DNA of 64,000 bases from Geosiphon pyriformis. Lineage: Eukaryota > Glomeromycota > Glomeromycetes > Archaeosporales > Geosiphonaceae. A model generated the notes under the pieces. It was given only the letters and a program-made list of their open reading frames with translations. It made no database searches and was not told where the DNA came from. Shown piece after piece: positions 1 through 64,000 of this stretch. Both the position numbers and the translations under genes were made by a program. The stretch's first letter is position 1. Each line of letters begins with the position of its first letter. Location: assembly GCA_016748015.1 (NCBI GenBank), contig JAAOMT010000772.1:416677-480676 (forward strand), read 5' to 3'.

Positions 1-558
1 CACAAGTAAATTTTATTGTATTTATAGGGAACAGTTTTTTTAATCACTAAATTTCCTACTGATTTTATTTTATTTATATATATTCATTCAGAATTCAAAG
101 TATTATCGTTACATCATTATGGGTATAAAGATATCTTTCAGGTATTTTTCTTTCAAAATAATTTTTTTGAAAATTTTTTCTCAATTAATAAGATGAAGAA
201 CATTTTAGGCGATAAAATTTATTATGAATTTTTTTTTTTTTGGTATTTTTTCATAATATTTTTTAATATTGTGCAGTTTTTTTTTTAAAAAAAAAATAAA
301 AAAATTATTTAAACTTTGAAAATTATAAATAAAAAATTAATTCAATATAATTTTTTTTAAATATTTAAATAAAAATATTTTAAAAATTTTTAAAGAAAAG
401 ATTAGATTATGCAAAAAAAATTTATCAATAATATGAATATATTTTTTTTTTAATACGTATACAGAAAAATATCTAATATCAATTCACATTTAAATATATT
501 CTTACTTACTGGTAAACACAACTCCGGACATAGCACATGTTCAAAAAAATTAAAAACA

Positions 559-627
<69 letters not shown>

Positions 628-628
628 C
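559..628. repeat. (TTA)n microsatellite
   Basis: About 70 bp of uninterrupted TTA units. Read on the minus strand it produces a poly-isoleucine frame that is not a gene. Confidence 0.95.
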
Positions 629-2025
629 GAATCCAAGATATTCATATTAAGTGTATATTTTTCTTTTAGTTTTATTGAAAATATGTAATCTCTTACCAAT
701 ATATTTGATTTTTGATTTGATTCCAATTCAAAAGACAAAATAACATTTTAACACGTTTTTATAAGAATTTTAATGGTTTCTTTAAAAAACCTAAAAAAAA
801 AACTTGCCGGTAAAAACATGAAGCAAATTAATTAATGACTCTCAAAAGGCTATTTAGGAATGTCCAGAACAAAATATAATTTTTAGAATATAATATAAAT
901 TTAAAAAAAATTAATATTTGCATCAAAAATTTCCTACTTATTAGATTAGTATTCTTTAATACAAAAAATCTCTTGTTTAATAATAGTAAAATTTCCAATA
1001 GCTTTTTGCTTGGTACTCTTTTTAAAAAAAAAAGATCTACCTTTGAACGTCATGTTTAGGGTCCTAATCTAATACAAAATAGGACTTCTATAAGGATTAA
1101 TAAAGTAAGAAGATTTAACTAAATTTTTTGATGAGTCATCAAAAAATATATTACTGCCAATGGCTTTTGTATCTGGTTTGGAAGTTTCGAAAAGAAATTT
1201 TGAGGGGTCAAACAAATTCAATCAAATGAATTCAATTACACCTTTTCGATTCACCTTAAAAAAAAATCAAGTTGAGGCTTCAATAAAAGGCTTATATCCG
1301 TTATTTGAATCACACAAAGGGACTCTAACGAAGAGTCAATTGTTGATCTTTCTTGTAGACAAGCAGACAGACAGACAGACATACAGACAGGGAAAAAACA
1401 AGTTAGTCAATTGTAAAATTCACACATGAGATTCAAGAATATCTCTTTAAATAAATTTTCTTGTTTAAAGTGATAAAGTTTTCTTTAAACTTCAGGAAAT
1501 ATGACTAATTTAGATCATTATCACCGTCATAATCGTCATGAGTATCAACAAGCTTTGGGTAAAAGCCTCACGGAATGGAGAAATAATTTTTTATTATTTC
1601 ATATATTCTCATCAATTGAACGTTATATATGAGCCCCCATTCGAATATCTTTAAATGTGAAAGATGAGAACTGGTTACAATGAAAAAGCCTCCCTTAGTG
1701 AAAATGGGTTTTTTTTTCTTGTTTTTTTTTTCTCACTTCCTTCTTAGAATGGAAACAAAGGGTTCATTCGATACTGGATTGTTCATTATATTTTTCTTTT
1801 TCTTTTTTTTTTTAAAAAATTGAGGAAATTCTTTTAGACTGCGGTCTCATTTGAGAAGAATTAGTTTATACTTGATTGATAAAGATTCTCACAAATTGGT
1901 TGTAAAAGTTTTTGTTTTAAAACTTTAGGGATCCTTTAATTTCCTTATTGTGATTAAAATTTTCTACCAATTAACTCATTGAGACTGATCATTTACAAAG
2001 ATTTCATTAATTCATTCATTAATTA

Positions 2026-2190
2026 GTTAGTTTAGTTAGTTTAGTTAGTTAGTTAGTTAGTTAGTTCGTTCATTCGTTCATTCGTTCGTTCGTTCATTCG
2101 TTCGTTCGTTCTTTCGTTCGTTCGTTCATTTATTTATTTATTTATTTTTATTTATTTATTTATTTTTATTTATTTATTTATTTATTTATG
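2026..2190. repeat. compound tetranucleotide array TTAG / TTCG-TTCA / TTTA
   Basis: About 165 bp of tetranucleotides. The unit changes along the array, from TTAG (with occasional TTTAG) through mixed TTCG and TTCA to TTTA. One substitution per unit separates the blocks, as expected of an array that mutated and re-expanded. Confidence 0.9.
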
Positions 2191-2836
2191 TTTGAATCAA
2201 AATTTTGTGGCTTTACAAACTTTTAGAGTCTTTACTCGTTCAAAAAACTAGATTCGAAAATTTTTTTTTAAAAAAAAACTTTTTATTTAGTCGGTTTTCT
2301 GGTTGATTGATCCTGATGTAATCTAATGATATTTCAAAGAATTTCTATTTTGAGACTTAGAATGGCGGCTAGGTCCGGGTCTGTGCTCTCATTGTTGACT
2401 CTCTTCCTGAATTGCTACGATCGGTTGAAAAAAAAAACAAACTTTTGATTTCATATTTAGACCAAAAAATATTAAACTGATTGAAGCAAAGGAAATCAAA
2501 AAGATCAAATCAATAGATAAATAAAAAAGAATCTAAAATACAAAGACTCTCACGTTTCCGAAAAACATGTGACAATATAAAGGAAAAAGAAAACGAGATT
2601 TTTTTGAATTTGGAATATTTGAATTTTGCGCCAATTATTATTAAGTTGAAAGGTCAATGTTCTGCTGGGTGAATTTGGAAGTTTTTCGAGGCAGGTTGAG
2701 GCTTTGATCATTTGTTTTTTGGTTGAGAGAACCTGTTTTATTATCTTGAAGAAAATCACGTATTATTTAATTATTCACGATTAACAAGGTTCGAAATTAA
2801 ATTAAAAAATCTGGGGGTTATTTCAAAGGTTTGTAA

Positions 2837-2846
2837 TTGAGTAGTA

Positions 2847-2885
<39 letters not shown>

Positions 2886-2888
2886 GTA

Positions 2889-2960
<72 letters not shown>

Positions 2961-3051
2961 GTAGTAGTAGTAGTAATAGTAGTAGTAATAGTAGTAATAG
3001 TAGTAGTAATAGTAGTAATAGTAGTAGTAGTAGTAATAGTAGTTTAAGTTT
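2837..3051. repeat. (AAT)n/(AGT)n compound trinucleotide repeat
   Basis: About 215 bp of AAT units grading into AGT and AAT/AGT mixtures. It is open on both strands (poly-Asn/Ser on plus, poly-Leu on minus). It has no coding context and is followed by TTAAA-type repeats to about 3110. Confidence 0.9.
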
Positions 3052-3716
3052 AAAATAAAATGTCAAGCTTAATTAAATTAGATTAAATTAAATTAAATTA
3101 AATTAAATAAATAAATTTAAAATTTAAAATTCTTTTAATGAACACCTAAATTCAAAATTTAAAATAATCACCTACATATTAAGTATTGACTTTATTTTAA
3201 AATAAAAATTAATTTTTTTCATCTTTAAAAAATCTTGAAAATCATAAAAGGAAACGTGACAAGAATACTTGAAATACAACTGTGCATACCTTTTTTTTCA
3301 ATTCGTGAGTAGGGGGGGGGGATTTTTGAAGGGACACAATACCTACCTACCTACCTACCTACCTGTCTGCTTGCCTTAGTTACAAAGAACAAAAAATATC
3401 CTTTAATCATTTTTGATATCGGTACACATCATCATCATCTTTATGCGTGCTAAAAATAAATTCTCACTCCTTTCACAAATAAACCCTGCATCATCATCAT
3501 CATCAACAACAACATCAAATTCCCCAGTCAAACAAACCTCATTTTGAAATAACCATTTATGTAACGTTGTCAAATTTCTATTAATAGTAATGGTCAAACA
3601 CATCACTTTTATTTAATTTTAAAAAAATATCATTTTTGAATACAATTCGAGGTCGTGTTTGTGCTATTTAGTCAATTCCCATCAGAATATTTATGTTAAC
3701 CAAGGTTTTTTACTTT

Positions 3717-3747
<31 letters not shown>

Positions 3748-3756
3748 AAGAGAGAA

Positions 3757-3852
<96 letters not shown>
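3717..3852. repeat. (GA)n microsatellite with AAAG interruptions
   Basis: About 135 bp of GA dinucleotides with regularly spaced extra A bases. The RE-repeat frame it encodes is not considered a gene. Confidence 0.95.
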
Positions 3853-3854
<2 letters not shown>

Positions 3855-6800
3855 TTCGACTCGATAAATTCGGTAGAATAAATTAGCCGAAATTATATGA
3901 TCATTAGAAGTATTTATAATAAAATAAAAATGTCGATTATTTCCAATTTTTTCTTAAATGGTAATGCAACGGGTAGCATGATAGATCACAAGTTCAAATA
4001 TGAACATTCTCATGGTAGATTCTTTGTGCATAGAACAATTGGAAATTAGGAAATGGGAAAAATGGTTCTGAATTCTCTGATTCACAAATTATTATTATTA
4101 TTATTATTATTTTAATAAAAAACCACCATTTTGTCTGTATTCATTGAATTAAGAAGAATGATTCTTGTAAACAATTAAAAGATTTTTAATATTAATCTTG
4201 AAAATACTGTGTTAAATTATAAGGCTAAAAGATTTTTTTTTTTGCTCAAAATTTCATTTCACATTTTTCCGCCAACTACTGAGGTAATTTAAAATTAGTA
4301 TTTCTTTCCTCCCCCCCCCCCTAAAAAGGAATTCTTTTTTCAAAATGAATCTCATTTGAAAAATTAAAAAACCCCCAAAAAATATAAAAGATATATTGTT
4401 CAACTATGCAAAAGATTTAATTCAAGTATCCATATTAATAATCAAGGTTTATTTAAAGTTTAAACAAAAGAAGCCATTCATTTTATGAAAAAAATTTCAA
4501 TAATTTTCGGTTTTGAACAGTATGACTTATTTCTTTAACCTACCAGTTCATTCTTTAACTTTAAAATATCAATCTAGTTTTACGTAAGACTGGTTAGTAA
4601 TTAGAATTAACGTTGTGTGAAAATCTATCTCTTCGAAAGAGAATGGTTGTAGAAAAACGTTGGTTCCACTTGTATTCAAACTTCCCTGGTTTTTTTTTTG
4701 CCACAACCATAGAAAGTGGCAAATGTTCCTTTTGTGGCAATGTGGCAATCGTATTTTCTTTGACCAGTATCACCCAATCTAGTGTCTCAATTGGGTTCTC
4801 AGCCCAAAAGACGAAACTGGACAGTAGAAAGCATTAGGTTATTAGTCTACTCTTGGAAATAAAGTTCAAAGATAATGTTTTGAGTTGTACCTTTAATTTG
4901 TTTATAATGTCAAAAAACCGGATTCATGAGTTAAAGTTATTATTGTTATAATTAAGCGGGGAAGATGAATAGAAAACAAGTAATGTATTTGAAAAAGAAT
5001 CCAACAACGTGATTCATGAAAATTTTCAAGATAACAGATAATAATAAATATAAATTCAATTTTTTTTTTTTTTCAAGATTTTTAATTCTCATTAACCAAT
5101 TTGGGAAAATTTTAAATTCTTTTTTTCCATCCCCAAATGAACTTTTTTTTTTTGTAATTTTTTTTAATTTTTCCAATAAAAATTAATTGTCCAATCTGAG
5201 TACATACGTATTATGGTAAAGATCATTTTCAGATAATGCATTCATTTCAAAATATAACACCATTATCAATAAAAATTTATTTATTTCGTGTCTTTTTTTG
5301 GACATACATTTCGCTTTTTTTCGTAGTTTGTACCTTCCAAAAAAAATACGCCTATATATATTTCTCATAATAAACGTGTAATTTATTCTTTAATTGATTG
5401 ATTGCAAATATGCTATTGTTTTTATTTGTTGTTGTTGTTGTTGTTTTTGTTGTTTTTGTTTTTGTTGTACAATTAACCTTTTTTTCCTTTTTTCTTTGCT
5501 TATTAAGAACACATTTTGCGAAACAGAAAGTTTTCATTCATTCATTCATTCATGATGAAAAGTTCTAAAATTCTAATAAAGCATCTATTTGTGTATCTCA
5601 CCAGATGGTACTTTTTCTTTTTCTTTCTTTTTCTTTTTTTTGCAAAACAAAGATTTTGAATTAATATCGAAAGGAAAGAATTATACGATAAATCCTTTTA
5701 AATTTTAATAATTAATTGAAAATCTAATTTCTGATTATCAAAAAGGGGGTATGGATAATCCCAAAAAAAAAAATTTTTTTATTATTATTTATTTCAGAAC
5801 TTTTTATTATCAACGTTTTATCCTCCCAATGAATGTGGTCTTTAATAATATAAATTTGTTTTTAAATGACCTAGTATTTATTTCAAAAAACCACTTTTCT
5901 TGTGCATTTTAAAATTTTAATTAAAATACATAAAATATTTTTCTCATAATTACATTAAAATTTGATTTCATCCAATTTATTTCCATTGAATCCAATTTCT
6001 GAAAGGAGAGTTTCAAATAAATGAATAAACTTACTAACCACTTCCCTCAAAAATATATGATTAAAAAAAAACATTCAAACTAATAATTTTTTGAAAAATT
6101 TTCTTATGTGGTGGATTTTCAAAATACTTTTCTATATTTATACCGTTTACTTAAAAATGGTTATTAAAAAATTGTACTAAAGTGAAAAAAAAATTGTATT
6201 TCGAAATTTTTGCTCAAATAAATATAAAAATAAAAATTATTATTATTATTATTATTAATTTTCTGCTAATTTGAATATGTGAAACCCTTTCCTGATTATC
6301 AATTGGTGTTCAAAAACTTTTTCCATTTAGAAATCAGTTTAATTAATTAACTGGTTTTTATTCCAGTCTTAATCAAACTTTCCTAGTTTGAAATAATCAT
6401 TTAATATATCTTTCCTATTTTAATTAAATTATCCTTTTCAAGATTTTTTTCTTTTTTTAGAAAGATTTTTAATAAACTCAAAGTTTTTTTTTTTTTTTTC
6501 TGAAATAGGTTTTTTGTCCAATGATAATTTCAAATTTGTTACTTGACAAAAACTTGAAAAATGTGTGTATTATCGTCTGATTTTTTTTCAAAAAACTAAA
6601 ATAACCAGAAATAAAACTAAAAAGTTTATTTTAATTAAAAATTTTTTAATATACTATACTTTGACCACTTCTTTCAACATCTTCTACTCAAATAAAAATA
6701 ATACTTGGCTTGTTTCATATTTAAGAGTTCTAAACAGAATGAATTTACGAATTATTTCGTAATAATAATAATTATTATTATTATTATTTTAAATGTCTTT

Positions 6801-7632
6801 TTTGGATACAATAAAAATCTTGTAATATACATATATATATATATCTATATATTATTAAAAATGAAAATTAGGAAATTGATTTTCAAAAAAAGTTTTTTCT
6901 AGAATATTTACCGTAATCTAAAATAGATGGATGGATTACAATGTTTTCTTTGACGATACTTTTTCGAAGATCTATTTTTCCATTTTTTTTTCTACTTTTC
7001 CATTTTTTTATTTTAAAAGATATTTATGGAATATAAAAGATTAGTTAAACTATAGGAAATCTCTAAATAAATAGAATAACAACCACAACCACAAAAACAA
7101 CAAAAACAACAACAATAACAAGAGAAAATTTGCAATTACGATTTACTGAAGATTCAAAAACCGGCTGGCTGACTTGATTTTTTTGAAATTAAAAATTTTT
7201 CTCTAATTATAGTGTGTGTGTTTGAATTTCTGTAATTCTTGTGAACCGAGGTAGAGATCATCAAATAAATATTTAATTTCATTTATTTTTCTTTACCAGA
7301 ATTCCATGAAAGATTACCTCAAAATCTTTTGTTCATCTCGTGTCATTGTGTTCTTCACTTTTGTGTTTTCAATGACTAGAAAATATCGCAACTCTCGAGA
7401 AGATCATCGTTAAATCTATTCGTTTATTCATGCAACTTTATTACCCCGTTTGAAATGTGCATTGTGATCAAAAAATTTCCTTTGCACAAAAATAAGTTTG
7501 TGGCTCTCTATCTCAATATGTATTGGATATGATTATTATTATTAGAAACCTGAGTCGAATCTAGGTCAAAAGGACAAAATTTTGAACTTTTTAATTTTTT
7601 TTAGGGTCTGATTCAAATTAGGGTAACCACCC

Positions 7633-7649
7633 TTATTTATTTATTATTT

Positions 7650-7694
<45 letters not shown>
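7633..7694. repeat. (TTTA)n microsatellite
   Basis: About 60 bp of TTTA/ATTT units, the first few imperfect. The same motif recurs near 10066-10115, 15467-15485 and 20779-20808. Confidence 0.9.
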
Positions 7695-8446
7695 ATGTTC
7701 TACAGATTTAATTGACACCCAAAAATAAAATAAAAAACTTAGACAGGGATCTTATTTAAACCACTCTTTTTATAGTGCAAAATTAGTATTATGTGCTCCC
7801 ATTGACTGCATCAATTTTCTGCAAGCTTAAATTAAAAATCTATAATTAATTCTTTGTATTAGTTTAGTAAACCCGATGATTTTTATTTATGTACTTGAAA
7901 TTATATACTTTCCATTTTCTATTAAATTCGCAAGCCTTTTTAGACGTTTTTTGGTAATTCCTCGGTAAATGTGCATTGTTTGTTATCTCATCTATTATTC
8001 ATCGTAAGTGAAACGGTTTTCTGTCGTGCAAATTTATTTTAATGATCAATCAGGAAAACTGGATATTTTGTTTCATCTCATTTATGTTTACGGTATATAT
8101 ATATATATATATATATATATGACGTTTGATTGACATTTAAGATATGATCTGACTGCTCATGGTTCGATTTGTCCAAGATTTATTGGGATTTCTTGAAGAA
8201 TTGCCTTTTTTTTTTTCTTTTTCATTATTATCGACCATAAACGAAGGGAGACCATTTGAAAAATTAACAAAAAGAAAAAATATTCATATTTTAAATTAAT
8301 ATGATTACCAAATCTTTACATTCTTCATATTCTTCAATCCATGATGCCTTTGAAAAAAATAATAATCCTTGACATAGATGTCTCTTTAAGGAAATAAATG
8401 GTTAAAGGGGTTATCACGAAATGATTAAAAGTTTTTTATAGGAGCA

Positions 8447-8450
<4 letters not shown>

Positions 8451-8483
<33 letters not shown>
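8451..8483. repeat. (GT)n microsatellite
   Basis: About 30 bp of perfect GT dinucleotides in AT-rich DNA. Confidence 0.9.
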
Positions 8484-8486
<3 letters not shown>

Positions 8487-9180
8487 AGTTAATGAAACGA
8501 TAATTCCGTTATCAGAAAAAAAAAAAAAACATTCAGAGTATCTTTTTATCTTTATTATTTTTTTCAAATAGCTGACTTGTCCTATTTCTGAAACAATATT
8601 TTCTGCCAAAAGTCTAAATAAATGGTTTTTTAATTTTTTGAAACTAACAGGGTTTAAAAAGATTATCAAATCAAAGACCTTTTCATGAAAAATGGTTGGG
8701 CATCCTTTTTTTTAAAAAATTGCCAAGAAACCAACGTTTTTTTAATGGTCAAAAACTTTTGGGACACGTTTTATTTAAGAATATATAGGATATTTTTAAA
8801 TGGTCCAATTAAAAAAAAAATAAAAAACCTATTTATAATACATTACATCTAGAAAAGATTTGAAGATTTTTCTATAAGAATTTCTTTTGATTTTCTTTTG
8901 TATTTAAAAGTGCAAAACGTTCCCCGTTTATAAAAACAAAACCCTTTGAGATTCAAACAATCCTTTATTTAATTTTTTTTTGATTTCGATTTAATACTTA
9001 TCGTTTGGAAAAGGTTGATATAAATCTTTACTACTTTGGAAACTAAGATGTCTGTTAAGTATCCTCATCTGGGTTTAATGATAATTTTCCAATAATAAAT
9101 CGCAAAAGGCTTTATATTTTTGTTTTTTAGTAAAGATATTAATAAAATATAGTATGGGTTTTTTAAATACGAATAATACA

Positions 9181-9193
9181 TAATAACAATAAC

Positions 9194-9252
<59 letters not shown>
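9181..9252. repeat. (AAT)n microsatellite
   Basis: About 70 bp of TAA/AAT units with two AAC-type interruptions at the left end. Confidence 0.9.
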
Positions 9253-9254
<2 letters not shown>

Positions 9255-9319
9255 GATAATAAATTTTGAGTCATTATAAGATTTAAGTTTATTTTTTATT
9301 TTATTTTTAAAAAAATTTT

Positions 9320-9660
9320 TTTTAGCACCAAAGGGTGAGCATTTGGTTGCCGAATTCCAAGCTGAGGGTGGATTGTGAAAAGAGGGGTTTTGATTGTTGA
9401 TGATGGGTTGGTTTTGGTCGATTTTCGTGGTTTGACCGAGGGATTTTGTTCGTAGAGAGGGTTTTGCTCGGGGTCGGCTTGTCAATTTTGGTCTCGCCGC
9501 TGGTTTGCGAGTTAGTTTCTGACGTTTTTTGTAGGCCTGTAGGTGTTTTTAGTGCTTTCGACGCGTGGTGTTGCCTTGATCGGCTCGAGTGGCTCGTCAC
9601 GTGTAGAAAAGGCATGAGCCACACTTATTTTGGAATTGTATTGTAGTAGTGGTTGGGGTG
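9320..9660. other. GC-richer island, unassigned
   Basis: About 340 bp with clearly higher GC than its flanks. It holds overlapping open frames on both strands, the longest being about 100 codons on the minus strand (9322-9624). I do not recognise a domain. The composition contrast and the adjacent A-rich tail (from about 9670) suggest an inserted, possibly retroposed, fragment, but I see no terminal repeats or target duplication. Confidence 0.35.
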
Positions 9661-9884
9661 CCACTCGTTAAAATAAAATAAAACAAAAAAATTTTTTTTA
9701 CTCATTATATTGAAAATAAACATTTCACACAATCTAATTTTAAATGAATTTATCGAATATTTAGACCTTAAGTCATTTTTAATTGAAAAGAAGTTTTTTC
9801 ACTCTATTAAAAAAAAATATCTTTTTGAAATTTGAAATTTTTTAAAATCACTAATAACTACATAACTGTGTATATAATGGTAAA

Positions 9885-9915
9885 AAATAAATAAATAAAT
9901 AAATAAATAAATTTT

Positions 9916-9956
<41 letters not shown>

Positions 9957-9957
9957 T
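9885..9957. repeat. (AAAT)n then (ATT)n microsatellites
   Basis: Two adjacent simple repeats, AAAT units followed by about 40 bp of ATT units. Confidence 0.85.
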
Positions 9958-10891
9958 TGAAATTTTAAAAATAAATTTACGGTTTTAATTGAAAAGTAAA
10001 AAAATTTTTTTTTTCAGAAATTAATGAGAAAATATTTACTAGGTATTTTTACTTTTTTTTATTTATTTGATTTATTTATTTATTTATTTTATTTATTTAT
10101 TTATTTATTTATTATTATTTTTTTTAACAATTAAATAAAATTATTTCTTAATCTTTTTATCAAAAAATAAAAATAGTTTATATTAGTTACAAATAAGTAG
10201 AAAATTCATAAAATTATAATTTTAAATTCTTTTTACCCGATATTCAATTTCAACTGTGAGTTAGAACTTTGGTAACTGATTAAATTATTATATGCAAGCC
10301 CAATACTTATTATAGAAACCACCTACCTATTGACCTCAATAAAATTGAAATAGATACTCACATAGAGCTATTATTAATATATAGTAGCGCTACTTCCGAA
10401 TTGCTCGAGTTGTCTTTTTATCGATAAATCAACTTTATGATTTACTTACTCCGTAATAATCCAGAATCAATATTTTGCTATTTTTCCCATGTTTAGGTAA
10501 AGAAAGGGGGAAACTAATTATTCATAAATTTATCAATAATATCAAATATTCACCCAGTACCCTGAAGCAAAATATGAAACATTGATACAGAAGGAATACA
10601 ATTTATACTTTTATAAATTTTAAAGAACTTGGTTTATTACGAAAAAATTGAAATATAATATATGGAAAAAAATAATAGTTTAATAAAAATTTTGTGATTA
10701 ATCCTCAGAATATATAATCAAGAATTAGAATTAATTAAAGGAAAATAAAAATATTTATATTTCGGTAATCATAGAAGCAAAAAAAAACTGAATTCTTTAA
10801 AATAAAATTTATCATATCAACGCAATAAAAAATGCAGGAGAGTTCCCCCATCATTTGTTACGAAAATATTAAGAAATTTTTTACAAAAATC

Positions 10892-10951
10892 AAAGGAAAG
10901 GAAAGGAAAAGGAAAAGGAAAAGGAAAAGGAAAAGGAAAAGGAAAAGGAAA
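10892..10951. repeat. (GGAAAA)n hexanucleotide repeat
   Basis: About 60 bp of GGAAAG/GGAAAA units. A tRNA-promoter-like box follows on the minus strand (10970-10979). Confidence 0.9.
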
Positions 10952-11377
10952 TTTGAGAGGTATTGGTACGGATCGAACCTTTATCAAAATCCCTCAGGCA
11001 ATCGATTCATCAATTAATACTAACGATCCGCTAACGAAAATAAATTACTCGAAGAGAAATTAAAGGCATTTGAAACCTCCTTTTGTACTTATAAATTCTT
11101 TTATTTAAAGAATTATCTTGAAATTTAATGATTCATTTTCACTTTTTAAAGTCTGATCTTATTTATATGATTTAAATTAAATGTTGTAATTTGATATATG
11201 CTCATACTGAAAATTATACTTTTAAAAAAACTCACCATTTCCTTCTTATAAAATAAAAATTTGAAGTAAACATTAAAAAATTGATAAATGAAAACTAAAA
11301 AATTTTTTTTTAATAGAACGTGTAATTTGTCAATTTATAGCTAATATTTATAAATTGTAAAACATCAAAAATAGGCA

Positions 11378-11812
11378 ATACTAATGCCCAGAAGAAGATC
11401 CCCCGAGTGCTATTGTCATCTCTATTCATAACAAGGTTACAATTCCGGCATTTTTATACCTCGGACCCTCCAATTCTTTGGACGTTACTACAGCAGCTAG
11501 AGGTATTGGAGTTATAAGCTTCATTCTGTACAATGACACAGATTGGCGAGCATTTTTCGCGTAATTTTTCTTATCATGTTAGATTGTCTTTTCGTGAATT
11601 ACATTTCGCCACATACATGCTACTACTTTATCAAGTCTTTTGCCTTCTTTTTACGTTTGGAGGTTGATTGTGTGAACTTATCTTTACGTGATATCAAATT
11701 GTTCATATAGGTGCAAAGACGAAAAATGCATTCAATATCATGTTCCCCAATTTTACCTACAGAGAATACCAGGTGAATGGTATACGAATGCGATAGTAAG
11801 TAACCTTGCCAT
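11378..11812 (-). pseudogene. degraded TnpB/Fanzor-type transposase (copy A)
   Basis: This is a remnant of the TnpB/Fanzor (OrfB, Zn-ribbon, RuvC-like) nuclease family, read on the minus strand across several frames. From high to low coordinate it shows RIRIPFTWYS where family members have a DPGxR...F..YS block, then GKIGEHDIECIFRLC followed by a Lys/Arg-rich helix (residues TSKRKKKAKDL), and finally a Zn-ribbon/RuvC-III block GGSEV.KCRNCN with NRDDNSTRGIF. The last block matches the family pattern GGS..Y.C..C......DRD.N..R.I. The RuvC-I Asp is replaced, the DRD motif reads NRD, and stops and frame changes break the frame. In known members the protein is an RNA-guided DNA nuclease. This copy cannot encode a full-length one. 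It is a diverged relative of the copies near 27.7 and 31.9 kb. Confidence 0.72.
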
Positions 11813-13189
11813 CACATGTGATCTTGTGTGGATTGGGCCATTTATTTTTTTTTCAAGGTGGTACAGTGTTATCTTTAAAAATAAAAAGAATAAAGATGGC
11901 ATAAAAATGAGATAAGTAATGATATAAATCAATTTTTTTAAAAAAAATGGAAAAAATTAATTATTTTCACCTTATGTCCATGTGCATATGAATAAAAGCA
12001 ATTCAAAGGTAACTTGAGCAGAAATTGTTATGATGTGATACAGTGCCTTACGGGATTGAGCCACGGTGCTGTCTCTGAGGTTGCCATTATTACCCAATGT
12101 GATTGATTGACTCTGCCTTTTTGCCTTTGACCTCCTCCAATATGCCTTCTCCCATTCTATAAAACTCGTGGTTCTCTTCGAAAATGCGATCTTTGACGGG
12201 CACAAACTCTTCCAGGATATTTTTGCCATCCACACAATCTTAATTTGCTGCATGCAGGGAAGCAGAGCCCCTCGCTAATAACGAAAACGCAGGAACAAAA
12301 CCCAAGGGAAAGGCGACAGCGCCAGTGACAAATTTCACAAGACGGAAGGCACGTTAATAGTCAAGATGTAACTCAAGGATCCTATTGAAGCGATGGATAG
12401 GGCTTAGCGAGATTTGCCTTAAATACCGTGGTAGGATGGAGGTAAAATTATTATGAAGCAAGATGGTATCACGGAAGGAATATGGTTAAAACCTACGACG
12501 TTTCAACAAAAAACGTCTTCTTTTTGGCGATGTCTCTCGAGTATCTGGGGTGAAAGAAAATTTTGCAGAGCCATCATCCCTCTTAAGAGGTTGCTTAGGC
12601 TCAGCCCCTGCCAAAATCACAGACGAAACGATTGATCAAGCATTGGTTGCTCAAAGAAAGTTATCAAAAACGTAATGCACAGCGACAAGGGTCATGAACA
12701 CATCCATATTTCTTTTTGATCATTCCAGTATGGTTTTAAACCCCTGGCGCTTGAAGTTTGACGCCAAAGGCCAATATTGCTGACGAGCTCATATGTCAAG
12801 AGTCGGGCGAGGTGGTGGTATCAACATTTTGAGAAGTTAGAGGAAAAAGGTGATGTATATATAATTTCGCGATTTTGAACCTAATAAGCAATTACTAAGC
12901 AACTGATTAATATATTTTCATCGGTATATTTTAATCACGCTGTTTCTGCTATATTCAGAGAAATGTCGCAATGTTGACGATATCTTTTTTCAGTATAAAG
13001 AATACTTTTACACCATTGATTTAGTGAAAAAACTTAATTTATTCATAAGTAATCATTGATTGTTTCCTCATTCTATAATGATCCAAAGGATTTTTTCTTG
13101 TAGGGCAACTAGCTTGAAATCCCTCTTATTTGTATTCGAGGTTTCCCCACCTATCAGGAGAACACTTTCTCAACACCATCCATAACAAA
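11813..13189. other. intergenic, with unassigned relic sequence
   Basis: There is no complete gene. Between 12000 and 12830 the GC content is nearer to coding DNA and there are open fragments without start codons. One is about 49 codons on the minus strand (12090-12239), hydrophilic and Glu/Lys-rich. Another is about 54 codons on the plus strand ending near 12672. I recognise neither. They may be exons or relics of a dead gene or transposon. A possible splice acceptor (ttcttgtag) ends near 13104, just before the Sel1 gene. Confidence 0.35.
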
Positions 13190-14005
13190 ATGTATGATAA
13201 AATGAAGGCAGCTATCGAAGAAGTGAAAAATTTTTTCATTGAACTACTTTTCCAATATGGGTCACTGAATCTAGCTTCCAAAAATATTTTCCAAAACAAT
13301 CTATCAAAAATGTTGGATAAACATCATATCGCTGAAAATGAATTGTTCAAATTTCTTCAAGAGCAGCGATCAGAGCCAGAGTCTAAAATATTGTTGGGAA
13401 TGCTTTATATTTTAGGAATCGGTACAAAGGTTAATCCAACTCTTGGTCGGGCACACTTGGAGGAGATTGCTGAAGAAAAACATCCTATCGGAATGTATTG
13501 TGCGGCTACTCAGCAAACTGTCTCATATTACGACAGAGATAAACAAAAAGAAGTTCTCAACTGGATAAAAAAATCAGCTGAAGCTGGATTTGCACCAGCT
13601 CAATCTCGATTAGCCGTATATTATTATGGACTATATGATTGGACTCAGTCACTCTCTTTAACTAAAGATTTTTCTCGAGCTTTTTATTGGCATGAAAGAG
13701 CTGCCAGACAAAAACATCCTCATTCCGCTATTGAACTAGCTGATGGGTATTCAAAGGGAACATTATTATGTAATGGGAAAAAAGACTTGCGCAGAGCATT
13801 TCTACTTTGGAGAATTGGAGCTAAAGGAATTAATTTTTGCATTTTTTATTGTGAAAAATCAATTGCTATTTGTTACAAGGAGGGTTTTGGGACCATGAAA
13901 GATATGCATCAGGCCTTTAGAATCTATCATAATGCGGTGAAAAAATTTCCAGAAACATTTGCTTCGTACAACACTGAAATTTTTCTTCACGATACTTTCA
14001 ATTAG
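13190..14005 (+). CDS. Sel1-repeat (SLR) protein
   Basis: This is a 271-residue open frame without introns, starting at the ATG at 13190. The same frame stays open back to 13130 without a Met, so an upstream exon is possible. Sel1-like repeats are visible: KILLGMLYILGIGT followed by an H-rich segment, then WIKKSAEAGFAPAQSRLAVYY, then AFYWHERAARQKHPHSAIELA, and a last one around AFLLWRIGAKG and CYKEGFGTMKD. The repeats carry the typical A..G...A...L.......G spacing, with DFSRAFYWHERAA before one of them. Sel1 repeats fold as helical solenoids and act as protein-protein adaptors, for example in kinase signalling or ER-associated degradation. No kinase or other catalytic domain is joined here. 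Such proteins are greatly expanded in arbuscular mycorrhizal fungi. The specific partner is unknown. Confidence 0.82.
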   Translation: MYDKMKAAIEEVKNFFIELLFQYGSLNLASKNIFQNNLSKMLDKHHIAENELFKFLQEQRSEPESKILLGMLYILGIGTKVNPTLGRAHLEEIAEEKHPIGMYCAATQQTVSYYDRDKQKEVLNWIKKSAEAGFAPAQSRLAVYYYGLYDWTQSLSLTKDFSRAFYWHERAARQKHPHSAIELADGYSKGTLLCNGKKDLRRAFLLWRIGAKGINFCIFYCEKSIAICYKEGFGTMKDMHQAFRIYHNAVKKFPETFASYNTEIFLHDTFN

Positions 14006-14351
14006 CATATTATTCTAATTTACGTTTTATTTGTAAAACATCTGCCTGTTCTTTAAAAATTGATGAGAAAATATTGGATATTCAAAACTTTTGAAATTAT
14101 AGTATATCTAATAAATAAACTTTTTAAAAATGAGTAATTTACTGAAAATCTTTCCTTAATTTTATATTTCAAAATCCCCCTATTGTGTCTTCTGAAGATG
14201 AGCTATATTCATTTTTGTTACAATAATTTGGAAAATAATATATTCAAATTTTTTTAATAAATGCATGAAAATTGATGATTAATTTTAAATGATTCAAATA
14301 TTTTTACGAATATTCCAGTCGAAAATAAGGTGTTTTGGTTTATTATTAGTC

Positions 14352-14692
14352 AAAATAGAATAGAATAAAATAGAATAGAATAAAATAAAATAGAATAAAA
14401 TAGAATAAAATAAAATAAAATAGAATAAAATAAAATAAAATAGAACAAAATAAAATAGAATAAAATAAAATAAAATAGAATAAAATAAAATAGAATAAAA
14501 TAAAATAAAATAGAATAAAATAGAATAAAATAAAATAGAATAAAATAAAATAAATAGAATAAAATAGAATAAAATAAAATAAAATAAAATAGAATAAAAT
14601 AAAATAGAATAAAATAAAATAAAATAAAATAAAATAAAATAAAAAAGAATAAAATAAAATAAAAAAGAATAAAATAAAATAGAATAAAATAA
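14352..14692. repeat. pentanucleotide array (AAAAT/AGAAT)n
   Basis: About 340 bp of five-base units alternating irregularly between TAAAA-type and TAGAA-type, with a few single-base slips. It is the longest tandem array in the window. Confidence 0.93.
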
Positions 14693-15152
14693 CTTTTTTG
14701 GGCCCTGAAAAATATTGAACTACTTTTAAAAATGATTTATTTTTAACCCTAAAATTTTATTAGGAAATAAAAAACATTTGATAGCATTTTTTGAGATAAT
14801 AATATTTATAAGTCGCGTGAAAAAACCTTACTAAATCTCTTTTAGGATGGTTTAAATAAAAAATATTTTTTTATTTCAAAATAATAATAATAATAATAAT
14901 TATAATTATTATAATTATTAATAGTTAAAAAATAATAACAATAACAATAACAATAACAATAATGAGAATAATAAAAATAAAGAAAATAATCACTTTTAAT
15001 TATTTTATTCGCTAGTTCGATTGAAATTGATTTAACTTCCTTTTCCTTTCTCTGTTCCGATAACGCATTAAGGAATTAAATAAAAACTAAAGAGGGAAAT
15101 AACAATTCTACTCGTTTTAAAGAAGGTTTGATATTTTTTGAATCACATTGGT

Positions 15153-15256
15153 CTATTTTCTTTTCTTTTCTTTCTTTCTTTATTTCTTTCTTTCTTTATT
15201 TCTTTCTTTCTTTCTTTCTTTCTTTTTTTGTTTCTTTTTTTGTTTCTTTGTTTGTT
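15153..15256. repeat. (TTTC)n microsatellite
   Basis: About 100 bp of TTTC units with TTTA and TTTG variants. Confidence 0.9.
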
Positions 15257-15760
15257 TCCAGGTGATAATTAATGACAAGAAATTGAATGAACTAATCTTG
15301 CCAACACCAAGAATATTCTAAAAAAGAAATAAAAATTTTTCATAAAGTTGGAAATGAAATTTATTTTCCAAATTAAAAACTAATCATGAATGTTTTGTTT
15401 TGTTCCATTTCTAAGTAGAATTTTTCAAAAATTAATTCATTCGGAAGGCTCTATGAAGAAAATATTTATTTATTTATTTATTTATATATTTTCAAAAGCT
15501 AAAATTGAATAGGAAAAGTTTTATTTCCTTCAGGTTCTGAACCAGTTTTGTTTCATTTGATTTGAACAAATGAATAAAATTATGGGAAAAAAGTTTATGT
15601 TTGTTTTGTGAAATAAAAATTTTGTATTGTTTGTACGAACGAATCATTATTCGTCGATATCGTAAAAGTTTAAAATTTATTTTAACAAGATTAAAAGTAA
15701 TTAAAAAAAAAATTTATTTCAAGAGATTTTAGTATAGCTTTCCTGATAATTAAACATGTT

Positions 15761-15793
<33 letters not shown>

Positions 15794-17387
15794 CTATATC
15801 TATATCTATATAAAGAAATAAATTTTATTGAATAATCTTTTTACATGTAATTTTGAAATAAAAAATAAAAATAGTTGATCATCATTAAAAATGATTTTGT
15901 TTTTCAATTTACCGATCCAAGAGAAACTTTAAACCACCTGAACAAAAAAGAAGTTGGAAGCATGAGAAAAAAAAAATAGAGTATAATTTTCAAATGCTTC
16001 ACATCGAGATATTGATTACATGAAATGATTACTTAATACAAAACTATAGAATATTTTTTTCGATCAAGACCTCTTTGTTTTTTAATCTGGTCGAAATTTT
16101 CTAACTTTTTGAAGATGAATAAATATAAGGTTATTAATTATTATTATTATTTTTATTATTTTTATTATTATTTTTTTAAAAAAAATAAATTTCGAAATAA
16201 AAAAATATTTTTGGAAGGTCAATGGGGCAAAGACTGGTGCATTCATTAAAAGGTTTAGAAAAAAAAAAAATACTTGTTCAACCGGTTTGAAAATTTTTTA
16301 GTCATTTTTAAAAAAATTAAAATAACCTAGAATATCAGTATATCAATAAATATAGCTTTAGACTTTTTTAATGATTAGAGAATTATGGTAATCTATTTTT
16401 TTTCAGAAACTTTCTTAAATCTCGATAGGGATCGCACCACAATTTTTAGAACATCATATTCTATAAATATCTTCTTTTTTTATAGATATTTCCCCATTTG
16501 TGTGAATTATGAGGAATAGAAGGTATTAAGCTCTCTAATTGATATAGGGAGTATCATAATGATGACGATATTTTAAAAATAATTTGAATTAGTAATTTAT
16601 TATTCATGGATCTCAATTCATTAATAATAAATTTTGTGGAAAAGAAAAATCTAAATTCTAAGTTAGCTTTTTATTTAAGATTTTTTTTTTAATCAACCAT
16701 TTTGTGGTGTTGTAATTATATGTTAAAATTAACATTTAGCGATATTAGAAACCAGTACTGATGAACATAAAACATTAAGTAAACTTATTCTAATGGTGGG
16801 AGGGGGGGGGGGTTTTTTTTGATATTAATACCGATCTAAAATGATTAAGACTTTTTTTTTTAAAACATGTATCATATATTATTTTTGTCTATATTCCATG
16901 CTTAAAAAATCCAAAAAATAATTTAAAACTTAATAAATCTTGATTTAATATTGCAAAGCTTATAAGCTGAATGAAAAAGAATGGAAAATTAATATATTTC
17001 TAAAAAATTTTGTTTGAAAGTGTTGAAATACTCGATATCTAATAATGGTTTTTTTTTTTGATTAATATGAATAAATTTAATAAAAATTTTTCATAGATAG
17101 TTTTGAAAAACTGTTTCTTAAAATCATTTTTGAAGTTTATATATAATTACAACAAAAAAACCAGATAAACTATACATAAAGTCATTGAATAATTTCAAAT
17201 CGAGAATCCATTAATAATAAACTTTTAATACTTTGCGGATTTTGCTATTATAATAATAACAATAATAATAATAATAATAATAATAATTCATAATATAATT
17301 GTTCAATTGAGTTTGGGTCAAAATGATTGCATATTGAAAAATTAAATGACAGTGATCAAATTTATAAAAATAATCAAAATTTTAAAA

Positions 17388-17420
<33 letters not shown>

Positions 17421-17423
<3 letters not shown>

Positions 17424-17560
17424 CTATTTCTATTGAAAACTTTTCTATCAACCAATTAGATAGATAGATAGATAGATATATATATATATATTTCTATTTC
17501 TATTGAAAACTTTTCTATCAACCAATTAAATAGATAGATAGATAGATATATATATATATG
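17421..17560. repeat. 70-bp tandem duplication
   Basis: Two 70-bp units lie head to tail (17421-17490 and 17491-17560). Each begins tttctatttctattgaaaac and ends in a GATA-then-TA run. They are nearly identical, with one clear substitution (ttaga versus ttaaa) and a last-base difference. This is a recent unequal-exchange or slippage event within TA-rich DNA. Confidence 0.92.
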
Positions 17561-18948
17561 TTTTCTGATTTTTGAATTAAACAAATATTAATGTTATTTT
17601 AATTTTAATTTTTTTTTAATAGATTTAATAAATTAATAATTAAATAAATTAAAATTGAATTATATTTTAAAAAAAAAAGTTACAATATTATAATAAAAAA
17701 TAAAAAATAAAAAAATGTAATATTATAATAAAAAATAAATTCTATTGTAATTATTAAATTCTAATTTTGATTTTGATTTTAAAAACAAAAATTACAAAAA
17801 ATATTAAATATTACAATTATTTTATAATTAATAAAATTATCTTTTAAAAAGTTCATAATATTTTTTGCAAAGAAAGCCTAAAACGAAAGTTTACAAGTTT
17901 TGTTTTAAATTCATTCAATGTTAAAAAAGGAATTATCTTATTAAAAAATTAAGCATAAATTAATTGAATTTGATTAAAGGATAGTTCACAAAGTAAAATT
18001 GTTATTTTTTATAGGAAATGAAAAAAAGGCTAAACCCTAGATACTAAGAGTTTTAAGATTTGATAATTTTAATATGTGTATGAAAATTTTCTAAAAAACC
18101 TTTTCATTTTTACTCAAACGAAAAAAGAAAGTTGATAGATATTTAACATTTTTGGCTTTTAAATAGCTTGAAGAAATAATTTTTTTTTTAAAGTCACAAC
18201 TTTTATTTAAAATACTTTTCTTTTTAAAAAAAAACAAACAAAAAAACAGAAAAGAAATCAATGATTTACAAAGAAATGGGTAAAATGACCACATTTTCGT
18301 TGTAAATATATACAATATTTTGTACTTGAAACAGTTTTACGAATATTATGTCTACCTGGATCCCTGCACCGTACTTTTTTTTTCGCCATTAAAAATTGGC
18401 GTATGACCTGAAAAAAATAAAAAAATAAAAAATAAAAAAAAAAGGTTATAAATAATAAAAAGGAACAAATTAAAAAACAATTAAAAAATGTCCTTTTCCG
18501 TTGTTAAAGGAAACCAATTTGAACTGAAAAATTTCAGAATTTTGAGATACGCAGACATGAAGTATTTTCGAATAAGGTAAATATTTTTATTATTGAGTTT
18601 TTGTTGAGTTGTTATGTAATTTGAATGAGAGCTCCTCGTGACCGCAGTTTACAAAACTGTGAACGCTCTTCTCATTACCTACCCCGAAAAGTTGTCTGGA
18701 TGTATGGTTCCGGAGCCTGTGGTGAATAGGATAGATGAATTTTTTTAATAAAAGCATTTCATGGCCATAGTGTAAACTATGAATTTTTCTTATTAAATTC
18801 AATGTGAAAGAAGATTATGCTATTTATATAATTGATATAATACTAATTAATATATAAATATTGTAGTGATACACGACTTGAAAGGCGTGTTATCTAAAAT
18901 ATCATGAAAATTCAGTTGAATTTTTGTGTTTTCATCTAAAAGAAAATT

Positions 18949-18985
<37 letters not shown>

Positions 18986-19241
18986 ATTTAATTGATATAT
19001 TATAAATTTATGTTTTAATTAATTTTTTTTTAAAAATTTAATAACAAATATTAATTATTTTTAAATAATTGTTTATTAACAAAAATACAAATTAAATAAT
19101 TTAGTTTTTAAAATTTGAAACAAATTAAATATTAAAAATATTCTATTTTTCTACTTAAAAGAAACTTATTTCCAGATTCTTGATTTTCATGTCAAAACGT
19201 TTCGAGTTTTTTTTTTTTTTTTTTTTCAGTGGTCTAATTCT

Positions 19242-19281
<40 letters not shown>

Positions 19282-21294
19282 GATATTTATTAGTTGCAAG
19301 AAACATTTCCCAATAACAATATAGTACTGAACTAAAATTCATTATTCAGATTACCAATTTCTTTGCAAAATTTGAGGTATATAAAGTTTTAATTAAAAAA
19401 GTTTTTATGCGAAATTTAATCAGAAAAAATTATAAAATTCCAGAATAATTATATATTTTTTTATTTAATTAAAATATTTTTAAGGGATTTATTGAATAAA
19501 AATAAATATTATTATCATCAGGCAACTTCCCCTTTCATAAGGAGAAAATTTAAAATCCAATTTAAAATATGAAACATGCTTTAGATTTTAAATAAATATA
19601 AATTATTTTTAAGTGAAAGCAAATTGAATATTTAAATTTCATCAAGATATTTAATTGTAAAGTTTATTAAAAATCTAATTTTTTATTTTTTATAGAAAAC
19701 GAAAAAAAAAGTATACGAGAGAAAATTCCTTATTATCACAAGAGTATCTAAATGTGAAAATTTAAATTGTGAACTCTTAAAAGAAAATTTAAAAGAATAA
19801 TAGAGTTATTAGAAAATTTTGTTGGGTAATAAAGACATTTTTGAAATCGTTTATCAAAACAAAAATACCCTTAAAAAGTGTAAACAATAAAAAAAAAAAG
19901 TACCTTTGTTATTTAATTCACAGTTTAATTAACTTTCTTTTATCTAAAAATAATAATTTTTACTCAATCATTATTCTTGAAAGGTTAAAATTAAGAAAGA
20001 AACGATTTAAAGGTGTTTTTTTCAAAAATTTTTAACTAAATTAATATATCTCTAAAACAAATTTCAGTTTTTTAAAAAAGATAAAAACAGAAACAGAATT
20101 TCTTTTTTCGTTTTCATTTCAATTGAATTCAATTCAATTCAATTCAATTCAATTATTATTTAGTTTTGGAAATAATTATTATTAATATTTATTGAATAAA
20201 TTTACCTCTCATTTAGTTTTTATTTCAAAAAAATTTTCAAAAAAATCAAATTATTTTCTACATTGATTTTAGAATTTAAAAAATTATTTTATTTTGTATA
20301 ATATATATATATATAAGGTAAAATGACGAATTACGTTATTGTGGCAAAATAAGCAAAATAATTTAACTTGTGAAAAGTATGCTATTTAATAAATAGGTAT
20401 TTTTTATACTCTTTTTATCACAACCCTAGAAAAATATTTTAACTTGGCCACAATATCGTAATTTGTTTTTTTTTTGTTTTTTGTTTTTCAAATATAAATT
20501 AGTTTATTTGAAACTTGAATACTAGTTATAATTAAATTAATTTAAATATTCTTTTTAATTAAAAAATGAAAAATGTTTTCACCGTTTATATATATATTAA
20601 GATTTCATATGATTCCCAATTTTCTGAAAATTTAATTCGTCACCTATTCTATAATTGGAACTAAATTTGGCTCTTTTTAAATTAGAGTCACCTGAGTCTT
20701 CAATTCTTCATCAAAAACCTAGTTTCAGAAGGGCACACTATATTTTAAATATAAATTTCAAAATTCTTTCTTTCTTATTTTATTTATTTATTTATTTATT
20801 TATTTATTACAATTAAACTCAAACAACTTTTATTTTTCCTCACCAAGAATATAAGATCGTTATCATCATACTGACATACATTTCACAAAACTTGAAAAAA
20901 AGTATAAATTGCAACTGTATAAGTGTTTTTGAGTTGTTGTAAATAAACATTTTCTAGAATATTTATATGTTAAAAAATTTATTAGTTTTATCTAAATTTA
21001 TTGAGTTTAAGAGATAAATATTCTCTCTCAGTTTTTCACGATTTTAATAGTACTCGAAGAAAACAGTTGATTTGAATCTAATCCTGCTCGCTTTATTCCC
21101 AAATCTCAGGGTTCAGAATACATAATGAAAAGTGAGAGGTCTTGATGATAGGTATCGAACTCGAAACATCAATCATTAGGGAAATATGAGTTGATTGATT
21201 TGAAAAATATATAGTTTTTGGTAACTCGAGCACTATGTACTATAAGGTCAAAACTTGATGGGAAAGTTTTTTTTTCGTGAACGTAGCTGTCCAA

Positions 21295-21328
<34 letters not shown>

Positions 21329-21699
21329 TTTTTTAAATTATATATAGAACAAGCCTTTAAAGTTTTCTTTTGAAAATTTAATTTATATTTGAAATCTGCT
21401 GTTTATACATTTTTTTACACAAGTTGGATCCTACCTAAAAGATTTTAAAATGCATACTGTGTAAAACTTGAAAGTATGTCACTCTCTATCCCAAAATTTA
21501 CAAAATTGTAATAATAACAGGTTTTTTCAATGCACCTGAAAATTTATAAAAATTCAGATTGATGAAACTGAGACAGTATCCTATGTATTGAGGATTGGAA
21601 ATTGGGATAACAGTATAGATTTGGAGAAAGAGAGGTTGATTTGGCTATTTATTCAGGAAACCTAAATTGTAATAATTAGGTGTAACAGATAAATTCCTT

Positions 21700-21918
<219 letters not shown>

Positions 21919-22795
21919 CCCACCTCCCACAACAGTAAAAACTCCAAATTGAATAGTAAAATTGATTTCGAGATTTTTATTTTTAAGAACTTCTCTTACC
22001 GTCGAAAATTTCCCCATGATCAGATTCTTTTTAAAATCACTATTTTGAAATTCTGCTTTAAAAATAAAATTTCTACTTTACTCTTTCAAAAAGAGCTATA
22101 AAACGCAATTTTTGATTTACTTTTTTGAAAATATTATTATTTTATTGCAACTTAAAGAAAAATACATTTTTTGAAATCACAATTCTTTTAAAACAAATTT
22201 AAAAAATTCATAAATTAAAATATTCTCTAATAGCTTTATGTATCATTTTTATTTGATTTTTTACTTTTCATCTGAACGGTCAAAGGGGAAATTGCTGCGT
22301 CATTAAACTTGAAAGAAATTTTTTTTTTCCAAATAAAACTCTAAAAAAAGTTATTCACCGAAACCCAATCAATCATCTTATCTGAAAATGCCCAACATTG
22401 AGAAAATTTATATGGCACACCCTCCGACCCTTTTCGCACTTTTTCTCTCTCTCTCTCTCTCTTTCTCTCTTTCTCTCTTTCTCTCTTTCTCTCTCTAAAT
22501 CTATCATTTTTTTCTTCTCCTCTTCCTCTTTTAACTTTTTCTCCTTTCTCATATTTTCTCTACTCATCCCTGGAAAGCTTTTCATTTGATCAAAAATCTT
22601 TTCCGATTTTTGCTTCACCATAAACCTTTTTCAAAAAATCCGAAATATCAATCTAATTCTTTGAAAAGTTTAGAGTAGACATTCGCAACTTTACTTGTGC
22701 AACCTGTTGTTGATTTCCAATTGGTCTAATCACATGGTTTTGTCAAAATAACTGCTCTCGACTTTGAAGATTTCTTCAATACTTCTTTAAACCCC

Positions 22796-23170
22796 ATGAC
22801 TTCGGTTGCTCCTTCTCCGAGGAAGCGTCGCCTGTCCAACTCTTCACCAGAAGGTAATAAAGGATAGAATTTGACTTTTATATTCTAAAACTTAATAAAA
22901 AAAAAAGTTTATTCACCTTTTATTCTTCAAACTTTGGAAAGTGAAGATGGACGTCGTGTCGGGCTTAACGAGTCTAGCAAAAAGGTATAAATCTGCTTTT
23001 TGAACACAACACTTTCACTTTACCTTCTTCTTCAATAAATCACTGGGAATATTTATGGTTACTCTCAATAGGCCAAGTCCGAGTCTACTATTGCAAGTTC
23101 CATCAGTAACGGAGGTCTGGCTTTGACCGCACCTACTGCCTCAAACAGTGGCAGCAGCAGCAACAGTAGC

Positions 23171-23217
<47 letters not shown>

Positions 23218-24603
23218 GAACACCACTGGTGTTACCAGTTCTTCTATAAACATAGAACCTCTAACCATGGTGGCAGCAGCAGCAGCAGCATCCCAGAACA
23301 ATAGTGGTAGTAATACACAACTTCAGCAAGCACCACAAGCACCTTTATCGCCATCTCACCGTACTGGTGTTCAAACAAGTGGCACTTCATCGGTAACCAC
23401 TGCGACAAGGACATCTGCTTCTACCCCAACGATAGCAGATAAAGAATCTACATCTACTCAAAACATTTCTACCAATGCTAAACTTCAACATCAAAACTCA
23501 TCATCTTCACAGTCGCAACAGCAACAACAAAACTCCGGCGGAATACCTCCCCCCCATGCGCATCCTGATCTGTTAATTCGTTTGACAAAAAAAGAGGAAG
23601 AAATTCAAAATCTACTTGTAAGAAACTCATCCAAATAATTTGAGTTTGGATCGATCTATTGATGCTAATTGAATCATGCCATCCATGAGATTAGGGTGAA
23701 CTTCAAACCCTCTCGCAAACCCTCACTCCTGATTTCACTTTTGACCCGGGTTTACGAAAAAGGTTTCTTGACCCTGCGATTAATGCTTTATTTCGAACAA
23801 TGAAAAAAGAGCTAGAGGATAAAGAAAAAATGATTGAGAATCTTCAGCGAGAGTTAGAGGGGATTGGCTTTACACCAAACAGGTTTGGCCCAAATCATTA
23901 TTTCAGGGACAGCTATAAAACCAGAACAAGTTAAATACACCCTTTCAGAGTTTTGACAATTGTTCAACATCATTGAAGCTCTTGCTATCTCTGTTTATGA
24001 TTTAATTCATTCATACAACAGCATCACTGGGAAAAAACTAGTGGCTAAGCTGCGTGCACTCCAACTAGAGAATGAAGAATTAGGTCGACAACTTCGTCAA
24101 GGGAGAGTTGAACAGTATGAAGTGGAGATTGCACTACAACGCAAAATGATTGATGAACTCAAATCTGGATTAGCAGGTTTTCCTTGTCGAATCCTTCTTC
24201 GATCCTCTTTACTTGCAAATGAACGTGAATAATCAAAAATATCGCTTTTCTAGAATCTGATGCTCAACTTGTACTCATGGACGAGGAAAATGAACGTCTT
24301 CAGGATATTGTTTTTCGACTTCAAGCGAAGGTTAAAAATTATGAAAAGAAATTGGCGAATAAAATTGCCGATAATAAAGACAATAAAAATATTGATACTG
24401 GAAACGAAGCAAGTGACTCTGCTCTAACGAATCGAGTTAATACCGCTGAGACTGCCATTACCCCGGCCGCTGAAAGCTCACCACGCGAAAATGAAGACCA
24501 AACCGGGACGGGTTCGAGTGCGGCTGGTGAAATAGATGGTATCAAAAGTCAGCAAAAAACTGATGATACCACGATTCCAGAAACAATGGAAGATATCATG
24601 TAG
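22796..24603 (+). CDS. WTAP: WTAP/Mum2/FL(2)D-family m6A writer-complex subunit
   Basis: I reconstruct six exons: 22796-22853, 22947-22984, 23072-23617, 23695-23882, 24022-24176 and 24254-24603, giving 444 residues with all phases consistent. WTAP-family proteins are coiled-coil scaffolds that hold the METTL3/METTL14-type (yeast Ime4) RNA adenine N6-methyltransferase in the nucleus. The family signature is clear at residues 278-305 (TGKKL.AK, then NEELGRQL.QGR), followed by EIALQRKMIDELKSGL and, after the last intron, LMDEENERLQDIVFRLQ. This matches the order in animal WTAP. The N-terminus has a basic SPRKRR patch, a likely nuclear localisation signal. Residues 33-190 are low complexity, with poly-Asn from an AAC repeat, poly-Ala, Ser and Gln. 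The C-terminal 100 residues are acidic and disordered-looking. An AT-rich intergenic tract precedes it. Confidence 0.9.
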
Positions 24604-24989
24604 AAACTTGATTGAAATTTTATCCAGTCAAACAAACCGGATCCTTTAAATTTTTTCACTGACATTTAAAGATTGGACCCGTAAATTTTTGGTTTCTTCC
24701 TTTTGGGATTAAATGATTTTTTGGAACAATGTTATGTGGGGGTAAATAACGTTTACATCCCCACCAAAAAGGCTATTTTGTGTGAATTGGCTTCCACAAG
24801 CTGTTGGAAGCTTTTTGATATTTAGGAAGTGGTACAAAATCCGTCCATGATTTAAGGCTCTTGTTTATTATGATTTTTTTTTCTTAGACATCAAGATCTA
24901 CATAACAACAGTACAAGTGTGTCACAACAAACGATTTGATTTGCTGATCCTATCTGCAAGTATATTTTGATTTACAAAATGCAGGATAA
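24604..24989. other. intergenic spacer
   Basis: A 386-bp spacer between two plus-strand genes. It presumably holds the WTAP-like 3' end and the next promoter. I see no RNA gene or repeat. Confidence 0.6.
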
Positions 24990-25745
24990 ATGCAGGATTC
25001 TTGTTTCGACTTTTTCTTCCGGATTCAAGATATATATGAAATGGAAACGAATAATCAAACCGCCGCCAAAGATGCTCGTCCTTATGCACCTTATCATTTA
25101 ATTTTTAACTCTCATGTCAATAAAATATTCTGTCCGTGTCACGGTTCCCTGGTTCCCGTTCAAAATAGACAACAAGTCTCAACTGAGCGTTCCCACTTTC
25201 ACACAGCACGTAAAGCCAACCATAAGGTTGTTGCTTTAGAGCAACAGGCTTTTCCCGAGTCTTCCTGTTTCGTTTCATTTATCAATGATACAAATGTAGA
25301 TGAAACCGCTTTAATAGAACATATTCTCTTTTATGTACAAGATGGACTGAAAGATCCTAGCCTTTTAGGCGTGGAGTTAGCAAATGACCTCGAAAATTTT
25401 ATGGGGTTTTTGAGAGACGCACTTGAGCGAAAAAAAGAAAAAAACAGTGGCAAGGATAATAATCATGGTATTGAGAAGGGGTCCATTTTTAAACAGTCCA
25501 CTAATTCATTCCCCTCACTCGTTAATGAAGCCCCATTGATGACTCAATCGATTGGTGAAAGAGAAATAATTGTTATTGATGATGACGATGAAGACAAAGC
25601 CTTAAATGAGGGAGATGTTGAAAAGGATCCTTTTTCGAAATTTGGAGAAATGATTATTTCTTTGGACAACAATATTAATAATGTGCGGAAACACCCTAAT
25701 TCCACCCATTCTGAAAGTCCAAAAGAACCAGTTTTTGTTATTATC

Positions 25746-25802
<57 letters not shown>

Positions 25803-26255
25803 AATGACAATAATAATGGCAATAAAAATAAAAATAATAATAATAAAAATAAAAATAAAAAAAACAATAAAAAAAACAATAATCAAAACAATAATCAAAT
25901 CGAGTCGAATGACTCAATTTATGACCCGTCCTATATTAACGGCTCAAGACCTCAACCTATGAGTGCCAAGAAAAAAGGGAAACAGCCAATGTACGCCAAG
26001 AATGATGATGAGTATAATCCTGATCCGCTGGGGTTATTTAGTGACGTAGATTTTAGTGACACGTTTATCAGACCTGTTTCACGCCATAAGAGAGCAAGAA
26101 GTATTCCAAAAAACACGGACAATGCAGTCATAAACAATTATTGTATTTTACAAAGTTCAGCTAAGGGAATACCAAAATATTTTGGAAGTACAAAAAGTAG
26201 AAATCGGGGGGTGCTAAACCATTTCGATACTCCCAGTGCAGGAAAAAGATCTTAG
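24990..26255 (+). CDS. acidic low-complexity protein with SUMO-interaction motifs
   Basis: This is an intronless 421-residue frame. An internal ATG at 25041 (METNNQ) is an alternative start, and an upstream exon cannot be excluded. I do not recognise the family. Residues 20-150 look folded, with several Cys and His (KIFCPCHG, HFHTARKANHK) and a helical segment ending in DALERKK. Two motifs fit SUMO-interaction motifs: EIIVIDDDDED near residue 192 and VFVIIDDDD near residue 248. Each is a hydrophobic V/I stretch followed by acidic residues. The second runs into about 22 consecutive Asp encoded by a GAT repeat, then Asn/Lys-rich sequence. The C-terminus is basic (KKKGK, RHKRARS). Inference: a nuclear protein that may bind SUMO or SUMOylated partners. 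Confidence 0.72.
25749..25803 (+). repeat. (GAT)n repeat encoding poly-Asp
   Basis: An in-frame trinucleotide run inside the acidic protein gene. It directly extends the acidic side of the second SIM-like motif, so length changes would alter only the Asp count. Confidence 0.9.
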
Positions 26256-27461
26256 CACTTCAGAAAGGTCGAAATCTGAGTGCCCATTTCTAAAAGTTAC
26301 GAATAAGGGAGTGTCAAAGAATTTTAGCACTGAATCTGGCATACCGCTCTTCGAAATTTGAAGATATTAATTTTAAATTAGCAAGATCTTTGAAAGTCCG
26401 AGTAATAAAAAAAGGGATCTGATGAAGCTCAAAAAAAAAAAAAAAGCCGAGGACTCTTTTCGAATGAAAGATCTTTAGATGGAAATGCTACTATAGATTT
26501 TCTAACTAGAGTACTATGAACAAAATAAAAAATTATTTTTCCTTTGTTTTGTGTGTATGCCCGACGTTAAAATGGTCAGCATTAGAATTAGAAATTCTTA
26601 AATTGAATGTTTTTTTAAAAGAGAGGGAATGAGAAGTCAAAATAATTTCTTACTGTTAACAAAGTTGTAAAAATACAAACCTTAAATCAAATATTTTGGG
26701 AAGATGGATTCATCGAAAAATCATTAAGTATCAGAAGACAAAATTTGAATATAATGTATACAAAGAATAATACTAAAATGTTGATAAAGTTCAATCCCAT
26801 GAACACCCATACCACCGAAATGTGTTCTTGTTTCAACTAGTTTTTTAGTTGGGATTTTTTTCAGACAATGGATTTCAGGAAATTTAAATATGTAGTTTTG
26901 TGTCAAACGGTGAATAGATCACAGACAGTAAACAGCGGCCTGTGCAGCTCGAAAAGATTGGTTATTAGTTCGCAGATCAAGTAAATCATTCTTAACAAAC
27001 CCGTCATTGAATGTGTTAAACTCTAACTCTATCATCACCTGCCTTTATTGGCTAGAGCCGTATGATTAAGTTCGATTAAAATTAAATGTTTGTGTTAAAA
27101 TTAGTATTTAGTTTTTAATCAAATATAAATATAAATATAAATATAAATATAAATTTTTTATTGAAAATAATTGTAATTTTGTAAAATTGTTTAGTTAGAA
27201 ATTATATAAAAAAAAATAAAATAAACATTAATGTAAATTATTATCTATTTGAATAATTATTTTTTAAAATTTCAAAAAATTTTTTCACATTTTTCACTAT
27301 ATTTTTATGTAAATTGTAAATTATAAAAATATATTTATTTATAACCAGTGTAATTAATCATCATATCGTTTACCTTATAAACATCAAACACACTAAAATA
27401 TGAAAAATTTAAATTTCAGAAACAATAAGTGGCCTTATTTACACAAATTTATACATTTTTT
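26256..27461. other. intergenic AT-rich spacer
   Basis: No gene seen. It contains short simple repeats such as (TAAATA)n near 27120-27150 and a slightly GC-richer patch at 26900-27070 without a recognisable frame. Confidence 0.6.
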
Positions 27462-27985
27462 GGGTCTATGAAACACAAATATAAGTGGAACTTTTACCCA
27501 TCATACACCAAAGGTGTGGGTAAAATAGGCTCAAACAATATTGGATCAATCGTTTGTTTTTACAACCTCGTTTTTAAAAAAATACAATTGTCCGCTCTAC
27601 TTTACAGATAAGAAATTCAGGGTCCGCAGACTAAAATCTACAAAAAAGCAATTCTATTTTTTACTCGCGAGTTTGATGCAATTGTCATTCTGCCATTTGA
27701 TGTATCACACATTGAGAATCGTAAAAGTGAAAAAAAAAGTAGAAAATGTTCTCTTGGGCATATTATCATTTCCCTCAACATCTGATTAGCAAAGCCGAGT
27801 TGTCATCCAAAATGAGGCCTATATACAAGTTTGTAGCTGGTAAAGTGCATCGAAGTGTACAAGTGCAGGAATTGCGGGACTGTAATGAAAACCCCATTTG
27901 GGGAGGGTCACGCAGGAAATAGTAGTCTTATTTGACAATCTTTAGTACTACCTATTATTGATGTGTTACAAGTTGTTTGTGTGTA
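27462..27985 (+). pseudogene. degraded TnpB/Fanzor-type transposase (copy B) with conserved 3' tail
   Basis: Plus-strand remnant of the same family as copies A and C. In order it shows TKGVGKIGSNNIGSIV (27508 on), then KIYKKAILFFTREFDAIVI with LPFDVSHIENR (the region usually reading HKK...L....F...ILP.F..S), then after a one-base frame change SWAYYHFPQHL (family pattern W.HY.FR..L), then LISKAELSSK, and a half Zn-ribbon CRNCGTVMK. At least two frameshifts and the lack of an intact RuvC-I DPG motif make it inactive as a protein. From 27890 it continues into a non-coding segment containing gcaggaaatagtagtctta (27912-27930). That segment is shared in inverted orientation with 31657-31675 and is therefore part of the mobile element. 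The left end is not resolved. Confidence 0.75.
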
Positions 27986-28211
27986 TTTACAATACACAAT
28001 TAAATGAGAGCTGCTAGTGTTTATAGCAAAGTCTATATTTTTATGAAATATAAATAATTACACTAGAGTATCATACAGAAAAATTAAATAAGTTTAATTT
28101 GAGCCGACCGGAACAATTTTCCAAGTTAGAGACTATTAACTTTATATCAATCCTCTATAATATAAATAAATACCAAAACCTGAATCCCATCCTACATAAA
28201 AAAATTTTTGA

Positions 28212-30537
28212 TTATTGAACAGTATATTGGGCGATAAAGTCCAATGTTTCTTCATCACGCATATATGTCAAATTCCATTTTCCTCGTTCATCCAACGTCG
28301 TCTCAATCGCAAACTTGATGCTGCCATCCGTCAAATTCTGTTCGACTTTTTTCATCATTTGTGTATCCTTACCAGGTGTGAACAAACAAAACTGGGGTAA
28401 GGTAGATTCTTCCTGATCAAAGATGACCAGTTCGAAAACTTGTTTTGAGTTGTATTTTAGGGTGGCATGAATTGGGTTTATGATTGTAAAGGAGAATGGT
28501 ACGGAGAAGGTAGTAACGAAGGGGCCCTGACGCGTTCCGCTACCCCGATTTCGGATTAAGAGTTGTGATGCTAGTGGGCCCTGTTGAATTATTTCCAAAA
28601 AATTTTATATTCATACGCAAGGTGAAAGATAATTTAGACAATTAAATAACTTCAAGTTTGAAAACGCACCTGATTTCCATTCAATAACACGAAAATATTC
28701 AATTTTCCCTCTCCCTTACTGGGAATCTCACAATGGAACCGATACAAACGGCCCCCACTTTTTCCATGGCCTCCAAGGCGTTGTATAAACACTGGTACCT
28801 GCTGCCCATTCCAAGCTAAATGCGCGTGCAACGCTTTACTCTCATCGGGATGCGTTCGTTCAATCTCGAATACCAATTTATCATGATCAACCTCAATCTC
28901 ATTGGGTATTTTGGTGATAAAGGAAAGCCCGGCGGTGAAATAAGGAGGTTTTACAAAAGGTAATGAGACAAATTGTGTTTTATTTAACGGTGGCTCGAGG
29001 TATTGTTCTTCTTCTTTGCGTGGCAAATGACTGTAAATGAATTTCGACGGAGTGACAAGGAAGTAAAAGGGATCGAATCGTTGAACAAATGATTGGCCTT
29101 CCACTACCCCAGCTCCCCATGTACTGTCAATTAAGAGGTATTCACCGTCGACACAAGTTCCGTTCCATGCATGTGCGAATTGAAAAGAATCAATATCTGC
29201 TCCCGGGGAGTACCCTGCTCCTTTGGCATGGCCACTAATTTTCCAGGTATCGAGCTTGGCTTCTTTTGCGAGGGCGTTAAAAAGTTCACCATATCCATCA
29301 CATACTGCCAATCTTTTGGACAGGACTTCACTTGCTTCCATATGATGAATTTTACCTATTACGAGGGAAAAATATAATTTAATAAAACATGCAACAAATA
29401 ATAATCAATTCCAAATATACTTTAATTTATTACCTGAAAATAATGCTTTAACATCGTATTCTATATTCTCGGCAATCCAAGTATAGATTGCGCGAAGTTT
29501 ATCAATGGTAATTGGGAAGGGAGAGGTAAGGTGATGCGATAATGTTACAATATCTTTTGTTTTTAAGGATGGGGTATTTCGCGCATGATGATCAACTTTT
29601 GTGAAATCCCGTTCTACAAAATCAAATAAAAAAGATAATTAATCAAAGAGAAAAATTGTTTAAGCGCATCCTACATAAATTCAAAATTAAATTTCAAGTT
29701 TCGCGATGAAACAATTTACCGTCTGAATTGAAATGCTTTACAAAATTTTTGGTGACGATTGGTGCACTTTGACTGTATGAAACATATCCAAAAATTAGAA
29801 ACCGTGTTATTATGAAATTTTAAAGGGAATAATATTTTTCTTCAAAAAAAAATCACCACGACTCCTACCTAACCGGATCCTGATCCTCGACCAAAGTCTG
29901 TTTCGCGTCATTCTTATGAGAATTTGTGGGAACATCATTTTTGTTCGTGTCATTCCTATTTAATTCTGACGTAAATTTCTGTTCTGTTGGCGGTTGCTGT
30001 TGGTGTAAAACATGATTTCCTCCTGACGTCGGATGAGAATGAGGTGATTCCTGCAGATATGTTGAGTCAACTTCTTCATGAGGGGTCGTCTGTAGATTAT
30101 CTTGGAATTCGGAAAGTGGTTCTTCGGTGGTATAAGTGATTACTTGTGTTTCAGTGTGACCGCTCTCGTCAGTGGTGGTGATTTTTTTGACATGGGTTAC
30201 CGTTACTTTTTTGTAAGGGAAAATGAAAATTTTTTTGGCCAATTAGATGGAAGTTGAAAATGTGATTGAGAATCGGAACCCTTTTATTCTTAGTTGAAAA
30301 AAAACCTCGCCTTTTATTTCAATGTGATGCAAATATAAACTAATTCAAAAATTCAAGCACTCAGAATTAATATTTTAACTCACCAGTCTCTTCCCCGTTA
30401 CCATTCGATGTTTTTTCATTATAATTATTATGACTTTTCACTATATGCGTGTCACTTTTATTTGATTCTTTAGGCTCTTTGTTCTTCTTTTTACGAAGGC
30501 TTAAAGGACGCTTTAATAATGACTTCCAATCTGGCAT
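28212..30537 (-). CDS. KY/Cyk3-type transglutaminase-like protein
   Basis: Six exons, in transcript order: 30537-30384, 30205-29869, 29772-29720, 29613-29434, 29355-28670 and 28580-28212, giving 592 residues with phases consistent throughout. The centre is a transglutaminase-like fold: LRAIYTWIAENIEYDV, then AVCDGYGELF (Cys260), FAHAWNG (His303) and IDSTWG (Asp318), an intact Cys-His-Asp triad. This matches the kyphoscoliosis-peptidase and Cyk3 group. Cyk3 proteins work at the fungal division septum, usually with a dead triad and an N-terminal SH3 domain. Here no SH3 is visible and the triad is complete. Residues 1-165 are polar and disordered, with a Lys/Arg-rich start (RKKKNKE). After the core come about 230 residues of beta-rich sequence typical of KY-like proteins. 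An enzymatic or a scaffold role cannot be separated from sequence alone. Confidence 0.88.
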
Positions 30538-31600
30538 GGTTAATCAAATAGAAGAAAGAGCTGGGATTTAGGAGCAAATAGTTTAGAGATATACAAAATT
30601 TATTTACTAAATACTAAAATCCTAATTCAATCGCTATTTGTTCGCTAAAAAGAAAAAGCGAGAAGGTACCACTAGTAGAAGTTTGCCCAACATATAATTT
30701 CAAACTTACACTTTGTTCCCGTAAGACGCGTGTATTTATACGAATAATCATTGTACTCTTGTACAATTGTGGAAACACCAAATACTTGCACGAACTAAAT
30801 TGAAAAAATTATCACATCGCATATATATTACTTGAAAGAGGTTTTCGACACAGTGATCCAAAACAATAGTTGCCGTTGTTTTTTGGTGTAAATCAAATAC
30901 ATACTGCTTTGGCATTGGTACAAAGAAGACCTACCAAATTAACTTTAAGATATCATGATTGTCTTCGTACATGACATCACTCTACCATTCATTATTTTTT
31001 TGATAGATCAGAAAACTACAAAGGCTTGACGGTGGCAATGTACCTGGGAAAGGAAATGAACGAAAACCCATGCTACATATTGATAAAAACTTAGTTGCAT
31101 ATGCGGATATTAGTTTTTATGCCGGCGGCATTTACCTGCATTTATAAATAAGAATGCTCAAACATTCCCACACCAATTGTATTGTAAATTTTACGTACGA
31201 ATGACCCATTTTTCAACAAAATGTTGAGAGATCTTCACCAAATCCGGAAAAGCTTATTTTATACGAGCGAAATTTATAACTTGCGAAATTCAAATATTTA
31301 GCCAAAATTGTTTCAAACTTTCCGAAAGTAGAATTTTATTAATTTCTCCATTCTCTTAAAAGATCCTAACACCCGAGCCTAAAAACACCAAAAAAGTAGA
31401 TCAATGGATCATTGATTTACTGCTCAACTTTGTTCCTGATCCGTCTCATTTTTTTCATGCGTTGTTTATTCCTACTATCCCCGATTTCTCAAGAGCATAT
31501 GTGAGAAAGGTTGTGGTGCTGCTTTTATCAAAAGCTCTGTTTATGGGTCTCAAGAGTTCAGCTTAATATTACATTTGACATACATATGAAATTGCTACAT
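30538..31600. other. intergenic spacer
   Basis: About 1 kb between the KY-type gene and the inverted-repeat element. No gene or RNA is recognised. The first 150 bp presumably hold the promoter of the minus-strand gene. Confidence 0.55.
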
Positions 31601-32620
31601 ATTGATGCGGATGGATTGTAACAAATCAATAATAGGTAGTACTAAAAATTACTAAGTAAGACTACTATTTCCTGCATGACCCTCAGTAGAGGATCAAAGG
31701 TCCCCATCAAGCAATGGTTCCGCTCCCCCGAGCCATTTTCGTCACAGCCCGCAATTCTGGCAGTTGTAAACTTGGGACCCTCCGATGCTCTTTATGTTGG
31801 ATGCATAGGCCTCATTTGGGCAACAACTCGGATCAGATGTTGACGGAAACGGTAGTATGCCTAGGAGAGCATTTTCCGATAGTTGCGTATTTTTCTTGCC
31901 TTATGATTCGTGATTTCTGACACCTCAAACGGCGGGATGAGATTTGGGTCAGACTCGCGAGTGAAGAACAAGATCGTCTTTCTGTGGATTTTATTCTGCA
32001 GATGCATAATCCTTCGTCGTATGCGCGAAACTTCTTTGTTGAGTCGCTGGGGCTTTGCGTTTCTTACGCTTTGAAGTAGAGAAGGTGAGTTTGAAATGAG
32101 GTCATCCATATACGAACAAGTTGTCCGATGTCACCAGAACCTATTTTACCACATCTTTGGTGGAATACCATATGAAGGATGCACGAATGCCAGGATAAAT
32201 AGAGACTGTATGATGGAGCTATCCGCTTGGGTTTCCCGGATTTGAGTTTATGTTTCGGGCAGGTTACTAATTAACCAAAAAATAAACACAATACGCAACA
32301 ATAAAAATGAGTGTCAGGATTGGCATAGGTGCGGTTTCTCACATGTGAAGAGATCATTGGGGAAAGGGAAAAAGGAATTGAATAAATTGTTGGGCTTAAA
32401 AGTCCATTCGTACAATTGTAAGTTTATCGTCAGGTGAAATAGGCCTATTGGTTATCGCTTAGTTTCGAAGTGTAAAGGCCATAGCACGCGTTATCCTTAT
32501 TATAAAAATAAGCTTTAAGTTAAAAGAATGTACAGAGATCAAATGGGAGCCTTGATCCTCTACCGAGGAATAGTCTTACTTAATACTACTATTGATGTGT
32601 TACAATCCATCCGGATATTC
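31601..32620 (-). mobile_element. ~1-kb inverted-repeat element carrying a TnpB/Fanzor remnant (copy C)
   Basis: The two ends are imperfect inverted repeats. The word ggatggattgtaacaaatc (31609-31627) pairs with gatgtgttacaatccatcc (32594-32612), an 18/19 match. Similarity then continues inward for about 100 bp, with gaps, through taagactac-type and gaggatcaa-type words on both sides. Between them the minus strand carries TnpB/Fanzor-family sequence. The left repeat overlaps the DNA just downstream of the transposase remnant. At roughly 1020 bp the element is short for a complete transposase plus ends, so internal loss is likely. I could not define a target-site duplication. Confidence 0.7.
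31690..32205 (-). pseudogene. degraded TnpB/Fanzor-type transposase (copy C coding remnant)
   Basis: From 32200 downward the frames read IYPGIRASFIWYSTKDVV (family pattern DPGxR.F..Y), then after a frameshift IGSGDIGQLVRIWM, then an 82-codon frame (32109-31861) with LNKEVSRIRRRIMHLQNKIH, RKTILFFTRE, LIPPFEVSEI and RKIRNYRKMLS. A stop follows, then AYYRFRQHLI, and finally GGSQVYNCQNCGL with a residual RN near the RuvC-III position. The order matches TnpB/Fanzor from RuvC-I to the Zn-ribbon. The RuvC-I Asp is Tyr here. Stops, frameshifts and the missing N-terminus mark it as dead. In living members this protein is guided by an RNA transcribed from the element's 3' end. Confidence 0.78.
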
Positions 32621-33290
32621 AATATCCTAGCTTTTAATAACCTTTCTCGGAGGTATTATGGATTTCAGGATATCTAATGAACGGAATCAAGCAGCATGGA
32701 TTAATCAGTAGAGTGATGATTCAAAGCTCAAAAACCTTTTTGCAAGAGTTCAGGCAACAATCGACACCGATTACTTTAAATAATTTGAATTTCTTTCATT
32801 AATTTAAAAACTGGATCTTCGTAGACCTGGTGATGAAAAAAATCACCAATTTGCACCAAGTACAACTTTTTAACCCTAAAACTTACAACGAATATAAATT
32901 TTAGAGCCGGTCTCATCAAAGGTACCATCAATAAATAAAATTGTCTTGAGAAAAATATTATTACAAAAAACTCGAAAACCACCAAAATATCTTACATTGT
33001 TTAAATTAATTGACAAGTTGGGGAATATATAAACTCTTCAACAAGGATAAACAGAGTGGTGGATGGATAAGACAAAATGTAGTGAAAAGATGTCGTGCAG
33101 TGTTAAAAAATCATTAGTCTCCAAAATTTGCAAAATAAATTGCTTATCAGGAAATGATATTAGATACAGTAAATGATCATATTGAAAAAACTAAAATGAT
33201 TTCGAACTCGCAACAGTTGAGCTGGTACAAGGCAAACTACTAGGGCTCTGCTGTAAAACTCAAGGGCTGGCCTAGGACGGGTCTGATCGT
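32621..33290. other. intergenic spacer
   Basis: No gene recognised. It carries a tRNA-promoter-like box on the minus strand near 33199-33210 without a foldable tRNA that I could support. Confidence 0.5.
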
Positions 33291-34471
33291 TCATTTCGCT
33301 CCTTTGCCCTTTTTGATTAACCATTGCAGAGTGATATCAATATTTACCTGGTTCTTTGCTGAGATAGAGTAACAAGAAACCTCACGATTGTTGATGGATT
33401 TTAAATTCCTGCAGGAATAAATCAAATCAATTGATAACTAAATAAAATTTTAAGAACTTTTAGCCACATACATGTCTTCGATGATTTGTTCCACATCTAA
33501 TGCACCGGGTAAGTCATTTTTATTGCCTAATACTAGGACTGGAATGTTAGCTAGCTGTGGTTTTTCCAAGAGACTGCGAAGTTCGGTCCGTGCACCATCT
33601 AACTTCTCATGATCCGCAGAATCAATAACAAATCTTTTGATGTAAATATTGTTTGCGGATATTAATAAAATTATCTGACACAAAATTCCATAGAATCCAA
33701 TGAAAGCACTCACACGATAGCGTTCACACCACGACAATACCGTTCCCACATATTCCTAAACCGCGGTTGACCTCCTATATCCCATAATTTCATGGTGACA
33801 TTTCCTTTTGTTACTTTACGCATATTAAATCCAACGGTAGGAATCATGTCTTCACTAAATTGGTTCAACTATGATATAATTTTAAAAAAATTGTATAGTT
33901 ATGTGAAACAAAACAATAAGATTTATTGATCATATAGCTTCCGACTCTCTCTTCCAGAATTTCGAAAAATAGCTGACAAGCTGGTAATTTCTTCCAAAAA
34001 TCTAGGCTTTCTATTTGAAAAAATTTGCAAAAATGGAGTTAATTGAAAATCGCATTAAATATGAAAGTAACAAAGAACTTGAAAATTTCCAAGGCTTTAC
34101 CTGGTTTCAGTTAAAATTCAGAGCCTTACTAGCTTACAATAGGCCTTTGGAAATAAGGCCAACTGACTATGATGTTTTACGAAAAACTACCAAATAGTGA
34201 GCACCAAAGCATGATACTTACTGCAATTACATTGACCAATGTTGTCTTGCCACTGTTCTGTAAGCCCACTAAAGTAAGCTCTAGTTCAGTCTAATATCAA
34301 ATTCCCATTAATCACAAAATAGAGGTGAAAAAATAAAGTAAGCTTTCCAGTTGAGATAGTGTTATGTCCCATACTTATGGAAAATGAAATTATGTCTAAA
34401 TTGACATTTGAACTCACCTTAAAGAACAAACTTCTGAGCCAATCCAAAAAAGATTTCCATATGGTAGCCAT
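33291..34471 (-). CDS. ARL8: ARL8-family small GTPase
   Basis: Five exons: 34471-34418, 34290-34222, 33868-33714, 33633-33472 and 33408-33291, encoding 185 residues, the length usual for Arl8. G motifs are intact: P-loop GLQNSGKTT (27-35), the switch-1 region with PTVGFN (51-56), WDIGGQ (70-75) and GNKNDL (129-134). The Arl8 block from [20 protein letters not shown] to [12 protein letters not shown] is nearly identical to what I recall of animal Arl8. Residue 2 is Ala rather than the Gly needed for myristoylation, in keeping with Arl8, which uses N-terminal acetylation and an amphipathic helix ([13 protein letters not shown]). Arl8 recruits kinesin and tethering factors to lysosomes or vacuoles. 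The last exon gives the C-terminal [19 protein letters not shown]. Confidence 0.95.
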
Positions 34472-34846
34472 TTGTAAAAATTGAGGTGTTAAAATAAGTT
34501 ACCGAATGCAAGACTGCAAGTATTGTGAAAACAAAACAACAGATAAAATATAGTATAAAAGATAGGAAAAAGGAGTGATGAGGGTTATATTCAAAGGTTG
34601 GGGAGGACAGAGATACAAGCCTAGCACTAACCAGATTTTCGTTTTTTTATATAAACATTCAATTTTAAACATTTTGTATTGTTCAACAGGTTTATCCAAT
34701 ATCTACATTCTAAATGTCTAATCTATTTAACAAATAACATTTTATTCATGTGAGAAAACGTAAAAATTATTAACGTGATACAGATTCTTTAGGTTTTGAT
34801 CTGATTTATAAAATATTAAGCGTCTCAAGCTTTCAATTTGAACCTT

Positions 34847-35830
34847 TTATTCTTGCATCTTTTCGCTTTGCCGTAAAGATTTTAAATATTTTTCGCACTT
34901 TTTCCGCAGTTGCGTTGCGGTATGTTGATAAGTGTTGAGTTTAATGTCTCGAAACATTGCTTGATAGTCATCTCCGTATTTTGCGATGCATTTACGCGCA
35001 AATGCTTTCTCGCCTTCAGCTTGATGTGTCTCAGGTTTACCAAAATTTTGAGCTTGTAATTCTAAAGCTACAAAAGATATAGCGAATGCGATACAAAAAA
35101 AATCGAAATGTTATTGGGTTTATTTGACGTTAAAGTCGTCCATTATTATCAATAATAATAACCATAAGTTTACCTTTAACTACATCCGTCTTTGCGGGAG
35201 TTGGTTCCATCACTTGGTCGAACACTTCCTCCTCTTCCTCTTCTCGTGTCCGACCAATAATGACATTTATAACGTTTCCATCTTGATCACGTTGAATTAT
35301 GCCCTCGTTTGGACCGAGAACTTTTCGTAGCAGTTCAACTTTCTGCTGTGATAAGGTATCATCAGTTGTACTTACGGACCGCGGGTATAATTTTTCAACA
35401 CCTCCCTTGACACCATTCAACGAGGTCATTAAGCCAATCCGGGCATAGCTATTGTCGAGACGTAGTATTTCGTTATAAATATCGATAATTTTAAGAGTTA
35501 ACGTGAGAAGTCAAGAATGTTCTAAGAGCAAGAAATTGAGAAAGAACAGTGACACACTACTTTTGTTGAAGAGTAGCCTTTTTGTCCCAATTCTTTGCGA
35601 TAATATAATTTCCCTAAATCCCAAAAAAGTTGCCCGGAACTCGATAAATATTCTATCCCAAAAACCGAGAAACGCAAAAAAGAAAGGCGGTATCGTTCTT
35701 AGAAACACTGTCGAGTTCATTGAGAAGTACATACTGTGACTACAAATTTCTTAAAGTGCTTATTTGCTGTTTTTCGTGTGACTTTCGAAGCTGGATTCCG
35801 CGTCTTTTTTCGTTGACTTGGTCTTGCCAT
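34847..35830 (-). CDS. NOP16: nucleolar protein NOP16, 60S ribosome biogenesis
   Basis: Four exons: 35830-35735, 35613-35561, 35448-35174 and 35067-34847, giving 214 residues. Nop16 binds pre-60S particles in the nucleolus. Family marks are the N-terminal MARPSQRKKTRNP, the short second exon IIAKNWDKKATLQQ joined across the intron to NYARIGL, the central IIQRDQDGNVINVIIG, and the C-terminal KYGDDYQAMFRDIKLNTYQH followed by TATQLRKKCEKY. The second exon is only 53 nt and is recovered solely by frame and motif continuity. The start codon lies 121 bp from the start of the oppositely transcribed EXPERA gene. Confidence 0.93.
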
Positions 35831-35951
35831 TTTCAAAAGTTAATGTTGGAAACAAAATTTTCAAAATCCAATTTTTAAGTCAACTTTCACCAATCAATAA
35901 TGATTAACATTTGGCAGTATACGGCGATCTCATAGCAACGAAACAAGTACA
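35831..35951. promoter_or_regulatory. bidirectional promoter region NOP16 / EXPERA gene
   Basis: 121 bp separate the two start codons of divergent genes, so both promoters must overlap here or extend into the neighbours. No motif is assigned. Confidence 0.6.
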
Positions 35952-36716
35952 ATGGGCCGTTGGTTAGGTGAATAAAAAGCCATTTTGTTTCCTTGTTGAC
36001 ATACAATTTTAACCTATTTGACCTTTCCTGGACGTAAAAAGCCAGCCAGAATAGTTTTATTTTATTTAATAAACAAACCGACTGCTGTGTAAATTAAGTA
36101 CTAATATTTCCTCACTCTTCCCGTTCTTACTATTCCCTGCTCCAAGACCTCACCTACCTTTTCTACTTTGCATCTCACATCATAGCTACCCTTATTATAG
36201 ATGCTATTCCAATCTACCCATCCTTTCTCGTCCCGCGTCTACTCATAGATATAAATACGTGGTATATCGAATTCACCAAAGATCCTCTTCTTACAAAAGG
36301 GCAATGGTGGTTCAAGAGTTTTTTGTTTAGTGAGCTTTTCTTCCAACTTCCGTTTTTCTTTTTGGCGCTTGTTGGGTTGTGGAAAGGTGAGATAGAAGAG
36401 AGATTCATAATTTTGTCTCAAACCACTCTTAAGATTCACTGTCCTACATAAATCATGTACCTTACTGCCTTATCTAGATAGCCCCAAGATCCGCCTGCCA
36501 CTACTTGTCTATTCTGTTCATGTAGGTACAACTACCTGGGCTTGCCTCAGTGAAATATTACTTGGCGAAAATGATCCGGCATTCACTAATGAGAAGCGAT
36601 ATTTTCTGGCCTCGGTTTATTTCCCTTACTTGATTCTGCCAATTGTGTGTGGCACGGATTCATATCTTCGTATAAGGAAAACCGAAAAGATCACTTGGCT
36701 AGAAAAGAACAAATAA
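35952..36716 (+). CDS. EXPERA-domain membrane protein, TMEM97/sigma-2-receptor-like
   Basis: Three exons: 35952-35967, 36147-36386 and 36478-36716, giving 164 residues. The 16-nt first exon (MGRWL) is placed because its phase joins exactly to GAC CTC ACC. Four hydrophobic segments are visible: YLFYFASHIIATLIIDAIPI, SELFFQLPFFFLALVGLW, LLVYSVHVGTTTWACLSEIL and the FLASVYFPYLILPIVCG stretch. The signature pieces WYIEFTKDPLL and PYLILP fit the TMEM97/TM6SF EXPERA family. These proteins sit in the ER and affect sterol trafficking and synthesis. The C-terminus is Lys-rich (LEKNK), a possible ER-retention tail. Confidence 0.88.
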
Positions 36717-37172
36717 AGGTAATTGTTCATTTATTTATTGTTTTTGATCAAAGTTGTGACTTATGATAAATCTTTGGACAGCAACCAATTTTTATTTTGG
36801 TTAATTCACATTATGAATGAAAATCCAATTTGCTTATAATAAATGCAAAACAAGACAGTTATTTACAATGTGATTTAAAAACGGTTTTAAAAAAATTTAT
36901 GCCGGCAAAAAGGAGCAGGTTGATTATGTGATTGAAGATTTTAGTAAATAACTATTAGAAACTACCAAGCTAAAAAATTAATTATTTTCATTACTTCCAG
37001 TAATTGCAAGAATGTTGTTTAGAAGTAGATACTGAATTAATACAGAAAACAATAAAAGGGGATAAAAAATATTTTGAAACAGCAAGTCCTTTTATTGGAA
37101 AAAAAAATTATCCCAGCATTTGATCCTGTAATTGGAACTAAGAGGAGGCCATTATCCTGATATTGCTTTTTT
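36717..37172. other. tail-to-tail intergenic spacer
   Basis: 456 bp between convergent genes. It presumably carries both polyadenylation regions. Nothing else seen. Confidence 0.6.
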
Positions 37173-38930
37173 TTAATAGACGGGCTCTGTCTTGATTCTC
37201 TTTTTGCCTCGGCCTGTGGTTGTATAATTGTCAATCGCAATACGTGCATAACTCGTCTTGTTAGAGTTGATATCGGGAACATCAAGGTCCTCATTTTCAT
37301 AGGCAATGTCTTCTACAAATTGTCTCAAGGTTTCATAAACCTTTGAGTTGAAGCGAATATCGATATGCCGTTGTCGGACATGTTGTTTCATGCGTAAAAG
37401 ATATTGCTGATATTGTGCTATGGACAAGTTGGGGTACTTAGCGATCATCCAACATAAAAATACAAACTCAATTGGAGCCAATTTGTGAGCACGATTGATA
37501 AGCTCTTCATCAGCATCAATCATAGCTGCCAGAGTTTCAAAAACACGTTTGGAAGTTCGTCTGAGCTCCAAGGGAACCTCACGATCTTCTTTGAGATATT
37601 TTGAAATGGTGGTTGGGGTGGCACGAAAGATTTCGGGCTCAGTCTCAATCATATGGAGAGATTGAGTAATGAGCTGAAAAGGTCGCCCACGTCTGACTTC
37701 AATGATCTTCTCAAGGTTAGGGAAGGTAGTAAATAGAGTGTGAGCATATTCAGCTAATGGGCTACTTATAGCCTGTAACTTTTCTGTAATATATTGATTA
37801 TTACACCAGCAGGTATCACGTTTAGTTAGTGGAAAAATTTTATTAGAACAGAACAACAATAAATAATGATCGAGGAACCTGCGGCGGTTAGAGGCATTCC
37901 CAATTGAACACGACTGAAGATCTCTTGTTCTTGATTCAACGTTAGGTCGTAGTATTCAACTGAAATATTAGGAATAGATCAGCGTGAGATTGCACTTCTA
38001 GTTATTCATCTTTATAATATAAAAATCAGGGAGAATCAGTTTTGAATGAAATCAATGATAAGCTACTCACCGCATACAAGCTCAGAACAATCGAAACATT
38101 CTCGTTCTGAATCACTGAGATGCCTCTGATTCTGAGTCGCACCTCGATAATAGCGTTTTTTAAGATTACCCTCTGCAGGGTTAGTATGGGGGATTTCATT
38201 CTCCATAAACCTATTATGGTAATTATGAAATTTCATTACTAAGATGCAGGTTGGGTAAAGATTCAATTGTTCATTTTATACCTTCGAATGGAAGTGAGCC
38301 GCTGTTTTCCATCAATGCAGATTCTCATCCATCGTGTACTATCCAACTTTTTGCAGGAAAAAATAATGGGAGGTATATAGAAATTCTTAAGAATTGAGTC
38401 AATCAAATGGCTTTGTTTTGTCGCTGTTGGAAGTTGATAATCAGTCAAGAAATATTAAGAAATTTTGATAGGCCTTATTAATGTTGATATGATTTTACGT
38501 CTTGAATTTGAGGAAATCAAGAAATTATACATACGTGTCCAGACGACCTCTTTAAAGACGAGAAGAGATTAGAATGCAATAAAGATATTCAATAAGAGCG
38601 TTATTGGTTAGTAAATGGCGCGTCAAACAAACAACGATACCGGGCAAATAAGCAAATATTGGCGGTCTTTATTTCCGCTTTTTTTATTGACAAAATTTCC
38701 TTATTAAGAAACATCGTGTGTAAAATAAGTTTCAAATGTGACTTAAGTCACTCAAAAGAACTATTTTTCTCTTTATTTTAAAAGACGCGACCTTATATCT
38801 TTCCTCAACATAGCATTTACAAACCTCTCTGGAATTCCGGATTTAAGTCAATGGTACCCATCTGCATCCAGTTATAAAGCTTGTAAAGAGTATGAGTAAC
38901 ATTTCTTGGTTTGTTTAAAGCTTCCTCCAT
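37173..38930 (-). CDS. DUF262 (GmrSD N-domain / ParB-like nuclease fold) protein
   Basis: Six exons: 38930-38825, 38549-38535, 38423-38282, 38210-38071, 37959-37879 and 37783-37173, giving 364 residues with every phase closing. DUF262 marks are visible in order: IDLNPEFQR (27-35), EVVWTPTKQSHLIDSI, LKNFYIPPIIF, and the nucleotide-binding-like DGKQRLTSI (78-86). Later come YDLTLNQEQEIFSRVQLGMPLT and a helical C-terminal half (LAEYAHTLFTTFPNLEK onward) ending in a basic tail (GRGKKRIKTEP), possibly nuclear. In bacteria this domain is the N-terminal NTPase part of the GmrSD type IV restriction enzyme. Fungal homologues exist with unknown function. Exon 2 is a 15-nt micro-exon encoding EVVWT. Two CxxC-type cysteines sit in exon 4 (ECFDCSELVC). 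Confidence 0.88.
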
Positions 38931-39759
38931 GTTGACAAAAAAAAAAGAAATATTATTAAAAAGAAAGAAAGAAAAATTGAAAAAAAAAATTGGTTGAATG
39001 TAATAATTGGAAAAAAGTTTCTGCCTTTTTTATGTGAAAATCAAGGGGCAAGAAACAAGGAGCAAAACTACAATTATTATTTGTTCCCCTGTACAGTTAA
39101 CAATTAGTTGTTAATGAATTGGCATTTTCATTAATTTGAGTTTGCTCAAAATATTTATCAATAAATTTGAAGTTTGAATTTTGGTGTAATACTAAATTAG
39201 AAGGTGCCACGACTGCGCCACGTATGCATGGATAAATATTTAATGTGATACTGTGTGTGTGAAAAAACAGTTTTTAAATTATTGGATTAATAATAAAATT
39301 GAAGTACAAAAATAATTAATCAATTATATTTAACTTAATTATAAATTAATAAGTTTTAAAACTTTTAAACAATCAATATTTATTTACATCAGTAAATTGT
39401 TTAATATATTGTATAAAATATGATATTTAATATTTTAATAAATTTATAATTTAATAAAATTTAAATATTAAATTGTTTAAATATATATTAAAAATAATAA
39501 ACATATTAACTAATTTTTTTGAATTATTATAATAAAATAATTTAAATAATTTTGTTATTTGTTTAATTTTAATCAATTAAATCAATAAAAACGAATTTAT
39601 AAAAATACTTGAAATATATATTTTTAAATTTTTAAATTCTTGTATATTTTACTTACATCCACATTGACAAAAATGAAAATTTTCTTCCAAATTATAAAAA
39701 CTGCTAATTTGGAACGAGTTTTTAATTAGGTAGACCAATGGACCATTTCCAGTAGGTTT
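38931..39759. other. intergenic AT-rich spacer
   Basis: About 830 bp, very AT-rich from 39250 to 39640. It holds the promoter side of the DUF262 gene and the 3' side of NSA2. No repeat or RNA gene supported. Confidence 0.6.
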
Positions 39760-41305
39760 TTATACTAGCAATACTGCATTGATACAACCGTCATTTTCAG
39801 GATTGTTGGTGACTAAATACAAATTCAAGTAGTAATTAATTTTAGTTTATGCCGGGTTCATTCTTGGAGAGTTACATTACCTTGGGCATATTTCCCCCAT
39901 ACTACTTTTCCAGATGTAGTCACAAGGCCTAGTTCAGATACATTTACCTAGAAGTAATAAAGGTAAAAATGAAAATTTGAGTTTCAAAGGATAAAATTTG
40001 TAATATAATAAGATCAAAAAGCGAATGCCATGGAATTATGAAAATCTTCATATCCGGCTTTAAGTGATAATTAATTTATGGCCAAATAACGGTTCTCGTT
40101 GCGGTCCCCTCGGATACGAGAGGCATTAGTGTGCTGAGTTAGAATGATTGGCCCGGAATAAAGCTATAAACTTGAGCTGGGAAAAAATAAACATGATCCA
40201 AATTTGCTGTTTGATTATTTCTCATTTCAGCCATGAAATGGATAAATATTTTTCAATAGGACAAGAATTGTGCTTAACAGATTCCCGAGACATTTGGAAA
40301 CGAAAAAGAAGGAATTAGTCTTAACAAACTTGATTACCTCAATTACAGTCCCTTTAGTAATCACGCCCAATGAAGTATACAATGGGCTTTGGGGATTCTT
40401 TTTGACACTTATTATTGGTAAACAGAATGTTGCAGCTAATTCAGGATGCGTTACGTGGGCTTTCTTATAGCGTAATGCCATAGGCCTCACGAATCTTTCG
40501 TATTTAGGTGGTTTCCGTGTGAATCCATCTCCCACAAATGTCGCTTTTGTGATCATTCGCTTCCATTGTTTGGCTTAAAATCAGAATAGATTAGTAAGAA
40601 ATACTGAATAGAAAATGAAAATTTGCCAAATTTAACATACTTCGATTTTTCCCTGTTTTTAAAACTTTAAACATCTCATCTTCGGCAATGCCCCTCACTT
40701 TAGGTAAAGGAACTGCCCATTTGCCTGCCTTTTCCTTCCGCTTTTGCTTTATCATATTAGACAAAATTTTGGCATTTGTTTGTCCTTCACGATCCAGCAA
40801 ATATGCCGGAACAGCTCCTTCAGGAATTGCCTGACTATCTTTCTTTTGGGCTGATTTTTCTTGAACCTGTTTAATACTAGGTTCAGGAAGTGAGAAATTT
40901 AGATTATCCTTTATAACAAAAAAAAAGATGAGAACTTTCAAGACACATATAATGAAAGTTCGAGCTACTCACGTTTTTTTCATTTGAATCTTTTCGGTAA
41001 ATCGTTTTCTATTATATAATTTTGCTCGTAGCCCGTGAACTTTTTGCGCGAATGCCGAGGCGGTATGGGCTTCGCGTGCATTTCTCTTTCGCCTTGAGTG
41101 AAATAAAGTTAAATCCTGTCATATACGAACTCATTTGCTATCAGCATTTCTTACTTGCGCTCTTCATGATCCAAGCGCCGGCCATGTTTCTTTATGGCTT
41201 CCTCGATATATTCGTTTTGGGGCTATTGAAGTGAAGACGAAAAACGATAAAATTGCATTCTTAGATATAACAGTCCGTTAAATTACAAGTGCGAAACTAT
41301 ACCAT
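39760..41305 (-). CDS. NSA2: ribosome biogenesis protein NSA2
   Basis: Seven exons: 41305-41303, 41222-41155, 41092-40973, 40876-40641, 40573-40338, 39957-39891 and 39812-39760. They total 260 residues, the length expected for Nsa2. Nsa2 is a 60S assembly factor related to eS8 that acts late in the nucleolus. Diagnostic stretches are [59 protein letters not shown], the [16 protein letters not shown] stretch, [13 protein letters not shown] and the terminal [17 protein letters not shown]. The first exon contributes only the ATG. The acceptor cag/tag before CCC CAA AAC is certain, but the placement of the Met exon (donor gtatag) is the weakest point. Confidence 0.93.
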
Positions 41306-41508
41306 TCTGGCAACTAGGAAAAGCTGAATAGTAAATTTGATCTGAATAATTTATAAATTTTATTCACAAAGATCACGCAGATCGATAACAGATAACTTCA
41401 GCGCCTTAAGTGACCAATCAATGGCAGTCACTCAGGCAATTAAAGTATTTACAAGTTTAGAATTATTTCTAGAGTTGCTACTTCAAAAGTTCAGCCCTTT
41501 TACCTAAA
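41306..41508. promoter_or_regulatory. bidirectional promoter region NSA2 / PRP40
   Basis: 203 bp between divergent start codons, coupling a ribosome-assembly gene and a splicing gene. No motif assigned. Confidence 0.5.
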
Positions 41509-44500
41509 ATGTCCTGGACATCTCCTGTAAACACGCCCCCCCCTTACGGCCAACCGAGACCAGTATATGGGGTTAGTTTCTCAAACTAATTTCAAAGTCA
41601 AGAGATCGACAATTTTATTTTTTTTTATAAAATTCTTTTTTAGGCTCCCCCACAAAGACCATATCCAACGATCCCCCCTTACGGTAACCGACCACCTGCC
41701 CAACCTTACCCCACTACTCAACCTCCACCTTATATACCCCCTCCACAATCAGTAAGCACTGGGTTTTGTCATTCAAGAACTCTACTAAATTCAAATAATC
41801 ATATCTAATCCTTTTTTCCAGCCTGCTTCAGTTTGGACTGAGCATAGCTCACCTGATGGTCGGAAATATTATTACAATACTATCACAAAACTAAGTTCGT
41901 GGGACAAGCCCGATGAGTTAAAGACATCTGAAGAGGTGCCATGTGATAATAGAATTTCATTTACAACTGAACCTTTGATAAAATTGGACGATTTTAACGT
42001 ATATATTGAATAATAGAGGGCGCTTGGTTCTTGCCATTGGAAGGAATTCACGGCGAAAGATGGTCGCAAGTACTATCATAATTCAGTCACTAGTGAATCG
42101 AAATGGGATATGCCTCAAGAATATAAAGGTTATATTGCAATAATCCCTTATAAGCATTTCCAAATATACTAATCAAATTTGTCCTATAGAGTTCCTTGAA
42201 AGGCTTGAAGTAGAAAACAAGGCTTTTCAGTAAGTCATATACGTGATCTCATTATAGCGTGCCTCTTTTTCATCAATTCTTACAACACATTCTTTAGACA
42301 ACAGGAAGGATTAAGTCCCAGTAATGGGCCGTTAGCTTCGCCGAATCAACAGGATTTGGAAAAAGCGCGCCAACTTAGTGTTCCCGCAGTCGGCCAGACC
42401 AATGTGACACCAATGAATGCTAATATGAGATCCTCTGGAGTTGCGGGTCCTATAGGTGGCGCTAATATGCCCATCATACCACCTCGACCCGTGGAAGTAA
42501 AGCTTGAATTTGAGACCAAAGAAGAAGCGGAAATAGCCTTCCGGCAACTACTCAAAGAATCTGTAAGCATATTTTTTCATTTATTTATCTCTCTGCGTTT
42601 TACCTTATCATCGCTGATATATGTTGAAAATATTTTTTTAGGGGGTAAAGCCAGATTGGAGTTGGGAACAAACAATGAGAGCAATTATTACTAAGCCTAT
42701 GTATCGTGCCCTCAAAACACTGGCCGAGCGTAAGCAAGCATATCAAGACTACATCGATGATCTAAGAAGAACCGAGGAAGTCAGTTTGAAATTTATGCTA
42801 GTTCAACCATGTCTTTGTGCAATATCTCTAATAAGAAACTTTTTTCAGGAAGAGAGAAGGGGACGAATTACCAAGATGCGCCAAGATTTTATTTCTTTAC
42901 TCGAATCTCATCCCGAAGTAAACTCATCTACGCGATATAGGTAAATATTTTATAAAAACTTAGATTTTCAAAACATCTCAATCATCGAATTCAATAATTT
43001 GGTTAAACCTTAAATAGAAAGGTTTGCGATCTTTTTGGAGAGCATCCCGCTTTTCTTGCCATGGAAGACGATCGACAGAGAGAAGATATTTTTGGGGAGT
43101 ACGTATATGAATTACGTAAGCAAGAAAAGGTAATTCTAGAACAAGCCACAAAAAGCTGTGACTCGTTTTTCGTTTTATTTATACTGAGATAAGGAGAATT
43201 TGGTTTTTCTTTGAATAGGAAGCCGCGCGGCTGATGAGAAAGGAAAATATGGAAAAATTCTCCAAACTCCTAAGGTCTCTTCCTAGCATCACTATGAGAA
43301 CCCTTTGGAAGGATGCTCAAAACATCTACATGAATACCCCTGAATATCGAGAAGACCTTCATCTCCAAAAAATGGATATGTTAGATTTTTTAGCGGTTTT
43401 TGAAGAGCATATTAAGTATCTCGAAGAGCAAGATATTGCACGACAAAGACGAGCTGTGGAAGCCAAAAGAAGGCAGGAGCGAAAAAATAGAGACGCTTTC
43501 CGCTCTTTATTAGAAGAACTACGGAGTAAAGGAATTATTACTGCTAAATCAAGGTGGATGGACATATACTCGATGATTGCAACTGAAGAAAGTTATACAA
43601 ATATTCTTGGGCAACCAGGCTCCACTCCACTCGATTTATTTTGGGATATTGTTGAAGAACTTGACGAAATACTATACCAGCAACGTAAAATTGTAACAGA
43701 TTTTGTCAAGGTAAGGCATATATCTATTATACTTAGAAGTTAAATACTATGTTTTTATGAAACTTAATATCATTCTAAATCCACATAGTCGAGGAATATG
43801 CCGATTTCAGGAATTTCGTTTGAACAATTTCAAGGAAGCGTCATTTCTGATGAACGTTGCGCGATGGTGAGTGAAGTAAACATGAGGATCATTTTTGATC
43901 AGGTAAAAATTGATGAAATTCGGTCACAATATTTCAAGTGTTGATTGAAATTCAAACTAAACGATATTTTGATCTAATTAAGTTGCTAAAGAAGCAAGAA
44001 AAAAAGCAACGTCGAAAAATGGATGCATTCAAGTCAATCTTGAAGCATTTTGAGATGATGATTACCCTCGAGGCTACCTGGGAACAGGTGCGAATATTGC
44101 TCGAATCAATTCGCTAGTTTAGTCTTTTTGCATATAAAAATTATTCCCAAACAGCAACGTCTACTTCGCTAAGGCTTGTGAGCATACTAGTGAACCTGGT
44201 TTGCTTTTATTATCCTTGCTGAAGTTTATTGAAAATAGCTGGTCTTTATTTCGCTCTACGTGGTTGGATTTTTCGTTTCATTTTTAAATAGGTTCGACCT
44301 GTCCTGGAAAAAACCGAGGAATTTCACGCAATAGACAATGAAGAGGCACGAATCGAAGTCTTTGATCGGTTCATGGAACGCTTAAAGGTATATCCATTTT
44401 TGGTCTGATACAAAATTCTCGTTTATATTAATTGATTTTTTGTAGGAAAAACGAATAAAAAGAGAGCATGAAGAGAGTGAGGAGGAATTATTGAGAGATG

Positions 44501-45056
44501 ATGACTTCGATGAAGATCGTGATCGTAAGCGAAAACATAAAGGTCATAGGTACCATCGCCGAACACATCAATATTCCGATAATTCAGCAGAAAGCCAGGA
44601 TTATTCTGATAGAGAACGAGATAGTGGGGAGAAAAGAAAACGTCGAAAGGTAGATTTTTTATCCAAATTGTGATTAGAACTTAAATTAATTTCACAATTA
44701 CCCCAAAATAGAAACCCAAATACGAGGAACATCGATATGATGACCCTCGATATCAGGAACCTCGATACGTAGAGCCAAGATACGGCGATTCTAGACATAT
44801 AATAGATTCGAGACATCATGACGACTATCCTCCACCCACTATAGATGACTATAAAATCCAAGCCCTGAAAATTGAAGAATATAAATTTGAAGCTCTTCGA
44901 CAACAAGAAGTTGCTCGGCTCGAAGCACAGAGGCATAAGGAAACACCACAAATTGAAACCCTTTCTCTTATTGACCATCAGAAAACCGAAGAACCAGGCT
45001 TGGTGCAGAATAAACACGGAGATTCAAGTGAGGAAGAAGGCGAGTATGTGGAATAG
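41509..45056 (+). CDS. PRP40: pre-mRNA-processing factor PRP40 (U1 snRNP)
   Basis: Fifteen exons: 41509-41571, 41644-41751, 41822-41935, 42017-42128, 42190-42229, 42298-42562, 42642-42779, 42849-42940, 43018-43129, 43219-43710, 43789-43902, 43983-44087, 44292-44387, 44446-44649 and 44712-45056. The total is 799 residues with no phase error. Residues 1-57 are Pro-rich. Two WW domains follow: W62...W84-P87 and W103...W125-P128. From about residue 235 a series of FF-domain repeats is visible, starting [17 protein letters not shown], with typical W/F-rich helices such as [10 protein letters not shown] and ATWEQVRPVL. The C-terminus is Arg/Asp/Glu-rich. Prp40 bridges the branch-point-binding protein to U1 snRNP during intron definition, which fits this intron-dense genome. 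Confidence 0.94.
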
Positions 45057-45411
45057 CATTATTTTGGTTGGTGTTTTAACGCGCTTATTACCTTCTATCA
45101 CCATTCTACAAAATGTAAGTATGCATAGCTTTGGATCACGTGCTTTGCAGAAGGCGCGCCATTTCTTTCGCTTTTGTAAAAAAAAGCTAATTTGTAATAA
45201 CGTCAATCAGCAAAGCCCCCAGAAATCTCAAAATTTTAATTGTTACAATTTAATTGAGTTTTAGCAGATGGCTAAATGTTGGAGATCAAATTGGCTCGTG
45301 ATATGATTTTTGGTGGGTCACGAGTACTTTGTTAATCAGAATTCAGATATATTGAGAGGATAAATACTAAGTTTATATAACCTGAACTGAAGTTTTAAAT
45401 TTATTTTTTTC
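45057..45411. other. intergenic spacer
   Basis: 355 bp between two plus-strand genes. The frame open from 44872 through this stretch is the PRP40 last exon read in another frame. Nothing else seen. Confidence 0.55.
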
Positions 45412-46458
45412 ATGTTTCCTTTCTTTAAAACTTCCCTTTCTACCTTTCGCAAGATTGCAGAATTAAAACATACGCCTCGTATTGCCTTTAGTTTGTCTTA
45501 TTCTCAGAATACTAATGTGACCAATAAAGTTTCTAGTTTGATTGGAAGATTTAACCCCTTTAGTAAAACAGACAAGGGAATAGACGAAAAAGAAAAAGAG
45601 GAGGCGCCTCAAACAGAGAATGTAAACCAAAAAGCAAAAGAATATCCTGTTCTCACCGATGTGCGAGCGACATTGAAAGCATATGAACGAATTGATTTAT
45701 CGATTCCCACTTCTATTGAACCAAAAAAAAGGTCGGATATATTGCCGCATTAATTGCTGATAATGTTTCTTATAAACTAATTTAGTCGAATTATTCAATA
45801 TAACTGATATTAGGTGACTAATAGTATCTTATTGAAATTTATTTCAAAAAAAAATAAAGATCGAACTACCTATATTTGGGTATTATAATTTGATTCAAAG
45901 ATCCTACCTTCTCATTAAAAATGTTATGCTTTTGTTTTCGACTTAACGGTTTATATCATATCACAGTCCGAAAGAGAAACGAAAAAAGCCTATTGTATTG
46001 ACAGACCCGCAGGAAATCAAAACCATTGTATATAATGTCGTTAAAAAGTATGTTGAATCTTCGACAGAAACAGAATTGCAGTCTTTAGCTTTGGATGACC
46101 GATTATTGAAATTCAACGTATGCGCCAACTCCTTTTTGTCTCTAATTTTATCACTTCCGCTATATTCCAAATTAATTTTCATCTTCCTAATTAAACCACG
46201 AAGATCCTCAAAGAATGTACCGCTGCAATAGGCAAAAGTGTCCCAAATCTTGATCTTAACAAAATCAAGACTGTCAGGGGTGCGTTGAAATTCTTCTTAA
46301 AAATTGAAGAACCTGATGGCAGAAAGGGACATCCCGTGGCTACATGGTTTGAAGAGCATAAGGACAAACTGCCGTCAAACATGCAATTCGAACCTTATGT
46401 TAAAGAAAGAAATGTTAAGCAAAGCTTGAGAAAACGCCCAAATAGACGAGAATTTTAA
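45412..46458 (+). CDS. MRPL50: mitochondrial large-subunit ribosomal protein mL50
   Basis: Three exons: 45412-45731, 45967-46117 and 46204-46458, giving 241 residues. The N-terminus (MFPFFKTSLSTFRKIAELKH) is rich in Ser, Arg and Lys and lacks acidic residues until Glu17, as in a mitochondrial presequence. The C-terminal half carries the mL50-type block: LQSLALDDRLLKFN joined across the intron to ILKECTAAIGKSVPN, then LNKIKTVRGALKFFL. The central part is Lys/Glu-rich linker. It would act in the mitoribosome. Family assignment rests on that one block, so it is good but not certain. Confidence 0.78.
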
Positions 46459-47083
46459 TGACTTGACATTGTGATCTTCCGATTGATTAGCATGCATTGA
46501 ATCAACACCTTTAATATTCCTGCAATTGAAATGTTACTCCATGCTCTTTTCATTTCACAAATATGCGATTCACAAATTTGTGAAATTCTAATGGATGAGT
46601 TTTTTCAATATTGCCGAACAATAATGGTCCAATCAACCAAATTTGTCTTTGAATATTTGTAACAGATTGTTAGTCCCGTAAATTTTACTGCCTTTTGACT
46701 GGTGAAAGAGAAAATAAACTTGCACTTGGGTGTTTCAATAACCCCTCCAGCTCAAAAAGCTTACCCTTTAGCAATAGTCCAACTCAATTTCAATCACTAC
46801 TCCCACTTTATTTTTTGTTCATAAACTTTACCGAATATCCCTAATTTGATTTTTCAAAAATCATGCCATTGGTGAGGCTAATATTGTTTCTTTTCAATGT
46901 CTAAACGACAACTTTCTTTTTGTTAACCATAGGCATTTTTGATTTTCTATAACTGTTATGTAATCAAAGGAATACGCTTTACAACACAGGTAAAGCTTTC
47001 ATCTTGCGAGTTATACATCATTCCTAATTGATCCTGATTGAAACTGCTATGGCTTAGTTGAGACTCTTCACTATACTTATCAG
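46459..47083. other. spacer and unresolved 5' end of the septin gene
   Basis: This region must contain the septin promoter and first exon or exons. One arrangement that keeps phase is ATG CCA TTG at 46863-46871, then 46933-46989, then 47084. The encoded N-terminus (MPLAFLIFYNC...) looks odd for a septin, so I do not assert it. Confidence 0.4.
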
Positions 47084-49133
47084 AGTGTGGAAAGAACAGA
47101 TGATCCTCTAACGCGTAAAGTCATACTAATTGCCATCATTCACTTCTTCAGAGGTCTTTTCCCAGACCCTGGGCCTTGGAAGGTTCCTCCTGCGCGTAAG
47201 GTCACGCTTAGGGATACTCTTGGGATTGAAGCTCTGCCTCGTCAGCGCTTCAACAAAACTAAGAGAACTCCATATGTGCTCAATATTATGGTCGTTGGTA
47301 CATATTATTCAAAGTAACCGGAGGAAATATATTTCGTTTTAACTATTCAAAACTAAGGTTAAATTTTTGATGACTTTTATTACAGGCGAAAGTGGACTCG
47401 GCAAAACCACTTTTATGAATACATTATTCAATACTCCACTCAGGGAAGAAATTCTCCCGAAAAATCCACAATCTACAAACACCGTGGAGGTAACTCCTGT
47501 GCATTATGGTATGAATTTATCTGTTTATTCATTATATTAAATTTCCAATTATAAATATGATTAACTTTATCTAATTTAAACACGCGTTATTACACAGAAT
47601 TAACTGAAGATGGCGTTAAACTCAACCTTACTGTAGTGGACACACCTGGATTCGGCGACCAGCTCAACCGTGAACACAAGTAAGCTTTTTCATAACCTTG
47701 AGCTGCCGCTTAAATTCAATCTGGTTATTAATGGAATTTTTAATTGATTATATAGTCTCGATCCTATTGTGGAATATATTGACAATCAATTTGAAGCATA
47801 TCATGCTGCCGAACGTAGCCCTGGATTTCGAACAGCCATTCCTGATACCCGAATACATATTTTATTATATTTTATTGCCCCTACTGGTCATGCGTATGTT
47901 AAAATTACCCACGTTCAACTATATTTAACTAGTTGCTAGGCGAAGTTTTGCTCTAACTTTTAATTTTTTGATCAGTCTTAAGGAACTTGATATAAAATCA
48001 CTTCAGGTTTTGTCTGCCAAAGTAAATGTGATTCCAGTCATTGCAAAAGCTGATACACTGACACAAGATGAAAAGACGGCATTTAAGAAAACCGTTAGTA
48101 TTGTTTCAATTTATTGAATTTCTGATTTATATTTTTAATTAATAATTTTTTTTTAATTATCAGATATTACGAGATATTGAAGCTAATAAGATTAAAGTTT
48201 TTCCAACCGCATATCCTGACGATAGGGAAAGTGTTGAGGAGCTGGAGGTACAATTAATACTTTATATTAGCGTATTCAATTTTAAGTTCGTATATTTCAA
48301 ATCAGACTGTTTTTAATTTTGATTTTTTTATAGAAATATATTCCATTCACCGTTATAGGCAGTGACAACTTTGTAGATGCCGGTGGGAAAAAAGTACGAG
48401 GAAGACATTACCGATGGGGCATTGTTGAAGGCATTTTATTAATTTGATTTTATCTTGTTGCCAGCACGCTATCCCATTTCATTTGGACCAAATTTTGCAT
48501 ACTGACATTATGTAATATTTTAGTTGAAAATGAAAAGCATTGTGATTTTATTCATCTTCGTGAACTCCTTATGACCCACGCCCTTCATGATATCCTTGAA
48601 ACTAGTCACACGGTTCATTATCATAACTATCGTGCTGATAAACTTCGCTCCAATGGTCGTCCAGAATCGATCTTAGCCTGTGATGAATCATATGAGCATA
48701 GAATTGAACGAAGTAAACAGAATATGGCAGAAGACATGGTTAGGAAAGAGGAAGAGATGAGACAAAATTTTGTATTAAAAGTTCGAGAGAAAGAATCAAA
48801 TTTGAGAGAACGAGAAGAACAGGTAAGATGTTACTCTAAATTTAAAATTGTGGTTTCTTGGCTGTAACAGCAAAAATTATATGATATTCCTTTTGCTTAA
48901 ACAGCTCAATCAACGCCGGCAACAACTTATGGCGGAACTAGAAGAACAACGTTTAGCACTTGCAGCCGAAGAACGCGAATTCCAAGAGTTGTATAACGCA
49001 AACCGTGCGGCCAGGTAAATATGACCATAATGTGCTTGCTTATTACTTTATTCCAATACTCAAGAGATCTCTTTCCTTTCCGTCCTACAGCAGTGTCTCG
49101 AAAGGGAGCAAGATTTTCGGCAAGAAAAATTAA
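47084..49133 (+). CDS. septin GTPase with C-terminal coiled coil (5' end unresolved)
   Basis: Exons with closing phases: 47084-47297, 47386-47508, 47598-47679, 47756-47893, 47976-48093, 48164-48247, 48334-48430, 48524-48822, 48905-49014 and 49091-49133. They give at least 418-435 residues. Septin marks: P-loop [16 protein letters not shown] (G3), AKAD (G4), [21 protein letters not shown] followed by [11 protein letters not shown]. After these comes a long coiled coil ([20 protein letters not shown] to [15 protein letters not shown]). Septins polymerise into filaments at division sites and hyphal branch points. The intron 48431-48523 starts with GC, not GT. A 51-nt in-frame segment (47115-47165: gtaaag...actaat...cccag) looks like an additional intron, and removing it deletes an untypical hydrophobic run. 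Which septin class this belongs to is not settled. Confidence 0.93.
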
Positions 49134-49684
49134 ATATTCTAACCTTCGTAAATTTATAATTATTTTTAATTAGTTTAATCTCCCATTTCATAGAATTTTC
49201 AATCTGTATTATCACGAATGATTCCTTTATTTATTGCACATCTTAGAAATCATATTATCACCCATTAGTGTGTCAATCTCAACTTGATGTATTTTTTATG
49301 GAGTAGTCTTAGAAAACGGGGGTTGGGTTTTAGGAGCCATTTTGTTTATTTCTCACTTAGAAACTAAATTTAGTAAAAGTTTTAAATGACATTTTATGCA
49401 CTTGATATTTATCCATATATACTCTGATTTTAATTGAATTTGGTTTATCAATAAATATTGTTAAAGAATAATTGTATAATTATTTTTGAAATATCCACAA
49501 AGTCAATATTCGTAGAGATAGAAAATGAATGTAATTAATTGAGATATAAAAAAATATGAATGGTGAGCATATTTTTATTCGGGAGAATTATGAGGGTTTT
49601 TCTTTTAGAGAAAACAAATACTTTCAAATGAATAAAAAACGCTTTTCCAAAGCTTCTTGATGAACCTTTTTGCTTTACGAATCA
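49134..49684. other. tail-to-tail intergenic spacer
   Basis: 551 bp between convergent genes, AT-rich, with no other feature seen. Confidence 0.6.
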
Positions 49685-50545
49685 TTAATAATTTGCTGAG
49701 AAATAGTTCCTTGCGGAAATATAACTCTCCAAATTGCCCACATCAATACGTCCTTCTACTCTGAAACCATAAAAGGTCTCGTGACATTCGTTTATTACCC
49801 AAGCGATAAATTTTCCTGTCGCATCACGTTCTTCTAAAGCTTCGCCTTTATCCTTTGATTGCTCTAGAAAATCTCGAATTAATCTAACCACCTTACTGCG
49901 CAAGAAATAGAAACAAGGGCAAGCGTATCGAGAACTAGTATTTTGAGCCGATGGTTTTTCTAAGAAATACTGGATCTTTAACAAAACTTTCCCTTCCTTT
50001 GCTTGTTTTTCATCATCCTTTAAAGCTAATATTCCTACGTTACTCATTTCATCGTCTGATACGCAATAGGTGGTGACTAAAGATGCCTCCTGAAAATTCT
50101 CTATAAACATTCGCAAAACAGATTCAAACGAAAAGCTTTTTAAAAACAAAGTATCCCCACCAATTATCAGCAGCTCCTCATTAGTCCATCCAAAATGTTC
50201 TACCGCAAATGCAATATCACCTACGGCACCGATACGAGTCTCATTTGTATCCGTACCATCAGTGATGACATTTGTTGAGGGTATGCCATTTTGCGTGGCC
50301 CATGTAAGGAACTTATCGTAGAACCTATTGTTAGTTACCACGTGTACCAAGCTTGAAATTTCAATTTTCACGTCACGAAAAATGTTTAGCCAGTGGGTAA
50401 TAAGAGGATAGTTGTTTGGACCAAGTGGGAGCAACGCTTTTGGAATATTCAACAAGTGGGCATATCCACGGTTTTGGTCTGCAATAATATCTCTTTGAAG
50501 GCGTGTGCCATACCCCGCGGCGAGAATTAGAATTTTTAAGGGCAT
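49685..50545 (-). CDS. sugar-phosphate nucleotidyltransferase-like protein
   Basis: A single-exon gene of 286 residues. The N-terminal LILAAGYGTRL (6-16) is the nucleotide-binding signature of the NTP_transferase family, whose members join NTP and a sugar 1-phosphate. Further family-like pieces are KALLPLG, the IGGDTLFL segment carrying the metal-binding-type Asp, SNVGILAL, FLEKPSAQ, and near the end EGRIDVGNLESYISA. The protein ends there, so the left-handed beta-helix of eukaryotic GDP-mannose pyrophosphorylase is absent. The size resembles bacterial RmlA-type enzymes. The substrate cannot be told from sequence. Lack of introns is unusual beside its intron-rich neighbours. Confidence 0.85.
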   Translation of the reverse strand: MPLKILILAAGYGTRLQRDIIADQNRGYAHLLNIPKALLPLGPNNYPLITHWLNIFRDVKIEISSLVHVVTNNRFYDKFLTWATQNGIPSTNVITDGTDTNETRIGAVGDIAFAVEHFGWTNEELLIIGGDTLFLKSFSFESVLRMFIENFQEASLVTTYCVSDDEMSNVGILALKDDEKQAKEGKVLLKIQYFLEKPSAQNTSSRYACPCFYFLRSKVVRLIRDFLEQSKDKGEALEERDATGKFIAWVINECHETFYGFRVEGRIDVGNLESYISARNYFSANY

Positions 50546-50716
50546 TAGAGATTAAGTAATAGACCCTATCTGGAAGACGTCTTGGGGTAGGGCTTTGAAG
50601 TTCATTATTCCTGTTGTTCTGATCATTAGGCGTAGTCGAATTTCACATTTTCAATAAAATTGCGCGTGACGAATTCTCTTCGATTTTTTATTGGCACCCA
50701 AGTCTCCAAGAACAAA
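50546..50716. promoter_or_regulatory. bidirectional promoter region nucleotidyltransferase / DAD4
   Basis: 171 bp between divergent start codons. No motif assigned. Confidence 0.5.
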
Positions 50717-51197
50717 ATGAACAACCCTGTTGGAAGCTCTACTCTTCAAAATATTAACATTCCGGCCAATCTCAACACACAAAAAATCGAAAACCCTCAC
50801 GAAGAGCAACAAAACTCACTGTTGATTCGTGTCGTTTCTCATGTTGTAAGTAGAACCGTGCTACGCAAATTTCACAAAAAGGATTTTAAACCTGAGGAAA
50901 GTCTTGTATCATGATTTTTGATATCTAATACGTCTATTCACTTTTATCCTTGCACTTTACATCTCTAAAGCAAAAACTTAATGACGTGATGGAAGAAGTG
51001 ACGGCGCGTTTACAAGTAATAATAAAATATATTTCAATATTCCTTTGCTGTAACGATTTGCATTATTTCAAATAATTTCATAGGAAATCAACGAGTACAA
51101 CCGTGATATTGTGACCTTGTCACACGTTTGGGGAAACTATACAAGAAATGTGATGTTCAATTTGGAAAGTATCCAGCGATTGAACGATCCAAAGTAA
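50717..51197 (+). CDS. DAD4: DASH/Dam1 complex subunit Dad4
   Basis: Three exons: 50717-50845, 50971-51015 and 51084-51197, giving 95 residues. The Dad4 core begins IENPHEEQQNSLLIRVVSHV, continues QKLNDVMEEVTARLQ in a 45-nt exon, then EINEYNRDIVTLSHVW and NYTRNVMFNLE. This matches the small helical Dad4 subunit of the ring-forming DASH complex, which couples kinetochores to microtubules in fungi. An N-terminal extension of about 23 residues precedes the usual MENPHEEQQ start. The Met of MNNPVG at 50717 is the first available one. Confidence 0.93.
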
Positions 51198-51425
51198 AAT
51201 ATAAATTGAAAATATTTCCAGTTTTCAATCTCACTTAGAAATTTGTAGAAATTCCACCTCGATAACAATTAAATCGACGGCTCGTCTTGAAATTTCTATA
51301 TAAAATACTTGGATTCGATCCTGATAACGATTCTAAAATTAAACCATCCCTGAACCGAAATTCCATTAGAAAGCATTTTCAAGAATCCAGGTAGATTTAG
51401 AAGGGAAGGCGTGCCTTGCACTGAT

Positions 51426-53121
51426 CTAGTTCCCTCCGTAGAAAAAATGAATCAAACGATACCGAATCAAGAATCCCAGAGAGTTTGCTAATACTTGAAT
51501 CACCATTATTACGATTGTCAACGTACGTTCGTGCATCGGCCCAATTTTGAGAAGCAGAAGATTTATCAGCGTGAAATTGTTCACTTCTATTATTCCATTT
51601 TCCACTATTTTAATCTCGGCTAGCCCGAAATATGCAAATAATTTAAGAATAAATAAATTTATATATCGATGTGGAGCTTCAAGACGTACACTACTGTATT
51701 CTAGCTTGTTGGTTGATTGGTTGAATCTATAAAAAAAGAATGTGAGATCGTGAGGCATTTCGATCAAAGATAATTATTTGACCTACTTGGGCATTCGATG
51801 TCTTGGACAGTCTATGAGCCTGAACAATTGTGGAGTTGAATACAGAAAATTAAATATTTGAGGGATAAAAAATAACATCATTGTTTTACTAAAATGTCCA
51901 AGTATCCCAACAACGGCAAATATCATTCCTGCAAAATAACAATAGGTATCTCCGACAAATACTTTAGAAGGATACCTATATATTAACGAGAATCATGAGT
52001 AAAGCTTCAGCTAAACAAATTTAACATAAAGCAGCCTACCAGTTATGAAATAACAATCCCATAGTCACCCCTATGAAAGGTAGAATGAGAAAGAGAGAAA
52101 ACAAATGTGCCTCAACTGCTGGGTCTGCATCATTCAAAAATAACCAATCATTTATAGCTATTGAAGAAGCAATCACTAAGGATTGTCCAGCTTCTATTCC
52201 ATTCACACCAGCTAGAATGTTTATAGAGTTTGTGCAAAATACTGCTACCATCCCCATGTAAATATAATAGACAAATCCTAAAGAATAAAGATTGATTAAT
52301 CGAGATGTTAATTTAATTAAAAGATCCCGATTTACCTAAGTCAATTATTTTTCCCAGAAAAAACCGTAACGGGATAGGAACAACAATATGTGTCTCGCCA
52401 AAATTCACGTAATATACCATTAATAATGGAATTGATGCAATTGTGGGCAAAAACAATTTATATCGCCATCGAATGTCAAAGACGTCATCAGCAAAGCCGA
52501 GAAAAATCATAGATTGTAAGGACAATAATGCCGATAAAAATTCCCCCAGCTAAAAATAAAGAATCAAGCAGAATTAGAAATCTTCAAACCAAAAAAAACA
52601 GATTATTTTATAATATGTTACCTTATTGTGGGGAAAGGTTGGGATGTGAAATACTTCTTTGCGTGAAAGGATCCCCCCTGTTCCCGTTAACCATTCCATA
52701 AAAGGAAACGGGATGAATAAAAACAAACAAACTAAATAAACAGTCGCGCATACAACGCCCATACTTTCCGGTCTATAAGTAGAGTAAAGGGCATTAAAAA
52801 GGCTTGATTTAAAAAACGAGTTTTTCTTTAGAACCTATAAAGAAACTATTTAGAGTTGAATTACATGATAGGCTTTTTAGGCTTATTGATATCATGCCCT
52901 ATAAGCTTAGCTGCGAGAAAACTTTCTTTCAACGCAGGGATGAGATGCCAGGTTGTCGCGAAGCCCAATAAAGAAAACCCAACGGCCGTTATTAAAGGAT
53001 CGTGATTAGTATTAAAGATAAGAAGGCCGGCGACAGAACTGGGGATTAGGGTTAGGAAAGAGATAGTCAAAGACATTTTGTAAAAGGTGGGGATTCGGTG
53101 AAGTAGAAGAGGGATGGGCAC
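51426..53121 (-). CDS. ALG7: UDP-GlcNAc:dolichyl-phosphate GlcNAc-1-phosphate transferase ALG7/DPAGT1
   Basis: Six exons: 53121-52865, 52772-52622, 52549-52336, 52277-52040, 51975-51787 and 51726-51426, giving 449 residues. The enzyme starts N-glycan assembly on the ER membrane by moving GlcNAc-1-P onto dolichyl phosphate and is the tunicamycin target. Motifs: KPIIPESMG, the metal-binding [34 protein letters not shown], and [14 protein letters not shown]. Around ten hydrophobic segments give the polytopic fold. The order and spacing match the family across all five introns. The first intron splits the conserved IP pair, which is recovered exactly after joining. Confidence 0.96.
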
Positions 53122-53221
53122 CTGGATTTTAATTCCGCTGCACTCATCAAATTTGCAATTAAATGCACAGTCAATGTGCTACACATCTAATTTTATTCCA
53201 TACAATCAAATACTTATTTTT
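53122..53221. promoter_or_regulatory. bidirectional promoter region ALG7 / POP4
   Basis: 100 bp between divergent start codons, the tightest head-to-head pair in the window. No motif assigned. Confidence 0.6.
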
Positions 53222-54207
53222 ATGGAAGGTGACAAGAAATCTGAGGTTGCCAAGCTAAAAGTCTCAGAAAACGTATGTGCAGCTCATTCCTTCATTCTTT
53301 ACTGGGTTGAGTTTTGTGCTATTGTCGACCAGCCACATTCACTAAATTACCTCTAAGTTCTCACCCATTACAGTCGAGGATCGTTCAAAATTTAGAAACT
53401 ATATTCGACATTTTGTTACTGAAACAATCGGTGACAAAGCCAAAGATCCTGGAAAAGTATTTGATGAGAAGATAAAAGACAAGGTCATATTTCTCGATAA
53501 TCCCCCGAAATCCTCAGAAAAAGCTAAATGGAAACAAATAGAAAAAATGAAACATGCCCGATTTGGCAGAGTTATGACAGCCAAGGAAAAGCGTATTAGT
53601 CAAATTTATCATGTGCCAAAAGAAGCTTGCAAGTATGTCCCCTCAATTTTTTCCATATTCTCCCTTCGGAGAAAATATAATGAACTATCCATTATCGATT
53701 ATTTATCAAAAAAGATTCGAACTTTATGAGCCCCTCCACGAACTTTGGAAAGGATATATGAATGAACTTTGGGGTCATAAAAACACAAATTATCAGGCGC
53801 TCACCCCGAAGCTTTTAAAGGCCGACCTTCATGGAGCACTCATTACAGGTAAAACAATTTTTTGACTTAATTTTGATTTTATATATTCTTAATTAAACAG
53901 TTTTACAGTTCGTAAATCAACATGTGCTTCCTTCCTTGGAAAGTCAGGAATTTGTATCCAGGAGACTGCAAATATGTTGAAGTTAGTGACGCGAGATAAT
54001 AAATGCATAAGTAAGTAAAACACTTGAATTCTATCCTATCATTTTAACCATAATTTATTCTGTTTTAAAGATATCCCTAAAGGGTACAACATTTTCACTT
54101 TCGAAGTCCGTGGTATTCTCTTTTATATTCACGGTAATCAGATTAGACAGCGGGGTGCAGTCCGTGCCAACAAAAAATACAAAACAAAACCGACAATTGA
54201 TCTTTAA
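53222..54207 (+). CDS. POP4: RNase P/MRP protein subunit POP4 (Rpp29)
   Basis: Exons 53222-53272, 53358-53632, 53715-53848, 53909-54010 and 54071-54207, giving 232 residues. The acceptor of exon 2 could instead be 53384, also in phase. The C-terminal half is the Rpp29/UPF0086 fold: YEPLHELWKGYMNELW, then KLLKADLHGALITVRKSTC, CASFLGKSGICIQETANML and the PKGYNIFTFEVRG stretch. The N-terminal half is charged and Lys-rich, as in eukaryotic Pop4. It binds the catalytic RNA of RNase P (tRNA 5' processing) and RNase MRP (rRNA processing) in the nucleus. Confidence 0.94.
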
Positions 54208-55230
54208 GTATTATTCAAACCCAATGATATTGAGATAAGTGGATTATTGGTTTAAAAATACTCATCTAACATTTTGTATAAAGGCTTTATCTATTACTGA
54301 TCTTTGGATTTATCTTAGCGTATTATTAAAGCTAGATTCTACTAAGGATGATAATTTTTCTCACAGCTGGATTTTATTTCAATTGAGAAATTTCATTTAC
54401 TCATTACACTATGCATTCTACTATGGCTATTACTCGTTATTGAAAGGTTTAAGAGTAGAATATGATTAAGGCCTTTTGAGTGCACAAAATCGTACAAATT
54501 GAGAAGCTTTGTCTTAAATTGAATGTTTTGAAATTGGATTTTATGAAATATTTTTGCAAAATACGTTTTATTAATCAATAAATTGTTATTTCTTCGAAAT
54601 GATAAAAATTTACTAAAATTATAATTTGAATACTTTTAGGTCAATGATTTTATTTTAAAATTCTCTGAAATTACTTTTGAGATTTAAACATATATATATA
54701 TAATTTTAAAATTTAAATTTTTAAAAGGTTTAATCAGTAAAAATAGAATTTCATAATTTATCAAATTTTCAAATACTATCTTTGTCAAAATTAAGGATCA
54801 AAGCCAAGAGTTTCAAAATAAGCTTTTTAACATTATTCACAGCCTCAGCGAGTTTTATTAGATAATCTCAACTCTTAAAAGTTGAATCTATATGCCACGT
54901 TAAATCTGAAGATAATCAGATAAGATGAACAGTCCATAATTGAATAAGGATGTCGATTTTGAAAAACTAATTGTACAATTTTTTTAAAGAATATTGTCCG
55001 AATCTCCTCCCAATTAATACAAATCTCTCAAATTTACAAACGAAATTGCTTGTGAAAACTAGTTGGGAATGCCTAATACCTCCCCCTCCTTTCACATGTA
55101 TGCAAGAATTTTTTCGATGTTGGGTTCAAAAAAGAATGCAGGACTCAACAAAATCAAAATATTTGGATGAGGGATAATTGCTGAAAGGAAATAAGCATGA
55201 TCAAAAGAAACCACTTGAATTCCAGAGTAT
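54208..55230. other. intergenic spacer
   Basis: About 1 kb between the 3' ends of convergent genes. AT-rich with a short TA run near 54692. The small open frames show no recognisable domain. Confidence 0.6.
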
Positions 55231-56596
55231 TCACACATATAATTGGAGCATGCTGGCCTTTTTCACTTTTGAGTTACAACTTGGGCACCATTTTTTCGTC
55301 CCAGACAAAAAATGTTGTGCGCATACTGCACAAATTATATGCGAACAACTAAATGTCCAAATTCCTTCCCCTAGTAGGTTATCACATTCAGCACAGATTA
55401 AAATCATCGATTCATTTAGATTGGTTGCATGACCCGGTGAAAGTGGTTTGTTTGAAGTAGAAGTATTTCTGCGAACTGGAGGTGCCGAGCGAATCTCAAT
55501 TTCATCATTGTTATAGGTGTTAGAATTTGTATTGCTATTCCTGTTGTGGTTATTGTTGCTGTTGTTGTTGCTATTGTTATTATGGCTATTATTTGTAATA
55601 TGGCTATTGTTGAAAAAGTTATTGGTGCTACGGTTTCCACTTGATTCATTGTTCGTTGAACCTGAAAAATTGAAATCGTAAAGAGGATTATCTGTTAAAT
55701 TATCGGCCGTAACATCAGCCTGGTTATCGTGTGGATTAAAAATCGGGGTATCGTAAAGTAATTCGTTGGCTGTGAATGTTACACGAGACGTGTTATATGG
55801 ATGAAAAGCAGAGTTGTGCGGTCGTTGGAGTACATGACCACTTAATAAAGCGTTCAAAATACCTATAAACAAATGATTCACAGTAATCTAGCCTCAAAAA
55901 TCAATTTTTTAAAATAATAATTTGCCAAAAATTCAAGTTCGTCCCCCTTGAAAAACTCCAGTCAAGGTTAGGAATCTTATTGAAAGAAAGTGAGATTAAT
56001 TGCTTACCTGAAACAAAACGGCGGTCACGAATAGGACCAACTCCACTAGTTATACCACTAAAACCAGAATTAAGAAAGTTCGTCGATGACGATGTACTAC
56101 CACTACCATTATCTCTACGCCTATTAAAATCATTAGTGCTGCTGCTGCTACTGGAATGATCATTGAAGAGCACTATCGGTGATTGTACTCTTGCCAGCGC
56201 CACAATATCATTACCAATGTCTTCATTAAACATGTTGGTTCTTATTGTTGACGAGGATGAAGACGATGACCCTCCACTCTGATCTGGTACAACCTGCCCG
56301 GTAGCCTGTCCTATAATTATGGTATTTGTGTTACAATGATTAAGCAAGCTTTCTTGTGTCCGAGAAGAAGAGATAGTACTCATGACATCTGTGTCTTCGT
56401 CACTGTCGATTACAACTATCTCGATTGGTGTTGGAGCTATAGCGTTCCGGCGACGTGGTAATCTCGATATTCGAGAGGGTGAGGCGGGAGTTATTGCCCC
56501 TATCCTTCGTCTTCTTATACGATTACTATGTACAGTCGTCTGTGTGAGGTCAATTGGGGATTGGGGACTTGTTATTAATGTATGTGTGGCAGACAT
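55231..56596 (-). CDS. RING-finger E3 ligase with SUMO-interaction motifs (STUbL-like)
   Basis: Two exons, 56596-56008 and 55862-55231, giving 406 residues. The C-terminal RING is a complete C3HC4: Cys353, Cys356, Cys369, His371, Cys374, Cys377, Cys389 and Cys392, followed by KASMLQLYV at the end. The N-terminus has IDLT (15-18) and IEIVVIDSDED (58-68), both fitting SUMO-interaction motifs, and DEIEIRS lies further in. Between are Arg-rich (RIRRRRI), Ser-rich and Asn-rich disordered stretches. SIMs at the front plus a C-terminal RING is the layout of SUMO-targeted ubiquitin ligases (RNF4; fungal Slx5/Slx8, Rfp1/2), which act in genome stability. The assignment to that class is inference from architecture; RING identity is certain. 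Confidence 0.82.
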
Positions 56597-57591
56597 TTTG
56601 AGCCGGTTTTTCTTCAAAGAAGAAAAATGTTTTAGGAAACAGTAGTAATGAAAAGAAAGAACAAAGTCCTACAAGCTTTTCGTAGATGGTACAAAAGTTA
56701 TTGAGGGTAATAAAATAAAAGGAGTACAGTCGGGCGCCTCAAAAAGCTTGCAAGTTTGATGAGTACCGATTTTGAATAGGAAAACTTTGGGTTTATCAAA
56801 ATTGTTGAATTTACTCATTGATTTATACCCACGATTGGTCAGCTTTTCGTGAGTCTAAAAGACCAAAAATTTCGTAACAATTACAAATCACTAGGAAAAC
56901 AGGTTAGCTAAACAGGGTACCAGATAAAAATATTTCAAAACAAACCTTTTTTGTTACAAATTTTATAAACATAATTTACCAAAATTAATTGTTATTATTA
57001 TTAAAAATAATAATTTAATTATATATATACCTATTTAAAAAAGTTTAAAATAAAGTTTAATCATTAAAAAACAAAATTACTTTGGTTTCCAATTTAATTT
57101 CTATAAAAAAAGTGCTAAAATCTTAACAAACCCAATCTCTTTTCAAGGTTCTTAAAATGTTAAATTTTTCAAATGGTTGCAATCATCGAATGTCTCTTAT
57201 TTCTTTCTCCACTACCCTTACTTTGCTTGGAGTCTTTTGCCTGAAGTTTGATTTTTTATATCGTATTCCCTAAATAGAAATAAAATTCCCAGTTCATCCC
57301 GCCTAAAGTTTATGCGCAATACAATTTGTTAGATGCTTCCAACACTAATTAACTGATTCCCAGCGAATTTGTCGAGACTATTCAAAAATTCTGAGGAGGA
57401 TATATTTTATTTGAAATAATAATAATCAATCGAACGAAATGCTCATTCTTTTTCGGCTGACAGACTTTAAAAATAATGCTCGAAGCGGTTTTTGTCATTC
57501 TAAAGTAAACTCAAATATTTTTATGGATAAAATAAAAGTCGGTTTTTTCTAACTCAATAACGACACACTAAAAATGATAGAGGAGAGTAAA
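56597..57591. other. intergenic spacer
   Basis: About 1 kb holding the RING gene's upstream region and the ARP2 3' side, AT-rich. No gene seen. Confidence 0.6.
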
Positions 57592-59432
57592 CTAAACTGA
57601 TCCTGAAATACCCAATTTGTCCAGCGATCGAATACCCTCCTCCTCCCATTCCTGCTTGGTTATCCACCAAGATTCCCGATCTTTCATAATATTAGCTAAG
57701 ACTGCACCACCCAGAAACACCATGTGTTTACGGCGAGGAGGATCTTCAATACGAATTTTTAATTTCTAAGGTTATTGATATAAAAGAGAATGGTATCAAA
57801 TTAGAGAAATTTTGAGACTTATGTTAGATCATCAATTGCTCCAATAATTTGTACAAACCTGTAATCTTGAATTATCACCATTTGCCACCCTTTCCAAATA
57901 TAATTGCTTGAGCTCTTTCTCAAGACGACTTGGCAACCCTGGATACATTGATGACCCCCCAGATAGCACAATATGACGGTATAATTCAGACCTAACGTCG
58001 AGCGCGGCATCTTGAATTGCCTCAAAAAGCATCTCTTTTCATAACAATATGAATGAATGAATGGGTTGGGTAAGCACCAATAAGAATGTAATAAAAATGA
58101 ATTAATATCGATATTTACCAGCAACGCCATCCTGTTCATTATCAATTAAATGAGGTTGGAACATGCACTCTGGAGCTTCAAATCGCTCCGAGCCAACTTT
58201 TATGACACGTCCATCAGGAAGCTTTGGGAGCGCAATAAGATTGCATCAAATAAATTTTAGATTTGATCATATATTACAAAACGAAAATAGAATTAAAGCT
58301 ACCATGCTTCAATAGTTTTTTAAATACCGTATAATTTTCGACTAGCACTGTAGTCTCATTTGCCAGCTTTTGGTCTAGCTGAAGATCATAACTAATAGAC
58401 AAGGTTGCATAAGATGAGGCGTTAACCTAGCATTCAAAAGTTGGAGGTACAATTAACTCCTTACCGACAATGAGTTTGTACCTTACATAACAAAGTTTTT
58501 CTTTAATTTGGCGCACTGTTTCAAAATCTGCAGTACGGTTGAAAGCGTATCCCCTAAGCAAGAGCAATTTTATAAGGTATCGTGTTACATCACGACCAGC
58601 AACATCCAGCCGACGAGTCTGATGGGGCAGGGCAAACCCATCGTATATTGGAACGATATGGGTTACACCATCACCAGAATCTACAACAACACCAGTGAGG
58701 AGCCCTTGAAAACCCAAAACCAAGAAAGACCCTAAGAATTTGCAAAAAAAGCAGAATTGATCATTCTAATATCATTATATCCAACCTTGCGCATAAAGTG
58801 TCAACACAGCCTGAATTGATACGTAGACTCCTTGAAACCCATACTCTTCAAACATTGTGCGCACCATCTCTCGTCGATTGACCAGTGGATTCATGGGTGG
58901 CTCCGTCAAAAGCACTTTACATTCACGAGGGTCAACCTTCAACTTTTCATAAAAGGTGTAATTCCACAAATGTTTCATATCTTCCCACTTTTTTATGATT
59001 CCATTCTCCATTGGGTAAGACATTTGAAGGATCGAACGAACTTCGGCAGCCTCATCTCCAACCATAATATCTTTCACCTCTACATTTCCAACCTTCTCTT
59101 CAGCTCGAAGAATAGGGCGACCAACCACGGAAGGGAAGACGTGTTGAGGGAAATTTGAGCCGGCATATCCGACTTTAACGAACTAAGTTGAAAAATTAAA
59201 CTTTATAAGCCAAGAGTACCAAATACCAAGAATAAAAATCTATATCGCATTTTGTTTTCTCTGGTAAAATAGGTGTGCTGATAAGTAAGGTGTCTTTGAC
59301 CATATTCGAAAATTCCCATAGGAACGATACATATTCTTTAATAGGCGTTTGGAAGTAGTAAATCATTCGTATCTGTTGAGAAAAACTTACACCTGTTCCA
59401 TTATCAACTACAAGAGTCCTTGAGGCATCCAT
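57592..59432 (-). CDS. ARP2: actin-related protein 2 (Arp2/3 complex)
   Basis: Seven exons: 59432-59391, 59182-58786, 58704-58482, 58391-58328, 58221-58119, 58034-57859 and 57765-57592, giving 392 residues, the usual Arp2 length. The actin fold motifs are present: [50 protein letters not shown]. Arp2-specific features are the [20 protein letters not shown] and [13 protein letters not shown] blocks in the last exon. Arp2 is the nucleating actin-like subunit of the Arp2/3 complex that builds branched filaments at endocytic patches. The ATP-site residues appear intact. Confidence 0.97.
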
Positions 59433-59646
59433 AATAGAGATTGTCTATTTAAATTTCGTTTGAAATAAAAGAACACAAAATTTCCCGTGATTCTGAAATT
59501 TGCCCAAAGCGAAAAACTTATATGCAAATAGAATTTTATCAATGCAACCTGCCAATCGCCAACATAAATTTCGTAGAAAATTCAATCACTATTTAGGAAT
59601 TTTTTTTTTTGTATTTTCTTGCCACTTCCGACTTTTCTGTAATAAA
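59433..59646. promoter_or_regulatory. bidirectional promoter region ARP2 / RPL30
   Basis: 214 bp between divergent start codons. It includes a run of T on the plus strand shortly before the ribosomal-protein ATG. No motif assigned. Confidence 0.5.
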
Positions 59647-60393
59647 ATGGCCGCAAAAAAGACAAAAAAGACCTCTGAATCAATTAATTCGCGGTTGGCG
59701 CTTGTTATGAAGAGTGGCAAATATATGCTTGGCTATAAGTCTACTTTGAAGACACTGCGCCAAGGAAAGGGTTAGTAATTTTTCTTTGAGACTGGGTAAA
59801 AGAATCATAGGAAATTTTTCTATCGATATAACATTCTCGGGTTTCAAAGGGACAGGAGCCACCTCTTTATCTTTGTTTGTTTGTGTTTATGCTTTTTTAG
59901 TGGTGAAGATAGTCCTGAGAAAACCGAGAAAAAGCTTTTATTTTAATTCTTATTTTCATAATATATGCGCATCTCGTTGGGAATGCACCACCCTTTTCTT
60001 TCTACGAACCATGATTATTTTAGCAAAATTGATCATCATTTCTGGTAATTGCCCTCCATTACGAAAACATGAGCTCGAATACTATGCCATGTTATCAAAA
60101 ACAACCGTGCATCATTATTCTGGAAGTGAGTAGTAATAATAAATACTACATATCTGAACTTGGAATTTATGTATTATGAATTCTTGACTCACCCATTAGT
60201 ATCAATTTAATAGACAATATCGATCTTGGCACAGCATGTGGCAAGTACTTCCGCGTCGGTGTGTTGAGTATCACTGATCCAGGTGCTAATCAAATTTTAC
60301 TTTTTATATTTATGAAATTTACCTTAAGCTCTGAATTAAATTAAATCTTTTGAAATAGGTGACTCCGATATATTGTCATCATCTGCCCAATAA
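59647..60393 (+). CDS. RPL30: cytosolic ribosomal protein eL30
   Basis: Four exons: 59647-59770, 60024-60125, 60214-60282 and 60359-60393, giving 109 residues, normal for eL30. Recognised stretches are [55 protein letters not shown], and [20 protein letters not shown]. eL30 sits in the 60S subunit and, in yeast, regulates splicing of its own transcript by binding a kink-turn near the first intron. The long first intron here (59771-60023, 253 nt) is the largest of the gene, but I have not shown a kink-turn in it. Confidence 0.97.
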
Positions 60394-60638
60394 AAAAAAG
60401 CAATTTTCCAGTTTATCTAGCGATCTCATCTGGTTGTCTATGGTTAAGTATTTTTGTTTACTACTAGCTATACTTTCTTCATCAAGTCTAATGTTTAGCG
60501 CTTTAATCATAGCTACACCTTTGTGAAAATATTACTCAAAAAAAAAACTATCCCTTGGGTGTTGAGGAAATCACATAATAAATTAATATAAATTTTTTAT
60601 GTTAGAAATTTTCAGATGAACCTCTATGTTAATATACA
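60394..60638. other. tail-to-tail intergenic spacer
   Basis: 245 bp between convergent genes. Nothing else seen. Confidence 0.6.
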
Positions 60639-62807
60639 CTAGTAATTTAACCAAAACTCTAATGGGAACAGTTCTCGCATAATGTGCCAATGCTCAAAAG
60701 CATCCAACCGCTGTAGCTTATTTAAAGGATTCTCATGATCAGTGATTAAACCAGTGACGTTGGAAAGACGGGTCAGATCAACGGGCCATTTCTCAAAATT
60801 TTCGAGCATATATTGACGTACTCCACTCTCAAACGTATCATTACTCGTTACTGGACGAAAACGGATCGGTTTGGTTGAAGCAAAGAATACCTTTTCATGA
60901 ATAATGGATTTTTAAAATTTATTAATAAAAGCAAGGGTTATAAAATCATTTTTACGGCTCAAAAAGAAAAAAGCTTCTTACCATGTTTTCAAATGCGTCC
61001 AAAGATTCGCTACTACCCTCGCGATAACAATTTATATATGGAAAAACTGCCTTTATGGTATTATAAACCAACGCTAAACTTTCAGCATGTGGCCATTTCT
61101 GCGTCCCCACATAATTCTAAATTTTAAATGGGAAAATAAATCAATAAGAATCGAAAAAAAACATAGAAAATAAAAAAGATTACCAAAGCAAGAACGCCAT
61201 CATTTTTTAGTATTCGCCGAATTTCAATCAAAGCTTCAATAGAAAATAAAGTTGATGGAACAGATCCACCGGTGAATACATCATGCAATACGTAATCATA
61301 TTGATTAGATGAGGCTTCATTTATGAATCGACGACCATCTTGAATGTGTGGCTTGCTTAATGGTACAAGCCGAAAGTAATCAACGGCGTATGCATACACA
61401 ACCGGATCAATTTCTACTATATCAACATAAACTTGGCTTGCTTGAAGTGAAGAAACTGACACACCTATTCCTAGGCCGCTGAAAATTTCACAGAATATGT
61501 TAGGAACATTCTGGAATTTTAAAAAAATACTGAAATTTTAAACTTATAGCATACATTTGAAGAGCTCGCTCTTGTCCTGAACGTGTTCGCCCTTCAACTA
61601 GACGGACGGCTTTATACAAAGAATTCAAACGTTCTTGGTAAATCAATATTGCAACTAATGAAAAAATACTCTGAGAATATTTACCTTCCATGAAATAAAA
61701 AGATCCAAAAACTGAATCCCAAGTGTTTCTATAGACACCACCTATTAAAGAATGCCCTGCGCGCATAACGCGTATGTCACGTGTAGATTCCTCCACAATA
61801 TCTATCCAACCAGTAACCGATTCATTGCGAGCAAGTATAATATAATTTGACTCCTTATCAGCTGCATTCACTTCTTCCAATCTTGAAGAATTACATTGTG
61901 GATTAAAATTAGCATTATAAAGCGCCAATAATACAATTATAATTTGTGGTATCATGCTGACATATGACATCCCTGGGGTAGTATTTTTGACATTTTTGGG
62001 CTTTGTTTCAGTTTTGCGACGTCTTTGGATTGAATCCTCCAATAAAGTTATTTCGCCATAAATTCGAAAAAGAGCTTTGAACAATCCTCCAATCAATGCC
62101 AATAAAAGTCCAGCAGTGTAAAGTCGTTGACAAGTGCGTCCTATTGCCACTACTTTATACAAGACATTCGTGAGTGAGACAATCACTACCCAATGCATTA
62201 CTACATACACCACCCATCTAAGCAACTTCACGTTCCTTTCTTTTAACCGGCGTGCGCAAACTATGGTATTAATAAGACCGAGAAGGAAGAGTATCGGGTA
62301 TGCCAACCACAATTGGGTAAAATGAGGTCCATATTTTGGGCCCAATAATCCACTTTGTGTAAATAATAGCTTAACTGATAAAGGTCCCAACGCTAATAAT
62401 ATTCCACCCCAATCAAGACCATTCATTATCAAGGTGCTCAAATAGGTATCTTTTTGTTTGTCGTTTTCCTGGGGTTGAAGTCTGGGTACGAGCCAGAAGC
62501 CTAAACTAATTCCAAATAAGATTGATGCTAGAGCCGCTTCGTGGAAATATAAGGAAGAAAAAACATTTCCATAGAGTGGTTCAAGAAATTGTGGTGCAAC
62601 CTGAAGAGTAGTTGACGCGAGAACTGGAGTAATGAGCAACAAAGTTGCTCTGGGTAAGGTCCATAATTGAGTCACAGAAGCGATATGGTCTTCAGTATTG
62701 GGAACTGGTGTTTTTCTTTGCAAAAAGTTTGGGGGGATAGAAGGGGAAGAGGCGCTAGGAGAGGTAGCTGATCCTTCTTGTTTCTCGTTTCGTCGACGCC
62801 GTGACAT
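60639..62807 (-). CDS. polytopic membrane protein with spermidine-synthase-like (PABS) domain
   Basis: Five exons: 62807-61685, 61654-61555, 61478-61184, 61116-60982 and 60890-60639, giving 634 residues. After a polar, Arg-rich start (MSRRRRNEK) there are about eight hydrophobic segments in the first 320 residues. The C-terminal third is a Rossmann methyltransferase-like domain of the spermidine synthase family: ALQIGLGIGVS (SAM-type loop around 408-413), VDIVEIDPVVYAYA, DGRRFINEA and YVLHDVFTGGSVP. It ends in LFPLEFWLNY. Fungal and bacterial membrane proteins with this fusion exist, but their substrate is not established, so a polyamine role should not be assumed. A Met 36 nt upstream in the same frame is an alternative start. 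Confidence 0.88.
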
Positions 62808-62992
62808 TTTTATCTGGAAATTTAACAGTAGCAAAATCAATTTTCAATTACCCGCTCTACCACCAATCATCGATGACCAGTCCCGAAATTTGTTTGTGAT
62901 AACCTGCCGCAGCTAGTTATACCAAATTATGAAATCGGACAATTTCGCGCTTCCCTTTCACGTTTTCAAGTTTGATTTCTTCTTTTTATAAA
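62808..62992. promoter_or_regulatory. bidirectional promoter region PABS-protein / F-box gene
   Basis: 185 bp between divergent start codons. No motif assigned. Confidence 0.5.
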
Positions 62993-64000
62993 ATGGCAAA
63001 TACTTCAGAACCAAAAAAGATATTAGAACCTCAAAGCTCCAACCAACTCATTAGTGATTCGGACCTTGAGGAGTTTAGAAGAGAATGGAGGGCTGAAGTG
63101 AAATCGAAAAAAAACACTGAGAAATCTATTTCAGAAAATGACCCATTTATTACCCAAGGCTCTAAGCATTTTGAGGGACAACCTTTAGAACATATAGAAG
63201 AGACAAAAGAAGTTGATGCTCGGTGGGAACCAGGAAAACGTGCTCAACCCAATAACCCACTTGATATTTATGTCCAAGCAATTATCTTAGAACGGGAGGG
63301 AAATTTGAGTGAAGGTTATTAGGATCAACTATCTTTACATTCTGTCAGCCGTTTTCCTTGCCATCCAAATATAATTTTCTCACGATGCTTTCAACCTTCC
63401 AGCTCTGATTCAATATCAGCAGGCTTTCAAGCTTGATCGCCACATAGATAATACTTATAGAAAGTATTATGATAAGGCTGTAAGAGAATCAGTTTCTGAC
63501 GAAGGTTCTTCCTCTTCCGAATTTTCGAAACATTTTGAGAAAGAACTTGAACCGGGTCAAACTACTTTGCCACAAAAACATGAAATGCCTGAAACGTCTA
63601 AAGATGACCCGATCCTCATTTTAATTGAATCATTACGCAGCAAACACCTTGAATATGAGCCTTTAAAACCAATTAAAGGGATACCAATTGCCAAACTGCC
63701 TAATGAACTGGTCCTTTGCATTCTTAAGCAATTAATCATTTTAGACATCTCATCAGTTGCAAAATTTTCTTTGGTTTGTAAAAAGTTTTTATTGCTGTCT
63801 CGTGAAAACAGTCTTTGGCGATATATATGTGAGCATGCGTATCGCATAAGAAACGTGGAGCAATCAGTATCCAACTCAATGTTAGAAACCGTGGTTAAGG
63901 AATATGATAATGAGTGGCGTAGGATGCTTATAGATAGGCAAGTTCTATGGGTGAAATCTTTCTTTTTGTATATAAAAAATTTAAGATGGGTAACGCGAAT
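62993..64000 (+). CDS. F-box protein, FBXO9/Hrt3-like (truncated by window end)
   Basis: Exon 1 is 62993-63314 and exon 2 starts at 63413 and runs to about 63950 or to the window edge. A donor at CTATGG/gtgaaa near 63952 is likely. The N-terminal 105 residues are charged. They lead into a TPR-like helix pair joined across the intron: YVQAIILEREGNLSEG then ALIQYQQAFKLD. An F-box follows: IAKLPNELVLCILKQL, then SSVAKFSLVCKKFLLLSREN and SLWRYIC, and then a segment around EWRRMLIDR. A TPR helix plus F-box plus this block matches FBXO9 and yeast Hrt3, substrate adaptors of SCF ubiquitin ligases. The substrate-binding C-terminus lies outside the window. Confidence 0.85.

Follow-up and report, generated by a model that had tools for sequence, protein, structure and literature searches.

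The window analysed here is the whole of a 64,000-nucleotide stretch of Geosiphon pyriformis DNA (GenBank assembly GCA_016748015.1, contig JAAOMT010000772.1, positions 416,677 to 480,676 of the forward strand), and it carries host genes in six places. The domains recognized in these are Sel1 repeat, KY-like, FF, nucleotidyl transferase, RING finger (below the cut-off) and Arp2; the Sel1, FF-domain and Arp2 genes agree with a fungus without demonstrating one, and the AM1 primer pattern found no match. A simple repeat, the translation of which has a run of unknown letters, lies at 21676-22017. At 11.4, 27.5 and 31.6-32.3 kb the same series of protein blocks, broken by frame changes, can be read from the translations. 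A preliminary description of this DNA had noted these ordered blocks, ascribed them to TnpB/Fanzor-type RNA-guided nucleases of IS607 affinity and taken the three places to be separate old insertions. The parts that were mapped are the following.

13130-14005, 28652-29341, 43234-43743, 49685-50545, 55231-55881 and 58775-59128: host genes
11347-11432, minus strand: right end of the 11.4-kb element, degenerate (right-end model, 18.8 bits, E = 0.085)
11350-12052, minus strand: decayed Fanzor gene body with zinc ribbon and DRD-like end, NRDDNSTRG (PF07282; nucleotide profile, E = 2.4e-66; RuvC-I piece)
12045-12716, plus strand: inverted middle segment with the remaining TnpA region and the next part of the element (TnpA-region profile at 12045-12324, E = 9.8e-39; 13-copy nucleotide profile at 12090-12716, E = 1.9e-46)
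12716-12808, minus strand: fragment of the region of TnpA, the IS607 serine recombinase, in element orientation (TnpA-region profile, E = 5.5e-6)
12847-12924, minus strand: left end of the 11.4-kb element, CCGATGAAAA..AATCAGTTGCTTAGTAAT, inner border approximate
27412-27971, plus strand: decayed 3' remnant of a Fanzor gene, its 5' part unmatched (nucleotide profile, E = 2.3e-93; translations)
27903-27979, plus strand: right end with the same hairpin region as at 31.6 kb and the final 8 bases diverged (right-end model, 68.3 bits; a member of the model)
31608-31684, minus strand: right end of the 31.6-kb element, with the conserved hairpin AATAGTAG..CTATTATT and the terminus ...ACAATCCATCCG at 31608 (model R1, 92.6 bits, its own sequence being among the model's 34; fold)
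31609-32256, minus strand: decayed 3' half of a Fanzor gene (nucleotide profile, E = 9.9e-162; RuvC-I piece; translations)
32401-32511, minus strand: additional, upstream fragment of a Fanzor gene (nucleotide profile, E = 2.3e-12)
32554-32613, plus strand: second right-end copy, facing outward (right-end model, 38.5 bits, E = 4e-6)

The three places described earlier stand, with revised borders. The mapped right ends put the limit of the 27.5-kb remnant at 27979 and that of the 31.6-kb remnant at 31608; 32554-32613 is a second, outward-facing right end; and the 11.4-kb element spans 11347 to about 12924, with its middle segment inverted. That segment runs opposite to both of its flanks, and its borders abut the remaining halves of the element.

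The nucleotide profile was built from 13 Fanzor copies of the same genome, all of them outside the window. It matched all three places, with E-values from 1e-161 to 2e-66, and gave zero matches at E ≤ 10 in five block-shuffled windows and in the reversed window. Since 12 of the 13 copies had originally been retrieved with the 31.6-kb copy as query, the E-value of that copy is partly circular. Independent of this query is the match to PF07282, the TnpB/Cas12f C4 zinc ribbon, which lies between RuvC-II and RuvC-III, at 11400-11558 on the minus strand (E = 4.1e-4 in the six-frame search and 3.4e-6 in a Pfam scan of pieces). A RuvC-I piece of 121 residues, taken from the copy L002, matched 11605-11763 (E = 1.4e-9) and 31981-32274 (E = 4e-5), both on the minus strand. 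PF07282, the RuvC-I matches and the nucleotide profile thus agree on the TnpB/Fanzor identity proposed earlier. The blocks of the 31.6-kb copy, in differing frames, read YPG (not DPG), GKIG..DI, PPFEVS, NEAY and GGSQVYNCQNC. The expectation that family profiles would find these places held for the zinc ribbon at 11.4 kb and failed at 27.5 and 31.6 kb; pieces of the latter two copies alone fell below Pfam significance, so that a Pfam scan of the window reveals one of its three copies. Pfam scans of a single window can overlook most such relics.

The right end was defined by the common stop point of similarity between copies at 23 aligned loci. After TTACAA, where the query ends, TCCATCCG follows in L045, L055, L056, L058 and the 31.6-kb copy, and a near-TCCATCCG sequence in L039, L053, L054 and L057; it is absent in L043 and in the 27.5- and 11.4-kb copies, and the other 11 of the 23 loci match this continuation weakly or not at all. 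A genome scan with the terminal 24-mer gave 76 matches with at most three mismatches, and the reversed pattern gave none in the same genome. The final bases are C (62/66), C (54/66) and G (54/66), followed from +1 by an AT-rich background; 66 of the 76 end rows were used, two second ends and eight rows with more than three mismatches being left out, and part of the conservation seen within the 24-mer stems from selecting the ends by that pattern.

A conserved stem is present in the right end. Its 8 bp are paired in 94.1% of the cells among 34 right ends from three subfamilies, which were chosen for a largely intact stem region, a choice that favours the stem; a 14-pair structure is paired in 89.1%, compared to 27.5-63.9% in slid registers. 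Column shuffles equalled the observed pairing in 71 of 500 cases and the covariation score in 37 of 500. The covariation is not clearly above shuffles, and proof of an omega RNA by this means was therefore dropped. The fold z of eight single right ends ranged from -0.22 to -2.44, and Rfam gave no match in the window at gathering scores. Because such RNAs are known at that position, the right end probably encodes the 3' part of an omega RNA. A second hairpin after the gene reads TGGTC/GACCA, TGATT/GATCA and TGATC/GGTCA across the three subfamilies, with one double-change position; 106 of its 165 cells are paired, many of its 33 rows being misanchored.

The left end differs from the right end. 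It is CCGATGAAAAGATTTGC-like and was found 17 times by alignment of upstream regions and a genome scan. In seven paired copies the length from left end to right end is 1247-1928 bases. CCGATG begins 6 of the 16 fetched left ends and that of the 11.4-kb window copy, and CCG, present at both element ends in many copies, may be a shared core. The elements have no long inverted repeat. Target duplications of 2-10 bp did not rise above permutation in the seven paired copies, which are old, so that a very short or heavily decayed duplication could escape. Upstream of the perfect right ends of L055, L056 and L058 there is no inverted right-end copy within about 6 kb; the best inverted candidates have 9 or 10 mismatches in 24, the same as shuffles. 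Empty sites, sought by shared flanks, gave no convincing match.

The ends also hold evidence that counts against an IS607 element. They are slightly alike when one is inverted, with CCGATG/CGGATG at the tips and ATCAATAA deeper in. Outward-facing right ends, moreover, lie at both sides of the window copy (31608-32613), of L059:368-3280 and of C328:51824-57625, an arrangement left unexplained by a plain IS607 element; in the window copy and L059 the second right end carries a piece of the gene's 3' end. The four same-contig pairs of 24-mers less than 15 kb apart (on C210, C27, C328 and C387, judged by eye) all face outward. With its apparently inverted ends, the stretch 31608-32613 suggested, together with L059, terminal inverted repeats as the general plan, an idea rejected on the evidence of L055, L056 and L058. 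A short palindromic repeat of another kind, GTACAGTAGGCACCAAAAGTAACGCC..., resembling a miniature mariner-type element, is present at L059:112-197, and a related stretch flanks the right end of L109.

A model of the IS607 TnpA, NF033518, matches 30 places in the genome, the best at 5.4e-21. All 30 are below the curated cut-off, which again counts against IS607. Nineteen of the 30 have a same-strand partner no more than 2.5 kb away (Fanzor coding, a right end or a left end; Fanzor coding in 16), and wherever TnpA is paired with Fanzor coding or a right end, 29 of 29 times, it is the upstream member; none of the 30 has a partner on the opposite strand within 2.5 kb, and 11 have no partner within that distance. 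This linkage to Fanzor coding upholds the IS607 affinity claimed in the preliminary description. A TnpA-region profile was made from nine copies, of which L041 and L058 hold NF033518 matches inside the stretch used. It hits the 11.4-kb window element in both its minus-strand and its inverted part, and nothing in the five shuffled windows or the reversed one. Five TnpA-region pieces from L045, L054 and L055 were submitted to Pfam; the only match was to Resolvase, from one piece at E = 0.078 and short of the cut-off, the other four having none. The upstream coding was at one time considered the N-terminal region of the Fanzor, a candidate dropped after a relative from Poribacteria showed a resolvase there. 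For the same reason the label Fanzor1 was given up, and NF033518 then found TnpA in this genome.

Fanzors are defined, in the available part of PMC10711439 (Yoon et al., 2023), by DPG together with a glutamate six residues ahead of the zinc finger, with 120-160 residues permitted between the two in the published expression. DPG is present at RuvC-I in L001, L002 and L059; L003 has EPG and the 31.6-kb window copy YPG. The arrangement E-x6-CxxC-..-CxxC-..-D was found in six loci of this genome (L001, L003, L004, L007, L100 and L136), and the 11.4-kb window copy has kept this alternative glutamate and lost the first zinc-ribbon cysteine. In L001, DPG and glutamate lie in one frame, if stops are read through, with 167 residues between them by hand count; L002 has both, in two frames. 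The NCBIfam model guided_TnpB scores L003 at 1.8e-19 and 70.3 bits (cut-off 100, not reached). PF01385 has zero matches in the genome. When a C-terminal profile of the Geosiphon copies was compared with solved structures, the mimivirus TnpB-like L79 came first (2e-22), followed by bacterial TnpB-type and Cas12 structures; RuvC-I pieces compared with the PDB found no TnpB or Fanzor. Mimivirus L79 counts as a Fanzor2.

The family is an old graveyard of well over 100 dead copies. In the 124.7-Mb, 406-contig assembly PF07282 exceeds its cut-off in 67 places (the 11.4-kb copy and 66 others), and the RuvC-I piece of L002 reaches E ≤ 1e-3 in 148 matches, which include the 11.4- and 31.6-kb window copies. 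When coding matches no more than 2.5 kb apart on one strand were grouped, 172 places resulted, spread over many contigs; this is an order of magnitude, since clusters may split one element or merge two and the searches score the best candidates alone. These clusters were drawn from 67 of 67 PF07282 rows, 126 of 148 RuvC-I rows and 38 of 63 rows of a search with the 31.6-kb copy, after removal of same-place repeats, short matches and right-end-only matches. Adding the rows for right ends (76), left ends (17) and TnpA (30) gives 223 places, from a base that counted two right-end-only rows as coding. Mean identity over the 77-base right end is 0.77-0.81 within and 0.71-0.76 between the three subfamilies, which were assigned by us, and pairwise likeness spans 50-99%. 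The view that the window copies are separate old insertions of a multi-copy family is upheld by these matches across the genome. The preliminary description had also supposed that the genome contains, or contained, active members. Past activity is a fair inference from copy number; present activity is unsupported, the longest listed open reading frame with a Fanzor match being 251 residues with two stops inside the match. Copies with DPG and the zinc-finger glutamate, which it had proposed to seek elsewhere in the assembly, were found; an intact copy was not seen among the scored candidates, a set from which an intron-bearing or lower-ranked copy might escape.

Eight loci came out when bacterial and archaeal genomes were scanned with a seven-row alignment; this single scan used one 10-residue pattern, too thin to deny closer cyanobacterial relatives. 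The best was in a Candidatus Poribacteria bin (L138; JAJEDB010000046.1:231-3641), 46% identical in its best segment, query residues 23-161. As judged by sequence, it is the closest prokaryotic relative found, bacterial and outside the cyanobacteria. Like the Geosiphon copies it combines an IS607 TnpA (Resolvase 2.8e-16, MerR just below cut-off) with a Fanzor-like gene, which carries HTH_OrfB, DPG, the alternative glutamate and DRDLNGARGIF and is overlapped by TnpA in another frame. It differs in belonging to a bacterial bin, in having the gene split over two frames and in missing the zinc-ribbon cysteines. Behind the gene the translation reads as a phytanoyl-CoA-dioxygenase-like protein. No viral relatives appeared in the scan run.

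In the available text on eukaryotic elements, Fanzor2 is reported solely in elements of IS607 type, which lack inverted ends and target duplications, and Fanzor1 is carried by other transposons (Bao and Jurka, 2013; PMC3627910). The Geosiphon elements resemble the former in DPG and glutamate, in a serine recombinase within the same element, in the lack of target duplication or long inverted ends and in mimivirus L79 as closest solved structure (PMC3627910; PMC10711439). They differ from the known Fanzor2 elements in having right ends at both sides in some copies, and in the well over 100 decayed copies that one genome contains; in the available part of the table, yeasts are the fungal hosts of Fanzor2, with one family each. 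Multi-copy Fanzor elements in fungi are also represented by SPu-1 of Spizellomyces and the Fanzor1 elements of Mucor and Rhizopus; SPu-1, however, has inverted ends and a TA duplication, and in the text available Fanzor1 is without a reported serine recombinase (PMC3627910). Part of PMC10711439 names cyanobacteria as the bacterial relatives of Fanzors and also notes Fanzor elements with copy numbers in the hundreds. Fanzor2 in IS607 elements of eukaryotes is a known kind. New, as far as a limited literature search extends, are the family itself, its abundance, the mapping of its ends and the existence of a close relative among bacteria other than cyanobacteria; the search, thin on subscription journals, found no paper on IS607 in Rhizophagus or Fanzor in Mucoromycota, and on Fanzor in mycorrhizal fungi or Rhizophagus irregularis it found a review of gene transfer in plants.

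Taken together, the three places are very probably dead copies of an IS607-type element with the order left end, TnpA, Fanzor (probably a Fanzor2) and right end, the last probably encoding the 3' part of an omega RNA. The nuclease is Fanzor2-like as judged from the gene it accompanies, the ends and the closest solved relative. It is unlikely that it is instead a Fanzor1 in a cut-and-paste (DDE) transposon with inverted ends, comparable to SPu-1 or the MuDR-like elements of Mucor and Rhizopus. The outward right ends of 31608-32613 and L059 do resemble terminal inverted repeats, the element tips have their slight inverted likeness, and the C-terminal NGARGIFLRAL stretch is one that we take to resemble Fanzor1. 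However, the perfect right ends of L055, L056 and L058 have no inverted partner, the distinct left end recurs 17 times, target duplication was undetected in seven pairs and a serine recombinase lies upstream; 1.25-1.93 kb is, moreover, short for a Fanzor1 of 600-700 amino acids, and more so with a recombinase added.

Still less probable is prokaryotic TnpB/IS607 DNA brought in by contamination or recent bacterial transfer, for which the nearest prokaryotic relative, an IS607 element in the Poribacteria bin at 46% identity, could be cited. Against it are the diverged coding matches, which form 172 clusters spread over many contigs, and the position of the window copies among ordinary eukaryotic genes; in a 13-row tree with prokaryotic rows the Geosiphon rows cluster apart from the Poribacteria relative, weakly (67/70). 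Chance open frames, or an unrelated transposase, can be given almost no credence: two of the three window copies have no Pfam match alone, but the profile E-values come with empty controls and PF07282, NF033518 and the PDB profile match independently.

By analogy with known families, the TnpA of such an IS607 element would excise it as a circle, which would then recombine into a new site at a short core, all or part of CCG, without target duplication. A guide RNA would run through the right end into flanking DNA, and the Fanzor guided by it would cut the emptied site, the repair of which would restore the element. More tentatively, an IS607 Fanzor2 lineage may have grown to well over 100 nuclear copies in this fungus, giving rise also to derivatives that carry a right end on either side, a proposal to which we give somewhat less than even weight. 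If it is true, the genome is a fossil record of how a transposon of bacterial type was amplified in a eukaryote with an RNA-guided nuclease as the driver. A eukaryotic genome filled with IS607-type Fanzors, their ends and recombinase mapped, offers many fossil target sites, the DNA beside every right end presumably being a past guide, and is a test bed for the question of whether the nuclease helped the copies to multiply. Fanzors are in development as genome editors, and their route from bacteria to eukaryotes is debated.

The genome also has a second, less decayed Fanzor family of about five copies (L001, L003, L136, L137 and L004). It reads PPFN (PLFN in L137) where many main-family copies read PPFE, and the N is an AAT codon in L001, L003, L136 and L137, the four copies with the site. 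A loss of nuclease activity through this change was considered and rejected, because the alignment of L003 with Cas12m4a places the first P of PPFN opposite the E of VENFN, which we take to be the usual catalytic glutamate; the E of the main family is another one, three residues past the first P of PPF. Loss of the usual TnpB glutamate belongs to the Fanzor fingerprint and may have occurred here. L001, L003 and L136, moreover, retain the alternative glutamate, which is replaced by K in L137. Among the TnpA matches, C310:450158-450535 and C397:2589-2966 share identical score, model range and stops, and are either a recent duplication or one locus assembled twice.
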